Below, one piece after another: positions 1 to 64,000 of a stretch of DNA of 64,000 bases. Source of the stretch: Desulfofustis sp. PB-SRB1 (GTDB lineage: Bacteria; Desulfobacterota; Desulfobulbia; Desulfobulbales; Desulfocapsaceae); the NCBI GenBank assembly GCA_016722945.1, contig JAEQMT010000038.1:310001-374000 (forward strand), written 5' to 3'. The translations under genes and the position numbers were made by a program. The notes under the pieces were generated by a model, which was not told the origin of the DNA, made no database searches, and worked only from the letters and a program-made list of their open reading frames with translations. The stretch's first letter is position 1. Every line of letters starts with the position of its first letter.

Positions 1-1150
1 CGAGACCGGTGCCGTAGAAAATGTTCTGGCCGAGGCCGATCACCGCTTCGAGCATGTCCATTTCCAGCAGCTTGCGGCGAATTTTTCCTTCCTTGGACAT
101 GCGGAACAGCACGCCATGGGGCACTACCACTGCCATGCGGCCGGTCTTGCGGGCCATAGACTTGATCATGTGCTGAACCCAAGCGAAGTCGCCTGACTTG
201 GCTGGCGGTAGCCCGGCAAAGTTGCGGCCGTAGGGATCGTTGATCCAGACGTCGTCCCCCCACTTTTCCAGGGAGAAGGGAGGATTGGCGATGACGCAAT
301 CAAAGGTGGCGAGGCTGTCACCTGAATAAAAGGCGGGTAAGCGCAGGGTGTCGCCGCGTTCGATATGGAAATCTTCCGCGCCGTGGAGAAAGAGGTTCAT
401 CCTGGCGATGGAGGATGTGGTCAGGTTCTTTTCCTGGCCGTAGAGCTTGCCCAGCATGAGGTTCTCGTCGCCGCCATGCTCTTTGACATGATGCAGCGCC
501 TCGAGGAGCATGCCACCGGTCCCGCAGGCCGGGTCATAAATGGTTTCCCCGGCCTTGGGCGCAAGGATGCGAACCATCAGCGCGACCACGGAGCGCGGGG
601 TATAGAATTCACCGGCCTTCTTGTTGGTCAGGTCGGCAAATTTCCTGATCAGGTATTCATAGGCCTGGCCGAGAATGTCCGCCTTGCAGTGCTCATTACC
701 CAGGTTGAGCGCCGAGAAGTGTTCGATCAGGTCCTTGAGCAGCGCGTCCGAAAGGCGATCCTTGTTTGTCCACTGAGCGTCGCCGAAGATGCCGTGCAGG
801 GTGTCCGGGTTGGCCTGCTCAATGCAGCGCATGGCCTTCTGGAGCGCATGGCCGATATTGGCGCTCCCCGCCCGAACATCGTTCCAGTGGCAGCCCTCCG
901 GAACCTGGAATCGGTGATTTTCGGGGAACTGGGCAAATTCCACGTCGCCGTCGGACTCCTCCATGGCCACAACATATTCCTCGTCATAGGCATCGGAGAG
1001 CCGCTTGAAGAACAACAGCGGAAAGATGTAGGTCTTGAAATCGGCCGCGTCGACAGGGCCACGGAGGATATTGGCCGCCTCCCAGAGATGTCCGGAGAGG
1101 GTCCCGATATCCAGTTCGACTGAATTGTTTTTCCCGTTCCTTGCGCTCAT
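1..1150 (-). CDS. hsdM: Type I restriction-modification methyltransferase subunit HsdM, partial
   Basis: N6-adenine DNA methyltransferase and specificity-complex partner of a type I restriction system. The frame is open from the ATG at 1150 to the left edge, about 383 codons, so the C-terminus is missing. The N-terminal HsdM helical domain is followed by the SAM-binding motif DPACGTGG and the catalytic NPPF motif (codons around 283-295), then the typical WGDDVWINDPYGR stretch. The start overlaps the stop of the upstream HTH gene (ATGA type), so the two are translationally coupled. hsdS and hsdR would be expected beyond the left edge. Family assignment is firm; recognition sequence and activity cannot be judged here. 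Confidence 0.95.
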   Translation of the reverse strand, partial: MSARNGKNNSVELDIGTLSGHLWEAANILRGPVDAADFKTYIFPLLFFKRLSDAYDEEYVVAMEESDGDVEFAQFPENHRFQVPEGCHWNDVRAGSANIGHALQKAMRCIEQANPDTLHGIFGDAQWTNKDRLSDALLKDLIEHFSALNLGNEHCKADILGQAYEYLIRKFADLTNKKAGEFYTPRSVVALMVRILAPKAGETIYDPACGTGGMLLEALHHVKEHGGDENLMLGKLYGQEKNLTTSSIARMNLFLHGAEDFHIERGDTLRLPAFYSGDSLATFDCVIANPPFSLEKWGDDVWINDPYGRNFAGLPPAKSGDFAWVQHMIKSMARKTGRMAVVVPHGVLFRMSKEGKIRRKLLEMDMLEAVIGLGQNIFYGTGL

Positions 1151-1356
1151 TCCGATTTATCCGACCCCGCAATATCCGCCGCACCGCCCGCCTTGACCCA
1201 CTCATCGACTTCATATTTTTTGAACTTCCAAAGAGGGCCAATGCGGTGAGCGGGCATCGTATGCTTGTCGCCGCGGCAGTAAAAGGTGCAACCGCTGACA
1301 CCGAGGTACTTGCCTATCTCATGTAGTGATAACCAGCGATCTTCCATATAGGCCAT
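1147..1356 (-). CDS. Excisionase-family helix-turn-helix DNA-binding protein
   Basis: A 69-residue protein with the HTH_17/excisionase fold: WLSLHEIGKYLGVS at the N-terminus forms the helix-turn-helix and IGPLWKFKKYEVDEWV is the usual wing and last helix. Such small proteins often precede hsdM and probably act as autoregulators or control proteins of the restriction operon; that role is inferred. Its stop overlaps the hsdM start by 4 nt. A second in-frame ATG lies three codons downstream; the first is chosen because a weak GAGAG lies in front of it. An imperfect dyad at 1384-1409 could be its operator. Confidence 0.8.
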   Translation of the reverse strand: MAYMEDRWLSLHEIGKYLGVSGCTFYCRGDKHTMPAHRIGPLWKFKKYEVDEWVKAGGAADIAGSDKSE

Positions 1357-1383
1357 TTCTCTCGTTCTTCATGGGCGATTGGT

Positions 1384-1409
1384 GTTACTGCCACATCTGA
1401 GGCGGTAAC
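1384..1409. promoter_or_regulatory. Dyad upstream of the HTH-hsdM operon, candidate operator
   Basis: GTTACTGCC, 8 nt, GGCGGTAAC: a 9-bp inverted repeat with one mismatch, ending 28 bp before the start of the HTH gene at 1356. Its position fits a repressor or control-protein site. No experimental basis; inferred from symmetry and place. Confidence 0.4.
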
Positions 1410-1601
1410 AGGGATGCCGGACGCAACTCCCCCACTTTACAATGCCCTCTAACATATTTTAGCCAAAAGTCGATTGTCAAACGATTTCGTTCGGATAAGA
1501 TCGCAAAGATCTGCTCTCGTCCTTAGCCACTTGGCCGCTGGCAACGCTCTCCGCATAATGCTGGCTCCGAGGCCTAGAGCATCACCCAATGCTGGTGGTG
1601 G

Positions 1602-1877
1602 ATGCGTAGGCAGAGCAGGAGGATGGATAGAATCGATGGGTGCTACGAGGTACTGTGGAAAGATGTGAAACGGGTACAAACCCTGATAAAAGAGGGAAAA
1701 CTTATGGGGGGATTTCAAGGGATTGTTGAGCAAATGACATCTATTTTAAGTGAAAGGCAACATGAAAGTGGGGCAACTTCACAACAAATACCAAAAATCA
1801 TTGGAGATTTATTAGGAAGAGTGATATCTGTTCGTCGGTCTAGAAAAGGTGAAAAGGATTTATATTATGAAAGCTAA
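1602..1877 (+). pseudogene. Broken BrnT-type toxin gene (only the C-terminus recognisable)
   Basis: The open frame ends in RVISVRRSRKGEKDLYYES, which is the conserved C-terminal strand-helix of BrnT ribonuclease toxins (usual form RIISARRA..E...YEE). Everything before about codon 70 (base 1815) lacks the BrnT N-terminal signature (EWDxxKxxxNxxKHGV) and looks unrelated, so the reading frame appears to be a chimera made by a recombination or deletion that removed the toxin body. It overlaps the following antitoxin start exactly as in intact brnTA operons. The 1357-1601 stretch contains no other coding signal. Confidence 0.55.
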
Positions 1878-2103
1878 AGAATTGGACAAGTTGTTCGACA
1901 GTGGTGAAGACATTACTGAACACCTTGATGTATCATCTAAACATAGACCTGGGCTTAAGCAAAGACGTGTCAATGTCGACTTCCCTGACTGGATGATCCA
2001 AACCTTGGATAAAGAGGCAAGTAGAATTGGTGTTACTCGACAATCAATTATCAAGGTTTGGATAGCTGAAAGGGTCAAAGAAGAAGCTGGTGGTAGCATT
2101 TAG
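1867..2103 (+). CDS. brnA: BrnA-family antitoxin (CopG/ribbon-helix-helix)
   Basis: Seventy-eight residues from the ATG at 1867. The N-terminus (KAKELDKLFDSGEDITEHLD) is the toxin-neutralising segment. The C-terminus (RRVNVDFPDWMIQTLDKEA..GVTRQSIIKVWIAERV) is a ribbon-helix-helix DNA-binding domain. BrnA binds BrnT and represses the brnTA promoter. The start overlaps the end of the toxin remnant (ATGAAAGCTAA). An in-frame GTG at 1849 is possible, but 1867 matches the family N-terminus. With its toxin apparently destroyed it is an orphan antitoxin. Low GC compared with flanking genes suggests acquisition. Confidence 0.8.
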   Translation: MKAKELDKLFDSGEDITEHLDVSSKHRPGLKQRRVNVDFPDWMIQTLDKEASRIGVTRQSIIKVWIAERVKEEAGGSI

Positions 2104-2109
2104 AAATAA

Positions 2110-2142
2110 CATAACCTCCTGTAATGATTACAGGAGGTTATG
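2110..2142. terminator. Perfect 16-bp inverted repeat, likely bidirectional terminator
   Basis: Arms 2110-2125 and 2127-2142 are exact reverse complements around a single base. The hairpin lies between the antitoxin gene and the convergent tRNA-Met. T-rich sequence follows it on the minus strand, so it probably ends the tRNA transcript and also stops brnA transcription. Confidence 0.6.
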
Positions 2143-2150
2143 AAAAATTA

Positions 2151-2227
2151 TGGTGGCGATGCAGGGACTTGAACCCCGGACGCTGCGGATATGAGCCGCA
2201 TGCTCTGACCAACTGAGCTACATCGCC
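2151..2227 (-). tRNA. tRNA-Met (CAT anticodon)
   Basis: A 77-nt cloverleaf read on the minus strand. The acceptor arm GGCGATG pairs with CATCGCC and is followed by discriminator A and an encoded CCA. The D arm is GCTC/GAGC, the anticodon stem TGCGG/CCGCA encloses the loop CTCATAT with anticodon CAT, and the T arm has GTTCAAG. The first acceptor pair is G-C, which fits elongator tRNA-Met; a CAT tRNA destined for lysidine modification (Ile2) cannot be wholly excluded. Confidence 0.93.
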
Positions 2228-2302
2228 AATGATGGGAAATTTTGTTACCCGATTCGTGCCCCGGTGTCAACCTATTCGTCTAATGCGCGTTTGGCGCGGG
2301 CA

Positions 2303-2334
2303 ATAAAAAAAGGGGGCCCGCATGCGAGCCCCCT
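2303..2334 (-). terminator. Rho-independent terminator after groEL
   Basis: Read on the minus strand: AGGGGGC, a 10-nt loop, GCCCCCT, then a run of seven T. It starts 36 bp past the groEL stop codon. Confidence 0.85.
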
Positions 2335-2369
2335 TGTGGGAAACGATACTAGCGGGCTGATATCTGGGC

Positions 2370-4043
<1,674 letters not shown>

Positions 4044-4103
4044 TTATGTATTTTAGCGATTTAACTTCACGATATGGGTTGCGACAAAGGCAATACGGCC
4101 GGA

Positions 4104-4394
4104 CTAGTCTTCGATAACGCCCAGCACGTCATCTTCGCGCATAATCAGATAATCCTCGCCATCGAGCTTCACGTCGGTGCCGCCATACTTGGAAAAAAGG
4201 ATGGTATCTCCTTCCTTGACCTGCAGAGCTACACGCTCACCGGCATCGTTGGTTTTGCCGGGACCGGTGGCTACGACCTTGCCCTGGGCCGGTTTTTCCT
4301 TGGCACTGTCGGGGATGATGATACCGCCGGCGGTTTTTTCCTCTTCTTCGAGTCTTTGCACCAGAAGGCGATCATTTAAGGGACGAATGTTCAT
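4104..4394 (-). CDS. groES: Co-chaperonin GroES
   Basis: Ninety-six residues, the normal Hsp10 length. It starts [33 protein letters not shown] (seen in the sequence), including the mobile loop around residues 17-32 that docks on GroEL, and ends with the conserved EDDVLGVIE. It caps the GroEL ring during ATP-dependent folding. First gene of the groESL operon, preceded by a purine-rich Shine-Dalgarno (GAGGAAGC) and a promoter about 105 bp upstream. Confidence 0.98.
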
Positions 4395-4498
4395 TGCTTC
4401 CTCCTCAACATCTATTTTTAGTTTTTAATGGTGAGCATGCCCGGGTGGACATCTCTTCTCTTACGGCCCGCAAACGGGCCTTTAATCAACCGGGCGAA

Positions 4499-4526
4499 AC
4501 TATAGGAGCACCCAACTAAAAATCAA
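4499..4526 (-). promoter_or_regulatory. groESL promoter with overlapping sigma-70 and sigma-32-like elements
   Basis: On the minus strand TTGATT and TATAGT are 16 nt apart (sigma-70 type). In the same place CTTGATT, 14 nt, CCTATAGT resembles the heat-shock sigma-32 consensus CTTGAAA...CCCCATNT. No CIRCE inverted repeat (TTAGCACTC-N9-GAGTGCTAA) is present, which argues for sigma-factor control and against HrcA control. Confidence 0.55.
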
Positions 4527-4603
4527 GGGTAATGCGATGATTTTTCACCGCCGCGCCATGGGCGGCGGCGGGGGTCGGAAAAGGAGGGGTAGCCGGGACC
4601 GGA

Positions 4604-5680
4604 TCAACCAACCGCAACCCGCCAATTGTGCGGGTCATCGGCCCAGCCGTACTGGATTGCCTGGAGCTCCTTATAGAAGCGCAGGGCAAGCGGCCCTGAC
4701 TGGCCGTCATTGATAGGATACGAGACATCTTCGTAGTGCAACTCGCCCACCGGCGAGATGACCGCCGCCGTGCCGGTGGCAAAGCACTCACGCAGGCTGC
4801 CATCCCTGGATGCGGCCAGCGCCTCGTCGATGGTTATGGGACGCTCCTCCACCTCAATGTCCCAGGAACGCGCCAGAGTAAGCACCGAGTCACGGGTGAT
4901 GCCGGGCAAAATAGAGCCGGTCAGGGCCGGGGTGATCAGGGTGTCGCCGATATGGAAGAATATATTTGAGGTTCCCACCTCTTCGATGTAGCGGTGTTCA
5001 CAGCCATCAAGCCACAACACCTGGATATAGCCCTGTCTCTGGGCCTCCACCGTCGCCAGCATGGCGGCGCCATAGTTACCGCCGGTTTTGACGGCCCCGA
5101 CCCCGCCGCGCACGGCCCGCACGTAATCCTTGCAGACATATATTCTGGTTGGGCTGAAACCTTCGGCGTAATATGCCGCCACCGGGCTCATGATGATGTA
5201 AAACAGGTAAGAATCAGCTGGTTTGAGGCCAAGATAGGGGTCGGTTCCAATCATGGTGGGGCGCAGATAGAGTGACGAGCCCTCCTCCTCCGGCACCCAG
5301 CTCCGATCAAGATAGACCAGGGCTTTGAGCGCCTTAAGGGCACTGTCGGCGGGAAAGCGGGGCATACTCATACGCACCGCGCCGTCGTTCATGCGGGTAA
5401 AATTGTCGGCGGGACGAAAGAGGTAAATCTGGCCGTCATGTTTGCGGTACGCCTTGAGCCCTTCAAAGATCGCCTGGCCGTAATGCAGAACGGTCGCCGC
5501 CGGATCGATGGAGAAACTATGATAGGGCAGGATCCGCGCATCGTGCCAGCCCTGCTCCTTATCCCACTTCATGACAAACATGTGGTCGGTGAAATGGACG
5601 CCGAACCCCAGATTGGTGGGATCAGGCTTTGGTTTGAGCGTATCTGATTTTTCAAATGATATATCAAGGTCTTTCCACAT
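4604..5680 (-). CDS. ilvE: Branched-chain amino acid aminotransferase
   Basis: A 358-residue fold-type IV PLP enzyme that transfers amino groups between glutamate and the 2-keto acids of Val, Leu and Ile. Length and sequence match the eukaryote-like long BCAT subgroup. Landmarks are the DHMFVMKW start, YGQAIFEGLKAYR, the PLP lysine region GVGAVKTGGNYGA (Schiff-base Lys), the EVGTSNIFF motif and ITPALTGSILPGITRDS. It is monocistronic, on the same strand as groESL and about 75 bp from the groES promoter. Confidence 0.92.
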   Translation of the reverse strand: MWKDLDISFEKSDTLKPKPDPTNLGFGVHFTDHMFVMKWDKEQGWHDARILPYHSFSIDPAATVLHYGQAIFEGLKAYRKHDGQIYLFRPADNFTRMNDGAVRMSMPRFPADSALKALKALVYLDRSWVPEEEGSSLYLRPTMIGTDPYLGLKPADSYLFYIIMSPVAAYYAEGFSPTRIYVCKDYVRAVRGGVGAVKTGGNYGAAMLATVEAQRQGYIQVLWLDGCEHRYIEEVGTSNIFFHIGDTLITPALTGSILPGITRDSVLTLARSWDIEVEERPITIDEALAASRDGSLRECFATGTAAVISPVGELHYEDVSYPINDGQSGPLALRFYKELQAIQYGWADDPHNWRVAVG

Positions 5681-5711
5681 GACAGCCTCGTTGCATTCGT
5701 CTCATTTAGCG

Positions 5712-5739
5712 TTGCAATCACAACGTTTCGCTATATAAT
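5712..5739 (+). promoter_or_regulatory. Sigma-70-like promoter for the AI-2E family gene
   Basis: TTGCAA and TATAAT separated by 16 nt, 116 bp before the start at 5855. The 12-mer TTGCAATCACAA containing the -35 element recurs at 5805-5816, a direct repeat 93 bp apart that might be a regulator site. Confidence 0.5.
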
Positions 5740-5854
5740 CGGGCGGACATTTTCTGCGCCCACGGGCAGGAAGAGGTGATACCATACCTGAGCCGGTTAA
5801 TCCATTGCAATCACAATCAGTGCGGCGTCGTGCTCGCGCCGCCATCCACGAATT

Positions 5855-6955
5855 ATGAGCGATAACACCCAGCCCCCTTACTCGTACTCGCCGGGCAAGC
5901 CAAGCCCCATGCGGGTGAAGTATTTCCTGCTGGTGTTTTTTATCTCGATCTTCTTTCTCGGCAGAATCCTCTACCCGTTCTGGTCGATCCTGGTGCTCGC
6001 CTTTCTGCTTTCCGGGCTGTTTCGGCCCGCCTACAGCTTTTTCAACCGCAAACTGCCGGCGCCGGTATGTTCCATCCTCACCTGTATGATTATCACGCTG
6101 ATCGTCTTCATTCCGCTCATCTTCTTCATCACCGCCCTCTCCAATGAGGCGCTCACCGTCTATCAGTGGGGGCGAAGCAGTGATATCTGGATCAAGCTCC
6201 AGGTCTTTATTCAGGAGAGCGAGACCATCGCCGAGATCCAGCAATACCTGCTCGACCTCGGCATCGAGTTCAATCCCACCCAGATTTCCGACTCACTCTC
6301 CATTCTCGTACGAACCGCCGGGCTCGAGCTGTTCAATCAGGCAAACCGCTGGGCCGCCAATATTGCCCGGCTAGTCTTTTTGTTCGTTATCCTGATGCTG
6401 GTGGTTTTTTTCCTGCTCATGGATCTGCCCAAGCTCATCGATTATCTCACCAAGCTCTCCCCCTTGCCGGATGAAGAGGATCGGCTACTGCTCAACAAAT
6501 TCCAGCAAATCGCCAACGCGGTGCTCAAAGGCAACGGCATATGCGGCATTATCCAGGGGGTGCTGGGCGGAGTCGCCTTCTCTCTGATCGGCTTCAGCTC
6601 ACCGCTGCTGTGGGGCTCGATTATGGGGATTCTGGCCTTTCTGCCCATTGTCGGGATCAGTATCGTGATGATCCCGGCCATCGCGATTTTACTGATCAGC
6701 GAGCGCTTCGTCACTGCCGTGGTGCTCTTCGTCTTTTACGTGATTCTCTCATTTACCGTGGAAAACCTGCTCAAACCGAAACTGGTGGGCAGCGAGGTCA
6801 AAATGCATACCCTGCTGGTCTTTCTCTCGATTATCGGCGGGCTTGCCGTCTATGGGATTTTAGGAATCATCTACGGACCGCTGATCGTCACCGCGTTCAT
6901 GACCCTGGCTGATATCTACCTGAAAAAGTACGACGCCTACGTCCAGACCCACTAA
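5855..6955 (+). CDS. AI-2E/PerM family transporter
   Basis: A 366-residue polytopic inner-membrane protein of the AI-2E transporter (UPF0118/PerM) family. A charged N-terminus precedes two hydrophobic segments around residues 25-70. A long amphipathic region follows, then a C-terminal block of membrane segments with the family hallmark PIVGISIVMIPA and GGLAVYGILGIIYGPLI. Substrates in the family range from AI-2 to ions and are not predictable. No good Shine-Dalgarno is seen before the ATG. It ends convergently, overlapping the amidohydrolase stop by 4 nt. A paralogue lies at 53703-54809. Confidence 0.85.
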   Translation: MSDNTQPPYSYSPGKPSPMRVKYFLLVFFISIFFLGRILYPFWSILVLAFLLSGLFRPAYSFFNRKLPAPVCSILTCMIITLIVFIPLIFFITALSNEALTVYQWGRSSDIWIKLQVFIQESETIAEIQQYLLDLGIEFNPTQISDSLSILVRTAGLELFNQANRWAANIARLVFLFVILMLVVFFLLMDLPKLIDYLTKLSPLPDEEDRLLLNKFQQIANAVLKGNGICGIIQGVLGGVAFSLIGFSSPLLWGSIMGILAFLPIVGISIVMIPAIAILLISERFVTAVVLFVFYVILSFTVENLLKPKLVGSEVKMHTLLVFLSIIGGLAVYGILGIIYGPLIVTAFMTLADIYLKKYDAYVQTH

Positions 6956-8181
6956 GCAGAAAAATCATATTCCGGCTCCTTGCGATACAACGGGCTCGGT
7001 GCGCCGTTATGGTAAATGGCGTCGAGAAAGCGAATTTTTCTTGGCAGTTGGCCGATGGTGCCGCGTGCCACCAGGAAATGGGCCGGCTTGCCCACCGCCA
7101 GACAACCAAGCTCATGGTCTACGCCAAGCAGCCGCGCGCCGTGCTCGGTGGCACTGCAAATGGCCTCGCTGATTTTCAGCCCCGCCATTTTCAGCAGTTT
7201 CAACTCCTCCACCACCGCTTCGCCATGTAGCACCCCATAACCGCCGGCGTCGCTGCCGCAGGCAATACGCACCCCGCAGCGGCGGGCATGAGCCACCTGG
7301 GTAAACTGGCTGTCAAGGGTTCGCTCAATCACCGACCTATCGGCCTGACCGCCCAGCCCTTCGAAGTAGACCCGCATGGCATGCATGGTGAACAGGGTCG
7401 GCACCCAGTATATGCCGCGCTCCGCCATCAATTCGATGTTGTCACGGCCCATAAAAAAACCGTGTTCGATGGAACTGCACCCCGCCTCGATGGCCCGGCG
7501 TACCGGCTCCTCACCGTTGGCATGGACCATTACCGGGGCTCCTCGGCTTTTCGCCGCGTTTACCATTGCTTTGAGCTGCTCCGGGGAGAATTGCGGGGCG
7601 GTGGTTTTACCGTATTCACGCAGGCTGTTAAGCCCGGAATTGACGATTTTAAGGCAATCAGCGCCGCCATCAAGCTCAGTTTCGGCACTTTTGCGCGGGT
7701 CATCTGAAAGCGATGCACCAATCAAGGCGCCGTAACGATCCGGCGCGTGGATGGCCCGGCCGACCGCTTTGACGATAACCGGCGGGCGCTGATCCTGGGC
7801 CACTTCCCGGCAATATCTGAGTACCGCGTTCTGACGGTCACCGGCGTCGCGCACGGCGCCCACGCCGTGGCCGAAATAGTTGCGCAGGTTCGCACCGACG
7901 ATCTTTTTTCGGGCCTGATAATCGTTACCCAGCTGCTGCTCCCGGGCGGCTCGATCAATGGTGCCGGACATGCCCAGGTGCGTGTGGCTGTCCACCAGCA
8001 GGGGGAGGATCATGGCATACGAGAGATCGGTTAAGAGGCCTTCGGGTAAGCGGTCTTCTTCTGAAAAATCGGCAAAACCGGCAAATACGCCGTCGGTGAC
8101 GGTGATCAATACATCGCGGCGCGGTGCGGCGCCGGTGCCGTCAATTACCCAGCCGGCCCGGAAATAGCGAGTCTCACCCAT
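6952..8181 (-). CDS. Metal-dependent amidohydrolase (imidazolonepropionase/prolidase-like)
   Basis: A 409-residue amidohydrolase-superfamily protein. The metal motif VDSHTHLGMSG sits near residue 65. The central barrel includes APVMVHANGEEPVRRAIEAGCSSIEHGFFM with two further metal His, and a catalytic Asp is likely in IACGSDAGGYG. The C-terminal beta-sandwich reads LLGVDHELGCLAVGKPAHFLVARG. The ATG at 8181 is chosen because AAGGAGG lies 6 nt before it. No substrate can be named. A small AT-rich dyad at about 8199-8231 lies in its promoter region. Confidence 0.85.
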   Translation of the reverse strand: MGETRYFRAGWVIDGTGAAPRRDVLITVTDGVFAGFADFSEEDRLPEGLLTDLSYAMILPLLVDSHTHLGMSGTIDRAAREQQLGNDYQARKKIVGANLRNYFGHGVGAVRDAGDRQNAVLRYCREVAQDQRPPVIVKAVGRAIHAPDRYGALIGASLSDDPRKSAETELDGGADCLKIVNSGLNSLREYGKTTAPQFSPEQLKAMVNAAKSRGAPVMVHANGEEPVRRAIEAGCSSIEHGFFMGRDNIELMAERGIYWVPTLFTMHAMRVYFEGLGGQADRSVIERTLDSQFTQVAHARRCGVRIACGSDAGGYGVLHGEAVVEELKLLKMAGLKISEAICSATEHGARLLGVDHELGCLAVGKPAHFLVARGTIGQLPRKIRFLDAIYHNGAPSPLYRKEPEYDFSA

Positions 8182-8198
8182 GTACAACCTCCTTTACA

Positions 8199-8231
8199 TC
8201 AATTAAATTGAAAATTAATTTAAGATTAATT
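8199..8231. promoter_or_regulatory. AT-rich imperfect dyad in the amidohydrolase-acsA intergenic region
   Basis: CAATTAAATT and AATTTAAGATTAATTG form an imperfect inverted repeat between two divergent genes (amidohydrolase and acetyl-CoA synthetase). It may be a regulator-binding site or simply part of an AT-rich promoter. Confidence 0.25.
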
Positions 8232-8377
8232 GCATTACAAGGAAAACTATGCTAGCCATAGAGATGACACTATTAAGGGAGACGCCATCCGTCAAATCCC
8301 TTACCCATTAATCCAGAAGAGATGATGGCCGGAATTGACCGGCCGCCTACACTAACCGCTTTGGAGGAGGCGTTGCG

Positions 8378-10414
8378 ATGAGTGAGCAAAAAAATGTTGT
8401 TGAAACTTCTGAGGCCGAGATCGCCGTCCACTGGCAAGAAGAGGAATACATCACCCCGCCGCCGGCCTTCGTCGGCCAGGCGAATCTGACCGACCCGGCC
8501 ATCTACGACCGGTTTTCCCTGGACAATTTCCCCGACTATTACACCGAGTTCGCCCAGTTGCTCACCTGGTATAAGTACTGGGACGAAGTCCTGGACACCA
8601 GTGACGCGCCGTGCTGGAAATGGTTCAAGGGCGGCAAGCTCAATGCCAGCTTTAACTGCATCGACCGCCATCTTGCTCAACACAAGAATAAGACCGCCAT
8701 CCATTTCGTCCCTGAACCGGAAGAAGAACGGGTGCAGCACGTCACCTATCAGGAACTCTACGTTCGGGTCAACGAATTCGCCGCCCTGTTGCGCGACACC
8801 GCCGGTCTCAAACGAGGCGACCGGGTTACCATTCACATGCCGATGTCGGCCGAACTGCCCATCACCATGCTCGCCTGCGCCCGGCTCGGGGTAATTCATT
8901 CGGTGGTTTTCGGCGGTTTTTCCGCCAACGCTTGCGCCGATCGGATCATCGACTCCAACAGCCGCGTCCTCATCACCATGGATGCCTATTATCGCGGCGG
9001 CAATCTGCTCAACCACAAGGCGGTTGAAGATGAAGCCTGCACAATTGCCGAAGAGGGTGGCCAGAAAGTCGACATGCTGCTGGTCTGGCAGCGTTATCCC
9101 GGCAAATACTCCTCCGACAGCCCGCCGGTGCCCGGCCGCGACGTGGTAGTGAACGAGGAGTTGAAGAATTATTTCGGGGTCCGGGTCGAACCTGAGAAGA
9201 TGCTTGCCGAGGAACCGCTCTTTCTGATGTACACCAGCGGCACCACCGGCAAGCCGAAAGGATGCCAGCACGGCACCGGCGGCTATCTTTCCTATGTCAC
9301 CGCCATGTCAAAATACATTCAGGACATCCATCTGGAGGATGTCTACTGGTGCATGGCCGATATCGGCTGGATCACCGGCCACTCATTCATCGTCTACGGC
9401 CCCCTGGCGCTGGCCGCCTCCACCGTTATCTACGAGGGGGTGCCGACCTATCCCGACGCCGGGCGTTCATGGCGGATCGCCCAGCAACTCGACGTCAATA
9501 TCTTTCACACCGCTCCCACCGCCATTCGCGCCCTGCGCAAGATCGGCCCCGATGAACCGGCCAAGTACAACTACACGTTCAAGCATATGACCACGGTGGG
9601 TGAACCCATCGAGCCGGAGGTATGGCGCTGGTACCGCGAAGTGGTGGGCCGTGGCGAAGCGGTTATCGTCGACACCTACTGGCAGACCGAGACCGGCGGG
9701 TTTCTCTGCTCCACCGTGCCGGGCATCAACCCCATGAAAGCCGGCTCCGCCGGTCCCGGGGTGCCGGGTATTCATCCGATTATCTTCGATGAGAACGGCA
9801 AGGTGATCGAGCCGGGCGCCGGCAAGGCCGGCAACATCTGCATCCAGAATCCCTGGCCCGGCTGTTTTCAGACCGTCTGGGGCGACCGCGACCGCTTCGT
9901 CAAGAGCTATTTCTCCATGTATAACAAGAATCCGGACTCCAAAGACTGGCGTGACTGGCCCTACATGACCGGTGATGCGGCGGTGCAGTCGGCGGACGGC
10001 TACGTGCGGATTCTTGGCCGTATCGATGATGTAATCAACGTCTCCGGCCATCGTCTCGGCACCAAGGAGATCGAATCAGCGGCGCTGACCGTGCCGGAGG
10101 TGGCGGAAGCGGCGGTGGTGCCGGTGGCCCACGAGATCAAGGGCAAGGAGCCGGAACTCTACGTCTCGCTCAAACCCGGCATCCAGCCCTCACCGGAACT
10201 GCAGCAGAAGATTGCCGATGCCATTGTCTTTGAGATCGGTAAGATCGCCAAGTGCAAAAACGTCTGGCTGGTACCCGATATGCCCAAAACCCGCTCCGGC
10301 AAAATCATGCGCCGGGTCCTGGGGGCTATCTCCAACAAGGGCGATGTGGGCAACGTGATGACGCTGGCAAACCCTGAGGTGGTTGAAGAAATTCAGAAGA
10401 TGGTCGCTGAATAG
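8378..10414 (+). CDS. acsA: Acetyl-CoA synthetase (AMP-forming)
   Basis: A 678-residue ANL-superfamily ligase converting acetate, ATP and CoA to acetyl-CoA, AMP and PPi. The phosphate-binding loop YTSGTTGKPKG begins near residue 286 and the adenylate motif YWQTETGG lies near residue 438. The C-terminal hinge and the acetylation-controlled lysine stand in KTRSGKIMRR near residue 642. A strong Shine-Dalgarno (GGAGGAGG) precedes the ATG. The length is slightly above the usual 650. It is single-gene, closed by a terminator at 10435. It may activate acetate or run with other C2 metabolism; a small change in specificity (propionate) is possible. Confidence 0.95.
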   Translation: MSEQKNVVETSEAEIAVHWQEEEYITPPPAFVGQANLTDPAIYDRFSLDNFPDYYTEFAQLLTWYKYWDEVLDTSDAPCWKWFKGGKLNASFNCIDRHLAQHKNKTAIHFVPEPEEERVQHVTYQELYVRVNEFAALLRDTAGLKRGDRVTIHMPMSAELPITMLACARLGVIHSVVFGGFSANACADRIIDSNSRVLITMDAYYRGGNLLNHKAVEDEACTIAEEGGQKVDMLLVWQRYPGKYSSDSPPVPGRDVVVNEELKNYFGVRVEPEKMLAEEPLFLMYTSGTTGKPKGCQHGTGGYLSYVTAMSKYIQDIHLEDVYWCMADIGWITGHSFIVYGPLALAASTVIYEGVPTYPDAGRSWRIAQQLDVNIFHTAPTAIRALRKIGPDEPAKYNYTFKHMTTVGEPIEPEVWRWYREVVGRGEAVIVDTYWQTETGGFLCSTVPGINPMKAGSAGPGVPGIHPIIFDENGKVIEPGAGKAGNICIQNPWPGCFQTVWGDRDRFVKSYFSMYNKNPDSKDWRDWPYMTGDAAVQSADGYVRILGRIDDVINVSGHRLGTKEIESAALTVPEVAEAAVVPVAHEIKGKEPELYVSLKPGIQPSPELQQKIADAIVFEIGKIAKCKNVWLVPDMPKTRSGKIMRRVLGAISNKGDVGNVMTLANPEVVEEIQKMVAE

Positions 10415-10434
10415 ATATCGGTTGTTTAGGCAAA

Positions 10435-10477
10435 GAGGCGGTGGCGGCAGCGATGTCGCCACCGCCTCTTTCACATT
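10435..10477 (+). terminator. Strong hairpin terminator after acsA
   Basis: GAGGCGGTGGCG and CGCCACCGCCTC form a 12-bp stem with a 10-nt loop, followed by TTTCACATTTT. It also reads into the end of the convergent membrane-protein gene. Confidence 0.8.
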
Positions 10478-10890
10478 TTGCTGGCGGCTTTTGATCCGAT
10501 TATCACCCGGTGTCTGATATCTTTGGGCACATGGGCAGCCACCGCGGCCAGCAGAAACACTGCCAGCAGCCCGCCTAATTGGGGAATAAGGCCGTGAATG
10601 GCGGCCGCCACAAGAAGCAGCTTAGCAGCGGTTGCCACCCCCGCCACCTCCCGATACAATTCCCGATGACGCCACCATTCAAGCCCCACCAGCACTACTC
10701 CGCTTACCACGGTCAGCCACCATACCCACCCCGGCGGTGCACCGATCGGCGTAAAAATAAGCGCCGCCAGTAACAGCCCGGCGCCCAGCTGGTGTACCGC
10801 CCGGCACAACACACTGAACCAGACCGCCGCATAAGGACGATGCCCCACCCGTCCCAATTGCGGCCGCCGACCATTACCAGATGACGCCAT
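10471..10890 (-). CDS. Small integral membrane protein of unknown function
   Basis: A 139-residue protein with four predicted hydrophobic segments, about residues 22-47, 53-70, 81-100 and 104-119, and a basic C-terminus. It lies 3 bp downstream of thyA on the same strand and may be cotranscribed with it. I do not recognise a named family. Confidence 0.55.
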   Translation of the reverse strand: MASSGNGRRPQLGRVGHRPYAAVWFSVLCRAVHQLGAGLLLAALIFTPIGAPPGWVWWLTVVSGVVLVGLEWWRHRELYREVAGVATAAKLLLVAAAIHGLIPQLGGLLAVFLLAAVAAHVPKDIRHRVIIGSKAASKM

Positions 10891-10893
10891 CTC

Positions 10894-11745
10894 TTACACG
10901 CTGAAGGGGTAGTTAATGCCTGGATGATGGCGATACCCCTCCAGCTCGAAATCATCCGGCGTCACCCAGGTTTCGAGATCTTCAAGGGTTTTTATGGCGG
11001 GATTGATAACCAGTTTTGGCAGCGGAAACGGCGCCCGGATGAGCTGCACATCGCGCATCAGCTCAACCTGATCCTCATAGATGTGGACGTTGACGATCTT
11101 GTGGTAGGCGGTGGCCGCCCGCAGGCCGGTGATCTTCGCCATGACCATGAGCAGCCAGCCCACCTGCACCTGGTTGAAGCCGTGGCCCAGGGGCAGGTCG
11201 TCGGAGCGCTGATAGGAGGTGAGATACAGGCGATCTTCGAGGATACTGAAGGTATGGGTATGCATGCAGGCATTGAGGCAGGCGCGGTCGCGTTCGCCGG
11301 GGTTCATGAAGGTCATGATCTCGCAGCGGTTATCGATCCCCTGGCGCAGATCGTCATAGACGTTGCGCAACTGATCTATTCGCATACCCTCGGGGTTGCG
11401 CCAATCCCGCCCCTGCGCCCCGTAGCAGCGGCCCATGTCGTCTTCGCCGGTGCGAAACGGATTGTTGAGCCACTCTTCGTTGTCGTTGGCGTTGGCATTC
11501 CAGGTATTGCAGCCGATGGCGCGAAACTGGGCGGCGCTTGTGTAGCCGCGCAGATAGCCGAGCATCTCGGCAATGGCCGCCTTCCACTGCATCTTTTTGG
11601 TGGTCAGGACCGGCAGGGTACGATCACTGACATCGTAGACAAGATCAGCGTTGATCACCGTCAGACAGCGTTTGCCGGTACGCGCGTTTTCTACCCAGAC
11701 ACCTTCATCGATAACCCGCCTGCAGAGCTCGAGATATGATTTCAT
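10894..11745 (-). CDS. thyA: Thymidylate synthase
   Basis: A 283-residue folate-dependent dUMP methylase making dTMP. It belongs to the longer Haemophilus/Vibrio-type subgroup. The nucleophilic Cys is at residue 160 within LNACMHTH (the subgroup has RPCM where E. coli has APCH). The dUMP-binding motif [13 protein letters not shown], the HIYEDQ segment and the C-terminal YPFSV that closes the active site are all present. It needs dihydrofolate reductase elsewhere. A small membrane-protein gene follows directly. Confidence 0.95.
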
Positions 11746-11796
11746 GATGGCAGTGTACTGTTTTTCGAGAAACAGCGCAAAACCAGATCCATCTGT

Positions 11797-13230
11797 TTAC
11801 AGACCGTCGACACCGGCCAACGAGATATGCTTGGTTTCCAGATAGGCATCAATGCCTTCGCTGCCCAGCTCTCTTCCCCAGCCGCTCTGTTTGAACCCGC
11901 CAAAGGGGCTGTTCGAGGTGGAGGGCACCGGGTCATTGACGCCAACCGTACCCGCCTCAAGTGCCTCACTTACCCGAAAGGCCCGGTTCAGATCGGTGGT
12001 GAAGACATAGGCGGCGAGTCCATACTCGGTATCGTTGGCCCATCCAACCACCTCCTCTTCGGTATCAAACGGGTACAAGGCGGCAATTGGCGCAAAAATC
12101 TCTTCCCGATAGCAGCGGGCATCACGGGAGACGTTTGCCAACAGGGTCGGTACGAGAAAATTACCGCGCTCACCCAGCCGTCCACCGCCCACTACCACCT
12201 CGGCGCCTTCCGTGCGCGCCTGATCGATGTAGTGCAAAGCGGAATCAAGGGCGCGATCATCCACCAGCGGGCCGATATCCACACCTTCCTCCAGGCCGTC
12301 ACCAACCTTTAGCTCGCTGATACGGTGCGACAACGCCGCTTTATATGCGTCATATTTCTCCCGTTGGATATAGATCCGGTTAGATGCAATACATGACTGG
12401 CCATTGTTACGGAATTTGGTGATCATAACCCCTTCAACGGCCCGCTCAAAATCGGCATCGTCAAAAACGATTATCGGGGCATTACCGCCCAACTCCAGGG
12501 ACAACTCCGTGCAGGTTTCAGCGGCGCCCGCGATCAGCGACTTCCCCACTTCCGTTGAACCGGTGAAACTGATCTTTCGACACAACGGGTTTGCCAACAT
12601 TTCCCGGGCGATATCGGAAGCCTTGCCCACGAGCAGTTGGAAAACGTTTCCGGGAAGTCCGGCGGTCTCGACGCACTCGGCAAAAAGGCAGGCGGAAATG
12701 GGCGTGGCGCTTGCCGGTTTCAGCAGCACCGTGCAGCCGGCGGCAAGGGCCGGCGCCACTTTACGCACCGCCAGCACCAATGGAAAATTCCAGGGCGCGA
12801 TGGCGCCCACAACACCACGCGGCTGACGAATAACAAGATGACGCTTGCCCTCTGCCTGATGCGGTACCACCCGGCCATAGGCACGTCGTCCCTCTTCGGC
12901 AAACCACAATAGATGATCGACTGCCATGGCCACCTCGCCTTTTGCCTGGGCAAGGGGCTTCCCGTTTTCAAGAACAATTGCATGGGCGATATCATCTCCA
13001 CGGCTGCGCAGTTCAGCCGCCACCGCCCGAAGGTAGTCGCCGCGCTCAAGCGCGGTGTGCGATTTCCAGTCGATAAATGCCTTGTCGGCGTCCTCGATCG
13101 CCTGTTTCACCTGCGCCGCGTCAACTGTGGCAACCTCGGCCGCGACCTCTCCCGTGGCCGGGTTCAGTACCTGGATTTTTTCGCTGGAATCATGCCATGC
13201 ACCGCCTCTGTAAATTTTATATGTCTTCAT
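11797..13230 (-). CDS. NAD(P)-dependent aldehyde dehydrogenase, succinate-semialdehyde/sulfolactaldehyde dehydrogenase type
   Basis: A 477-residue ALDH-superfamily enzyme close to GabD. The oxyanion Asn lies in PWNFP (N148), the general base in LELGG (E246) and the catalytic Cys in NNGQSC (C280). It oxidises an aldehyde to an acid. The GabD family also contains the sulfolactaldehyde dehydrogenases of sulfoquinovose/DHPS degraders, and the neighbours here favour that type of substrate; that part is inference. It is the last gene of the long minus-strand run, 59 bp after the MoaD-like gene, with GAGGATG in front of the start. Confidence 0.88.
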   Translation of the reverse strand: MKTYKIYRGGAWHDSSEKIQVLNPATGEVAAEVATVDAAQVKQAIEDADKAFIDWKSHTALERGDYLRAVAAELRSRGDDIAHAIVLENGKPLAQAKGEVAMAVDHLLWFAEEGRRAYGRVVPHQAEGKRHLVIRQPRGVVGAIAPWNFPLVLAVRKVAPALAAGCTVLLKPASATPISACLFAECVETAGLPGNVFQLLVGKASDIAREMLANPLCRKISFTGSTEVGKSLIAGAAETCTELSLELGGNAPIIVFDDADFERAVEGVMITKFRNNGQSCIASNRIYIQREKYDAYKAALSHRISELKVGDGLEEGVDIGPLVDDRALDSALHYIDQARTEGAEVVVGGGRLGERGNFLVPTLLANVSRDARCYREEIFAPIAALYPFDTEEEVVGWANDTEYGLAAYVFTTDLNRAFRVSEALEAGTVGVNDPVPSTSNSPFGGFKQSGWGRELGSEGIDAYLETKHISLAGVDGL

Positions 13231-13289
13231 GTTTGCTTACATCCTCTGAATAGTTGAGATACTGTTTACAGGGCCGGAATTGGCCGCTG

Positions 13290-13565
13290 CTACCCCCCGC
13301 CGATCAGGGGAAGAAGTTGAATGTCATCGCCCTCGCACATTCTGGTAGTAAAGGTGGCCGCCTCTCTGTTTATATAGATGGCGCCCACCTCATACTGTTT
13401 GATGCTCAGCAGCTCAAGAAGCGCATCGATGTCTGCCGAGGCGGACAATGAGACCGACTCCCGCCGTGATCGATGCCTGCGCAAAGGAGGATAGAGGGTA
13501 ACTTCAACCGTGATAAGGCGTTCTCCGTCCCGCTGCTTGCCTACACTATGCATCTTCTCTTTCAA
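13290..13565 (-). CDS. MoaD/ThiS-like sulfur-carrier protein associated with tungsten AOR
   Basis: A 91-residue beta-grasp protein (the last ~75 residues are the domain) ending in the carboxy-terminal Gly-Gly needed for thiocarboxylation (PLIGGG). Small MoaD-like carriers accompany bacterial aldehyde:ferredoxin oxidoreductase genes and are thought to supply the dithiolene sulfur of the tungstopterin cofactor. The AOR gene lies about 4.6 kb upstream in the same direction. The exact start is uncertain; internal codons fit the domain better than the first ATG. Confidence 0.7.
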   Translation of the reverse strand: MKEKMHSVGKQRDGERLITVEVTLYPPLRRHRSRRESVSLSASADIDALLELLSIKQYEVGAIYINREAATFTTRMCEGDDIQLLPLIGGG

Positions 13566-13656
13566 TGCTTTACGGCTCGGCGAAATTCACCAGCGGACCG
13601 GCGATGAAAAGCTCGCCGGCCCGCTATGTGAGAGCTTCTCCGGGCTTGCCCCCAGC

Positions 13657-14964
13657 TCAGAGCAGCCACAGGGAGAGGGCCGGGAAAAAGGCCAGAAACA
13701 GCACCACCACAAGCATCGACAGCACAAAGAACACGGCATAGCGCGAGATAGCCAGCACCGAGGTGCCGGTAACGCCTGATACCACGAAAAGGTTGAGCCC
13801 CAGAGGCGGAGTGATAAAACCGATACCCAGCGAGGTAATCATGAAGATACAGAAGTGGATCTCATTCATACCGATTTCAAGAGCCAGCGGCAACAGCAGT
13901 GGCGAGAGAATAACGATATTGGGGGTGGTCTCCATTACGCAACCGGCGATCATCAGAATCAGCAGCATGAGCAGGATAATGAGATACTCGTTGGTGGTGA
14001 AGGCGGTTATGGAATAGACGAAGAACTGAGGCACCTGAAGCGATGCCAGGGTTTGCGCCAGGGGATGCGACATCGCAATAATGGGGACGATCACACCATT
14101 TACCTTGGCTGAGTTTTCCAGCATCTTCGGAAAATCCTTCAGGGTGAGTGTACCCTGGAAAAAACCGATGATGATGGTGGTCATTACCGCCACCGCGGCT
14201 GATTCGGTGGGGGTGAAAATGCCCGAGTAGATGCCGCCTAGAATGATAAAGGGGATGAGCAGGGCATAGCGGGCGGAATAGACGGTTTTATACCAGTGCT
14301 TGAAATTGAATCCGATGTCGGAGGCCTCGTAGCCTTTAAACCGGTTGACAATAATGTTGGTAATCATCACCGAGGCGAGAATCAGCACCCCTGGAATGGC
14401 GGCGGCAAGAAACAGGGTGGAGGCTGAAATGCCCAGCACCAGGCCGATAATAATGTAGGCAATGGACGGCGGAATAAGAATACCCGTACAGGCGCCGGCG
14501 GCCACCAGGGCGCAGGCATAGCCCTTGGGATAGCCTTTTTCAACCAGGCGGTCGATGGTGATCCTGCTGATAGCAGCGGCATCGGCCGCATCGGAGCCCG
14601 AGATGCAGGCGAAGAACCCGCAGCCGAGCACCGTTGACGTTCCCAGCCCGGCCCGCTGCCAGCCCATGGTCGCCTCCGCCACTTCCAGCAGCTTTAAGGA
14701 CAATCCGGTACGAACCAGCACGTCGCCGGTCAAGATGAAAAGCGGTACGGCAATGAGCGCAAACGAATCAATCCCGTCGAAGAGCGCCTCACCGACCAGT
14801 GTGGTGGGAAGAACGCCGGTGGTATAGAGCATCACCAGCGAGCCGAGCCCGATCACCACCCAGATGCGAACGGCCAGTAAAATCAGAATGACCATGCCGA
14901 CCAAGGGCAGGTAAAATTCCCAGCCAAGCGACAACTCCTGTGGTTGCGTGAGGTATTGGTACAT
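13657..14964 (-). CDS. dctM: TRAP transporter large permease subunit (DctM)
   Basis: A 435-residue, twelve-segment membrane protein that carries the substrate across the inner membrane using a Na+ gradient. Family markers are FILTGDVLVRTGLS, SGSDAADAAAISR (the usual T/S-G-S-x-A-A motif), GILIPPSIAYIIIG and FITPPLGLNLFV. It follows dctQ by 20 bp. The three TRAP genes keep the order P-Q-M. Substrate cannot be read from this subunit; the context suggests a C3 sulfonate or hydroxyacid. Confidence 0.95.
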   Translation of the reverse strand: MYQYLTQPQELSLGWEFYLPLVGMVILILLAVRIWVVIGLGSLVMLYTTGVLPTTLVGEALFDGIDSFALIAVPLFILTGDVLVRTGLSLKLLEVAEATMGWQRAGLGTSTVLGCGFFACISGSDAADAAAISRITIDRLVEKGYPKGYACALVAAGACTGILIPPSIAYIIIGLVLGISASTLFLAAAIPGVLILASVMITNIIVNRFKGYEASDIGFNFKHWYKTVYSARYALLIPFIILGGIYSGIFTPTESAAVAVMTTIIIGFFQGTLTLKDFPKMLENSAKVNGVIVPIIAMSHPLAQTLASLQVPQFFVYSITAFTTNEYLIILLMLLILMIAGCVMETTPNIVILSPLLLPLALEIGMNEIHFCIFMITSLGIGFITPPLGLNLFVVSGVTGTSVLAISRYAVFFVLSMLVVVLFLAFFPALSLWLL

Positions 14965-14984
14965 GCGGTCCCCCGTTGTATTTC

Positions 14985-15506
14985 TTAATCAAACAACTTG
15001 TTGCCTTCAAACACCGGACGCCCGGCCCGCATATCGCTCCAGTCCCGTTTGATTGACTGCAGCAGACGAAATACCATCATGGTAAAGCCAAGCGGTACCG
15101 CGGCGAGGAAAAAGGCCTGGCTGACCCGCAAGCCATGGGTGACGGAGCCGTATTCAATGGAAATAATGACCGGCTCCATCGACATATAGATCACCAACAC
15201 CGCCAGAATCAGCGTGATAACATCGCCAAAGAGAAAGACAATCGCCTTCATTCGTTGCGGAAAGACGTGCAGCAGGATATCGATACGGATATGGGCACGC
15301 TCCTTGATGGCCGCGGACGCCCCGATCCAGGCGATATATATAAATGCGTAGCGGGCGATTTCCTCGGCCCAGATGGATGAATAAGAGAGCACGCTTCGCC
15401 GCACCACCTCCATGAAGATGGTACTCACGACCATGGCGTACAGGGGGAGCAGCAGATACCGCTCGCCGTTCTGGTCAATCAGTTTCAATATCTTTTTAAA
15501 CGTCAT
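14985..15506 (-). CDS. dctQ: TRAP transporter small permease subunit (DctQ)
   Basis: A 173-residue protein with four transmembrane helices and the family signature EEIARYAFIYIAWIGASAAIKERAHIRID. It pairs with DctM to form the membrane unit that docks the periplasmic receptor. The Shine-Dalgarno AAAGGTGG is clear. It lies between dctP and dctM. Confidence 0.93.
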   Translation of the reverse strand: MTFKKILKLIDQNGERYLLLPLYAMVVSTIFMEVVRRSVLSYSSIWAEEIARYAFIYIAWIGASAAIKERAHIRIDILLHVFPQRMKAIVFLFGDVITLILAVLVIYMSMEPVIISIEYGSVTHGLRVSQAFFLAAVPLGFTMMVFRLLQSIKRDWSDMRAGRPVFEGNKLFD

Positions 15507-15588
15507 AATCCACCTTTGCGGTTCCGCTGAGCGGGCGGCGGATCTATTTCAACCCGCCGCCCCTGGGTTATCGGGATATCACTACCCG

Positions 15589-16743
15589 TTAAATATCATG
15601 CACGTAGAAGCCGTTGAAGGTATTGGCGGCTTCCGCCAATGCATCGAAATTAGCCGGGGAGCCCACCAGCTCTACCTTGATGTCATCCCAGTCGGGAAGC
15701 TGGGCGCCGGCCTTAGCCACCCATAGCTCCTTTTCTTCCGGGGTGGGCACGTAGAACTCAACCCCGGCCTTGCCCAGTTCGGCCATGGCGTAGGCCCGGG
15801 CGGCGGGAACCTTGGCAAGGTTCTGTCGGCTCGTCATTTCGCTGGCAAAATCGATGCCTTCCTGAACATCGCCCGGCAGACTCTTGAACCATTTCAGATT
15901 ACAGGAGTAGACCTGAGAATCGGGCACCGCCGAGTTGAAGGTGATGGAGGACAAGATATCCTTGAAGCCGAAGACCAGCAGAGCCTGGACTGAGGGGTCA
16001 AGGGCATCGGCAACGCCCTGCTTGATGGCCGATGAGGTCTCGCCCCAGGCCACCGGGGTCGGGTTGGCGCCGATCAGCTGGTAGAACTGCTGGAGAATCT
16101 TCGAACCCGGCACCCTGAACTTGATGCCCTGCAACTGATCAGGGGTCTTAATGGGGCCATCAACCCCCTTACGGACTGCACAGGTGCGCGGGTCGATGCA
16201 GACATACCAGAGCGCCTTGAACCCTTTTGCCTCAATCTTGGGATTGATCTCCTGCTTCCATTGATCCGAGGTCACCAGATTGATGAAGCGCTGGTTTTCA
16301 CCACACCAGTAGGGGATGTTGATAACATCCGCGGCCGGGGCAAACGGTGCAAAGTTGGAGATGGAGTGCTGCGCCGCCTGGATCGTTCCCGCCTGCACCT
16401 TCTGGACAAGGGCGCTGCCGGCGCCGAGCTGGCCGCCCGGGGCGAGCTTGACGTATACCTGCCCATTGGTGGCATTTTGCACGTTTTCCTTGAAATCAAG
16501 CTGCATGATGGGATAGGTGCGGGAGGCGCCAAGAATGTATGCCGTTGCCACATTCATGGTGTATGTGGCATTGTCCTGCCGCTCTTTTTCCTCGTTGGCG
16601 GTCATTGCCGCCGCCTCATCGGACCACAGGGCGCCGTGGGCGAGGGCCACCGCCGCGGCGGTGAAACCGATCTTGCCGCTCAACTCCAGGAAACGGCGCC
16701 GATCAGCGGATTTCAATGTTTGTATTTCTTTTTTCTCCGTCAT
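15589..16743 (-). CDS. dctP: TRAP transporter substrate-binding protein (DctP family) with Tat signal
   Basis: A 384-residue periplasmic receptor from the ATG at 16743, chosen because GAGGAGGG lies 7 nt upstream; an ATG 14 codons earlier lacks such a site. A twin-arginine signal (RRRFLELSG followed by a hydrophobic run and AAA) suggests export in folded form. The body has the DctP landmarks QLDFKENVQ, APGGQLGAGSALVQKVQAG, GIKFRVPGSKIL and GETSSAIKQGVADALD; the Arg of KFRVPG normally grips a substrate carboxylate or acid group. It heads the TRAP operon. Confidence 0.93.
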   Translation of the reverse strand: MTEKKEIQTLKSADRRRFLELSGKIGFTAAAVALAHGALWSDEAAAMTANEEKERQDNATYTMNVATAYILGASRTYPIMQLDFKENVQNATNGQVYVKLAPGGQLGAGSALVQKVQAGTIQAAQHSISNFAPFAPAADVINIPYWCGENQRFINLVTSDQWKQEINPKIEAKGFKALWYVCIDPRTCAVRKGVDGPIKTPDQLQGIKFRVPGSKILQQFYQLIGANPTPVAWGETSSAIKQGVADALDPSVQALLVFGFKDILSSITFNSAVPDSQVYSCNLKWFKSLPGDVQEGIDFASEMTSRQNLAKVPAARAYAMAELGKAGVEFYVPTPEEKELWVAKAGAQLPDWDDIKVELVGSPANFDALAEAANTFNGFYVHDI

Positions 16744-16765
16744 GATACTTCCCTCCTCTTTTGGT

Positions 16766-17011
16766 TCATTGTTGTGGTTCTGCATTAAAGGCCGCTTCTT
16801 TGATTAATGCGGCCGCGATGAACGCCACTGAAGCCGAGAATAAAATGAGGCACTCCATGATGCTGCCAAAATGAAATATCTTCCAGCCATAGACAATATT
16901 GGCCTTACCAATCAATACGTTGAGCAGGTAGAGCCCAAACGTGCAGAAAAATACCGCCAGTGCGATTCGTGCTGCCGGAGTATTGTTATTTCTCGTATCA
17001 TCGGTATTCAT
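16766..17011 (-). CDS. Small two-segment membrane protein preceding the TRAP operon
   Basis: An 81-residue protein from the ATG at 17011 (GGAGA upstream; an earlier ATG at 17035 is possible). It has two hydrophobic helices, about residues 15-35 and 45-67, and short polar ends. It lies 22 bp before dctP on the same strand. Small proteins of this kind are often found beside TRAP genes, but I recognise no family and can give no function. Confidence 0.55.
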   Translation of the reverse strand: MNTDDTRNNNTPAARIALAVFFCTFGLYLLNVLIGKANIVYGWKIFHFGSIMECLILFSASVAFIAAALIKEAAFNAEPQQ

Positions 17012-17036
17012 GTTCTCGGTATCTCCATATGGCATT

Positions 17037-17178
17037 AGGGAACCATGCAGAATGGCCTTTCCCCCAATCTCATGGCTGTTCTGAAAATGTTATCCTGGCA
17101 ATATCAACCTATGCCTTCGGAAACATTTCCCTTGCGCCTTGATCCTGAACGAAAATGCTTCTTTTTCAAGATCCCCAT
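17037..17178. repeat. Dispersed ~140-bp repeat, copy 1
   Basis: This noncoding stretch aligns along its whole length with 37111-37256 (same orientation, roughly four fifths identical by eye). Shared blocks include AATGGCCTTT, CCCAATCTCAT, TTTATCCT, GGAAATATCAA-like and TGAACGAAAAT. Near its end TGAACGAAAA and TTTTTCA can pair as a hairpin. It lies between the TRAP cluster and the hydroxyacid dehydrogenase gene. No terminal inverted repeats or coding capacity were found. Confidence 0.75.
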
Positions 17179-17210
17179 TAGAGGTGTTATCCCCATCACA
17201 CTGCGCTCGA

Positions 17211-18086
17211 CTACGAGCGTTTCGTCGTCCCGATGGCCTTGAAGACCGCGTTGCAGTCTTCCTTGCCGTATCCTTGTTCCGAGGCGGATTTGTAGAGCGC
17301 CAGCACGGCTTCCATGGCGCCGAGATCCAGCCCCCAGGCCCGGGCCATCTCACAGCCGAGTCGAACATCCTTGAGGGCCAGATCGAGACCGAAGCGATTG
17401 TTAAAATCACCGGCGGCAATCCACGGCCCCCGCACATCCATCTGAAAGCTTCTGGCGCCGGTATCCTGGAGCAGTTCGATCAAGAGATTTTTCTCGATCC
17501 CGGCCTGCTCACCGACCCGTATGCCTTCGGCGAGAATTGCCAGATTACCCATGCCCACCATATTACTGATGAGCTTGACGGCGCAGGCCGCCTCCACCCC
17601 GCCCATGTAATATGCCGGTGCACCGATAATCGGCCAGATATCGGCCATTTTCTCAAAAACAGCCTTATCGCCGCCGATAAACATCGGCTCCTCCGCCTTT
17701 TCCGCGTGGGCGGGCGTTTTGCCCAGGGTGCACTGCAAAAACTCGATCCCCTTGGCGCCGGCACTGTCACGCAGAGCCACCGATGTCTGTGGATCTATGG
17801 TGCTGAGTTCCACATGCACGGTACCGCCGGCCAGCTTCTCGTAGAGCCCGTCCGTCCCCAGCATGACGCCCTGGACATGGGCGGGCATCGGCAAAGATGT
17901 AAAGACAAGCCCACAATCGGCCAGATCGGCCACGGCGGCGGCGGCGCCACTGCTGCCGGCTTCCAGTGTCCGCTGTACCGCTTCCTCGCTCAGATCGTAT
18001 ACCAATACCTCTTTTCCAGCCCTGATGAGATTGCGGGCCAACGGCCCACCCATCAAACCAACGCCGATAAAACCGATTTTCATCAC
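17211..18086 (-). CDS. Beta-hydroxyacid dehydrogenase family oxidoreductase, YihU-like (possible sulfolactaldehyde/DHPS oxidoreductase)
   Basis: A 291-residue NAD(P)-dependent enzyme. It has the Rossmann motif GFIGVGLMG (residues 5-13), ELSTIDP around 93-99, the catalytic Lys of AVKLISN at K171 and an LALKD motif near the C-terminus. Ordinary family members carry SGG in the substrate loop. Here residues 122-125 are GKTP, close to the GRTS loop that contacts the sulfonate in E. coli sulfolactaldehyde reductase YihU (recalled from family knowledge). That, plus the SuyAB-like neighbours, suggests DHPS-sulfolactaldehyde interconversion; 3-hydroxyisobutyrate or tartronate semialdehyde are the alternatives. 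Confidence 0.85.
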   Translation of the reverse strand: MMKIGFIGVGLMGGPLARNLIRAGKEVLVYDLSEEAVQRTLEAGSSGAAAAVADLADCGLVFTSLPMPAHVQGVMLGTDGLYEKLAGGTVHVELSTIDPQTSVALRDSAGAKGIEFLQCTLGKTPAHAEKAEEPMFIGGDKAVFEKMADIWPIIGAPAYYMGGVEAACAVKLISNMVGMGNLAILAEGIRVGEQAGIEKNLLIELLQDTGARSFQMDVRGPWIAAGDFNNRFGLDLALKDVRLGCEMARAWGLDLGAMEAVLALYKSASEQGYGKEDCNAVFKAIGTTKRS

Positions 18087-18200
18087 ATCCCCCCCTTGTA
18101 TTATTTTTAATATGATTCTATAGACTTAACCCTGCCCATAGCTGATCTATCGCCACCAGGGTTGGTACCTTGATCAGAAGCGTTATCAGGCCGCATATCA

Positions 18201-20093
18201 TCAGACCGACAAACTTGCCTCAGGCAGCCAGTCAAGACCAAGTTGGAATAGTTTTCCTCTGGTGGGCCGGCCATCTGAGTCCCAGCCACTCATCTCATAA
18301 TAGAGATTCACCCATTGCCTGAATTGGTCCGGCTCAAAGCGTACACCCTTGAGCGGCCCATCCGCCATTTTCTCAAACCAGCGGCGAATCAGGGTGTCGT
18401 CATCCGGGGTAAATCCGCACCGGTTATTGAAAACCCGGGCCAGCACATTTGCCCGTTCGACCCCGTCGACAATTTCATACAGACTGGTCTCCCAACCGGT
18501 AATCGCCTGCACCGCCTCAACCAGTCTGGTGAAGGTCATGGCGTGGATCGGCACCGAACAGAAGTTGCAGAGCCCAAGCAGGTTGTTGATTCCCCACGCC
18601 TTCTGGCCAACGTAAAAAAACCGTACCTTGGCGCCGTCCATTTTTACCGGGTCAATGGGATCGAGCAGCCCCATAGGATTGAGCTTACTGATCCCCTCCC
18701 CCTGGAAGGCAACGTCATGCGGCGTCTCGATATGATCCCCACCGGTTGGTCCAAGGGCAAAGCCGAGTCCCATGCCCGACTTGCCGCGACCATCGTGCAG
18801 TCCCAGTTCCTGGCCTTTGATGTGAAAGGCGTAGCGTTCGGCGCCGTTGCCGATTTTCGCGGCAGCTTGTTTGACGCCCATGGCGAGAACCTCGCCGAGG
18901 CCTCGTTTCGCCGCGATCTCTTCCACCAGCCAGGTCAGGGCCTCAGCGTCACCGAAGGCAAGGGATTTACCACCGGTATCCTCGGTGGTGATAATCCCGT
19001 TTTCAAAACACTCCATGGCAAAGGCGATCACCCCGCCGGTGGAGATGGTGTCAAGCCCCAGCAGGTTACAGCGCTGATTGGCATAGGCCACCGCCGGCAG
19101 ATCGTCGATGGCCAGCATGGAACCAAACGCGGCGATGGATTCATATTCGGGGCCGCCAAACCGCTTGTCCAGCGGGTAGGTCTCGTCATCCAGGGCAACC
19201 CTGCGCTTACAGGCAACGGTGCATTGAAAACAGGTACCCCGGGAATCGAAAATGGTGTCGTGATAAGCATCAGCGGCCAGTTTCTGGGCACCCTCAAACT
19301 GCCCCTGCTGAAAATTTCGGGTAGGGAAAAATCCGGCATCGTTTACCCCCTTTACCAGTCCGGGGGTACCAACCTTGTGCAGGCCGATATTCGGCGGATG
19401 GGTCTTGATCCGTTCCCGATGCCACGTGCCGATTTCCTTCACCTTGTCGGGGTCCGCCAGGCTCAGTTTGCCGGTGCCGCGCACACCGATGGCCTTAAGG
19501 TTTTTGGCGCCCATGACGGCGCCCATGCCGGTGCGCCCGTTGAAATGCTCAAGATCGGTCTGCACGCAGGCATATGAAACAAGATTTTCACCGGCGGGAC
19601 CGATGCTGACAATCCGCGCCTTGGGCTCGGCGACATCGGCTTTGAGTTGTTCAAGGGTCTGCCAGTTATCAAGTCCCCACAAGCCGGCGGCGTCGCGAAT
19701 CTGAGCCTCACCGTCGGTGATCCACAGATAGACCGGTCTGGCGGCTGTGCCCCTGATGATGATTGCATCAAAACCGGCAAATTTGAGCTCCGGCCCCCAG
19801 AAGCCGGCCGCCTCGGTGCGGGCGAACCCACCCGTCAGGGGGGATTTGGCGCCGATTGCATAGCGGTTGAATCCCGCCAGGGGCGCCCCGGTAACAACAC
19901 TGCAGGCAAAAACGAGAACATTATCGGGCCCCAGCGGATCGACATCGGCCGCCACCTCATCGCACAAAATCTTGCCGATGATTCCTGATCCACCGAAGTA
20001 GGTGCGGTACCACCGTTCATCGAGCTCTCTGACTTCGATGGTTTCATCGCTGAGATTTACCGCGAGGATTTTTCCGTTATATCCATGTGGCAT
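18201..20093 (-). CDS. aor: Tungsten-dependent aldehyde:ferredoxin oxidoreductase
   Basis: A 630-residue AOR-family enzyme that oxidises aldehydes to acids (or reduces acids) with ferredoxin. The N-terminal domain (GYNGKILAVNL...) binds the bis-tungstopterin together with TGAPLAGFNRYAIGAKSPLTGG. The [4Fe-4S] ligands are C288, C291 and C295 (CFQCTVAC), with the fourth in GLCNFC (C509 or C512). The start has GGAGGG a few bases upstream. It sits between the TTT and TRAP transporters and next to the YihU-like gene. The substrate is unknown; sulfolactaldehyde is a reasonable guess from context. Confidence 0.95.
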   Translation of the reverse strand: MPHGYNGKILAVNLSDETIEVRELDERWYRTYFGGSGIIGKILCDEVAADVDPLGPDNVLVFACSVVTGAPLAGFNRYAIGAKSPLTGGFARTEAAGFWGPELKFAGFDAIIIRGTAARPVYLWITDGEAQIRDAAGLWGLDNWQTLEQLKADVAEPKARIVSIGPAGENLVSYACVQTDLEHFNGRTGMGAVMGAKNLKAIGVRGTGKLSLADPDKVKEIGTWHRERIKTHPPNIGLHKVGTPGLVKGVNDAGFFPTRNFQQGQFEGAQKLAADAYHDTIFDSRGTCFQCTVACKRRVALDDETYPLDKRFGGPEYESIAAFGSMLAIDDLPAVAYANQRCNLLGLDTISTGGVIAFAMECFENGIITTEDTGGKSLAFGDAEALTWLVEEIAAKRGLGEVLAMGVKQAAAKIGNGAERYAFHIKGQELGLHDGRGKSGMGLGFALGPTGGDHIETPHDVAFQGEGISKLNPMGLLDPIDPVKMDGAKVRFFYVGQKAWGINNLLGLCNFCSVPIHAMTFTRLVEAVQAITGWETSLYEIVDGVERANVLARVFNNRCGFTPDDDTLIRRWFEKMADGPLKGVRFEPDQFRQWVNLYYEMSGWDSDGRPTRGKLFQLGLDWLPEASLSV

Positions 20094-20206
20094 GCATCCC
20101 TCCGTTGTTCTTAATTACGCACTTGCCGGGGAACCACAACAGCACACGCTGCCTGGTTACTGCCGGTTTTACCAAAAAAGGCTTATCAGACCCGTGCCGA
20201 CCACCA

Positions 20207-20686
20207 TTATTCAAATAAAAAACCAACCGGTAACGGCACCATGAGAAACGTGCTGAACAGGGTATAAAACCCGGCGACAACGGCCACCGCCACCACCGGA
20301 TAGATCAGGCGCCGCTTCGTTGTCCACGGTTCATACATGGATACCATCATCAACAAGCCAAAGCTCACCATGCCGCAGAGCAGAAAACCGAGCCACGGCA
20401 TGGCAAAACAACTCAACAGCATCACCGCCACCAGCATAACCCGCCGTGGTGTCGACTCACCCCCCGCTGTAACTGGCGCCCGTTCGCCGGGCCTGATCAG
20501 GTTATAGAGGATCAGCAGAAGGCTGAAGACAATCAGGGCGATGGCGATAGCTCGCGGAAACACATAGGAATCTGAGTCCATCATCGTGGTGGTGTCCCAG
20601 AGCGCAATGCAGGAAAGGACGATGAACACGCAGGCCGTGGCCATACCGCCGATATCTCTTTTGGGCTGGGGGCTGCGCGTGGTCAT
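20207..20686 (-). CDS. tctB: TTT transporter small membrane subunit (TctB family)
   Basis: A 159-residue protein with four hydrophobic segments typical of TctB (AIAIALIVFSLLLILYNLI near residue 48, two adjacent helices around 86-120, the last at 129-158). With TctA and the receptor TctC it forms a tripartite tricarboxylate-type transporter. It starts 4 bp after tctA ends, so it is the third gene of that operon. Confidence 0.85.
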   Translation of the reverse strand: MTTRSPQPKRDIGGMATACVFIVLSCIALWDTTTMMDSDSYVFPRAIAIALIVFSLLLILYNLIRPGERAPVTAGGESTPRRVMLVAVMLLSCFAMPWLGFLLCGMVSFGLLMMVSMYEPWTTKRRLIYPVVAVAVVAGFYTLFSTFLMVPLPVGFLFE

Positions 20687-20689
20687 GGG

Positions 20690-22189
20690 CTATGTTCTCC
20701 CGGCCCGGCGTGACCAGCGTGCCCTGAGCAGCGGGTAACTCAGGGAAAAGAGAATGAAAACGATAATTGCCAGGCTGATCGGCCGGCCGAAAAACATCTT
20801 CCATAACTCACCGGTGGCGGCCCCTATGGTCCACGCCTGGACGAATCCCTGTTCGGCGATACGCCCCAGAATGAGGCCCAGAACGATGGGTGAGGGGCTG
20901 AAACCGAAACGGTTTAGAATCCAGCCGATAACGCCAAGCACGATCATGATGATAATGTCGGAAACACTGTTTCTGATCGCATACGTTCCGATCATGGTCA
21001 TGAATGCCACGGTGGGCACCAGCACCGCCTTTGGCACGGTGATTATCGTCCGGTATGCGTAGCGACCGATAACAAGACCCACCGGAAGCATCAGGGCGGT
21101 GGCGATAAAGAGCCCATAAATGAAGGTATAGACAATCGAGCCGCCCTCGGTGAACAGGCTGGGCCCGGTGCGAACCCCTTGGATCAGCAGCGCCCCCAGA
21201 ATAACGGCGTCGGGCGGGGTGCCGGGAATACCCAGCACCAGGGTGGGAATAAACCCGCCGCCAACGGTGGCGTTATTGGCCGATTCGGTGGCAAGAATGC
21301 CCTCCGGCTCGCCTTTGCCGAAATGCTCCCGGCGCGATGAGGTTCGTCGTGCCTCGGAATAGGCCACCAGACCGGCTATAGAGCCGCCCGCTCCAGGCAG
21401 AATACCCACCAGGGTGCCGATCACCGAGCTGCGCAGCAGGCTTAGCTTGGCCTTCCAGGAGATGGCCAGCGCCTCGAAAAACCTGAATCCCCGGGGCTGA
21501 TGGGTTACCTTGAGATGTTTGTCGGGGGTGGCCACCAGATCGATGAGCACCGGTATGCAATAAAGCCCGATCAGCGCCGATACCGTCTCGATTCCGCCCA
21601 GCAGTACCTGAGAGCCAAAGGTAAAGCGCACATCGGCGCTGATCTCGGCAATACCGACACTGGCCAGCAGTAAACCAAAGCATGCCCCCATCAGCCCTTT
21701 GAGCAGATTTCCCTCCGACAGCGCCGAAATCAGGGTGAGACCGAACACCGCCAGCCAGAAATATTCCACCGGGCCAAAGGCCAGAGCCACCTTGGCAAGC
21801 GGTGGCGACAACATCAGCAGAAACGCCGCCCCCACAAAACCGCCGGTAACCGAGGCGAGGCAGGCGATGGATATGGCCAGATCGCCTTCGCCGCGCCTGG
21901 CCATGGGAAAGCCGTCGAAGGTTGTGGCGATTGCCGACGGCGTTCCCGGAGTGTTGAGTAAAATAGCGGCATAGGCGCCACCGTAAATGGCCCCGGTGTA
22001 GATAGCCCCCATCAGGATCAAGGCCGAACTGGGCGCCATGGAAAAGGTGATGGGCACCAGCACGGCAACAGCCATGGTGGCGGTCAATCCCGGCAGAGAT
22101 CCGATCACCGTTCCCGCAATCACCCCTGATAGTGCGAGAAAGATGTGCCACAGGGTCAGCGCGGCAACAAGATACTCAAATCCGGGCAT
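20690..22189 (-). CDS. tctA: TTT transporter large membrane subunit (TctA family)
   Basis: A 499-residue transporter with about twelve membrane segments. Family markers are GTVIGSLPGLTATMAVAVL, GAIYGGAYAAILLNTPGTPSA, VGILPGAGGSIAGLVAY and GGGFIPTLVLGIPGTPPDAVILGAL. A Shine-Dalgarno GGGAGGG precedes the ATG. TTT systems of this kind import citrate and other carboxylates, and one (SlcHFG) is associated with sulfolactate utilisation. Position next to the SuyAB-like genes supports such a role here. Confidence 0.93.
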   Translation of the reverse strand: MPGFEYLVAALTLWHIFLALSGVIAGTVIGSLPGLTATMAVAVLVPITFSMAPSSALILMGAIYTGAIYGGAYAAILLNTPGTPSAIATTFDGFPMARRGEGDLAISIACLASVTGGFVGAAFLLMLSPPLAKVALAFGPVEYFWLAVFGLTLISALSEGNLLKGLMGACFGLLLASVGIAEISADVRFTFGSQVLLGGIETVSALIGLYCIPVLIDLVATPDKHLKVTHQPRGFRFFEALAISWKAKLSLLRSSVIGTLVGILPGAGGSIAGLVAYSEARRTSSRREHFGKGEPEGILATESANNATVGGGFIPTLVLGIPGTPPDAVILGALLIQGVRTGPSLFTEGGSIVYTFIYGLFIATALMLPVGLVIGRYAYRTIITVPKAVLVPTVAFMTMIGTYAIRNSVSDIIIMIVLGVIGWILNRFGFSPSPIVLGLILGRIAEQGFVQAWTIGAATGELWKMFFGRPISLAIIVFILFSLSYPLLRARWSRRAGRT

Positions 22190-22291
22190 ACACCCTCCCT
22201 AAGAGGTTAACGACTGGTCTATCTCCTTACTGGATCGAGCCTCCGGGCCGTCACAGACCGGCCCGGAGTGTACTACAGGTTTTTTCCGTTA

Positions 22292-23257
22292 CTACTGAAT
22301 GATGTTGGCTTCCCGCGCCGCTTCCAGATAGATAGCGGACATCTTCTCGATAAATTCGGTATAGCCGTCGTAATCCACATCGAGCAGTGCCATACCGTCG
22401 TTTTCCATCCGCGCCCGAAACTCGGGATCAGCATTGATCTCACCGATCATCTCTGAAAGCTGCCTCCGAATCGGCTCCGGCGTCGACTGGGGTACGGCAA
22501 TTCCGCGATACGCGCCGGAGACAAGGTCATAGCCCAGCTCTTTGAAGGTGGGGACATCGGGGAATTTTGGATGACGCTCTTCCATGGCCACGGCGAGCAT
22601 ACGGACGTTTTCGGCATGTTGGGCGCCCACCGAGGTGTAGCCCCATTCCGCTCGTACCTGATCACCCAGCAGAGCGGCAACCGCCTTGCCGGTTCCCTTG
22701 AAGGCGACATAGGTGGTCTTGATTCCCGCCATCTTGTCAAAACGCAGCTGGGCGAGATGATTGGCGGTGCCTTTGCCGGAACCGGAAAAGGTTAATTTAC
22801 CCGGATTCTCCTTGGCATAGGCAACCATCTCCGCCAGTGTCTGAAACTCACTGTCGTTGTTGACGACAATGGCGTCAGGGGTGTAGTGGAACATAAATAC
22901 CCCGGTGATATCCTCCGTCTTGAACCCGACGTCTTTCTGATTCGGTTGAATGATGATATGCGGGAGATTGATGCCCATGATGTTGTAGCCGTCACCCTTC
23001 ATCTTGTTCAACTGCGCCCAGCCAACCGCACCGCCGCCCCCCGGCTTGTAGGAAATGACCAGATCTTGGCCATATAATTTCTTGAAATACGGCTGCTGGT
23101 GACGGGCGGTAATATCAGATTCCCCGCCCGGCCCGAAAGGAATCACGTAACTGACCGGCTTGGTCGGGTAATCATCGGCATGAACGAACGAAGCGACCGA
23201 CAGCAGAAAGGCACTGATCAGCCCAATCAAAAAACGTGTGTCGATTTTTACTCTCAT
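22292..23257 (-). CDS. tctC: TTT transporter periplasmic receptor (TctC/Bug family)
   Basis: A 321-residue binding protein from the ATG at 23257, chosen for the GGAGGAG just upstream; the upstream part of the open frame has no signal peptide. The signal peptide RFLIGLISAFLLSVASFVHA is cleaved before DDYPTKPV. Bug-family landmarks are VSYVIPFGPGGESDITAR, SYKPGGGGAVGW, LTFSGSGKGTANHL and GGAVAALLGDQV-like sequence. It delivers substrate to TctAB and lies downstream of suyB-like by about 110 bp. Confidence 0.9.
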   Translation of the reverse strand: MRVKIDTRFLIGLISAFLLSVASFVHADDYPTKPVSYVIPFGPGGESDITARHQQPYFKKLYGQDLVISYKPGGGGAVGWAQLNKMKGDGYNIMGINLPHIIIQPNQKDVGFKTEDITGVFMFHYTPDAIVVNNDSEFQTLAEMVAYAKENPGKLTFSGSGKGTANHLAQLRFDKMAGIKTTYVAFKGTGKAVAALLGDQVRAEWGYTSVGAQHAENVRMLAVAMEERHPKFPDVPTFKELGYDLVSGAYRGIAVPQSTPEPIRRQLSEMIGEINADPEFRARMENDGMALLDVDYDGYTEFIEKMSAIYLEAAREANIIQ

Positions 23258-23366
23258 GGTCTCCTCCACACCATATTGTGTTTTCATTGATGATGGCTCT
23301 TTAAATAAATCGGCGGGCCGAACCGGATTGGCCGTATCGCGTCGGCCCACCAATACCGTGTAACGA

Positions 23367-24527
23367 TCAGGCGCTCTCATACAGCTTGGTCATGATAAAC
23401 TCACGGTGGCCCAGCGCTTCGGCCGCCGTCAGGCGGCCATTTGCGGTCCGCATCATCATGTCAAGCAGCTTGTCACCGGCCTCATCGAGATTTATTTCGC
23501 GGCGCACCAGACCGGATACATCCACATCAAAGTGCTCCGACATGGTTCTCAGTGTGCGCGGGTTGGAGCAGAGCTTGATAACCGGCAGGATCGGGTTGCC
23601 GATGATGTTACCCTGCCCGGTGGGAAAGAAATGAACGACAAAGCCGGAAGCGGCGCACAAGGTCACCTGCTCCGCCGCGGCTGAGGATGAATCCTGAAAC
23701 CAGAGGCCCGGACCGGTGGGCTCAACCGCTTTTTCCAGACACCCGACAACCGGCGGTTTGGTGCCGATTTTCTGAATATTGCCCAGGGCCTTTTCCTCGA
23801 TAGTGGTCAGGCCGCCCTCGATATTGCCCTTGGTGGGCTGAGAATCGGAAAGATCGTTGGTCTTGTTATCGTCAACGACTTTGGCGTAGCGGTCGAAGAA
23901 AAACTGAAAGTCCTTGCGTACCTGGTCGTTGGCGCACCGGGCCAGCACCAGATGCTCACCGCCGGTAAGCTCGGTGGTTTCACCAAAGAGCAGGGTATTA
24001 CCCATTTCATAGAGCTTGTCATAGGCGTTGCCGACGGTGGGGTTGGTGGCAATGCCCGAGGTGGTATCCGACTCGCCGCATTTGGTGGAGACCCATAACT
24101 CGCTGATATCACATTGTTCACGCTGTTTTTCGGTGGCCGCCTGGAGAAATTCCATGGCCGTCCGGGAAGCGGCGCAAATCGTGTTGAAATCGCCATTTTT
24201 TTCAATCGCAAAGCCTTGTACCGGTTTGCCGGTTTGGGCGATGCCCTGGACAATACGATCGGTCCACTGCGGTTCAATGCCGATAACGACCACCGCCGCC
24301 ACATTCGGGTTACAGCCGGCGCCGATCAGGGTGCGGAAATGCAGTTCGAGATCCTCGCCGAACTGAAGCCGGCCATAGGCATGGGGAATGGCCAGGGTTC
24401 CCTTGACGTTATTGGCAACCGCTTCACAGGCGGCATTGGAAAGGTCGTCCAGGGGAAGGATGATGACGTGGTTGCGAACCCCGACCCGGCCGTTTTCGCG
24501 GCGATATCCATAAAATTGTTTGTCCAT
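23367..24527 (-). CDS. suyB: UxaA-family lyase large subunit, probable (2R)-sulfolactate sulfo-lyase beta (SuyB)
   Basis: A 386-residue protein of the altronate/galactarate dehydratase (UxaA C-terminal) family in split form. It begins [20 protein letters not shown], has [21 protein letters not shown], the [15 protein letters not shown] stretch and [20 protein letters not shown], and ends [14 protein letters not shown]. The overall length and these motifs agree with SuyB as I remember it, which with SuyA splits (R)-sulfolactate to pyruvate and sulfite. The ATG at 24527 follows AGAGGTGG and directly abuts the small-subunit stop. A sugar-acid dehydratase is the alternative. Confidence 0.7.
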
Positions 24528-24529
24528 TG

Positions 24530-24814
24530 TTACCACCTCTTGGTTTTGACGTTATGAACATGCAGGTGCTCGCCTTTTTTGATCGGTGCGACGACCTTGC
24601 CGATGTCGGTATTGTATTTGATTACGGTGTCGCCTTCGGCGAAATCCTGTAAGGCGACCTTGTGACCGATTGGAATGGCATCGAGAATCTTCACGGTAAT
24701 CGTCTGATCCTCTTTCATCACCCAGCCGGTGATCTCCTGGTTGGCCTCAAGCCCCTCCACCACCACGACACCAACCCCGTCCGCGGCTTCGTGTACGAGA
24801 AAATCCGGTACCAT
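24530..24814 (-). CDS. suyA: UxaA-family lyase small subunit (SAF domain), probable SuyA
   Basis: A 94-residue stand-alone SAF domain, the N-terminal part of UxaA enzymes. It carries [19 protein letters not shown], the [24 protein letters not shown] core and the end [14 protein letters not shown], in which the His pair is expected at the active site. SuyA of sulfolactate sulfo-lyase has this length and ending. GAGGAG precedes the ATG, and the stop codon lies inside the Shine-Dalgarno region of the large subunit, so the two are coupled. Confidence 0.7.
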
Positions 24815-24978
24815 ATCTTACTCCTCTTTGTGTGGGTTAATGTGAATCCATACAGGCCTTCGTTTTCAGGGGATTTCCCCTTCATCTTGCCCGGGATACG
24901 AACCGTCTTCTCTCATTCGGTGCGCAACCGGGCACAGCTTCTTCCCGCCGGCTTTCATACTTCGCGTTGCTTATGGAC

Positions 24979-24998
24979 AGTGGTGTATCAGCCACTGC
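24979..24998 (-). terminator. Small hairpin between the racemase and lyase genes
   Basis: CAGTGG, 8 nt, CCACTG lies in the ~195-bp gap separating the LarA-like gene from the suyA-like gene. It has no T run, so it is more likely an attenuating or mRNA-stabilising structure than a full terminator. The rest of the gap shows nothing recognisable. Confidence 0.3.
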
Positions 24999-25009
24999 CC
25001 CTTCCCCCT

Positions 25010-26275
25010 TTATGCAGTTTTATAAAAATAGGTTGTGTTTGCATTGGGGACGATACCGATTCTCGGGGGCGACGCGGCGCCGGCCACCCATTCGTGCAAA
25101 ATCTCCGACGGCTCCGCCGAACGCAGGTGGCAGGTGCGAAGAATTGCCGGATCGAGATCGGAAAACACCGCCACATCAAAACGGCTCAGGGTTCTGCCGA
25201 ACAGATACGCCTTATGGGCGCCCATTCTGAAACCCTCTCGTTTAAACTCCGCCATCACCTCGCCGGGAGAGGCAAAGCGAGAAACATAATCAAAGTAGAC
25301 ATCATCACCGACCCCCTGGGAAGAGGCGGCAAGCAGCAGGATATTGCCCCCTTCCCGGAGCGCCTGAGAGGCGAGGTTGAGTCCTTTCTGGGCCTGATAG
25401 AGACAGATATCCTTGGGGTAGCCGCCGCAACTGGCGACAATAATGTCGTACGGCTCGGTGATCTCAACCCCGTATATGTCGGCGCAGACCCTCACCCCCT
25501 CGCTGAGGACGGCAAGGGGCCGCCCAACAAACACCGCGACAATGCTGTTGTCCGGGGCCATCACCACATTGACCGCCAGATCGATGCCGATCATCTCGCC
25601 CGCCTCGTTGAGATCCTCACGCACCGGATTGCCGGCAAGCCTGCCCACCAGCGCATTGTCGCTGAACATCAGGCTGTGATTGTGTTCGATGGTCGCCTTG
25701 CCGCCGCAGCCGATGACCGCCCCCTTGGCACCACCGGTAAAACCGACGAACTGATGGGGATCGATCTGGCCGATGACGATCTTGTGATCGGCCTCGGCAA
25801 AGGCACGATTTACCTGCACGGGAGTCCCGCGGCTGGTAACGCCGTAATCGATCATGGCACTGTGCAGCGCATCATGAGCGAGCACCACACAGCCGCCGAC
25901 AATCTCCGGAGCGACCAGGCGGTTCAACTCCGTCTGGGTAACCGGCGGATGCAGGCCACCGCCGACAATGATGGTGATGTGGTTGGGAAGCAGGGAAGTA
26001 TTTTTCGCAAAAAGCCACTGCAGAAATGGCGGCAGAATCTGGGCCACCGGTAGCGGGCGCGTCTCATCGGGAATGACGATTGCCACTTTCTCGCCGTTTC
26101 TGATTAACGGGATCAGATCTGGGTCGTCTATTTCCAGACGGGCCAGCTCGGCGGCAAGCGCCTGGGCAGGCGAGGCAACCGGGACGGCCGTGGCCGGCGC
26201 CAGAATATCCGCGTAAGCCGGCTCGGGTATGTCGATCTCTACAGTCCCCCGACCATATTTCAACTCAATGCCCAT
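25010..26275 (-). CDS. LarA-family nickel-pincer 2-hydroxyacid racemase
   Basis: A 421-residue LarA homologue, which inverts alpha-hydroxyacids by hydride transfer to a nickel-pincer nucleotide. All key residues seen in lactate racemase appear at matching places: Arg in DETRP near 73, H109 in GLHPPVT, H174 in DPHQFVGF, K184 in GGAKG (cofactor attachment) and H200 in EHNHS (Ni ligand). The ATG at 26275 follows GGGGGG. It is the first gene behind a sigma-54 promoter and precedes suyA/suyB-like genes, so sulfolactate is the favoured substrate; lactate, malate or a sugar acid are possible. LarB/C/E cofactor genes are not in the window. Confidence 0.88.
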   Translation of the reverse strand: MGIELKYGRGTVEIDIPEPAYADILAPATAVPVASPAQALAAELARLEIDDPDLIPLIRNGEKVAIVIPDETRPLPVAQILPPFLQWLFAKNTSLLPNHITIIVGGGLHPPVTQTELNRLVAPEIVGGCVVLAHDALHSAMIDYGVTSRGTPVQVNRAFAEADHKIVIGQIDPHQFVGFTGGAKGAVIGCGGKATIEHNHSLMFSDNALVGRLAGNPVREDLNEAGEMIGIDLAVNVVMAPDNSIVAVFVGRPLAVLSEGVRVCADIYGVEITEPYDIIVASCGGYPKDICLYQAQKGLNLASQALREGGNILLLAASSQGVGDDVYFDYVSRFASPGEVMAEFKREGFRMGAHKAYLFGRTLSRFDVAVFSDLDPAILRTCHLRSAEPSEILHEWVAGAASPPRIGIVPNANTTYFYKTA

Positions 26276-26304
26276 TTTCCCCCCGTTGGTGTGAGGTTTA
26301 CTTT

Positions 26305-26320
26305 TGCAATAACCGCGCCA
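26305..26320 (-). promoter_or_regulatory. Sigma-54 (-24/-12) promoter
   Basis: On the minus strand TGGCGCGGTTATTGCA matches the RpoN consensus TGGCACG-N4-TTGCW at every position but one (A to G). It lies 30 bp upstream of the LarA-like start codon, and 69 bp further upstream begins the large palindrome. It should drive larA-suyA-suyB and perhaps the TTT genes. Confidence 0.88.
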
Positions 26321-26389
26321 CCCTAAGGGCATCCCGCAACCTTTTATAATTACTTCTTATATTACCTATCAACAAACCACGTGCCGAAA

Positions 26390-26436
26390 GATTCAAGCCC
26401 ATTATTGGGCGGTGTGCCCAATAATGGGCTTGAATC
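26390..26436. promoter_or_regulatory. 47-bp perfect palindrome, probable activator-binding site (UAS)
   Basis: Arms 26390-26410 and 26416-26436 (21 bp each) are exact reverse complements around GGTGT. Inside each arm is a second dyad GCCCA-N4-TGGGC, so the site offers two symmetric operators with centres 26 bp apart. It lies about 70-115 bp upstream of the sigma-54 promoter and 18 bp before the divergent regulator gene, the normal place for an enhancer-binding activator to bind and for autoregulation. Confidence 0.75.
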
Positions 26437-26453
26437 CTGCCCGACTTATTGGT

Positions 26454-28034
26454 ATGGATGACACTATCAACCACTGCACGGATACCGGCATGAACTGGAA
26501 TACCGAAACCCGTTACAAGCTCCTGCTTGAAATAAATAACGCCATTGCCACCAAGAAGAGCCGCGAGGGGTTGTTTGCTTCTCTTGCCAAAGAACTGCAC
26601 CGCTATTTCAAATATGACCGGCTCTCAATCATCTTGTATGATTCCGACCGGCAGATAATCACCTATTTCGCCGCCGCCGACGGCATTCAGCCGGGCGGGG
26701 TTATCGCCCATAAATCACGACCGCTCACCAACGGCGCCGTCGCCCGGATCGCCATCAACTCAAAACAACCGGCCATTTTCGACGATCTCAGAAAATATAC
26801 CGATCTGCGCTCAGTCGGCGAACTGGTCAAGGCGGGACTGACCTCAACCATGGTATTTCCCCTGATCGTCCGGGATCGGGTGCTGGGCACCATTCATTTC
26901 AGCTACCGAGAAAAACCGTCGGCACTCACCGAATTGACCGAGGTGCTGATCGACACCTCGCAGCAGATTGCCATCGCGGTGGATAATATGCTGGCCTATA
27001 ATATGCTGAAATATTCCAACCAGCATCTGCAGGGAGAAAAGGAATACCTGCTGGCCAATGCGCGGGAAACAGGCAGGGCCGATTTCTTTTACGCCTCCAG
27101 GAACATGCAGCAGGTCATGGACGTTCTGAGGCAGGTAGCAGCTACGGATGAGACCATACTGATCACCGGCGAAACCGGGACGGGCAAGGACTACCTCGCC
27201 CGCCTCATTCATGAAATGAGCGGCCGTGGCGATCACCTCTTTATCAAGACCAATTGTCCGGGGCTTACCGCCTCACTTTTTGAAAGCGAACTCTTCGGCC
27301 ATGCCAGAGGCGCCTTTACCGGCGCCGAAAAAGCACGCATGGGAAGATTCGAACTGGCCGACAAAGGCACCATCTTTCTAGACGAAATCGGAGAGTTGCC
27401 CATCGCCCAGCAGGCAAAACTGCTCCAAGTGTTGCAGGAAGGAAAATTCGAGCGCGTCGGTGAGAGCAGCTCGATTCCAGTAGATGCGCGGATCGTTGCC
27501 GCCACCAACAAGGATTTGCGGGCCGGCGTCGAAGACGGCTGGTTTAGAAACGATCTCTTTTACCGCCTTGAGACGGTGACCATTACCGTGCCGCCGCTGC
27601 GTGAGCGAGCCGAAGATATTCCGCTGCTGATAGAAAACATCAACACCCGCGAAGCAGCCGACATGCATCGCAGCGCCCCACGCTACACCTCAGACGCCCT
27701 GGACATGCTGATGAACCATGCCTGGCCAGGCAACGTCCGCGAACTCAAGAACATGGTAAAGCGGTTCATCATCCTGCAGCCGGGTGCGACAATACACGCC
27801 GACGACATCACCGCCATGTTTCCCCTGCCCTCACAATCACCGCACCAGGGTATCCCCACCCTGGATGAGGCTGAACGCGGCCATATCGTGCGTGCCCTGA
27901 CCGCGACCAGAGGCATAGTCGGCGGCAAAAAGGGTGCCGCCGGCCTGCTTGGGATGCCGCGCTCAACCCTGCAGTATCGCATAAAAAAACTGGGTATTCA
28001 GCCCACGGAATACAGCCATACCCGGGGCGCATAG
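26454..28034 (+). CDS. Sigma-54-dependent transcriptional activator (GAF - AAA+ - Fis HTH)
   Basis: A 526-residue enhancer-binding protein. A GAF sensor domain covers about residues 20-185. The AAA+ domain has Walker A GETGTGKD (239-246), the sigma-54 contact loop GAFTGA (286-291) and Walker B TIFLDEIGE. A Fis-type helix-turn-helix lies at the end (GAAGLLGMPRSTLQYRIKKLGI). The domain order resembles FhlA/NorR-type regulators with a small-molecule or redox-sensing GAF. The ATG at 26454 is chosen because an earlier one at 26412 lies inside the palindrome; 26490 is another option. It is divergent to the racemase-lyase operon, which has an RpoN promoter, so it is its likely regulator. Confidence 0.92.
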   Translation: MDDTINHCTDTGMNWNTETRYKLLLEINNAIATKKSREGLFASLAKELHRYFKYDRLSIILYDSDRQIITYFAAADGIQPGGVIAHKSRPLTNGAVARIAINSKQPAIFDDLRKYTDLRSVGELVKAGLTSTMVFPLIVRDRVLGTIHFSYREKPSALTELTEVLIDTSQQIAIAVDNMLAYNMLKYSNQHLQGEKEYLLANARETGRADFFYASRNMQQVMDVLRQVAATDETILITGETGTGKDYLARLIHEMSGRGDHLFIKTNCPGLTASLFESELFGHARGAFTGAEKARMGRFELADKGTIFLDEIGELPIAQQAKLLQVLQEGKFERVGESSSIPVDARIVAATNKDLRAGVEDGWFRNDLFYRLETVTITVPPLRERAEDIPLLIENINTREAADMHRSAPRYTSDALDMLMNHAWPGNVRELKNMVKRFIILQPGATIHADDITAMFPLPSQSPHQGIPTLDEAERGHIVRALTATRGIVGGKKGAAGLLGMPRSTLQYRIKKLGIQPTEYSHTRGA

Positions 28035-28067
28035 ATAAAAAGAAGTAGCCGATTCAGCGATAGCGTA

Positions 28068-29579
28068 CTAATGCGCCGAAACCGTGCGCGTTGCCGCCCA
28101 ACTCCGCAATTGTTGTATCTCATCATCCATGAGTTCGGAGAGAGGCACCGTGTTTTTTATTTCCAAAAGAATCCGCGCCGGGGTTACTCCCTCTCTGTTG
28201 CCTTCATTGCTGTATAGTGCCGAGACGATACTTTGCTCTATTTCAGCTCCGGAAAACCCCTCCGTATTCTCGGCCAGAAGTCTCAGATTCTGGCTGTTAG
28301 GGTCAATGCCTCTCTTTTTCATATGGATGGAAAATATTTTTTGTCTTGTTTCATGGTCAGGCAGGTCGATAAAAAAGATCTCATCAACCCTGCCCTTGCG
28401 AATCAACTCGGGAGGCAGTTTGCGGATGTCGTTGGCGGTGGCCACGATGAATACGGAACTGGTTCGCTCCGCCATCCAGGTTAACAGCGAGGCCAGCAAT
28501 CGCTTGGAGACGCCCTGATCGCTGTCATCCGGGCCTATCCCTTTTTCGATTTCATCCATCCACAGCACGCAGGGGGCCATGGCCTCGGCGAGCTTCAGGG
28601 ATTCCCGCAGATTCTTCTCTGTTTCACCAAAGTATTTATTATACAGGGTGCCGAAATCAAGGCGCAGCAGCGGCAGTCCCCACTGCGAGGCCACAGCCTT
28701 GGCAGCAAGACTTTTGCCGCTTCCCTGCACACCAATCAAAAGGATCCCTTTGGGGTGATCAATGTCGAGGCCGACGGCTGAGTGAAAGACCACCGATCTT
28801 TTCTCCAACCATTGTTTCAGGTTGTGCAGTCCGCCAACATCATGAAAAGAGGGGATGTCATACTCATAGGCGAGCACACCTTCCTGGTTCATTAACTGAA
28901 ACTTCGTCTTGTTGAGGTCCGGCACATCCGACTTGGTGATTGAGCCGTCATCTATTGCCCTGCGAATGAGCCGCTTTGCCTCGGTGAAGGTGAGGCCTTG
29001 CAAATTTTTTACAAAATAGTTGAAGGATTCCGGATTGGTTTTAATCTTAGTCCCGCTATTTTCGCGCGCCCACTGCAGCGACTCATCCTTGACCATATTG
29101 ACCAACTGATCCCTTGTGGGCAAAGCAATTTCCAGGCGAGCGGTGAGATGTTTGAACTCCGGTGGAACCGGAAACTCATGGCTGACGAAGATGATGGTCT
29201 GACGAATATATCTGTATCGAAGAGCGATATCTTTTATCAGCCGAACTCTTCCGGGCTCGTTCTCAAGGTAGGGATGAAAGTCACATAGCAAGTGAATTCC
29301 GGGCCTACTGGACTTTTTGATGTCGTACAGGATCTTATTGGGATCTCGAAAGCCTTGGTTATCCCGGACATTGTCTGATACCGGCCCGTTCTGCATTTCC
29401 AACTGATGCAGGTTGCTGTCAGTCAGCCCTTCGGTGACTGTCCAGACAAAACAGGGCAGCCTTTTCTTGTGGGCAAGGCCGGATACCATATCAAGCACCA
29501 GCCTTTCCTCGTAGCTCTCGATAACGATGACCGGTATCTTGGAGGCCAACAAAAGCCCAAGGTCATGGGAGTCAATCAT
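28068..29579 (-). CDS. AAA+ ATPase, Ycf46-like
   Basis: A 503-residue protein with a family-specific N-terminal half (IESYEERLVLDMVSGLA..., residues 1-235, a degenerate ATPase-like fold) and a C-terminal AAA+ module. The module has Walker A GVQGSGKS (283-290), Walker B VLWMDEIEKG (338-347), sensor 1 VATAN and the arginine-finger region RKGRVDEIF. This is the layout of Ycf46 of algal plastids and cyanobacteria, linked there to inorganic carbon use; the bacterial role is unknown. The start overlaps the stop of the LDH2-family gene by 4 nt (ATGA), making it the third gene of a coupled operon. Confidence 0.88.
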   Translation of the reverse strand: MIDSHDLGLLLASKIPVIVIESYEERLVLDMVSGLAHKKRLPCFVWTVTEGLTDSNLHQLEMQNGPVSDNVRDNQGFRDPNKILYDIKKSSRPGIHLLCDFHPYLENEPGRVRLIKDIALRYRYIRQTIIFVSHEFPVPPEFKHLTARLEIALPTRDQLVNMVKDESLQWARENSGTKIKTNPESFNYFVKNLQGLTFTEAKRLIRRAIDDGSITKSDVPDLNKTKFQLMNQEGVLAYEYDIPSFHDVGGLHNLKQWLEKRSVVFHSAVGLDIDHPKGILLIGVQGSGKSLAAKAVASQWGLPLLRLDFGTLYNKYFGETEKNLRESLKLAEAMAPCVLWMDEIEKGIGPDDSDQGVSKRLLASLLTWMAERTSSVFIVATANDIRKLPPELIRKGRVDEIFFIDLPDHETRQKIFSIHMKKRGIDPNSQNLRLLAENTEGFSGAEIEQSIVSALYSNEGNREGVTPARILLEIKNTVPLSELMDDEIQQLRSWAATRTVSAH

Positions 29580-30589
29580 GGTTGTTTTGTCAGGTTTTTG
29601 ATTGCTTGAACCAGAGAGGCAGGGAGTGTCAGTCCATTTTTCTTGGCCGTCTCTCTCTTAGCCAGACGGCTTTCGCCGGGAAACCGGGCTCCGTCGATAT
29701 GCTCATACACCGTGGCAAGGGCTGCCATACGATCACTAAAGAGCCGGCGCGACAGTGGCCCGGGATCGATGGCGATGAGTACCTGACCCAGATCCGGCGG
29801 CCCGCCTTCGCCGTCAAACAATGAACTGGCCTCCACCCCCAGAGCGGCGCCGGCCAGACAGGCCGACATAACCTCTACGATCAGCGCTAGGGCGGCCCCC
29901 TTGGCGCCGCCGATGGGCACCATCGAACCCTGCAGGGCGATCTCCGGGGCGGTTGTCTGCTCGCCATCGGGTCCCAGTGCCCAGCCCGCCGGGATCTGCC
30001 TGCCCTGTTGCCGGGCGGCCAAAATCTTACCCCGGGCCACGGTGGAAACGGCAAAATCGACAACCAGCGGGTGGGGGGAATGGGGTGCGGCAAAGGCAAT
30101 GGGATTGGTGCCAAGCACCTTCTCGCTGCTGCCGACGGGGGCGATTGCCTTGGGCGCATTACCGTAGAGAAACGAAACCAGCCCCATAGTGGCCAGATCT
30201 TCACAGGGGTGCCCGGCCACCCCGAAATGATGGGAATGATAGATAGAGGCGGCGCCGATACCGTTATCCTTGGCAATTGTTGCCAACTCGGGAAGCACCA
30301 TTGCAATGGCCGGAAAGGCAAAACCAAAATCCGCATCAACACGCAACAGCCCCGGTTTGACGCGCTCCAGCCGCGGCCGCGCCCGGCGGTTGACCTTGCC
30401 GGCCTGAACCTGCAGCACATAGGAAGGCATCCTCGACAAGCCATGCCCCACCTGGCCGTCCATCTCACTTCGTACCAGGGCGGCGGCGACGATTTTGGCA
30501 TGCTCCTCAGCCACCCCCACCTCGATCAGGGCGGCGCGACACAACTCATGGGCCTCATCGATAGAGACGGATAGGTATGAATCAGACAT
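29576..30589 (-). CDS. LDH2/MDH2-family NAD(P)-dependent 2-hydroxyacid dehydrogenase
   Basis: A 337-residue member of the malate/L-lactate dehydrogenase (YlbC/ComC) family, unrelated to classical LDH. Markers are GHGLSRMPSYVL, GAASIYHSHHFGVAG, GTNPIAFAAP and GGAKGAALALIVEVM. The family includes (R)-sulfolactate dehydrogenase ComC, malate, ureidoglycolate and related dehydrogenases. The ATG at 30589 overlaps the upstream HerA stop by 8 nt; the upstream part of the open frame shows no family similarity. Close to the racemase-lyase operon but in a different transcription unit, so the sulfolactate link is only possible. Confidence 0.88.
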   Translation of the reverse strand: MSDSYLSVSIDEAHELCRAALIEVGVAEEHAKIVAAALVRSEMDGQVGHGLSRMPSYVLQVQAGKVNRRARPRLERVKPGLLRVDADFGFAFPAIAMVLPELATIAKDNGIGAASIYHSHHFGVAGHPCEDLATMGLVSFLYGNAPKAIAPVGSSEKVLGTNPIAFAAPHSPHPLVVDFAVSTVARGKILAARQQGRQIPAGWALGPDGEQTTAPEIALQGSMVPIGGAKGAALALIVEVMSACLAGAALGVEASSLFDGEGGPPDLGQVLIAIDPGPLSRRLFSDRMAALATVYEHIDGARFPGESRLAKRETAKKNGLTLPASLVQAIKNLTKQP

Positions 30590-33002
30590 CTTCCGCAATC
30601 CGATTTCGCTCTGTTTCCTTGCCGGTGTGCACCATATCCCATACCAGACACATGGTAAGATCAAATATATCCCGGCGACGCGGCTTGACGCTTGTTGTTT
30701 CAACCGCCACCGTGGCCGGATCGAACCGACGCCCCAATTCGGCGATCGCCTGATCCTGCTCGACCAGCAGTGCACTGATATCGTCTTCTACCCGCGCCAG
30801 TTGCTCTTCGGCGCGGCGCACATCGGCTTTTTCTCGGGACAACTGCCCGGCCTTGCGCAGCCCGCCCGCCGTTCTCGTCATGGTGGCCGAGGATATGGTC
30901 TTGTGCCCTAAAAAGGCGCCGAGAACCGCGCTGCCAAAGGATATCAGGGTGTCGGTGGTCTTCAGGCTGACATCTTGTCTCTCCTTGTCTACCCTGGCAA
31001 ACGCGGTTTCGCGACGTTTTTCCAGGGTTTGCATACGGCGGGCAAATCGGCTAAGCAGCTTTTGTGCCTCCGCCTCTTTTTTCTCTCGCAATACCTCCGA
31101 TATACGCACCCGAAACGCCGCTTCACTCTCGCCCGGCTTTCCCTCAAGCTTCAAGGCGGGGGCGTGCCACAGCTCTAGTCGCTCATGCTGGTAGAGATAA
31201 TCGGCAAAAGTTTTGTTCACCGAAGAAAGCGATTGCAGCGTGCTCAGTTGGGCGGGAAGCGTGTAAAACCGGGCGCCGGAAGGGCCCGAGCCGGGCTGCG
31301 CCGTGGCCAGTACATCTGAGGCTTTCGCCTCGCGCCAGTTGAAATCAGCACTCACTTCATCGAGATAAAGGCGCAGTTCCACCTGTTTAATCTCATCGAT
31401 AGCGGCACGCTCCTTGAAAAACCGCACCGAGGCACGGCCCACCAGCCAGGGCGCAAACACCATCTCTTCCGGCGGTGCGGGACTGAACCTAAAGCGCTGC
31501 TCGATGGCCTCATTGAGCGGCGGCGGGTGGTCGAGAATCGGTGATGTCGCCGCGGGCCCGCCGCTAAAGTCGGACGCTTCGGGTGGTGGTTCAGGCGATA
31601 CATGGCCCTGCATCAAGGCGCCGATCTCCGTGAGGCTTATCGGCCCCTTGAGATACGACATCACCCACCGGGTCTCAAAAATCAGCGGTGTATCGAGATG
31701 GGCGGAATTCAATAGAAAATGGCGCCCTTTCATATCGGCAAGCATAGTGGCCGCCTCGGCACGCACCATGCCGGCACCGGTAAGTCCATCCAGCACCCTG
31801 TCCCGATCCTGACTGGTCTGCAGACGACCGATGAACCAGCCGCCGATATTGGCCAGCCCCTTGTAGTCGAGATCAACGGGGTTCTGGGTGGCCAGCGCCA
31901 CCCCGATCCCATAGGCCCGTGCCTGCTTGAGCAGCAGCAGCATCGGCTGTTTTGAGGGTGGATTACCCACCGGCGGAAAATAGCCGAATATCTCATCCAT
32001 GTAGATCAGCGCCCGCAGCGAGGAGGTGCCCGGCTGACGGCGCATCCATCCGATCATGCGATTGAGCAGCAGGGTTACGAAAAACATCCGCTGCTCTTCA
32101 CTGAGATGGGCAATTGAGAAAATGGCGGTGCGCGGCTTGCCGTCCGCCCCATAGAGAAGATGTTGGGGGTCGAGTGGTTCTCCCGCCAGCCACGGGGCAA
32201 ACGATGGCCCGGCAATGAGGTTGTTGAGCGCCATGGCCAGCTTCATGCGCTCATTTTGCGGGTAAAACTGGGCCATGCCGAACACCCCTACCCGGTCAAA
32301 AGGTGGATCGGCGATGGCCCCGATGAGCCGCTCCAGCGACACATCCTCGCCCCGCCGCCAATAATGCAGCACAATTGATGAGACAAGAATGTGCTCGCGA
32401 CCGGTGAGTGGATCGCTGTTCACGCCGATCAGGTGCAGCAGGCCCGAGACCTGGCCACCCACCAGCGCGTTGATTGCATCCCCGTCCGCCATGGTGGCAT
32501 CATCAGGCGCGGCAAAACCGGAAACCACCGAAACCGGTACTCCGGTGGTGGAACCGGGAGTGTAGACCGTTATCGCGCTTTTTTGCTTAAACCTTGCCAG
32601 TCGCGCCGCACCCTGCCCCCATGCCGCCAGCCCGTCGCGCCACTGCGCCGCCGTCCGCGCCGCCAGCTGCTCGACACTCAGCTCTTTACGCGCCGCCTCG
32701 GCCTCATCCACCCAGGGCTTGAAATCGGCGGCGGAAAGGTCGGGAAAGCTGAGCAGCAGATTGGCCATATCGCCCTTGGGATCAATGACGATCACCGGGA
32801 TATCGTCCATAATCGCCTCCTCGATCAGGGCGATGCCCAGACCGGTCTTACCGCTGCCGGTCATCCCGATGATCACCCCATGGGTGGTCAGATGTTTGCT
32901 GCGAAACAGCAGCGGCGCCGAGCTCTCAGCGTCACCGCCCGCTGAGCGCTGCTTGCCCAGATAAAACAGCCCCAACTGCTCGTAGGAAGGAAGCTCATTC
33001 AT
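30582..33002 (-). CDS. HerA/VirD4-like P-loop ATPase
   Basis: An 806-residue protein. The N-terminal helicase-HerA-like domain has Walker A GMTGSGKT (46-53) and IVIDPKGDMANLL, a Walker B ALIYMDEIFGYFPP near residue 370, and an ATQNPVDLDYK sensor. A middle region follows, then a long coiled-coil and membrane-less tail (EAEAQKLLSRFARRMQTLEKRRE...) ending with a hydrophobic patch and TSVKPRRRD. Translocases of this class pump DNA or sort proteins; many are of unknown role. The ATG at 33002 follows GAGGGG. First gene of the HerA-dehydrogenase-Ycf46 operon. Confidence 0.85.
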   Translation of the reverse strand: MNELPSYEQLGLFYLGKQRSAGGDAESSAPLLFRSKHLTTHGVIIGMTGSGKTGLGIALIEEAIMDDIPVIVIDPKGDMANLLLSFPDLSAADFKPWVDEAEAARKELSVEQLAARTAAQWRDGLAAWGQGAARLARFKQKSAITVYTPGSTTGVPVSVVSGFAAPDDATMADGDAINALVGGQVSGLLHLIGVNSDPLTGREHILVSSIVLHYWRRGEDVSLERLIGAIADPPFDRVGVFGMAQFYPQNERMKLAMALNNLIAGPSFAPWLAGEPLDPQHLLYGADGKPRTAIFSIAHLSEEQRMFFVTLLLNRMIGWMRRQPGTSSLRALIYMDEIFGYFPPVGNPPSKQPMLLLLKQARAYGIGVALATQNPVDLDYKGLANIGGWFIGRLQTSQDRDRVLDGLTGAGMVRAEAATMLADMKGRHFLLNSAHLDTPLIFETRWVMSYLKGPISLTEIGALMQGHVSPEPPPEASDFSGGPAATSPILDHPPPLNEAIEQRFRFSPAPPEEMVFAPWLVGRASVRFFKERAAIDEIKQVELRLYLDEVSADFNWREAKASDVLATAQPGSGPSGARFYTLPAQLSTLQSLSSVNKTFADYLYQHERLELWHAPALKLEGKPGESEAAFRVRISEVLREKKEAEAQKLLSRFARRMQTLEKRRETAFARVDKERQDVSLKTTDTLISFGSAVLGAFLGHKTISSATMTRTAGGLRKAGQLSREKADVRRAEEQLARVEDDISALLVEQDQAIAELGRRFDPATVAVETTSVKPRRRDIFDLTMCLVWDMVHTGKETERNRIAEDV

Positions 33003-33164
33003 GGCATACCCCTCAGTACGTGTGATGAGTCGATGAACCGGAAAACTACATGGTTCCTTGGAAATTACCAAACTAGCGCAAAAGGGCCAATAACAATGGA
33101 GCAAGATTGATAAAAATATTGTAAATTCAGATGGATAAATAAAAAATCATGCCATGTAATCCAG

Positions 33165-33369
33165 GTGAGGGACTCTATCATACTCCAACACGGGCTCTTC
33201 GACTACAGCACACGACTGGCACGCATCGATAAAGCCGTTAACCCACTTGTCCAACTCAACACGGTTGTCGACTGGGATCAGTTACGGTAAATAATTGAAA
33301 TAACTCGGAAAAAATCACGGAAAACAAATGGCGGTGCAAAAGGCTACGACTCTGTTTTGATGTTTAAAA
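33165..33369 (+). pseudogene. IS5-type transposase, N-terminal fragment with in-frame stop
   Basis: In one frame the DNA reads ...HGLFDYSTRLARIDKAV..., then NTVVDWDQLR, a TAA at 33288-33290, and on in the same frame SRKTNGGAKGYDSVLMFK. This is the start of IS5/IS1182-type transposases (LFDY..RL..., PL..LN.VVDW..FR, ..GGAKPYDVVLMFK). Similarity stops at about 33365. So it is a truncated, stop-containing relic; the catalytic domain is absent. Confidence 0.7.
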
Positions 33370-33582
33370 GACAAAGACACCAAACGGAGCTACGATGACG
33401 ACAACCGGCTGCAGACGGCGCAGACCACCGATAGTCCGCCCACCGATCACTCGTAAGCCCATGTCACGACCTCGAAGGCCATAGTGCGCCTGGGTTAGAG
33501 AGCCCCCCTTTTTCTTCTTGACTTTACCGGACATGGAAGCCCATGAGATGGGACCTGCAATTCCTTTAAGCTCACTACTCAT
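33364..33582 (-). CDS. Doubtful small open frame after hepT
   Basis: Seventy-two codons whose ATG directly follows the hepT stop codon (TGAATG). The product is basic in the middle (GKVKKKKGG) and hydrophobic at the end. Its 3' end runs into the boundary of the IS5 relic, so it may be a truncated third gene of the toxin-antitoxin locus or just chance. No family recognised. Confidence 0.25.
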   Translation of the reverse strand: MSSELKGIAGPISWASMSGKVKKKKGGSLTQAHYGLRGRDMGLRVIGGRTIGGLRRLQPVVVIVAPFGVFVF

Positions 33583-33960
33583 TCAATGCGGAACTCCCTT
33601 GTCTTGCGGTCTCGCTTCGGAAGTTGCATCCACTGCTGCTTTGAGCTGTTCGCACAACGGTGGAAAGTCCGTCACCACTATCTCCCACAGGATGTCGCAG
33701 TCCACGGCGTCATATCCGTGAATGAGCCGGTTACGGGTCCCAATGATTTCTCGCCAGGGAATCTCGGAATACGCGACTTGCGTCTCCCTGGAAACACGCG
33801 TTGCCGCCTCACCGACAATCTCGACCAGTTTCAAGAGCGCAAGAAAAAACAATCTGTCAGATTCCAAATCCTCACGTGTTCTGACCTGGGCAAGCGCGGC
33901 AGCCTCCTCAATGTGATCAATCATCTGGCACAGGAATACCGAATCCTCATGCCGCGACAT
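33583..33960 (-). CDS. hepT: HepT-like toxin (HEPN ribonuclease)
   Basis: A 125-residue all-helical DUF86/HEPN protein with the RNase motif RNRLIHGYD (R76 to H81, with Y83). It acts as an mRNA-cleaving toxin kept inactive by the MntA nucleotidyltransferase, which AMPylates the conserved Tyr. The start lies within the 3' end of the antitoxin gene (14-bp overlap), the standard arrangement. Confidence 0.88.
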   Translation of the reverse strand: MSRHEDSVFLCQMIDHIEEAAALAQVRTREDLESDRLFFLALLKLVEIVGEAATRVSRETQVAYSEIPWREIIGTRNRLIHGYDAVDCDILWEIVVTDFPPLCEQLKAAVDATSEARPQDKGVPH

Positions 33961-34246
33961 AGAGTTCCTCCGCTTCGTCGAGTACCTGATCCCGATAATA
34001 TCTGCTTATGCTTCCCGGGGTGTTCAGGTCAACTGGGTAGCCAAGAATCTCGGACAACTCGTCCTGCAGCCGGATAAAGGCGAGTCCGATCCGAACGCCG
34101 GGATGAAACTCAATGAGCACGTCAACGTCACTCTCCGGTCCAAAGTCTTCACGCAGCACCGACCCAAACAGTGCCAGACGGCATATGCCGTGGGCACGAC
34201 AGAAAGCCTCAATCCTTTCGCGCGGAATCTGGATGCCGTTATTCAT
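33947..34246 (-). CDS. mntA: MntA-like nucleotidyltransferase antitoxin
   Basis: A 99-residue minimal nucleotidyltransferase. The GSxxRED...SDVDV motif (LFGSVLREDFGPESDVDVLIEF region, G28, S29, D40 and D42) gives the catalytic site. It neutralises HepT by transferring AMP to its tyrosine. The ATG at 34246 is chosen because GAGGG lies 8 nt upstream; the open frame could begin 12 codons earlier. First gene of the pair. The ~295 bp upstream (34247-34542) contain no recognisable gene. Confidence 0.87.
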   Translation of the reverse strand: MNNGIQIPRERIEAFCRAHGICRLALFGSVLREDFGPESDVDVLIEFHPGVRIGLAFIRLQDELSEILGYPVDLNTPGSISRYYRDQVLDEAEELYVAA

Positions 34247-34542
34247 AATCCATACCCTCAAGCCTAGCCGACGTCCACCCAATAGCCAGTCTGATCGTTC
34301 TTGTTACTTTACAGCTGTTCGATTTCCTACAAGACGAAAAACCCACATATCGGTAATCTTCGTCTTCCATAGCAATTTCCATTTGTGCGCCACATTTTGT
34401 TAGGAAAGCAACCCGTAAATGCACGGTATTGCGGAGTGTAGCGTTATATGTACAACAGGGCAAGTTCAATCCAACTGTAGCCAATAGTTTACATCTTGAA
34501 TCGGAGAGCCTCTTGCAAAAGTAATCTAACGTCTTGTCGACG

Positions 34543-34791
34543 TCAGTACCCCGTCAATTTTATAAACCGATCCGCGAACAATGTGACAATCCCAAACATC
34601 AAGTGCATCATCACCTTGGCGGCACCGCGAACCATCACAGTACGACCGCCGAAACCTTCTTTGAGCCGTCCGTTGAAACAATCCACTGAGCTGCGTTCCT
34701 TGTATCGTTGCGCTTCATGCGGACTCATCTGTACTACTTCACCACGCCGGTGGCAAAAGAGGTTTAAAAGAGGGTCAATATTTGATGGCAT
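34543..34791 (-). pseudogene. Transposase C-terminal fragment (IS5/IS1182-type), split by a MITE
   Basis: The reading frame carries EAQRYKERSSVDCFNGRLKEGFGG-like sequence and VRGAAKVMMHLMFGIVTL, the conserved C-terminal YKER...ERVNARLKDEFGGR..VRG..KV..HLMFG region of these transposases. The frame upstream is interrupted at 34786 by a 129-bp element. If that and one target duplication are removed, the frame runs on into 34926-34960 (NKITCLSNID). The rest of the transposase is missing. Confidence 0.7.
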
Positions 34792-34925
34792 CGTAAAAAC
34801 CCCAATTACGGTTATTGTGGAGTTGAATCGAAACCCATAATCATTTGAAATTACTGGATTCCCGCTTTCGCGGGAATGACGTTAGCAAGCAAATTCAAGG
34901 TTTTTACGGGCTCATCAATATTTGA
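34775..34925. mobile_element. MITE-like element (129 bp) with 11-bp target-site duplication
   Basis: The 11-mer TCAATATTTGA stands at 34775-34785 and again at 34915-34925. Between them, 34786-34914 begins TGGCATCGTAAAAACC and ends with the reverse complement of TGAGCCCGTAAAAACC: terminal inverted repeats with 12 of 16 matching. The middle holds a TTCCCGC-TTTC-GCGGGAA hairpin. There is no coding capacity. A related core is found at 51462-51498, with 37 bp identical. Confidence 0.75.
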
Positions 34926-35033
34926 CAAACACGTTATTTTATTCTGGTCTTTGTGCTGGGGTGACTATAGTGGACCCCAAAAATGGGACAGCAAATTAAG
35001 TTATTTTCCTCACCATAACGGGGATACTGAAAA

Positions 35034-35327
35034 ATGACAGAAAAAAGGCGCAGGACCTACACCGCGGCATTCAAGGCAAAGGTTGGCTTGGAGGCGATCC
35101 GTGGGGTACAGACTACTAACGAAATTGCCCAGGCATACGGTGTCCATCCGGTGCAAGTCGGCCACTGGAAAAAGGCGATCACCGAACAAGCCGGGACACT
35201 GTTTGAAACCAAGCGGGGACGCAAAAAACGCGACGAAGCCACTGAGCCGGATAGATTATACACGGAAATCGGCCGGTTGAACATGGAGCTGGACTGGTTG
35301 AAAAAAAAGTCCGGACTGAGCCGATGA
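35034..35327 (+). CDS. IS3-family transposase OrfA (HTH/leucine zipper)
   Basis: Ninety-seven residues: the helix-turn-helix KRRRTYTAAFKAKVGLEA...NEIAQAYGVHPVQVGHWKKA binds the terminal repeats, and a heptad region IGRLNMELDWLKKK mediates dimerisation. Near the end a run of eight A (35301-35308) followed by G is a classical -1 slippage site. The -1 frame is open from there into orfB, so an OrfAB fusion transposase can be made. Confidence 0.9.
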   Translation: MTEKRRRTYTAAFKAKVGLEAIRGVQTTNEIAQAYGVHPVQVGHWKKAITEQAGTLFETKRGRKKRDEATEPDRLYTEIGRLNMELDWLKKKSGLSR

Positions 35328-36298
35328 GCGTTCGACAAACCTGGATAGAGCCTGCTCCAGCAGGCGAATCCTCAGCTCTATCGCTGAGTCGCCAGTGTGA
35401 ACTGGCCGGAGTAACCCGCTCAGGGGTCTATCGGTGCTGGAAGGGTGACACTCCGGTCAGCGAGCTGGATCTGAAACTGCTGAGGTTAATTGATGCCGAG
35501 TACACCCGCCGTCCCTTTTACGGCAGCAGGAGAATGGTCTTATCGTTACGTGATGCTGGGTATCAGGTCAACCGTAAGCGGGTACAGCGTTTGATGAAGG
35601 TACTCGGACTTGCCGGCATGCTGCCCGGACCTCATACCAGCAAACCGCATCCCACCCATAAGATCTATCCTTACCTGCTGCGTGGTGTGGCCATTACGCG
35701 ACCAGACCAAGTGTGGAGCGCCGATATCACCTATATCCGGTTGGCCCACGGGTTTGCCTATCTGGTGGCGATCATGGACTGGTATTCTCGTCGGGTCTTG
35801 GCCTGGCGGTTGTCAAATACACTTGATTCAGGCTTCTGTATCGACTGCCTGGAAGAAGCACTCCGTACGTATGGTGCGCCTGAGATATTCAACACTGACC
35901 AGGGGGCTCAATTTACCAGTACGGCTTTTACGAAGGTGCTTACGGATGCGAAGATTGCGATCAGCATGGATGGACGGGGCAGGGCATTGGATAATATTTT
36001 CGTCGAGCGGTTGTGGCGCAGCGTCAAATATGAGGATATTTACCTCAAGGGGTACGAGTTCTTTGCCGAATTGTACCGTGGCCTCCGAGCGTATTTCACC
36101 TATTATAACGACGAGCGCCCCCATCAGGCGTTGGGCTATCTTACGCCCACATCAGTCTATCGAGCGGGCACGGGCGGGGGTGCGGAAATAAAGGATCATT
36201 TCAACACGGATAGCTCCGGTACCATTTCGGCTCCGCTTCGCTCCACCGAAATGGTACCGGAAAGAGGAACTGGGGCAGCGCTAATCCGCTGCGAATAA
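35324..36298 (+). CDS. IS3-family transposase OrfB (DDE integrase)
   Basis: A 324-residue rve-type integrase domain. It has the HTH_21 start SRQCELAGVTRSGVYRCWKG, the first catalytic Asp in VWSADITYIRL, the second in IFNTDQGAQFTS, and the DDE Glu near ALDNIFVERLWRSVKYEDIYL, followed by YFTYYNDERPHQALGYLTP. It starts in an ATGA overlap with orfA and lies in its -1 frame. It looks intact. Confidence 0.93.
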   Translation: MSVRQTWIEPAPAGESSALSLSRQCELAGVTRSGVYRCWKGDTPVSELDLKLLRLIDAEYTRRPFYGSRRMVLSLRDAGYQVNRKRVQRLMKVLGLAGMLPGPHTSKPHPTHKIYPYLLRGVAITRPDQVWSADITYIRLAHGFAYLVAIMDWYSRRVLAWRLSNTLDSGFCIDCLEEALRTYGAPEIFNTDQGAQFTSTAFTKVLTDAKIAISMDGRGRALDNIFVERLWRSVKYEDIYLKGYEFFAELYRGLRAYFTYYNDERPHQALGYLTPTSVYRAGTGGGAEIKDHFNTDSSGTISAPLRSTEMVPERGTGAALIRCE

Positions 36299-36470
36299 AG
36301 GAAAGGGAAATAACTTAAATTCAGGGGAAAATTGTCCTTGACTTGGGGTCCACCTCAGACTGTCTACCCCAGGTTTTCTTTCTCACTCTTCCAGGCGGAG
36401 TTCAAATTCCAGCATCCGGGCCGGCGGCGCACTTGTGAATTGAGCTGTGTGTCGGTGGTTTCACACGAAT

Positions 36471-37019
36471 TCAGGTAAGGGTCGCCCTGCTGACCAATGC
36501 AAAGCGTTCCTTCAAAGGGATTTCTATCTTTGCATTGCGGTCTTTCAGGATGATCTCGATGGTATATATCCCATAGGGGTCTTTCAGCTCCGCGATAAAA
36601 TCAATGACCAGATATGTCCTGCGAATATTGTCGGCAGGACCGATCAGTTCTTCACTGGCGCATGTAAGGTCAGTTTCGTCAGAGGAGAGGGTGCCGTCCG
36701 GCATGGTTATTTTCAAATCACAGGTGAGATCAATTCTATTGTTCGTGTCGGTTTGCGGATTTTTGTAGAGAGTCAGAATGGTGATTTTCTCTCCCAGGCC
36801 AATTTCACTCACCGTGGTCAATCGCGGCGGAACACTCTTCGTGGAGTCGATTTTCTCTTTCCAGTCCGGATCGGAGGTAATCAGCAGCCAGCCGGAAAAA
36901 CCAGCGATGGTCTTCCTGTTTTCCGTATCTGGCAGAGGATAGCCATAGGGGTCCATCCAACCTTCGGCGAAGGCTGGGAGCGGTAAAACAAGCAGGATGA
37001 TAAGAAGAAGTCTTTTCAT
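36471..37019 (-). CDS. Secreted protein of unknown function
   Basis: A 182-residue protein with a clear signal peptide (MKRLLLIILLVLPLPAFA, cleaved before EGW). The mature part is predicted to be mainly beta-strand: GWLLITSDPDWKE..., KITILTLYKNPQTDTNN, DLKITMPDG and YLVIDFIAELKDPYGIYTIEIILKD. The two Cys (in LTCDLK and LTCASE) may form a disulfide. It looks like a periplasmic accessory domain, but I do not recognise the family. It stands alone between the IS3 element and a dispersed repeat. Confidence 0.65.
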   Translation of the reverse strand: MKRLLLIILLVLPLPAFAEGWMDPYGYPLPDTENRKTIAGFSGWLLITSDPDWKEKIDSTKSVPPRLTTVSEIGLGEKITILTLYKNPQTDTNNRIDLTCDLKITMPDGTLSSDETDLTCASEELIGPADNIRRTYLVIDFIAELKDPYGIYTIEIILKDRNAKIEIPLKERFALVSRATLT

Positions 37020-37110
37020 TTCAATTATCCAAACACTGGTTTCATAAAGCTACGCTCGTGGCTGATTATGCACCTTGTCTGCTTCGCATATGCAAATGCC
37101 GCAAGACATT

Positions 37111-37256
37111 CGGGAGCCTTGCAAAATGGCCTTTTCGCCCAATCTCATCGTTGCTCAAAAAATTTTATCCTCGGAATATCAATCATATGCCTGCGGGAAA
37201 ATTTTCCTCGCGCTTTGATCTTGAACGAAAATTCTCATTTTTCAAGGCCCCCATTC
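37111..37256. repeat. Dispersed ~140-bp repeat, copy 2
   Basis: Matches 17037-17178 over its full length in the same orientation. The internal CTTGAACGAAAAT and ATTTTTCAAG segments form a hairpin with a 4-nt loop. Its right edge cuts the NIPSNAP gene and supplies that frame's stop codon, which shows that the element moved, or that a deletion ended at it. Confidence 0.75.
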
Positions 37257-37475
37257 GGCGTCGACTTTGCTCTTTTCCCGATAGCGTTCATAATCCGCCA
37301 GACTTGGAAGGCTGAACAGGGCATAGGCAATGTTGTTTGCACCTTCGTGCGGTAAAAAATAGCCATGATGATTTCCGCCAAATCTGTTGACCAGGGGATT
37401 CCACATTCCGGCATAGTTCTCAAACTCTTTTGTCTTATAGGGGTCGATCCGGTATTTAAGATAGCAGGTTATCAT
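37242..37475 (-). pseudogene. NIPSNAP-family gene, 3'-truncated
   Basis: Seventy-seven codons carrying the N-terminal three quarters of a NIPSNAP/ferredoxin-like domain: ITCYLKYRIDPYKTKEFENYA, RFGGNHHGYFLPHEGANN and YALFSLPSLADYERYR. Normal members are about 100-110 residues and continue with a conserved R..RSF.RP end. Here the frame stops right after SKVDAEW, inside the dispersed repeat. The fold may not be complete. Confidence 0.7.
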
Positions 37476-37483
37476 CGTCGTCT

Positions 37484-37589
37484 TCAGGGCTGTTTGAGCG
37501 TTACCAGGTAAGAGTGCTGATATTCTTTATGAATGGTTTTCAAGGCGTTTTTCGAGCTTTGCTTAAGATAGATGGTAAGGTGATCCCTG
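37484..37589 (-). pseudogene. Possible C-terminal gene fragment, unidentified
   Basis: On the minus strand 34 sense codons precede a TGA at 37484-37486 (includes HLTIYLKQSSKNALKTIHKE), ending 9 bp before the NIPSNAP start. Its upstream side is cut by the IS3 relic. The amino-acid sequence looks protein-like, but no family is recognised. Confidence 0.3.
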
Positions 37590-37690
37590 TAGTGGCCCCC
37601 AAAAATGGGACAGCAATGACTGGTTGAAAAAAAGCCCGGACTGAGCCGGTGAGCATTCGACGAACCTGGATAGAGCCTCTCCAGCCGGCG
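37588..37690 (+). mobile_element. Internally deleted relic of the IS3-family element
   Basis: TGTAGTGGCCCCCAAAAATGGGACAGCAA repeats the left end of the element at 34967. It is joined directly to TGACTGGTTGAAAAAAAGCC... and GAGCATTCGACGAACCTGG..., which correspond to the orfA-orfB junction at about 35290-35375. Almost all of orfA and nearly all of orfB are missing. Confidence 0.75.
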
Positions 37691-37994
37691 CTTCCAGACT
37701 GCCGGTGGAAAGCTCTTGCTTTGCCCACTTCCCCCATTCTCAGATAATCAGAAAGAACCATAACATCTTAACAGGTACGGCAAATCTATACTTGCCTGCC
37801 GCACTGGTCATTCCCAGTTAATTTAGATGAAAAAGTGATACATGTGACAATAGCACTATAAAGCCCATCTCATGTTTCAGGGAAATTGTTACTGATTAAT
37901 TTTCATAGCGTGTTAAGTTGATTGGTCAATCACCAAAACTTGATCGGGTCCCCTCGCAAATAGCTGGTTACACGGAAACTGATGTCACAAACAT
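37691..37994. other. Intergenic region before the MalT-type regulator
   Basis: About 300 bp without a supported gene. It is AT-rich towards the right and must hold the promoter of the regulator at 37995. No clear -35/-10 pair or dyad was found. Confidence 0.4.
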
Positions 37995-40787
37995 TTGGTA
38001 ATTGACAATCTCAGCATGGAGATAGATTCCCCACATAACACCTTGCTGCGCACCAAGTTTCACCGGCCACCGATCCCAAATAACCACATTCAACGGCCCA
38101 GCTTGATCAGCAAGTTAGAGCGGCAGAGCAAGGTGCCGTTGATTCTTGTGTCAGCACCTGCCGGTTATGGCAAAAGTACCCTGGTCAGCTTTTGGCTAAG
38201 AGAGTCAAAACGGTCGAGTTGCTGGTTGTCCCTGGATGAGAATGACAACAACCTGGTTCAATTTCTCTTGTATTTCATTGGCGCCGTTCAGACCATTTTC
38301 CCCGATGTTCTCGATGATATCCTGGCTATGCTTGACACGCCGATTATCCCTCCTCTGCCTGCCCTGGCCACGACCGTGATCAATGAACTGGACCAATTGG
38401 AGGATGAATTTATTATCGTGTTGGATGATGTGCAACATATTCAGGACAAAAATATCTGCGAATTTCTGAAGTTACTCCTTGATCATCCGAGCCGCTCCAT
38501 GCAGCTGGTGCTGATCGGCCGGCGTGATCCAACCCTTCCGATCGCCTCATTGCGTGCTAAAAACCGCCTCACAGAAGTGCGTATGATTGATCTGCGTTTT
38601 ACGATTGATGAAGGGAAACAATTTCTGCACACTTCCATGGGGCAGCAGTTGGATAACATCATAGCAGAAGCACTGGTGAAAAAGGCCGAGGGCTGGGTGA
38701 CCGGTTTGCACCTGGCGGTCCTTGCCATGCAGGGCCAGGATGATCCGGGCCGCAAATATATGGAACTGAAGGGGACGTATGCGTACGTGGTAGACTACCT
38801 GGTCACCGAAATTCTTGATCGACAGCCCGAGGGTATTCGTAAAGGTCTTCTGCGCTCTTGCGTTGTCAATCGATTCTGCGCCCCTCTCTTGGATGTGCTG
38901 CTTGAGGATGATGAATCGTCACCGGTGAATGAAATTAATGGGGATGCACTCATCGAATGGCTTTTGTCGCATCACCTGTTCACCACCGCACTCGATATGG
39001 AAAGTCACTGGTTCCGCTATCACCAACTATTTCAAATTCTTCTGCAGCGGCAGTTGAAGGCGGACATGAACGATAAAGAAATCGCCAGACTGCAATATCA
39101 TGCCAGTGAGTGGTTTGAGTCTCAAGGCTTGATCACCGAGGCGATTGGTCTCCTGCAGAAGGTGACAGAGCCGACTCGCGCGGCGCGGCTTGTCGAGACA
39201 CACCGTGACGAGGAGTTCTTAGCTGACCGGTGGTATAATGTTAATCAGTGGCTATCGATGCTCCCAGAAGAGATGATAACGCAGCGACCGAAGCTGCTTC
39301 TGACTCGCGCATGGATTGCCAACTGTGAACATAAACTTGAGAGAGTCCCGGCGCTTCTTGAACAGGCGGAGAGACTGCTCTCCGGCGACCTGGAAGATTC
39401 TTCTTCACGTGGTGAGGTGGCCTTTTTTCATGGGTACTACCTCTACTTTGAAGGTCAGGCTGAACTATCTCAAGAATATACTGAGGAAGCAGTGGCAAGG
39501 CTTTCCGGCATGAAGAGTCCATTTCTGGGAGAGGCTGAAATCGTACTCGGACTTGCTCGCACCATGTCTGGTCAGCATGGTCTGGCAATTCGGGAATTGG
39601 AGCGCAAGATTAATGGGGCCGATTCCTCAGAGGTGTACCTGCGCTCTCGACTCATTGCCAGCCTGGTTTTCATCCACTTGACCCGCGCTGATCTCGAACG
39701 TGCTCGCATCGAGACACAACGGCTTGAGGGTTTGGCAAAAAGGGCCGATATGCGTCTGACTGCTGCATGGGCCTCTTACATGTTGGCATGCTCACATCTG
39801 CACGCCTGTGAGTTACAAGCTGCATTGTCTCAATTTACCGCTGCCTATGAGCAGCGCTATGTTTTGGATACAATGGCGGTGCTTGATGGGCTGGTTGGAC
39901 TGGCGCTGACCCGACAGCTTCTCGGCTTTAACGATGATGCCCTGGAGACGGTCGGTTTGCTGGAGACCTTCGTCGATGAGCAAAATATGCCTCAATACAG
40001 ACCCATGGTCCATTCCTGCCGCGCCCGGATTGCGGTGTTGCAGGAAGATCTGAAAACAGCAGTGGAACAGGCACAATTGATTGACGACACTCCCAATGCC
40101 GCCAATTTATTCATTTGGCTGGAATCACCCCCAACTACCCGGGCGAGAGTTCTTATCGCCAGCGGCTCCGAGGAGAATCTTGCTGAAGCGGTCGATTTGC
40201 TTCAGACGATCTGGGATGAAAGCGAGAGGTGCCGCTTTGCCTGCCATATGATCGAAGCGAGAACCCTGCAGGTACTAGCCCTTGACAAAACAGGTCAGCG
40301 CCGGGAGGCTTTTGAGGCGCTTGAAGAAGTCTTATCGCTAGCAGGGCCCGGCGGCTTTGTACGGCCTTTTCTGGAAGGGGGCCGGCCCATGGAGAACCTT
40401 CTCAGAGGTTTTTCCGGAACCAAGCCTACCACGGGTTTCATTGAGCACATTTTACAAATGTTCGAGGATGAGGGGCGGGACGTGGAGATTCTTGAGCCCA
40501 TCACTTCTCAAGCCCCAGAGGCTCCACCCATCCATACATCATTAACCGATCCCCCCGTCTCGTCGCATCTTCAGCAGTCCCTGATCGAGCCGCTTAGCCA
40601 TCGAGAACTGGATGTTTTGGAGCTGTTATCCAAGCGCCTGCAAAACAAAGAGATTGCTGAGCAGTTGAACATCTCAGCGACAACCGTCAAAACTCATCTT
40701 AGAAACATCTACCGGAAACTCGATGTCGCCACACGTCGGGAAGCCACCGAAAAAGCTGCCATGCTGGGGCTACCATCTAGCACGTAG
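37995..40787 (+). CDS. MalT-type (LAL) LuxR-family transcriptional regulator
   Basis: A 930-residue signal-transduction ATPase with numerous domains. It has an N-terminal NACHT/STAND ATPase with Walker A APAGYGKST (54-62) and Walker B EFIIVLDDVQHIQD, a winged-helix/arm region, a TPR-like sensor superhelix over about 330-830, and a C-terminal LuxR HTH (PLSHRELDVLELLSKRLQNKEIA..., residues ~870-925). Such proteins oligomerise on binding an inducer and ATP and then activate promoters. It lies upstream of and codirectional with the envelope cluster starting at 40970, its likely target. The start codon is uncertain by a few residues. Confidence 0.92.
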   Translation: MVIDNLSMEIDSPHNTLLRTKFHRPPIPNNHIQRPSLISKLERQSKVPLILVSAPAGYGKSTLVSFWLRESKRSSCWLSLDENDNNLVQFLLYFIGAVQTIFPDVLDDILAMLDTPIIPPLPALATTVINELDQLEDEFIIVLDDVQHIQDKNICEFLKLLLDHPSRSMQLVLIGRRDPTLPIASLRAKNRLTEVRMIDLRFTIDEGKQFLHTSMGQQLDNIIAEALVKKAEGWVTGLHLAVLAMQGQDDPGRKYMELKGTYAYVVDYLVTEILDRQPEGIRKGLLRSCVVNRFCAPLLDVLLEDDESSPVNEINGDALIEWLLSHHLFTTALDMESHWFRYHQLFQILLQRQLKADMNDKEIARLQYHASEWFESQGLITEAIGLLQKVTEPTRAARLVETHRDEEFLADRWYNVNQWLSMLPEEMITQRPKLLLTRAWIANCEHKLERVPALLEQAERLLSGDLEDSSSRGEVAFFHGYYLYFEGQAELSQEYTEEAVARLSGMKSPFLGEAEIVLGLARTMSGQHGLAIRELERKINGADSSEVYLRSRLIASLVFIHLTRADLERARIETQRLEGLAKRADMRLTAAWASYMLACSHLHACELQAALSQFTAAYEQRYVLDTMAVLDGLVGLALTRQLLGFNDDALETVGLLETFVDEQNMPQYRPMVHSCRARIAVLQEDLKTAVEQAQLIDDTPNAANLFIWLESPPTTRARVLIASGSEENLAEAVDLLQTIWDESERCRFACHMIEARTLQVLALDKTGQRREAFEALEEVLSLAGPGGFVRPFLEGGRPMENLLRGFSGTKPTTGFIEHILQMFEDEGRDVEILEPITSQAPEAPPIHTSLTDPPVSSHLQQSLIEPLSHRELDVLELLSKRLQNKEIAEQLNISATTVKTHLRNIYRKLDVATRREATEKAAMLGLPSST

Positions 40788-40969
40788 ATTGCGCACAAAC
40801 ACCATAAGGGCGTAGTCAAAGCCCGTCGTTTTCCCCCCCAAAAAAAACCTTCTCCACCATTTTTACGCCATTAGTGCGCCTTTTAGGATGATGCCCGCTT
40901 CTCCTGATTCTTTAGACTACGAGACAGCCAGAAAATCATTCCCTAGAAGACAACAAAAAGTGAGCCTTC

Positions 40970-41251
40970 ATGGCAGACGTATCTGGAATCAAACATCTAA
41001 GACCCTGGGCGTCGGCAACCTATCAAATCAGAGTTGAGGGGGCACTTGACGAAAGCTGGTCTGATCGGTTTGGGGGAATGCGGATCGAGATGATGACAAG
41101 GAAGGACCAGACATCCTTTACTACGCTGACCGGGCGTCTGGTGGATCAATCTGAGTTGACCGGGGTCTTGAACGGTTTGGCCGAGATGCACCTGCCCATA
41201 CTCTCGGTCGAATGCGTCTCTCTAGAACCTGAGAACACTGAAGCCCTGTAA
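40970..41251 (+). CDS. Small conserved protein accompanying the MalT-type regulator
   Basis: A 93-residue protein with a two-strand start YQIRVEGALDESWSDRFGGMRIE, a central FTTLTGRLVDQSELTGVLNGLAEMHLPILSVE and a polar end. Small proteins of this sort are common next to LuxR-type ATPases and show an ACT-like alternation of strands and helices (inference). It follows the regulator by 182 bp. GTGAGC lies before the ATG. No known function. Confidence 0.6.
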   Translation: MADVSGIKHLRPWASATYQIRVEGALDESWSDRFGGMRIEMMTRKDQTSFTTLTGRLVDQSELTGVLNGLAEMHLPILSVECVSLEPENTEAL

Positions 41252-41307
41252 CCACGTACAAGTCTCGTTCGGTAACTATCAGACGAGACGACGCAGATGA
41301 GGAAACG

Positions 41308-42498
41308 ATGATTTACAGAAACAAGTGTAACCGAATCGTGCCCGTTTTTTTGTTTATCCTCTGCTCTTCATGCGCCACTATCGGCCCACAAAAGGTCGTG
41401 TCAAGTCACACCGCCTATAACGACGCAGTGCAGCTGACTGTCGTCCGAGAGGTCCTGGCCAATATCGTCCGGTCCCGCTATTCAGACCCGATGCAGTTTA
41501 TCGCGGTCAGTGCCATCAATGCCCAGTTTTCGGTAAACGCCGGCGGGGGGGCAAACATTGGCGGAATCGGCGCGGCTGGTACAGCGGGAGGCCTGGATAC
41601 ATCAATCGGCTATTCAGATTCCCCGACCATCACCTTCGTACCCCAATCAGATGCCGGATTCTACAAGTCCTTTTACGAACCCTTTGACGTCGGCGAAACT
41701 ATCGGCTTTGGGCTCTCCTATCGCTATGCCAACATGGATAAGGGCTGGCAGAATCTGAGCATGAGGTATTCCGTCGCCTCGATTAACGGCGCCAGCGATT
41801 ATGTCAACGGACAGATAAACGATGTGTACGAAAAACGAATCGCCGCGCTGGATTATCTGCTTGATAACAATGCCTCTTTTCAGCAAGTTCCCGACTGGGA
41901 TTACGACAGCATTGCCATTGCCACGGACAAAATAACCGCTGAGGACAAGATCGAGGCATTCAAGTGGGGCTTGTTCTTTATCGAAGAGGGTGAAGGCGAT
42001 ACCGTCAGACTCGCCCGTTATCGTCTTGTGCTGGCCATTATCATTCCTCGGTCCAATGACCCGAAGACGCGCCTTGCCCTCGAGTCACTCGGTGTTGACC
42101 CCGGGTACAGCAGGTACGTGTTCAGGCCACCTCTGCATGCCTCTCCGGGAGAGCTCAGCACCGCCGATATCTGGGTTACAACGCGGTCGATGGCGGATGT
42201 GATCAACCTGGCCACCCAATTTGTGGACATACCGGTTGACCACGAAGATATCGTGCAACCGCTGGTACCACGTGCAACTGAGTCAGTTCGATTTCCGGCG
42301 ATCACCATCCACAGTTCGCCAGAAGAACCTGCCTTCCCCTATCGCATCAAGCATCGAGGCTACTGGTTTTATGTCGATGATACGGAACTTGCATCGAAAA
42401 TGTTCCTCGAAGCCCTCGTCGCAGCCTACTCTTCACGGGTTGGCTCGAAACAGGCCGGGGACGAAGCGCCGCAGGTCGTATTGCCAGTCGGCGGGTGA
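41308..42498 (+). CDS. Outer-membrane lipoprotein of unknown function
   Basis: A 396-residue protein with a lipoprotein signal (VPVFLFILCSSC, lipidated Cys at about residue 22). The mature protein has a region rich in Gly (NAGGGANIGGIGAAGTAGG) and a FKSFYEPFDVGETIGF...YRYANMDKGW segment, then a globular C-terminal half with YWFYVDDTELASKMFLEALVA. It is followed 34 bp later by a beta-barrel gene, so both may form one envelope unit. Family name not recognised. Confidence 0.65.
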   Translation: MIYRNKCNRIVPVFLFILCSSCATIGPQKVVSSHTAYNDAVQLTVVREVLANIVRSRYSDPMQFIAVSAINAQFSVNAGGGANIGGIGAAGTAGGLDTSIGYSDSPTITFVPQSDAGFYKSFYEPFDVGETIGFGLSYRYANMDKGWQNLSMRYSVASINGASDYVNGQINDVYEKRIAALDYLLDNNASFQQVPDWDYDSIAIATDKITAEDKIEAFKWGLFFIEEGEGDTVRLARYRLVLAIIIPRSNDPKTRLALESLGVDPGYSRYVFRPPLHASPGELSTADIWVTTRSMADVINLATQFVDIPVDHEDIVQPLVPRATESVRFPAITIHSSPEEPAFPYRIKHRGYWFYVDDTELASKMFLEALVAAYSSRVGSKQAGDEAPQVVLPVGG

Positions 42499-42531
42499 GC
42501 AAAAGATGATACACGAAAGAGGAAGGTGGAC

Positions 42532-43347
42532 ATGAAAAGCTGTTACGGAAATGTGATGCTCTTTTTGGGCTGCGTTGGGGTGGTCTTGCTCGTCGATGTT
42601 GATAGCGCTCATGCTGAAAACAAAGAAGAATTGGCAAAGGCAGCCCAGAACCCGATCGCCAACATGATCAGTTTGCCGCTCCAGAACAATACCAACTTTG
42701 GAGTCGGCCCCGGAGATGACACGCAGAACATCCTGAATATCCAGCCGGTCTACCCCATTGAGCTGGGTAATGACTGGAACCTCATCACCCGCACCATTGC
42801 CCCGGTCATCTATCAACCGGAGATTCTTGAAGGTACCGGCAGCGAGTTTGGTCTTGGTGATATCAACACGACCCTGTTCTTTTCTCCCGCTGATGCCGGC
42901 AAGATTACCTGGGGCGTCGGTCCGGTGTTTTCCTTTCCGACCGCCACCAATGAGGTGCTCGGCACCGACAAGTGGAGTGCGGGAATATCGGGGGTGGCCC
43001 TCACCATACAGGGACCCTGGGTTGTCGGTGGTCTGGTGAACAACCTCTGGTCGTTTGCCGGCGATGACGACCGGACCGATGTCAACCAGTTTCTCTTTCA
43101 ATATTTCATCAACTACAACATGGCAGACGGTTGGTATCTCTCGTCGGCGCCGATCATCACCGCCAACTGGGAGGCGGAAAGCGGCAATCAGTGGACGGTA
43201 CCGTTTGGCGGCGGTGTCGGCAAGATCTTCAATATCGGCAATCAGCCCCTGAATGCCCAGGTTCAGGCTTTTTACAACGTTGAGATGCCTGACAATGGGC
43301 CGGACTGGACCTTGCGGCTGCAGCTCCAGTTCCTGTTCCCGAAATAG
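42532..43347 (+). CDS. Outer-membrane beta-barrel protein (often annotated neuromedin U-like)
   Basis: A 271-residue protein with a signal peptide (VMLFLGCVGVVLLVDVDSAHA) and alternating amphipathic strands ending in the aromatic-rich LRLQLQFLFPK. The start NPIANMISLPLQNNTNFGVGPGD and VGPVFSFPTATNEVLGTDKW are typical of a Gram-negative transporter-like family often labelled neuromedin U. The ATG at 42532 follows GGAAGG. It probably forms a small pore. It lies between the lipoprotein and the DUF1254 gene. Confidence 0.75.
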   Translation: MKSCYGNVMLFLGCVGVVLLVDVDSAHAENKEELAKAAQNPIANMISLPLQNNTNFGVGPGDDTQNILNIQPVYPIELGNDWNLITRTIAPVIYQPEILEGTGSEFGLGDINTTLFFSPADAGKITWGVGPVFSFPTATNEVLGTDKWSAGISGVALTIQGPWVVGGLVNNLWSFAGDDDRTDVNQFLFQYFINYNMADGWYLSSAPIITANWEAESGNQWTVPFGGGVGKIFNIGNQPLNAQVQAFYNVEMPDNGPDWTLRLQLQFLFPK

Positions 43348-43368
43348 TCAAGCAATAAGGAGATTGTC

Positions 43369-44916
43369 ATGAAACAGCAAAAGCGTTTTATCGCACTGGC
43401 CGCCGGTTTGCTGGTCATTGGCTCCGTGGGTTCTCTGGCGGCAGCTGAGTCGCAGGGCTTCTTCGAGCAGGCCCGCGGTGAAGCCACATACAAGCCCGGA
43501 GATTTCAAGGCCGCACCGGAGAAAATAGAGACCCGTTTCGGCAACCTGGAATTCCCTGGCGGTTTCCCGACCGAAGAGACAGCGCAGAAGGTTTACGACG
43601 AGCTCGATTTGCAGCGGGCCACCCAGCTTTACCTCGATATGTACCCGGCCCTGTCGGCGCACGGACTGATGAAGGGCTGGGTGCGGGATCTCGGCATGGA
43701 TGACAGCTCATACATCAACGTCACCGCAGACCGGTTGGACTCCAGCGCCCTGGTTCTGACCGGCAATACCGAAAGCCTTTATGCCTTTGCCGTGTTCGAC
43801 CTGAAAAAGGACGGCCCGACCGTCTTCGAGGTGCCGCCGGGGGTCATGGGGCCGCTGGACGATCACAACTTTCTCTTCGTGGCCGACATCGGCCCCACCG
43901 GCATGGACAAGGGCCAGGGCGGCAAGTACCTGCTCCTGCCGCCGGGCTATGAGGGCGAGGTGCCTGAGGGCTACTTCGTGGTGCGATCATCGACCTATAT
44001 GAACTTCTCCTTTATCCGGGCCAATGCCGCCTAGGTCGGTTTTGGTGACAAAGCCATCAAGTACTACCAGGACAATGCCAAGGTCTATCCGCTGAAGAGT
44101 GGTCCCCGCGCGCCGGTTGTCAAAAACGTTTCCAACATTGCCTGGAATTCGCTCGTGCCCGAGGATGGGTCGGCATTCCAGTGGATGCACGAGATAATCA
44201 ACTACGAACCGGCCGAGGCTTTTGGCAAGGAGTTGCTCGGACGGTTGGCCTCAGTGGGCATCGTGCAGGGTCAGCCGTTTGAGCCTGACGCGCGCATGCA
44301 GAAAATCTTCGAGCAGGCGGCGCAGGAGGGCGTGGCCATGTCCCGGGTAATCGCCTTTGACAGCCGTCAGCCGGATGCGGTGGTTTACCCCGGTCTGAAA
44401 TGGGAAAGCCCCTTTATCGGCAACAGCTCAACGTTCGATCCTGACGGTTATTTCAATCTCGAGGCGCGAACGACCTTTCACTTTACTGCGGACGGGATTA
44501 CCCCTGCCATGGCGATGCAGATGCCTGAAGGGAAGGGTTCCAGATACCAGACGACCTATAAGGATAGAAACGGCAACTACCTTGACGGCAGCAAGACCTA
44601 TAAGTTGACAATGCCGCCCAAGGTGCCGGTTGCGCTGTTCTGGGCAGTGACGGTTTACGATCCGTGGACCCGCAGTGAAATCCAGAGCCAGCCCTATCCA
44701 AGCATCAGCAGCCAGCAGGAAAAGCCTCCTGTCGTTAACGCAGACGGCACCATAGATATCTACTTTTCCAATGAAAAACCGAAGAACGTTTCTGATTCGA
44801 ACTGGATCCCGACCCTGCCTGACCAGGGGTTCTTTGTCTACATCCGTTACTACGGCCCGCTTAAACCGTTCAACGATAAGTCCTGGGTGCCCAATGATGT
44901 GGTGCTGGTGGAGTAA
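43369..44916 (+). pseudogene. DUF1254/DUF1214 envelope protein gene interrupted by one in-frame amber codon
   Basis: Codons from 43369 to 44916 stay in one frame and encode a 515-residue secreted protein. It has a signal peptide, the DUF1254 part (ETRFGNLEFPGGFPTEETA..., KYLLLPPGYEGEVPEGYFVV) and the DUF1214 part (TYKLTMPPKVPVALFWAVTVYD, WIPTLPDQGFFVYIRYYGPL). A single TAG at 44032-44034 lies after FSFIRANAA; VGFGDKAIKYYQ follows without frameshift. The intact paralogue at 51571 has sense codons there. Either a fresh nonsense mutation, a read-through amber or a sequencing error. Two separate products are unlikely because no Shine-Dalgarno precedes 44155. Confidence 0.85.
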
Positions 44917-44988
44917 AACTAAAAAGCATTCAAAGATGAACACCTCGCTACGTAAGAACATCGATTTTACAACGAAAGGAGAAAAACA

Positions 44989-45402
44989 ATGAGAAGAAGA
45001 GCGATCATCACGACAGTCGTGGCTCTATTGCTGGCGCTTGGCATTGCGGTCGAGGGTTGGGCGGAGAAAGCAAAGGTCGAGGCCCCGGTAGTGGGAGGCG
45101 CCATCGTGGCGGTGAATGTGGAGGTGGTGGCAACTACCGGGTATCGGGCATCCAAGTTGCTGGGGTCGGACGTTTACAACGACCAAAGCCAGAAAATCGG
45201 CAAGCTCGACGACTTCATCGTCGGCTCTGAGGCCGAAGTCTCAGTGGCCGTGGTCTCGGTCGGCGGTTTCCTGGGCATGGGCAGCCGGCTGGTCGCGGTA
45301 CCCGCCACCCTGGTTGAAAGCAACGACCAGGGCCAGGTGGTTTTACCCGGGGCCACCGAGGAGATGCTCAAGGCCCTGCCGGCCTTCCAGTATGCGAAGT
45401 AA
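44989..45402 (+). CDS. Exported PRC-barrel domain protein
   Basis: A 137-residue protein with a signal peptide (ITTVVALLLALGIAVEGWA) and a PRC-barrel (TTGYRASKLLGSDVYNDQSQKIGKLDDFIV ... FLGMGSRLVAVPATLV). Secreted versions are usual in stress-related envelope clusters and are thought to bind proteins or membranes. GAAAGGAG precedes the ATG. It sits between the DUF1254 gene and the first sulfatase. Confidence 0.8.
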   Translation: MRRRAIITTVVALLLALGIAVEGWAEKAKVEAPVVGGAIVAVNVEVVATTGYRASKLLGSDVYNDQSQKIGKLDDFIVGSEAEVSVAVVSVGGFLGMGSRLVAVPATLVESNDQGQVVLPGATEEMLKALPAFQYAK

Positions 45403-45439
45403 CGAGGAAAACCCGAACCCCAGAGAAGAGGAGAACACC

Positions 45440-46915
45440 ATGAAAATAAAATCGCTCACGATCCTCGCGCTGACCAGCCTTGTGGTTGCCCTGACGGCAA
45501 CCACCGCCACGGCGACCGACAGGCCCAACGTGGTCATCATGCTCGCCGACAACATGGGGTACGGTGACCTCGGCGCCTTCGGCAGCGGTGGTGAGATGCG
45601 AGGCATGCCGACGCCGCGCATCGATCAACTTGCCGGCGAAGGGTTGATGATGACCCAGTTCCTTGTGGAACCTGGCTGTACGCCCACACGTGCCGCACTG
45701 ATGACCGGTCGCCACTCTCCGCGGGCCGGGCTGGGCAGTATCATCATCGCAGGCACGCCGCTGACCCTTCAGGATGGAGAGGTGACGATCGCCGAGCTCT
45801 TCAAGTCCAAAGGCTACGCCACCGGCATTGTCGGCAAATGGCATCTCGGTGGGGAGAAGCAGAGCCTGCCGGTTAACCAGGGTTTCGACGAGTACCACGT
45901 CGGCATCCTCGAGACCACGGATGGCACCCTGTATCCCGAGTCCATGCGGCGCAGCGGCATGCCGGAATCGGCCGTCGCAGCCAAGCAGCCCTGGATCTGG
46001 GAGTCGGTTGCGGGAAGCGATGAGTTGAAGAAGGTCCGGCCGTACGACCTGGAGTACCGGCGGCAGATCGAGGGTGATATCGCCCAGGCGTCGGCAGACT
46101 ATATCAAGCGCCAAGCCGCTTCCGGGGAGCCGTTTTTCCTCTATATCGGCTGGTCACAGGTGCACTATCCCGCACTGCCTCATCCCGACTTCGAGGAAAA
46201 ATCAGCTGCCGGGCCGTTTGGCGACAGCGTGATGGAGCTCGACTATCGCACCGGCCAGGTGCTCGACGCCATCGCCGATGCGGGTATCGAAGACAACACC
46301 ATTGTCATCTGGCTCTCCGATAATGGTCCGGCACAGACCCAGGCCAACAACATCGACTTCATGGGCAGCTCGCCCGGCCCGTTCCGCGGCGAGGTTGGTG
46401 ACGCCCTGGAGGGCTCTCTTCGAGTGCCGGGCATGATACGTTGGCCTGCTCGCATTCCGGCACGCAAGAGTAATGGAATGGTGTCCGTCCACGACTTTCT
46501 GCCGACGCTGGCAGCGATCATCGGGGCACCGGTGCCCAACGATCGGCCCATCGACGGTGTCGATCAGAGTGATTTCTTTCTGGGCACGAGCGAGCAGTCG
46601 GCCCGCGAAAGCCTGATCACCTTCATCGAGGGCCAGATTGCGGCGGTACGCTATAAAGGGTGGCGTATCTATCCACAACAATTCATAGGATCTTCCGGCA
46701 ATCCTTCAGCGTATGGGCTCAGCGCCCATCGCGTTGATGGGGTCGGTTTTCCTGCCATCTTCAATATCGAGCGCGACCCACGCGAGCTGTGGAACGTGGT
46801 CGGCGTCGAGGGCTGGATCCTCGGAGAGTACCTGAGGCTGACAGGTGAATATCGGGCAACACTGAAGGAATATCCGAATCCTCCGGGATTCAGCATGACC
46901 AAGTTCAAGGAGTAG
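45440..46915 (+). CDS. Secreted arylsulfatase (Cys-type, S1 family), 491 aa
   Basis: A sulfatase that hydrolyses sulfate esters in the periplasm or outside the cell. After a signal peptide (TILALTSLVVALTATTATA) comes the metal motif NVVIMLADNMGYGDLG. The active-site motif CTPTR has C80, the residue that must be turned into formylglycine by a maturase not found here. GIVGKWHLGG, LSDNGP and GSLRVPGMIRWP are usual S1 motifs. The ATG at 45440 follows AGAGGAG and lies 38 bp past the PRC gene. Confidence 0.92.
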   Translation: MKIKSLTILALTSLVVALTATTATATDRPNVVIMLADNMGYGDLGAFGSGGEMRGMPTPRIDQLAGEGLMMTQFLVEPGCTPTRAALMTGRHSPRAGLGSIIIAGTPLTLQDGEVTIAELFKSKGYATGIVGKWHLGGEKQSLPVNQGFDEYHVGILETTDGTLYPESMRRSGMPESAVAAKQPWIWESVAGSDELKKVRPYDLEYRRQIEGDIAQASADYIKRQAASGEPFFLYIGWSQVHYPALPHPDFEEKSAAGPFGDSVMELDYRTGQVLDAIADAGIEDNTIVIWLSDNGPAQTQANNIDFMGSSPGPFRGEVGDALEGSLRVPGMIRWPARIPARKSNGMVSVHDFLPTLAAIIGAPVPNDRPIDGVDQSDFFLGTSEQSARESLITFIEGQIAAVRYKGWRIYPQQFIGSSGNPSAYGLSAHRVDGVGFPAIFNIERDPRELWNVVGVEGWILGEYLRLTGEYRATLKEYPNPPGFSMTKFKE

Positions 46916-46971
46916 GTGCCGGGTCAGGAACCAAAAGGAGGAAACATCATGAAAACCAAAGGAGGAGAAGA

Positions 46972-49353
46972 ATGAAAACAAAACCGAAGTTAACTGCATT
47001 CACCATGGCGCTGTTTATGCTGACCGGTCTTTCGACCACCGTGTCGGCACAGGAACTGGACCGAACCATTCTCCCGATCTACCCGCCGTATCGCGAGCCG
47101 ATCACGACCTTCGACGCGCGGGACGCCGAGAAGCCCCCGAGGTTCGAGGTCACGCCTCCGGAAGGAGCCCCGAATGTAGTCATCGTGCTGATCGATGACA
47201 TCGGCTTCGGCGCCGTCACCAGCTTCGGCGGCGGCATCGAAACGCCGACTTTTGATAGCCTGGCCGACGAAGGACTGCGCTTCAACCAATTCCACACCAC
47301 GGCACTCTGCTCGCCGACTCGTTCGTCGCTGCTGTCCGGGCGGAACCACCACCAGGTCAATGTCGGCAGCGTGATGGAGATCGCCACCGGCTTCCCCGGC
47401 AACCAGGGCGAGCGCACCACCCGAGGCCAGTACTTCGCCGAGACCCTGCGCCTCAACGGCTACAGCACGGCGGCGTTCGGCAAGTGGCACGAGACCCCGA
47501 CCTGGGAGACCTCCGTGTCCGGCCCCTTCGATCGCTGGCCGACGAACTCGGGTTTTGACAAGTTCTACGGCTTCATCGGTGGCGAGACCAACCAGTGGGA
47601 CCCGGTGATCTTCGACGGCGTGACCAAGATCCAGGCCGACACGGACGACCCCGACTATCACTTCACCGCGGACATGACCAATCAGGCCATCGCCTGGATG
47701 AAGTTCCAGCAGGCGATGACGCCGGACAAGCCGTTCTTTATCTACTTCGCACCTGGTGCGGTGCACGCCCCGCACCATGCCCCTAAGGAGTTCATCGAGA
47801 AGTACAAGGGCAAGTTCGATTCCGGCTGGTTGAAGTACCGCGAGGAGACCTTCGCCCGCCAGAAAAAGATGGGCATCATCCCCGAGAACACCAAGCTGGC
47901 ACCCATGCCCGACGACATCGAGGATTGGGAGAAGCTCAGCGACAATAAGAAGGCGCTTTACGCCCTGCAGATGGAAGCATTTGCCGGCTTCATGGAGCAC
48001 ACGGACGTCGAGATCGGCCGGCTGGTTGGCGCCATCGACGATATCGGCGCTCTGGACAACACCCTGTTCATCTACATCATGGGTGACAACGGTTCGAGTG
48101 GTGAAGGCGGACTGACCGGCACCTACAACGAGCTGGTGCACCTCAACGGCATCTTCGACGCCGAGACCACCGAGAGCATGTTGGAGCGTGCGGATGATTG
48201 GGGCGGCCCCGACTCCTTCCCGCACTTCTCCTCAGCCTGGGCGGTCGCCACCGACGCGCCGTTCACCTGGACCAAGCAGATGGCCGGGGATTACGGCGGC
48301 ACCCGCAACCCGATGGTCATGCACTGGCCGGCGGGCTTCAAGGCCAAGGGTGAGATTCGCACCCAGTGGCATCACGTCAATGACGTGGCCGCCACCGTGC
48401 TCGAGGCGGCCAATCTCCCGCAACCCATAATGGTGAACGGCGTCCCGCAGATGCCGTTGGCCGGCAAGAGCATGCTCTACGCAGCACGTGACGCCGAGGC
48501 GATCAACCGTCGCCACACCCAGTACTTCGAGATCTTTTCCAACCGCGCGATCTATCACGATGGCTGGTACGCGCGCGTCGTGCACCGCGTTCCGTGGGAG
48601 AACCTGCCGATCAACACGCTCCAGAACGACGTTTGGGAGCTCTACCATGCGAAGGAGGACTTCAGCCTCACGACTAACCTCGCGGGCGAGTATCCGCAAC
48701 GGCTCGCCGCGATGAAGGATCTGTTCGAGCAGGAAGCCATCGCCAACAGCGTCTATCCCTTGGACGACCGTGCGTACGAGCGCTTTAACGCGGCCATCGC
48801 CGGACGGCCCGATTTGATGGGCGACCGGACCAGCCTGACCCTCTCCCAGGGCATGACCGGCATCCTGGAGAACACCTTTATCAACGAGAAGAACACCTCC
48901 AAGACGATCACCGCCACGGTCCAGCTCGAGGGCAACGACCATGGCGTCATCCTCTGTCAGGGCGGCAAGTTCGGCGGCTGGGCCCTGTACATGGATGAGG
49001 GCAAGCCAGCCTACACCTACAACTGGTTTGGCCTGCATAGCTACACGGTGGCCGCCACAGAGGCCATCAGTGGCAACGAGGCGGAGATCAAGTTGCAGTT
49101 CGACTACGACGAGGCCGGCGAAGGCCGCGGCAAAGGCGGCGAGGCGACCCTCTACGTGAACGGCAAGCAGGTCGCCGCGGGCCGCATCGAGAAGACCCAG
49201 CCCGCGCTCTACTCCGCCGACGAGACTGCGGATGTCGGCGTGGATGAGGCCACGCAGGTCGCCGACAAGGTCTTCAAGGACGTCGAGGACTCCGAGTTCA
49301 CCGGACACGTGACCGAGGTCACGATTAGCATTCCCCCCAGAAATAAGGGTTAA
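46972..49353 (+). CDS. Secreted arylsulfatase (S1 family), long form
   Basis: A 793-residue sulfatase with a signal peptide (FTMALFMLTGLSTTVSA) and Ca-binding start VIVLIDDIGFGAVTSFGG. The active motif is CSPTR (C113), followed by AAFGKWHETP and IMGDNGSSGEGG, and a C-terminal beta-rich domain (FINEKNTSKTITATVQLE.., ATLYVNGKQVAAGRIEKTQP) resembling the extension of bacterial arylsulfatases of the PAS/betaine type. It follows the first sulfatase by 56 bp. Two sulfatases beside an organosulfonate region is notable, although they are in different operons. Confidence 0.92.
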   Translation: MKTKPKLTAFTMALFMLTGLSTTVSAQELDRTILPIYPPYREPITTFDARDAEKPPRFEVTPPEGAPNVVIVLIDDIGFGAVTSFGGGIETPTFDSLADEGLRFNQFHTTALCSPTRSSLLSGRNHHQVNVGSVMEIATGFPGNQGERTTRGQYFAETLRLNGYSTAAFGKWHETPTWETSVSGPFDRWPTNSGFDKFYGFIGGETNQWDPVIFDGVTKIQADTDDPDYHFTADMTNQAIAWMKFQQAMTPDKPFFIYFAPGAVHAPHHAPKEFIEKYKGKFDSGWLKYREETFARQKKMGIIPENTKLAPMPDDIEDWEKLSDNKKALYALQMEAFAGFMEHTDVEIGRLVGAIDDIGALDNTLFIYIMGDNGSSGEGGLTGTYNELVHLNGIFDAETTESMLERADDWGGPDSFPHFSSAWAVATDAPFTWTKQMAGDYGGTRNPMVMHWPAGFKAKGEIRTQWHHVNDVAATVLEAANLPQPIMVNGVPQMPLAGKSMLYAARDAEAINRRHTQYFEIFSNRAIYHDGWYARVVHRVPWENLPINTLQNDVWELYHAKEDFSLTTNLAGEYPQRLAAMKDLFEQEAIANSVYPLDDRAYERFNAAIAGRPDLMGDRTSLTLSQGMTGILENTFINEKNTSKTITATVQLEGNDHGVILCQGGKFGGWALYMDEGKPAYTYNWFGLHSYTVAATEAISGNEAEIKLQFDYDEAGEGRGKGGEATLYVNGKQVAAGRIEKTQPALYSADETADVGVDEATQVADKVFKDVEDSEFTGHVTEVTISIPPRNKG

Positions 49354-49375
49354 GCGGAAAACGACACCTGACCCA

Positions 49376-49405
49376 CCCCCGCCGGACCACACTGGCCGGC
49401 GGGGG
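49376..49405 (+). terminator. GC-rich hairpin after the second sulfatase
   Basis: CCCCCGCCGG, 10 nt, CCGGCGGGGG. A 10-bp GC-rich stem; the T tract is missing, so termination may be Rho-assisted. Confidence 0.5.
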
Positions 49406-49436
49406 GTCGGCAAGAGAACACTGACCCACCCTTGTC

Positions 49437-49544
49437 GGTAAAGACGATGCTACTCAGATATCTGGCAAGGTGTTCAAAGACTTTGAGGACTCGGAATTCA
49501 CCGGATACGGAAACCATGGCACCATCAGCATAGCTGAAAAGTAG
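49437..49544 (+). pseudogene. C-terminal remnant of another arylsulfatase
   Basis: In one frame the DNA encodes GKDDATQISGKVFKDFEDSE, then FTGYGNHGTISIAEK and stop. That parallels the end of the intact gene just before it (EATQVADKVFKDVEDSEFTGHVTEVTISI). So it is the last 35 codons of a paralogue left after a deletion. Confidence 0.75.
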
Positions 49545-49557
49545 CAGTTGAACGACA

Positions 49558-49899
49558 ATCTATAACAGGCTGGGCGACAAGACCCACCGGCTGTGCGTGC
49601 CGACCAACCCGCCGGTCATGCGTTTCTGGGCGGTGACGGCCTACGATCGCGTGCCCCGTGCCCTGCTGAACTCGGGCGGCGACATCACGGTCAGCAGCAC
49701 GCGCGGGGTGGAGATCAACCCGGATGGCTCGGTGGACATCTACTTCGGTCAAGAGGCGCCGAAAGGCAAGGAAGCGAACTGGGTACCAACAGTTTCCGGG
49801 AAGGGCTTTTTCGTGGTCTTCCGTTTCTACGGAACGCTCGAGGGCTACATCGAGAAGACCTGGGTGATGAACGATTTTGAGCCGGTGAAGTTAGGATAA
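49558..49899 (+). pseudogene. C-terminal fragment of a DUF1254/DUF1214 protein
   Basis: The frame reads RLGDKTHRLCVPTNPPVMRFW, then AVTAYDRVPRALLNSGGDITVSS, INPDGSVDIYFGQEAPKGKEANWVP and FFVVFRFYGTLEGYIEKTW: the C-terminal DUF1214 domain as in the genes at 43369 and 51571. The signal sequence and DUF1254 part are gone. It lies right after the sulfatase relic, so one sulfatase-DUF1254 copy has collapsed. Confidence 0.75.
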
Positions 49900-49999
49900 C
49901 GGGGGAATGGATTGATGGCGTAATGGATCGGGAAAATGGATCCTCTCAATACTCCACCACTCCACCACTTAAGTACCGGACCGATAAGCATGCTTGTAG

Positions 50000-51268
50000 G
50001 TGAAACAATCAATGAAACGTATAATCGGCAGGAATCCTTATAGAAAGTTAATCGTTGCACGTTCGATGTTGAAGGTTAATCGATTAACGCTCCTCACCTT
50101 GATGACCATTGCCCTTCTGCTGGCCGGCTGCGGGACGATACAAATCCGCAACCCGGCACCGCTTTCCGTCCAGGAGGAGCCGCGGGTCCTAGGAAACGCC
50201 GATTACCGTTTTTGGGGCGATGACATCCCGCCCCAAATCGAGCGGCGCTTGCAAACCCTGAGCAAAGAGGAGATCAAGGCGGATTTTCCAGCGCTTTTTG
50301 GCCAGCCGCACCATTACCTGGCCATTTCCGGGGGCGGCGCCGACGGTGCATTCGGTGCTGGTTTGCTGGTGGGCTGGACCCGCACCGGCAACCGGCCCAT
50401 GTTCCAGATGGTCACCGGCATCAGCACCGGCGCGCTGATTGCCCCCTTTGCCTTTTTAGGCCCCGACTACGACCCGATATTGAAAGCGGTCTACACAACC
50501 ATATCCACCAAAGACATCTTAATCGAAAGACCGCTGCTGAAGATCCTGGGGGCCGACGCAGTCGCCGATTCCACGCCGCTGTGGGCGTTGATCCAGCGAT
50601 ACGTCGGAGACGAGGTCGTCGCTGCCATCGCCGCGGCGCACCGCACCGGCCGGCGCCTTTTTATCGGCACTTCCGACCTGGATTACATGCGTCCCCGGAT
50701 CTGGGATATTGGCGCCATTGCCTCCAGCGGAAAGGCCGGCGCCAAGGATCTGATCCATCGCATCATGCTCGCATCGGCTTCCATCCCCGGCGTTTTCCCT
50801 CCGGTATACATCACTGTCGAGGCAGGCGGCTCGTTCTACGATGAATTGCACGTGGACGGCGGGGTGTGCTCCCAGGTATTCGTCTATCCGGCTGCCATCA
50901 ATTGGCGCAAATTGTTGAACAAGCTGGAGGTGCCGGGCCCGCCGAATGTATACGTCATCCGCAATTCGGCCCTGCAACCGGACCATACAACAGTCGAGCC
51001 CAAGCTGACCTCGATTGCCGGGCGGTCGATCTCCTCGCTGATCCGCACGCAGGGGATCGGTGATTTGTACCTGATTTACATGCTCACCCGGCGCGACGGG
51101 GCAAACTATCAACTGGCCTACATCCCCGACGATTTAGGTGAAGTCCCTGAAGAGCCGTTTGACACGGTCTATATGAACAATCTTTTCGAGCACGGCTACC
51201 GCATGGCCCAGGGCGGATACCCGTGGGAGGACACACCGCCTGGATGGCAAGAGGCGGTGGGCAGGTAA
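50000..51268 (+). CDS. Patatin-like phospholipase, lipoprotein
   Basis: A 422-residue protein with a lipobox LLLAGC (Cys ~44 from the first possible start at 50000, a GTG; the ATG at 50066 is as likely). The patatin fold has the oxyanion GGGADG, nucleophile GISTG and a catalytic Asp in HVDGG. It should hydrolyse acyl esters in the periplasm or outer membrane. It stands alone between pseudogene debris and the next DUF1254 gene. Confidence 0.85.
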   Translation: MKQSMKRIIGRNPYRKLIVARSMLKVNRLTLLTLMTIALLLAGCGTIQIRNPAPLSVQEEPRVLGNADYRFWGDDIPPQIERRLQTLSKEEIKADFPALFGQPHHYLAISGGGADGAFGAGLLVGWTRTGNRPMFQMVTGISTGALIAPFAFLGPDYDPILKAVYTTISTKDILIERPLLKILGADAVADSTPLWALIQRYVGDEVVAAIAAAHRTGRRLFIGTSDLDYMRPRIWDIGAIASSGKAGAKDLIHRIMLASASIPGVFPPVYITVEAGGSFYDELHVDGGVCSQVFVYPAAINWRKLLNKLEVPGPPNVYVIRNSALQPDHTTVEPKLTSIAGRSISSLIRTQGIGDLYLIYMLTRRDGANYQLAYIPDDLGEVPEEPFDTVYMNNLFEHGYRMAQGGYPWEDTPPGWQEAVGR

Positions 51269-51570
51269 ACGCCTCTTGGCGTAATGAAGTGGAAAATGAA
51301 ATCGAGTGTCCAGCATGTAACATTCGGTGTCGAACGAAATGCAATCATGCGCAACACTCAGCCCACATTTAAACATCAAACGATAGACGTACGATCGATT
51401 GAATTCCTTATTGGAAGCTGAACGCTGGACGTCAATCTTTTATTCAGAAATCCGTAATTAATTGAAATTACTGGATTCCCGCTTTCGCGGGAATGACGAA
51501 AGCAATCAATATCAGGGTTTTTACGAATTAATCAAATAATAGTGAACCAAAAAAACAAGGAGGTATTCAC
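51269..51570. repeat. Intergenic region with a MITE-related repeat
   Basis: The block 51462-51498 is identical to 34845-34881 in the MITE-like element, including the TTCCCGC/GCGGGAA hairpin. At 51513-51524 AGGGTTTTTACG corresponds to that element's end; the left end is missing. The 7-mer AATTAAT flanks it (51456, 51526). Nothing else recognisable is in this interval; the promoter of the next gene must lie in it. Confidence 0.65.
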
Positions 51571-53082
51571 ATGAGAATGATCACCCTGAGTAGCACCTTG
51601 GTGGCTTTGGCTATGTTCTGCCTATTGACTGCACCGTTTGCGCAGGTAAGCACCTACAAAATGACGACCGAGGTACCGGACAACGTACTGATTCCGGATA
51701 AGGTGGAAACACGTCTGGGAACCCTGGAATTTTTTGATGGGGTGCCCACTGCCGAAACTGCTGACAAAGTATGGGATCACCTCGACTTCTCGCGGGCGGT
51801 AGAAGCGATGATCCTGACCACGCCGGCAGCATCCTTGAGCGGCTTCCGCCGGGGGATAAGGGAATTCGGTCCCGATAATGAGACAGCCATCATCTGGGAG
51901 GAGCGCCTCGATTCAAAGGCCCTCCTGCTCACCGGCAACACCTCTGTTATTTATCTTTTTGCATGGGTGAATACCACTGACGGACCGGTCGTCATCGAGT
52001 CACCTCCCAATGTACTGGCGATCCTGGATGATTTCTGGTTCCACTATGTCACAGACATAGGCAATGCCGGACCGGACCGTGGCAAAGGCGGTAAATACCT
52101 CATTCTTCCTCCGGGCTATGAGGGCGATGTTCCGGAAGGCTATTTTGTTACACAATCGAATACCTACGGTAATTGGCTCGCCGTGCGCGGATTCCCCACC
52201 GGGGATGACAACGAAAGCGTGGTTCAGAATATCAAGGACCATCTGAAGATCTATCCGCTATCCGAAAAGGACAATCCAACGCCGGTCAAATATTACGATA
52301 TATCGAATAAATATCTCAACACGCTGCATGCCCAGGACATGACCTTCTTCAATGAGGTCAACGAAGTCGTTCAGGAAGAACCCAATGCAGCGTTCTCTCC
52401 GGAAGTTCTTGGCATTCTCGCCTCCATCGGTATTGAAAAAGGTAAAGAGTTCAAGCCCGATGCCCGCATGCAGAAGATCCTCAGTGAAGCGGCCGTGGTC
52501 GGCACCGCCGCGCAGCGCTCCATCATCTGGCGCAACCGCAATGAGAACATCAAGATCTGGCCGGACAGCAAGAGCTGGGAAATCGGCTTTGCCGGCGGCA
52601 GCCATGCCTTTGATCATGACGGCGTTCGGCTCATCAATGAGCGCACCCGCTTCCACTACTACGCCACCGGCATTACACCGGTGATGGTGAAGCCTCCGGT
52701 CGGCGCCGGGTCTCAGTACGTAATCGGCCTGCGCGATGCAGATGGAGAAATCCTGAACGGTTCCGAGACTTACAAACTGCATATTCCGGCCAACGTCCCG
52801 GCCAAACGATTCTGGGAACTCACGGTATATGACAACCAGACCCGTTCCATGCTGCAGACCGACCAGCGTCTGCCAGGCGTCACCAGCATGCAAAGCGATA
52901 TCGTTCAGAATAGTGACGGCTCCTACGACGTCTATTTCGGTCCTGAAAAGCCTGAAGGCGAGGTCAACTGGATACAAACCATCCCGAATAAAGGGTGGAA
53001 CGTTCTCTGGAGAATCTACAGCCCAACGCAGGTCTGGTACGACAAGGCATGGCGTCAGGGTGAAATTGAGAGGATGAAATAG
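51571..53082 (+). CDS. DUF1254/DUF1214 domain protein, secreted
   Basis: A 503-residue intact member with a signal peptide (LSSTLVALAMFCLLTAPFA). The DUF1254 domain spans about 35-200 (ETRLGTLEFFDGVPTAETADKVWDHLD, GKYLILPPGYEGDVPEGYFV) and DUF1214 about 370-495 (YKLHIPANVPAKRFWELTVYDNQTRSML, NWIQTIPNKGWNVLWRIYSPTQVWYD). The function is unknown; the pair is widespread in envelope/stress regions. AGGAGG precedes the start. It provides the template against which the broken copies at 43369 and 49558 can be read. Confidence 0.88.
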   Translation: MRMITLSSTLVALAMFCLLTAPFAQVSTYKMTTEVPDNVLIPDKVETRLGTLEFFDGVPTAETADKVWDHLDFSRAVEAMILTTPAASLSGFRRGIREFGPDNETAIIWEERLDSKALLLTGNTSVIYLFAWVNTTDGPVVIESPPNVLAILDDFWFHYVTDIGNAGPDRGKGGKYLILPPGYEGDVPEGYFVTQSNTYGNWLAVRGFPTGDDNESVVQNIKDHLKIYPLSEKDNPTPVKYYDISNKYLNTLHAQDMTFFNEVNEVVQEEPNAAFSPEVLGILASIGIEKGKEFKPDARMQKILSEAAVVGTAAQRSIIWRNRNENIKIWPDSKSWEIGFAGGSHAFDHDGVRLINERTRFHYYATGITPVMVKPPVGAGSQYVIGLRDADGEILNGSETYKLHIPANVPAKRFWELTVYDNQTRSMLQTDQRLPGVTSMQSDIVQNSDGSYDVYFGPEKPEGEVNWIQTIPNKGWNVLWRIYSPTQVWYDKAWRQGEIERMK

Positions 53083-53095
53083 AGATTACTGAGCG

Positions 53096-53123
53096 ACAGG
53101 GGCGTTGCGTTGTACGCCCCTGT
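53096..53123 (+). terminator. Hairpin after the DUF1254 gene
   Basis: ACAGGGGCG, 10 nt, CGCCCCTGT, starting 13 bp after the stop codon. Only a weak AAATTT-type tail follows. Confidence 0.55.
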
Positions 53124-53246
53124 TACAAGAAATTTAGGAAAAAGAACTGACGGATAACACACTCGTAACACATACGCAGCAGGTCAGCTTTCTGAAATAG
53201 TTCAGAGCGCTGGTCAAACATACAAGCAACAACAGAGGAGTATACC

Positions 53247-53558
53247 ATGAGCGATCAAAAAGAAGACAAGACCCTAAAAGAAGAGCTTGCGGAAGAACTG
53301 GCCAACTGGCAGACCAAAATGGACGAAGCCAAGGTGCAGCTGCATCTTGGCGCCAAAGATGCCCAGGATAAACTGCAGCCCCATGTTGACAAACTGGAGC
53401 AGGAATTCGAGGAAGCCAAGCAGCAGTGGCAGCAGGTTGAAGAGGCCTCTGAAAAATCCCTGAAGGATATCGAAAAAGGTTTGAGGGTCTCAATTACGGC
53501 CATGAAGAAGTCGTTTGAAAATGCCAAGAAGCATTTTGCTGACGAGGAGAAGAAATGA
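53247..53558 (+). CDS. Small coiled-coil protein
   Basis: A 103-residue, highly charged, all-helical protein (ELAEELANWQTKMDEAKVQLHLGAKDAQDKLQ..., KLEQEFEEAKQQWQQVEEASEKSLKD). It lacks membrane segments. Such proteins resemble stress-induced or apolipoprotein-like helical proteins. GAGGAG lies in front of the ATG. It may open the next group of membrane-stress genes. Confidence 0.65.
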   Translation: MSDQKEDKTLKEELAEELANWQTKMDEAKVQLHLGAKDAQDKLQPHVDKLEQEFEEAKQQWQQVEEASEKSLKDIEKGLRVSITAMKKSFENAKKHFADEEKK

Positions 53559-53702
53559 TTCTTTTCTTCAGATAGGCGCCACTCAACATGTAAAACCGGA
53601 AAGTTAGAAATAGGCCTCTGATGAACGGGGAACGAATTGACGCATCCGCGACATGGCCTGATACGGGCAATGAACGACTGAACAGTACCAGGAGGAATCT
53701 CT

Positions 53703-54809
53703 ATGCATGCCACACATAACAACAAGACGAGATCTCGTCTGGCCTTTATGCTGTTAACCGCTCTGACAATCACCTGCGTGTTTTTCTGGGTCATTAGTGA
53801 TTTTGTCGTGGCATTGCTCGTATCCGCGATTCTGGCAGGTCTGCTGCACCCTTTCTATCTGCGGGTTAGCAAATGGCTTGGCGGTCGCAGGGGGCTGGCT
53901 TCTACGGCGACGGTCCTGCTCTCCCTGGTGCTGATCATCATACCAATGCTGATTTTTCTCACCATTCTTGCCGGGCAGGCGGTTGAGATAAGCAATTCGG
54001 CTGGGCAGTGGCTTGCGGTGTACAAAGAGCAGCCCGACCTGCTTCAAGAGCAGCTGGAGGGTCACGCGGAACTCAAGAAGCTCCTACCCTACCAGGACGA
54101 AATCATTGCCAAAGCAAGTCAGGTTGCAGCGAAAGTCGGTTCCCTTGTTGTCAACGGTCTGGCTGCAACCGCCAAAGGAACCGCTGAATTCTTTCTCATG
54201 ATTTTTATCATGCTCATCGCGATGGCATATTTTCTTGCCGAAGGTCGAACCCTCCTTGACGCGGCCCTGCGCTTTACCCCGCTCACGAAGGAGGACAAGG
54301 AGCAGATGCTCAACATCGTGTTATCGGTTGGGCGGGCCACCATGAAAGGTACGGTTGTCATCGGCATCGTCCAGGGCGGGATGGGTGGTCTTGTATTCTG
54401 GGTTGCCGGGGTGCAGGGCGCCCTGTTCTGGGCTGCGGTCACGGCGGTCTCCTCTGCCATACCAAGCGTCGGCACTGCCTTGGTCTGGGTGCCTATGGTT
54501 GCTTTTCTGGCCTTGAGCGGGCAGGTCGGGGCGGCCGTTGGCGTGGGACTCTGGTGCGCGCTTATCGTCGGTTCCGCGGACAATATCTTACGCCCGTTGC
54601 TCATCGGCAAAGACACCGAAATGCCGGATATCGTCGTTATGCTCACCACTTTCGGAGGCATCGCCCTTTTTGGCGCCACCGGCATCTTGCTCGGACCAAT
54701 CATCGGCGCCCTCTATATGACGGCCTGGAAACTGTGCGGTACCATGTTTGAGGAAGAATCCAGAGAACGAGCAGCACATCTGAACCCAGAAAAAAAAGAG
54801 GGGATATGA
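53703..54809 (+). CDS. AI-2E/PerM family transporter, second copy
   Basis: A 368-residue paralogue of 5855-6955 with the same arrangement: N-terminal helices (TALTITCVFFWVISDFVVALLV), a central soluble stretch and a C-terminal membrane part with AIPSVGTALVWVPMVAFLALSG and GGIALFGATGILLGPIIGALY. AGGAGG precedes the ATG. The gene 54811 begins 1 bp after its stop, so they form one operon. Confidence 0.85.
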   Translation: MHATHNNKTRSRLAFMLLTALTITCVFFWVISDFVVALLVSAILAGLLHPFYLRVSKWLGGRRGLASTATVLLSLVLIIIPMLIFLTILAGQAVEISNSAGQWLAVYKEQPDLLQEQLEGHAELKKLLPYQDEIIAKASQVAAKVGSLVVNGLAATAKGTAEFFLMIFIMLIAMAYFLAEGRTLLDAALRFTPLTKEDKEQMLNIVLSVGRATMKGTVVIGIVQGGMGGLVFWVAGVQGALFWAAVTAVSSAIPSVGTALVWVPMVAFLALSGQVGAAVGVGLWCALIVGSADNILRPLLIGKDTEMPDIVVMLTTFGGIALFGATGILLGPIIGALYMTAWKLCGTMFEEESRERAAHLNPEKKEGI

Positions 54810-54810
54810 C

Positions 54811-55194
54811 ATGGAAAACAAGGATGTACAGGGGCTCTCTCCAGATCCAGAGGGAAAAAAGGGAAATCCTGAACCGGGCTCGAGAAGCAGCGATCAGGAG
54901 TTGCAGCGTCTGCGGGAGGATGTCGAGGAAGTAAAGGCCGCAAAGAACCATCTTGCAGAGCAAGAAAAACAAACAGATTCAGAAGACCCTGTGGACTCAA
55001 GCAAGGAGACAGTGGAGCAAGAGGATCGCCAATTTAAACAAGACGAAACCGAACAGACAATCGGTGAGTTTGCCCTGCAGGTGGAAGCATTTATGAAAGA
55101 AGCTGAAGCGGCAGCGATTGAGCGGCCGGCACTGGCGCTGCTTGCCGCATTTTCCCTGGGCATCATCGTCGGGCAAATGTTTTCTCGAAGATAG
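54811..55194 (+). CDS. Membrane-anchored helical protein (YqjD/ElaB-like)
   Basis: A 127-residue protein with an acidic coiled-coil part (SSDQELQRLREDVEEVKAAKNHLAEQEKQ) and a C-terminal helix LALLAAFSLGIIVGQMFSRR that carries the membrane anchor. That plan matches DUF883/YqjD-type ribosome-binding stress proteins, though sequence similarity is limited. Transcribed directly after the AI-2E gene and before a YqjE-like gene, which strengthens the assignment. Confidence 0.6.
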   Translation: MENKDVQGLSPDPEGKKGNPEPGSRSSDQELQRLREDVEEVKAAKNHLAEQEKQTDSEDPVDSSKETVEQEDRQFKQDETEQTIGEFALQVEAFMKEAEAAAIERPALALLAAFSLGIIVGQMFSRR

Positions 55195-55202
55195 GGGGTA
55201 CA

Positions 55203-55676
55203 ATGGAACGTTTAGTGCAAAACCTCAAGGTATGGTGGCGAGCGGAACGCCTTCTCAAAAAAAATGAAATCAACCTGATGTCCCAGAAGATCCAGTGCAA
55301 TGCAATGGCTGGTTTCGTGGCAATATTCGGTCTCGTGATGCTGACGCTGGCAGTCTTCTTTGCCCTGGTGCCTTATCTGGGCCAGGCTTTGGCGGCCTTG
55401 TCGGTTGCCGGCATCGATCTGGGGTTGGCCGGTGTTCTTGTAATCTATGGCCGTTCGTTGAAACCAGCGCCTGAGGTCGAGATGGTCATTGAGATGCGCG
55501 ATATGGCATTGACCAATATCGGCGATGAGGTCGCCCGAATGGAAGCAGAGGTGGTGTCGTTGAAAAAAGATGTCCACAAATTGATCCGCAACCCGGTCGA
55601 TGTCTTGCTGCCTCATGCAGTTATTCCCCTGATCAGTGCCTTTAACCGGGGGAAAAATACGGAAAGTAAGAAATAG
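55203..55676 (+). CDS. Holin-like/YqjE-type membrane protein
   Basis: A 157-residue protein with two hydrophobic helices (AGFVAIFGLVMLTLAVFFALVPYL and ALAALSVAGIDLGLAGVLVIYG), an N-terminal basic stretch and a C-terminal amphipathic helix. In enteric bacteria YqjD-YqjE-YqjK lie together, and the same order is seen here after the YqjD-like gene. Function unknown. It lies 8 bp after the preceding stop. Confidence 0.6.
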   Translation: MERLVQNLKVWWRAERLLKKNEINLMSQKIQCNAMAGFVAIFGLVMLTLAVFFALVPYLGQALAALSVAGIDLGLAGVLVIYGRSLKPAPEVEMVIEMRDMALTNIGDEVARMEAEVVSLKKDVHKLIRNPVDVLLPHAVIPLISAFNRGKNTESKK

Positions 55677-55754
55677 GGCTGCAGCAACAAAGAACCCCGA
55701 ATGAATGGCAGTCGCTGCGGCTCAATCATAAACCCTAATTAACAGGAGAAGATC

Positions 55755-56552
55755 ATGAGTAAGTACATCGTAGTTGTGTTGAATGATGAACAATCCGCCT
55801 ACAAAGGAGCACTGGCCCTGCAGGAACTCGACAACGATGCCAGCATCGCTCTGTATGAAGGGGCGGTCGTGGCCAAAGACGCAGAAGGTAAAGTCCGCGT
55901 GCTCGACGCGGAAGAAGAGGGCCCGTTTGGTACCCTAGCCGGCATGCTGCTGGGCAGCCTGATCGGCGTGTTTGGCGGACCGATCGGCGTGGCGATGGGT
56001 GCGGCCACCGGTTCTCTGGTCGGTTTGGTAGGCGATACGGTCCGCGCTGGCGTGAATGACGACTTCCTGGCGGAGGTTATGGAGACCCTCACGCCCGGTA
56101 AGTTTGCCCTGGTTGCGGAAATCGGCGAGCATTGGACCACTCCGCTGGACACCCGCATGGAAGCCCTCGGTGGAACGGTATTTCGAACCTGGCGGATCGA
56201 CGTGGAGGATGAACAGCTCGAACGCAATATTCAGGCCAACCGGCTCGAGCTCCAGGGACTGAAAGACGAGTGGAATCAGGCGGTGGGTGATGCCAAAGAG
56301 AAGCTCAAAGCCAAGATCCAGGCGACGGAGGCCAAACTCAAGGCCCTGGATGACCGTATCGAAAAGAAAATAGAAACGATGAGAAAGGAATACGATGCCA
56401 AGGTCGAGAAGCTGAACCAGCAGATTGCCAAGGCCGAAGGAGACTTAAAAAGCAAGTACGAAAAGGCCCGTGAAGACCTCAAGACCGATCTTGCGCAGCG
56501 CAGTGAAAAGCTCAAACAGGCCGGGCACCTGGTGGCGGAAGCATTGAAATAG
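55755..56552 (+). CDS. DUF1269 protein with C-terminal coiled coil
   Basis: A 265-residue protein. Residues 1-150 are a DUF1269 domain (KYIVVVLNDEQSAYKGALALQEL..., GTLAGMLLGSLIGVFGGPIGVAMGAATGSLVG, a Gly-rich hydrophobic hairpin, and FALVAEIGEHWTTPLDTRMEALGGTVFR). The rest is a long charged coiled coil (EKLKAKIQATEAKLKALDDRIEKKIETMRK...) absent from short members. It may sit on the membrane as a stress-related scaffold. ACAGGAG precedes the ATG. A 12-bp hairpin follows. Confidence 0.75.
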   Translation: MSKYIVVVLNDEQSAYKGALALQELDNDASIALYEGAVVAKDAEGKVRVLDAEEEGPFGTLAGMLLGSLIGVFGGPIGVAMGAATGSLVGLVGDTVRAGVNDDFLAEVMETLTPGKFALVAEIGEHWTTPLDTRMEALGGTVFRTWRIDVEDEQLERNIQANRLELQGLKDEWNQAVGDAKEKLKAKIQATEAKLKALDDRIEKKIETMRKEYDAKVEKLNQQIAKAEGDLKSKYEKAREDLKTDLAQRSEKLKQAGHLVAEALK

Positions 56553-56560
56553 ACTCCCTC

Positions 56561-56603
56561 TGCCGGGGCCATGGAACGATCCTTGGTCGATATGGCCCCG
56601 GCA
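56561..56603 (+). terminator. 12-bp inverted repeat after the DUF1269 gene
   Basis: TGCCGGGGCCAT and ATGGCCCCGGCA flank a 19-nt loop, 8 bp past the stop codon. There is no T run. It may serve as a Rho-assisted terminator or as mRNA 3'-end protection. Confidence 0.5.
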
Positions 56604-56626
56604 CCTGAAGGAGTTGGCATGAAATA

Positions 56627-56941
56627 TTGATCGAAGAACCTCATATAAGCACTTTCCGGAAACCGCTCAGAGTCTACTTCGGACCCAATGATATGCTGGT
56701 CAACATCGATGTCAATGTTGTTGACAATCAAGATTGTGGTGCGATTGATAGCGCCGTCAAGCGGGTCAAATCCAGAATCAGGGCGGCCATACCTGCTGCA
56801 ACGCGAATTTGTATCGAGGCCAAAGCACTCATAAAAAGGCCAAACCGCCGAAGCCACACGACTTCCTGGGTGATGATCAGACAGGGGGACGAGGTGAGTA
56901 ATGGATTCCATCTCATCCCGAATAATGGAGGAATCGTATAA
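56627..56941 (+). CDS. Stand-alone cation-efflux (CDF) C-terminal domain
   Basis: A 104-residue reading frame (TTG start at 56627) whose core PLRVYFGPNDMLVNIDVNV, then AIDSAVKRVKSRIRAAIPAATRICIEAKAL is the cytoplasmic dimerisation domain of CDF metal transporters. The membrane part is missing; the upstream frame has a stop just before (TATTGA). It may be the tail of a decayed transporter or an independent small metal-binding protein. The last 35 residues after EAKAL are not family-like. Confidence 0.5.
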   Translation: MIEEPHISTFRKPLRVYFGPNDMLVNIDVNVVDNQDCGAIDSAVKRVKSRIRAAIPAATRICIEAKALIKRPNRRSHTTSWVMIRQGDEVSNGFHLIPNNGGIV

Positions 56942-56959
56942 CAACTGATGGAAAGAGTC

Positions 56960-57367
56960 ATGGACAATGACACCAAAAAACGTGATCAGATGTTCCTCAA
57001 GTTGTACCTCAAGTCACATCCCGGCGAGGTTACAGATGAGGAAATAGACTATTTTCGGGAACACCCGGACCAGATTGATGAAGTGACCGCCCCGGTCAAC
57101 GTCCACAAGCTTTTTCTCTGGTGGGGGGCGTTACTGGGTGTCGCTCTGGTTGCCCTCTCCAAGTATCTCAAATTCTCCATCGTCTATGTGCTTTCCGAAG
57201 CGCTCCGAGAGTTTGCCGTGGATGTTGTTTTTGAGATCGGCGTGGCCCTGATCGGGGCAGCGGTCACCGCATACATTCTCGGCATCCTCCTCAATCAACA
57301 ACAGGAGAACGCATCGTTATGGCGAGCAGAAATCAGAAAGAAGATCGGTGAATCTCATGATACTTGA
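56960..57367 (+). CDS. Small membrane protein preceding the MscS-type channel
   Basis: About 135 residues from the ATG at 56960 (56948 is an alternative). A charged N-terminus (KRDQMFLKLYLKSHPGEVTDEEIDYFREHPDQIDEV) is followed by two hydrophobic helices (LFLWWGALLGVALVAL and VVFEIGVALIGAAVTAYILGILL). It overlaps the channel gene start by 20 bp or 11 bp depending on which start is used, so it is probably an accessory subunit of that channel. Family unrecognised. Confidence 0.65.
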   Translation: MDNDTKKRDQMFLKLYLKSHPGEVTDEEIDYFREHPDQIDEVTAPVNVHKLFLWWGALLGVALVALSKYLKFSIVYVLSEALREFAVDVVFEIGVALIGAAVTAYILGILLNQQQENASLWRAEIRKKIGESHDT

Positions 57368-59936
57368 CAGTCAGCTATTTCCACCAACGTCCCCGGAGAG
57401 CCATTCAGGCCAGGGCAGCAATGGTGAGAAAATGAGCTCGCCCGCGGCGCCCGCACGAGCTGACACTCTACAGCAGGGCTCGCTTCTGAATCTCAGGCAT
57501 CTGTGCATGGCCCTGGCTGCGCTGGTCGTTTTCCTGCTGGTCAACCGTCCCGGACTCGCCGCTGATGAAGTTCCGGGACAGCAGCCTGAAGAAACAGTTG
57601 TGGAGGCGGAGAAGTGGGTCCCCGGGCTTGCCGATATTGTCCCGCTCGAGACCAAGCTTGCCAGGAGTTTGCGGGAACTCGAAAAACAACTGCAGGCTGG
57701 TATAGACCAAGAGCAGCTCAAGACACGCTATGCTGAGCTCGAAGCCTCTATTACACCCTTATCTGAAAAATTCGAACTACTCAAGGAATCTGACAAGAAC
57801 ATCTACAATAGGCTTGTCGACCTTCGGGAACTAGTAAAACAGAAGAAGGAAACATTCGAAGCCGTCAACAGGCCGGTTGCCGAATTGTTGCAGAGGCTGG
57901 GCTCACTGCGGGAAGAGTGGCAGCAGGAGGCTCAACGCTGGAATAACTGGCGGGACAAACTGCTGACCGAAGGGGGCCCTGAACTGCTCAACGCAACCTT
58001 CACCGATGCATCGGCCACGATCTCTCGTGCCGCCGACCTGATTCTTTCTGAATTGGATGCCACTCTTACCATCCAGGAACAAGCCGGCATTCTTGAGCAG
58101 CAGATCGAAACTCTCGCCATCGATATCGATGACCAGATCATCAAGGAACGACGTAAAACGCTCTTCAACGATACACCGTCGATGTTATCGCGACAATATT
58201 ATGAACAGCTCAAGGATGCTGTTTTGTGGTGGGAGACAATGGGTCAATCTCAGGCGTTCAGCCTCCCCGAGCGTGAGACCATCAACCAGCATGGCTGGAT
58301 CGTACTCCTCAATGCAACGCTTGCCATACTCCTGGTGGTGGGGTTCAGCCGGTCGAGACAGGTGTTTGAGAAAGTAACGCAATGGCGCTGCATTGCCCAA
58401 CACCCCATCACCTCAGGCATATTCCTGAGTTATATGGTCTGCGCATTGATCTACGAATACCAGGGCGTGCCGAGCTCGTGGAAACTCGGGGCGGCGGCGG
58501 CCGGGGGTATTGCCCTCATGCAGCTCACCCAAGGTATTGTCAGCGCGCGATGGAAGTATCACTTCGTGGTCGGGCTTGTCGCGGCGCTCCTCGTCACCCG
58601 TCTCGTTGACGTGCTCGGTTTTCCGCTACCAGTGTTTCGCCTCTATACACTGGTTGTATCTTTCGCGGGGGTGATTTTATGTTCTCTGCTCGTCAAACAC
58701 CTGGTGACCGATAAGGAACCTGCTGTCTATGTCTGGCTCTTTCGCGCCGGGATCGTCTTCTTTGTGCTGATCTCCGCCATCGAACTATTGGGCAAAAAGG
58801 CCCTGGCTTCCTACTTGTTCATCTCCTTATTGGATTCGGTTGTTACGATTATGGTCTTTGTCCTGCTCATGTACCTGGTTCGGGGCTGGTTTGAGTGGCT
58901 CTTTTCTACCGCGCTGATGAAGCAGGCGCCTTCACTCGGCCTGCAGCTCAAAGATATTATGGTGGACCGCTTGACACGCTTCGTCGACCTGCTGATTATC
59001 GTCATTGCTATCATTCCGGCGATTCTCATGATCTGGGGCATCTTCCCGAGTCTCGAAGAGGCAACTCTCGGGGTGTTGGCCGCCGGGGTCACGGTAGGCG
59101 ATGCCAGAATCACCGTTTCCCTGTTTCTGGTATCGGCAGCCATCCTCTATGGCTCTTTCCTGATTTCGTGGGTCGTTCAGAACCTACTGGTGGAAGACTT
59201 GCTCTTCAAGCGGCGCATGGAGCGGGCGGCGCGCATATCGATAGCCAAGCTGGTCCACTACTGCATCGTCCTGGTCGGCATTCTGCTTGCCATCGCCACG
59301 CTGGGTATCGAGCTTTCGAAGCTGACGATTATGGTCAGTGCCCTTGGGGTCGGCATCGGTTTTGGCCTGAAGGAGATCATCAACAATTTCGTCAGCGGCC
59401 TGATTCTACTCTTTGAACAACCTATCAGGGTCGGCGACATGGTCGAGTTTGAAGGGATGTGGGCCGAAATAAAGCATATCGGAATACGTTCTACTCTGGT
59501 GCGCAACTTCGATCATGCTGACATAATCATTCCCAACGCAGACCTTATTGTAAACAGGGTGACAAACTGGACGCTCGGTGGCCAGCAGGTCCGGTTGACT
59601 ATCAAGATAGGGGTAGCCTATGGTTCTGACCTGGATCTGGTGACCAGGACCCTGATGGCATGCGCCGAGGACAATGACTCGGTATCTTCCGAGGAATGTC
59701 CGCAAGTCCTGTTCTTGAACTTTGGTGAAAGTACACTCGATTTTGAGCTGCGGGTATTTGTATCTGCAAGCAGACGCCTGGCGATAAAAAATGAACTGAA
59801 CCGCGACATCGATAAACGATTCCGTGAGAATGGAATCGTTATAGCATTTCCGCAGCGAGATCTGCACCTGCCGGAACTGGTCAATGTCGAACTTGCAGAT
59901 AAGGTAAGAAGAGGAGCAGATGGAATTTCTCAATAG
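57357..59936 (+). CDS. Large MscS-family mechanosensitive channel (MscK/MscM-like)
   Basis: An 859-residue protein from the ATG at 57357 (GTG at 57348 also possible). It has an N-terminal signal or anchor (ALAALVVFLLVNRPGLAA), then a periplasmic coiled-coil region to about 310 and eight or more membrane helices. The MscS pore/beta-domain at about 660-790 reads TIMVSALGVGIGFGLKEIINN, then LLFEQPIRVGDMVEFEG, RSTLVRNFDHADIIIPN, VTNWTL. It opens under membrane tension after osmotic downshift. A smaller relative follows at 60955. Confidence 0.9.
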   Translation: MILDSQLFPPTSPESHSGQGSNGEKMSSPAAPARADTLQQGSLLNLRHLCMALAALVVFLLVNRPGLAADEVPGQQPEETVVEAEKWVPGLADIVPLETKLARSLRELEKQLQAGIDQEQLKTRYAELEASITPLSEKFELLKESDKNIYNRLVDLRELVKQKKETFEAVNRPVAELLQRLGSLREEWQQEAQRWNNWRDKLLTEGGPELLNATFTDASATISRAADLILSELDATLTIQEQAGILEQQIETLAIDIDDQIIKERRKTLFNDTPSMLSRQYYEQLKDAVLWWETMGQSQAFSLPERETINQHGWIVLLNATLAILLVVGFSRSRQVFEKVTQWRCIAQHPITSGIFLSYMVCALIYEYQGVPSSWKLGAAAAGGIALMQLTQGIVSARWKYHFVVGLVAALLVTRLVDVLGFPLPVFRLYTLVVSFAGVILCSLLVKHLVTDKEPAVYVWLFRAGIVFFVLISAIELLGKKALASYLFISLLDSVVTIMVFVLLMYLVRGWFEWLFSTALMKQAPSLGLQLKDIMVDRLTRFVDLLIIVIAIIPAILMIWGIFPSLEEATLGVLAAGVTVGDARITVSLFLVSAAILYGSFLISWVVQNLLVEDLLFKRRMERAARISIAKLVHYCIVLVGILLAIATLGIELSKLTIMVSALGVGIGFGLKEIINNFVSGLILLFEQPIRVGDMVEFEGMWAEIKHIGIRSTLVRNFDHADIIIPNADLIVNRVTNWTLGGQQVRLTIKIGVAYGSDLDLVTRTLMACAEDNDSVSSEECPQVLFLNFGESTLDFELRVFVSASRRLAIKNELNRDIDKRFRENGIVIAFPQRDLHLPELVNVELADKVRRGADGISQ

Positions 59937-60098
59937 GCAGCCGGCTTTCACGCTGTTGGTTTAAGGGAGAAGGTGCTGGTACCTGCTTGGTTTACCTCTA
60001 TGCCGCTTTGAAAGACGCTCTCAAGGGTTGGTGAAGTGAAAAAAATGAGATCTAAAAGGTTCAAATGTTCAGATTTTACACCTGAAAAAGAGGATATC

Positions 60099-60902
60099 AT
60101 GGAGAACAAACGGAGAGCCAAAAATATCAATAATGTGTCGAGACACAAAAAAGTCCTAGTACTGCTGTGTATACTATCAATTGTCTTTCTCACTCTTCCA
60201 TTAACCATTCAGGCCGAAGCTCAAGAAACTGACTCGGACTGGCAGTTCGCAGCGGAGCTTTATCTCTGGTATGCATCGATTGGAGGTAGTACAGCGGTTG
60301 GGGGCGATCTCGAGATTGACGCAAATGACCTGATAGATGGCCTCAATATGGCCTTCATGGGAAATATCGCCGCCCGTAAAAACCGTTGGGGAATTATGGT
60401 TGATGCTCTCTATCTCAACGCCAGTGACAGCCAAAACACAATGGTCGGCCCTACCGGCGTGAATGTAGGTGTCGAGTTGGATGGCTGGGTTGTCAATCCG
60501 ATGGCGGGGTACCTGGTAGTTAATTCCGATATCTTTTTCATGAACCTCGTTGCCGGGACACGTTATCTCTCTCTGAGTACCGATGTTAATTTGCGCAATG
60601 CCGATCCGGGTGGCGCACCCTTCAACATGGGCGTGTCTGAATCCGGCAGTAATTGGGATGCTATGATCGGGGTAAGAGGAGAATTATCTCTAAATTCCGA
60701 ATGGTTTGTTCCCTATCATTTAGATATAGGAGCAGGCGACAGTGATTTTACCTGGCAGGCCTTTGCCGGGCTGGGATATCGGTTTAAGAGCTTTGACGTG
60801 CTCATCGGTTATCGCTATTTGTACTGGGATTTTGACGATAATGCGGCACTGGGTGATCTTGACCTGAGCGGCGTTGGTGCCGGTATTAGATTTTATTTCT
60901 AG
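60099..60902 (+). CDS. Outer-membrane beta-barrel protein
   Basis: A 267-residue protein from the ATG at 60099 (AGAGGA 6 nt upstream; an ATG 21 codons earlier lacks one). A basic N-terminus and signal peptide (LVLLCILSIVFLTLPLTIQAEA) lead into many amphipathic strands, with WQFAAELYLWYASIGG at the start and a C-terminal GVGAGIRFYF ending in Phe, the BAM recognition end. It lies between two MscS genes. Substrate unknown. Confidence 0.75.
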   Translation: MENKRRAKNINNVSRHKKVLVLLCILSIVFLTLPLTIQAEAQETDSDWQFAAELYLWYASIGGSTAVGGDLEIDANDLIDGLNMAFMGNIAARKNRWGIMVDALYLNASDSQNTMVGPTGVNVGVELDGWVVNPMAGYLVVNSDIFFMNLVAGTRYLSLSTDVNLRNADPGGAPFNMGVSESGSNWDAMIGVRGELSLNSEWFVPYHLDIGAGDSDFTWQAFAGLGYRFKSFDVLIGYRYLYWDFDDNAALGDLDLSGVGAGIRFYF

Positions 60903-60954
60903 CGTGTCTTTCGGACTCATCCTATGAGATAGATCTCATTTTGGGGAAGATTCT

Positions 60955-63222
60955 ATGAACAAGACCTTTTACTGGCGTAACCTAGTAGTATGTGCACTGT
61001 TTCTGTTTTCGCCGATAGCAGCAATGGCTAACGAAAAAGAGACTGGGGTGCAGGAACAAAGTATCATCGATACCAACAAGGCTGCTGAACAGGCCCATGA
61101 AGTAGTTGCCGAGGCGAGTGCTCAGAACAAAAAATTTTTCGTTACCTGGCTGCACCTGCTTGATTCTACGGACGACGCCTATGCAAGCAGCGCCAGTGTG
61201 CTGACCTTTGCTCCCAAAGTTCCTGCCGATTTGGCTCGTGTCCTGAGGTCAACAGTGGTGGAGGGTAAATCGGTCAGCTTCATATCGGTGCTGTGGCGCA
61301 CTATCCTTGCCATCGGTGTCGCCTATCTGCTCATCAGGTCAGTGCTGGCTTTCTGTCGAAAACGTCTGGCCCAGTCGGTAAGGGTCGTGCCATCTGAGGA
61401 CGACGGGGTGTCAAGGGCATGGGTTGGATTACTGAGAAATTTGCCCGACCTTGTCGCGCTGCTCCTGTTTGGAGTGCTTTCCATAGTTATTTTTCTGCTT
61501 TTCGCTGGAGATGTGGGAATAAAAGGACGAATGTTGTTCCAGGCCGTTCTGGGCACGTTTTTGATCTTTATGATTGCCACACTGCTGGGGCGCATCATCT
61601 TCTCTCCGTTCGACCGTGAGACTCGCCCATTTGATATCGCTGAATCGCTGGCAAAACCTCTGTATCGGGCTTTCTATATCTCAATTGGGGCTCTCTTATC
61701 GGGTCTCCTGGTAGTCTATTTCGTTGAACAACTGGGGGCTGCTCCACAGACGGTCTCTTGGGTGATCATTGTGCTGGGCTCAGCAGTCCTGCTCATTTAT
61801 GGATACCTGGTCTACTCCCTCAGACAGCCTATTGCGGATGGACTCCTCGATCAGCTTGAAAAGCAGGAGGCCAGTTCGGTCAAGAAACAACTTGCCAGTT
61901 ACTGGCATGTTCTGGGGCTCATCTACCTGCTGCTGGTCTGGTTTTTCTGGCTGGGACAACATGTGACCGGAACAGGCGGACGAAGCGGTTCGTTCATCGT
62001 CTCCATAACAATCATTCCACTCTATTTCATCTTGAACTATGTGGCTAAAAATCTGATCAGTGGTTCGGTTGAATCCCTGGGCCTCGGGCGGATTTCCGAA
62101 GATGAGTTTCCCGAAAATGCCGATAAAGAATTCAAGGCGGCTGAACGTGAACAAAAGAAACAACGACTTTCACATCGCATTCACCAAATTTTCAAGTTTA
62201 TCCTGTTGGCGGTACTGCTGATCTGGTTTCTCTCGCTCTGGGGCATATCGATCCCCTTTGCCAGCGCCGCCCTCAATGCCGTGTTTGATTCCTTGGTAGC
62301 CATCGCCCTGGCTCTGACCGCCTGGCGCTTCGCCAGCAGTTTCATCGCTAGAAAACTGGAAGAGGCAGAGCCCGAAGAAGAGCAGAAAGAAGAGGATTTC
62401 GATGACGAATTCGGCGGTGCCGCCCAGCGGGGGCGGAGCCACACTCTGCTTCCCGTGCTCCGCAAATTAATAGGCACGGTGCTGGTGGTCATGGTACTGC
62501 TGATCGTCATCTCCTCTCTGGGAGTAAACATCGCACCGCTACTGGCCGGTGCCGGCGTAGTTGGTCTGGCGATCGGCTTCGGAGCCCAGAAACTGGTGTC
62601 CGATGTGCTCTCCGGGTTCTTCTTCCTGCTCGATGACGCCTTCAGGGTTGGCGAATACATGCAGGCGGGATCGATCAAGGGCACGGTCGAGGCAATCACC
62701 CTGCGCAACGTGATGCTCAGGCATCATCGGGGCATGTTGCAGGTGGTGCCGCACAGCGATCTGGGTGCCATCACCAATTACATGCGTGGTGGCATCGTCA
62801 TAAAGTTCCCGCTGGAGTTCCCGTATGACACGAATATCGACCAGGTCCGCAAAATCATCAAGAAGGTCGGCATCGCCATGCTCGAAGATGAGGAACTCGG
62901 CGACGATTTTATTCTGCCGGTCAAATCCCAGGGCGTCAACGAAATTACCAATTCGGTAATGGTGATCAGGGTCAAGTTCACCGCCAAACCGGGCAAGCAA
63001 TTCGTCATCAGGCGTGAGGCCTTTCGCCGGATTACCGAAGCCCTGAATGCCAAGGGAATATACTATGCGCACCGAAAGGTGATCGTCGATTTTCCCGAAG
63101 ATGCCAAGATGGATACCCAGAGTGAACAGGGCCGGCAACAGGCTCTGGAAGCAGGAGCTGCCGCAGCCCTGGCCGTGCAGGCAGATGAGCAACAACAGCA
63201 GGAGAAGAAAACTTTGGAATAA
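60955..63222 (+). CDS. MscS-family mechanosensitive channel, second gene
   Basis: A 755-residue protein with a signal peptide (VVCALFLFSPIAAMA), a periplasmic part and about ten helices. The pore/beta domain reads VNIAPLLAGAGVVGLAIGFGAQKLVSDVLSGFFFLLDDAFRVGEYM and LRNVMLRHHRGMLQVVPHSDLGAI. Low-complexity acidic stretches (EEAEPEEEQKEEDFDDE) and a Gln/Glu-rich tail follow. It is longer than MscS of E. coli (286 aa). The preceding beta-barrel gene is 52 bp upstream, so they may be cotranscribed. Confidence 0.9.
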   Translation: MNKTFYWRNLVVCALFLFSPIAAMANEKETGVQEQSIIDTNKAAEQAHEVVAEASAQNKKFFVTWLHLLDSTDDAYASSASVLTFAPKVPADLARVLRSTVVEGKSVSFISVLWRTILAIGVAYLLIRSVLAFCRKRLAQSVRVVPSEDDGVSRAWVGLLRNLPDLVALLLFGVLSIVIFLLFAGDVGIKGRMLFQAVLGTFLIFMIATLLGRIIFSPFDRETRPFDIAESLAKPLYRAFYISIGALLSGLLVVYFVEQLGAAPQTVSWVIIVLGSAVLLIYGYLVYSLRQPIADGLLDQLEKQEASSVKKQLASYWHVLGLIYLLLVWFFWLGQHVTGTGGRSGSFIVSITIIPLYFILNYVAKNLISGSVESLGLGRISEDEFPENADKEFKAAEREQKKQRLSHRIHQIFKFILLAVLLIWFLSLWGISIPFASAALNAVFDSLVAIALALTAWRFASSFIARKLEEAEPEEEQKEEDFDDEFGGAAQRGRSHTLLPVLRKLIGTVLVVMVLLIVISSLGVNIAPLLAGAGVVGLAIGFGAQKLVSDVLSGFFFLLDDAFRVGEYMQAGSIKGTVEAITLRNVMLRHHRGMLQVVPHSDLGAITNYMRGGIVIKFPLEFPYDTNIDQVRKIIKKVGIAMLEDEELGDDFILPVKSQGVNEITNSVMVIRVKFTAKPGKQFVIRREAFRRITEALNAKGIYYAHRKVIVDFPEDAKMDTQSEQGRQQALEAGAAAALAVQADEQQQQEKKTLE

Positions 63223-63521
63223 AGGGAGCAAGTGCCCATAGAAAGCTATTCATAGAAGTCACGGTGACAGTATCCAAAACAGTACCAGCACGTAACGGTC
63301 AAAACGAAAACCTTTACAATCAATGGCATCATTCCGGCGAAGATGACTACTCAGGGGGGTTGGGAGGATCGACTCAGGCGGGATTCTTCAACAAGCGGGT
63401 GGAGAACACAGCAGTCCAGCAAGGTGGACATAAGGTGGGCACAATCAAAAACATCCCAGAAACGACAGAGACACACTGCCGTGCAGTAATTACAACCAGC
63501 TATTACGCAATGGATGTGTTC
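63223..63521. other. Intergenic stretch without recognised gene
   Basis: About 300 bp between the MscS gene and tRNA-Pro. An open frame runs from 63264 through the tRNA, but its second half is only the antisense of the tRNA and its first half shows no family features. No hairpin, promoter or repeat seen. Confidence 0.5.
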
Positions 63522-63599
<78 letters not shown>

Positions 63600-63612
63600 A
63601 TACCGAAAAAAA

Positions 63613-63639
63613 GAAAAAAACCCGATTAGAAAACCGGGC
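63613..63639 (-). terminator. Rho-independent terminator upstream of tRNA-Pro
   Basis: Minus-strand reading: AGCCCG, GTTTTCTAAT loop, CGGG, then TTTTTTTC and another T run. It lies to the right of the tRNA and so closes the minus-strand gene at the window edge (TPR protein). Confidence 0.65.
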
Positions 63640-63870
63640 TTTACCAATTCTGGCTCCCCGTGGTGGAGTCACTTCGAAACCAGTTTATCGGCCCTTCGAA
63701 AAAAATGAATGATACCACTATTGTTGCCCAGAATCAAGTGAAGGATGGTTCCCTCCCCGCGAACCAAGAGCAATTCCGCTCACCAACACCGGGCACGCTC
63801 GATGCGGGGCAGCCCGGTAGTGATCCGGTTGGTGATGGTGAATTGCGGTTTGAAGGTTTTTCTCATTCGA

Positions 63871-64000
63871 TCACTCAACTTCTCGATCCTTCCAGGCTGT
63901 TTTTTTCTTCACCTCGTCGATGAGAAACCTTACGCCCTGGTTGTCGGACGGGTTCAGCCAGAGCATCTTCTCAAATATCTGCGCCGCCTCGTCAAAGCGT
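63871..64000 (-). CDS. Tetratricopeptide-repeat protein, C-terminal end only
   Basis: The frame enters at the right edge and reads RFDEAAQIFEKMLWLNPSDN, then QGVRFLIDEVKKKTAWKD before the TGA at 63871. The pattern (A..F/Y..A..LNP.D) is a TPR helix pair. Only 42 codons are in the window, so the full protein and its role cannot be judged. Confidence 0.75.
   Translation of the reverse strand, partial: RFDEAAQIFEKMLWLNPSDNQGVRFLIDEVKKKTAWKDREVE

Follow-up and report, generated by a model that had tools for sequence, protein, structure and literature searches.

A predicted DhpA-type DHPS dehydrogenase with a GKTP loop in a compact sulfonate gene cluster of Desulfofustis sp. PB-SRB1

In the window, i.e., the whole 64,000-nucleotide stretch of DNA analyzed here, the product of the gene at 17211-18086 is in all likelihood an NAD-dependent DHPS 3-dehydrogenase of the DhpA type, acting in a route that would lead from DHPS, a plant- and algae-derived sulfonate, to sulfite respiration. 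This kind of enzyme is already known (DhpA of a Desulfovibrio), and the interest of the locus lies mainly in the compactness of the cluster (Table 1) and in a candidate racemase encoded within it.

Gene cluster and proposed route

Table 1. Coordinates of the cluster genes and of the dehydrogenase loop (positions in the window).
Position	Strand	Feature	Basis or remark
11797..13230	-	Succinate-semialdehyde-type aldehyde dehydrogenase; candidate sulfolactaldehyde dehydrogenase (SlaB-like)	In cluster in relative locus L094
13290..13565	-	Small ThiS/MoaD-like protein encoded within the cluster; may serve the oxidoreductase cofactor	
13657..14964	-	TRAP transporter large permease DctM	
14985..15506	-	TRAP transporter small permease DctQ	
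15589..16785	-	TRAP solute-binding protein	Matches solved 'DHPS TRAP transporter' 24gc
16766..17035	-	Conserved 89 aa protein	No Pfam family
17211..18086	-	DhpA-type DHPS dehydrogenase candidate (beta-HAD), 290-291 aa	Pfam, alignment, AF2 model, 9k2j match
17712..17723	-	GKTP loop replacing VSGG-type loop	Residues 122-125 from GTG 18086; position derived from the residue numbering
18201..20093	-	Aldehyde:ferredoxin oxidoreductase (AFOR_N + AFOR_C); candidate sulfolactaldehyde oxidase	Pfam
20207..20686	-	TctB	
20690..22189	-	TctA	
22292..23380	-	TctC solute receptor	
23367..24536	-	SuyB-like sulfolactate sulfo-lyase large subunit (galactarate/altronate dehydratase superfamily)	Assigned from its context and size
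24530..24814	-	SuyA-like small subunit (SAF domain)	SAF match just below Pfam cut-off
25010..26332	-	LarAH5-family nickel-dependent 2-hydroxyacid racemase; candidate sulfolactate racemase	NF052595
26412..28034	+	Sigma-54-dependent regulator, divergent from cluster	Present in relatives

The whole cluster is found in the same order in a relative (genome G016), and dsrA is encoded elsewhere in the same genome (569.6 bits). The TRAP binding protein matches 24gc over its mature length (522 bits, E 7e-156). SuyAB is predicted from the pairing of a SAF small subunit (20.1 bits, against a cut-off of 21) with a GD_AH large subunit, and such pairs are kept together in relatives. The aldehyde:ferredoxin oxidoreductase gene lies beside or near that of DhpA in many relatives; its counterpart in Desulfovibrio sp. 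DF1 was inactive after expression in E. coli (PMC6278857). The 89 aa protein is kept between the DhpA and TRAP genes in several relatives, with 43-60% identity.

Because of these cluster genes and of DsrA encoded elsewhere in the genome, the route from DHPS to sulfide is complete on paper. DHPS would be imported by the TRAP and/or the Tct transporter, and DhpA would oxidize its C3 alcohol to 3-sulfolactaldehyde; the catalytic Lys171 would polarize the hydroxyl, and the pocket would be shaped at its sulfonate end by the GKTP loop. The aldehyde would then be converted to 3-sulfolactate by the aldehyde:ferredoxin oxidoreductase and/or the aldehyde dehydrogenase, SuyAB would cleave 3-sulfolactate into pyruvate and sulfite, and sulfite would be respired to sulfide by DsrAB. 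Desulfobulbaceae-related bacteria would accordingly count among the likely DHPS degraders, by way of a single compact cluster, and correct naming would turn what databases call a '3-hydroxyisobutyrate dehydrogenase' gene into a marker for sulfonate respiration.

The GKTP loop and its resemblance to YihU

The dehydrogenase displays the standard architecture of the beta-hydroxyacid dehydrogenases (beta-HADs), with NAD_binding_2 and NAD_binding_11 domains (Pfam) and the catalytic lysine of the family, Lys171, which is invariant in the clade alignment wherever the column is present. The usual loop of typical beta-HADs is DAPVSGG, and at its position the alignment places CTLGKTPAHA. Within the loop sequence FLQCTLGKTPAHAEKAEEP, GKTP occupies residues 122-125 if GTG 18086 is taken as residue 1, and the original prediction of an unusual loop, numbered in this way, is borne out; the ribosome-binding site and the starts of orthologues favor the next codon, ATG 18083, which shifts GKTP to 121-124 and leaves the match to the YihU column unaffected. 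L-G-K-T-P is invariant in the aligned clade members (26/26), and the 29 other beta-HADs examined from the same phylum all lack G-[K/R]-T at this place, so that the motif is not due to chance. Among the other 64 sequences of the clade comparison, G-[K/R]-T is carried only by a clade fragment (L029) and by a paralogue from the same genome (L003, with LGRTPAHA). Elsewhere in the phylum, more distant homologues (42-66% identity) also keep LGKTP.

The LGRTPAHA paralogue adjoins a Gfo/Idh-type gene, and an SDR oxidoreductase and a hexonate-epimerase-like LarA are encoded nearby, i.e., in an apparent sugar-acid context, which indicates that this type of loop also occurs outside sulfonate clusters. 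Loops of this class are rare, yet alone they are no proof of a sulfonate substrate, and as independent support for a sulfonate reading of the region the loop is weaker than originally proposed. The LGRTPAHA-bearing protein is the third beta-HAD of the genome (L092:9897-10796).

The sequence of E. coli YihU, taken from the K-12 record NC_000913, carries GRTS at residues 122-125, in the same alignment column as GKTP and in agreement with the original prediction. The two proteins have in common the fold (PDB 6sm7), the position and type of the loop, the catalytic Lys and a C-terminal Lys-Asp; they differ in physiological direction and share 27% identity, the loop itself is similar rather than identical (G-K-T-P for G-R-T-S), and the score against the YihU sulfolactaldehyde reductase family NF012005 is 143.6 bits for a cut-off of 348 bits (NCBIfam). 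In the YihU ternary complex, described reportedly in ACS Catal in 2020, the sulfonate is reported to be bound by the side chains of Asn174 and Ser178 and by the Arg123 backbone amide. The positions of Asn174 and Ser178 are occupied by Ser and Gly in every clade member covering them, without exception. As these two reported contacts are replaced and that of Arg123 is through its backbone amide, the presence of Lys for Arg in the loop says little alone. The proposed resemblance to YihU therefore stands as to the column and the kind of loop, and falls short as to overall identity and the reported sulfonate contacts. The GKTP loop, if active, would probably act via backbone amides and loop shape, and the pocket may be completed by the clade-invariant Ser174, Arg219 and Trp222 together with the nearly invariant Arg212; we infer the role of each loop residue from sequence.

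An AF2 model of the product (mean pLDDT 94.6) has its best structural match in PDB 9k2j (TM 0.94, 74% identity), the closest solved structure, which has the same QCTLGKTPAHAEKAEEP loop. This entry, released in 2025, differs in its deposited name, '3-hydroxyisobutyrate dehydrogenase', i.e., in a carboxylate substrate; a literature search found no paper naming 9k2j. The Foldseek comparison of the model with YihU gives a TM of 0.68 and an rmsd of 13.7, which probably reflects a different domain arrangement.

Identity as DhpA and competing substrates

In the relatives scan, the dehydrogenase belongs to a clade of about 60-81% identity found almost wholly in sulfate/sulfite reducers; beyond these lineages, the scans met a single MAG, which is labelled Syntrophomonadaceae. 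In the same scan, identity falls to 32% for the nearest relatives outside the clade. Relatives on plasmids are distant (<=41% identity).

DhpA of Desulfovibrio sp. DF1 (Ga0134130_130620) carries out the NAD-dependent oxidation of DHPS to sulfolactaldehyde and is inactive on 3-hydroxyisobutyrate, and the activities of DhpA, SlaB and SuyAB were shown in that organism (PMC6278857). Compared by description, the DF1 enzyme is likewise a beta-HAD annotated as 3-hydroxyisobutyrate dehydrogenase with 27% identity to YihU, and is co-encoded with an aldehyde:ferredoxin oxidoreductase and a succinate-semialdehyde-type (SlaB) dehydrogenase that feed SuyAB and sulfite respiration (PMC6278857); both kinds of companion are also encoded here. 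In contrast with DF1, where the genes lie on different contigs and with an ABC-type transporter candidate (PMC6278857), here the dehydrogenase, SuyAB, TRAP, Tct, racemase and regulator genes form one cluster. The predicted DhpA identity is supported by the agreement of clade, annotation, 27% YihU identity and gene context with DF1 DhpA. Fold, loop, catalytic residues, clade membership, gene cluster and dsrA are direct observations on the DNA; true orthology with DhpA, with the same substrate, we infer from description and gene context.

Of 395 genomes sampled in the phylum, 10 bear DhpA, and 6 of these also encode SuyB (hypergeometric P about 7e-7, with phylogeny disregarded); some clade members lie on contigs with no SuyAB in view. 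The DhpA-like clade, the match to the 'DHPS TRAP transporter' and SuyAB lend good support to both the DHPS/sulfolactaldehyde substrate of the original prediction and its sulfonate reading of the region. The substrate reading is very probably right, by virtue of DhpA orthology and context and not of YihU similarity.

A rival reading, with a carboxylate as substrate and the protein as a common 3-hydroxyisobutyrate dehydrogenase or tartronate semialdehyde reductase, would accord with the title of 9k2j and with the top NCBIfam scores (162 bits for tartronate semialdehyde reductase, 143.6 for sulfolactaldehyde reductase). However, all NCBIfam scores, including 136.5 bits for TIGR01692 (3-hydroxyisobutyrate dehydrogenase, cut-off 291.6 bits), are far under the curated cut-offs (397, 348 and 291.6), the carboxylate-type VSGG loop is lacking, the DF1 enzyme of the same description does not act on 3-hydroxyisobutyrate (PMC6278857), and the gene context is that of sulfonates. 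A plain carboxylate substrate was rejected on the scores, the loop and the context, and we regard it as very improbable. Even less probable is a YihU-type sulfolactaldehyde reductase working in the reductive direction in sulfoquinovose breakdown: although fold and loop column are common to YihU, SuyAB, DsrA and DHPS-type import imply oxidation, and no sulfoquinovosidase, isomerase, kinase or aldolase is present among the annotated cluster genes. This role was likewise rejected, on the oxidative context, the missing sulfoglycolysis genes in the cluster annotation and the 27% identity, along with the replaced Asn174 and Ser178.

In a third alternative, the enzyme would oxidize some other C3-C4 sulfonate, or a sugar acid, that the cluster handles. 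The presence of two transporter types, TRAP and Tct, which suggests more than one imported compound, and the sugar-acid context of the GRTP-loop paralogue would suit this reading; nevertheless, DHPS is favored by the resemblance of the TRAP binding protein to a DHPS transporter and by SuyAB, which is often encoded alongside, and another substrate has but a slight chance of being the right one.

A candidate sulfolactate racemase beside SuyAB

The protein encoded at 25010-26332 scores 548.6 bits against NF052595 (cut-off 462), i.e., within the LarAH5/MAR1 malate racemase family, and genes for the cofactor proteins LarE and LarC are encoded in the same genome. The gene adjoins SuyAB, and this pairing is repeated in other families of the phylum. 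SuyB is present in 18 of the 395 sampled genomes of the phylum and in 6 of the 9 with the best LarA (E <= 1e-97, a cut from weaker matches chosen after seeing the results), where 0.41 would be expected (hypergeometric P about 3e-7, ignoring phylogeny). Half of these six genomes (3/6) share one genus, and the LarA and SuyB genes lie within about 3.3 kb of each other in five. One relative (G012, L095:33-15126) carries SuyAB twice, each pair accompanied by a separate LarAH5 gene, flanking DhpA, oxidoreductase and TRAP genes, and a LarE gene at 17294-18100 of the same locus.

Sulfoglycolysis yields S-DHPS (PMC11382572), and SuyAB is described as an R-sulfolactate sulfolyase (PMC11131964). Since sulfoquinovose-derived DHPS is S and SuyAB takes R-sulfolactate, the route requires a change of configuration, for which a LarA racemase would be suitable, malate being a close analogue of sulfolactate. 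The LarAH5 protein beside SuyAB may thus be a nickel-dependent sulfolactate racemase, converting S- to R-sulfolactate in one step and replacing the two-dehydrogenase (SlcC/ComC) route, a tentative reading from sequence to which we give slightly less than an even chance. The main alternative is a role on malate, the substrate on which the LarAH5/MAR1 family was assayed, sulfolactate and sulfonate being absent from the main text of that study (PMC11770544); the assayed LarAH5 is from Desulfitobacterium hafniense (Desulfitobacteriaceae), and a literature search for the term 'sulfolactate racemase' found none. If the sulfolactate racemase is real, part of the 'malate racemase' LarAH5 family is misnamed and the LarA family gains a sulfonate substrate, and the use of sulfoquinovose-derived S-DHPS by anaerobes, whose SuyAB acts on the R form of sulfolactate, is explained.

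Elsewhere in the window, two adjacent ORFs at 35034-36298 resemble an IS3-type transposase pair, on visual inspection of no more than the beginnings of the ORFs.
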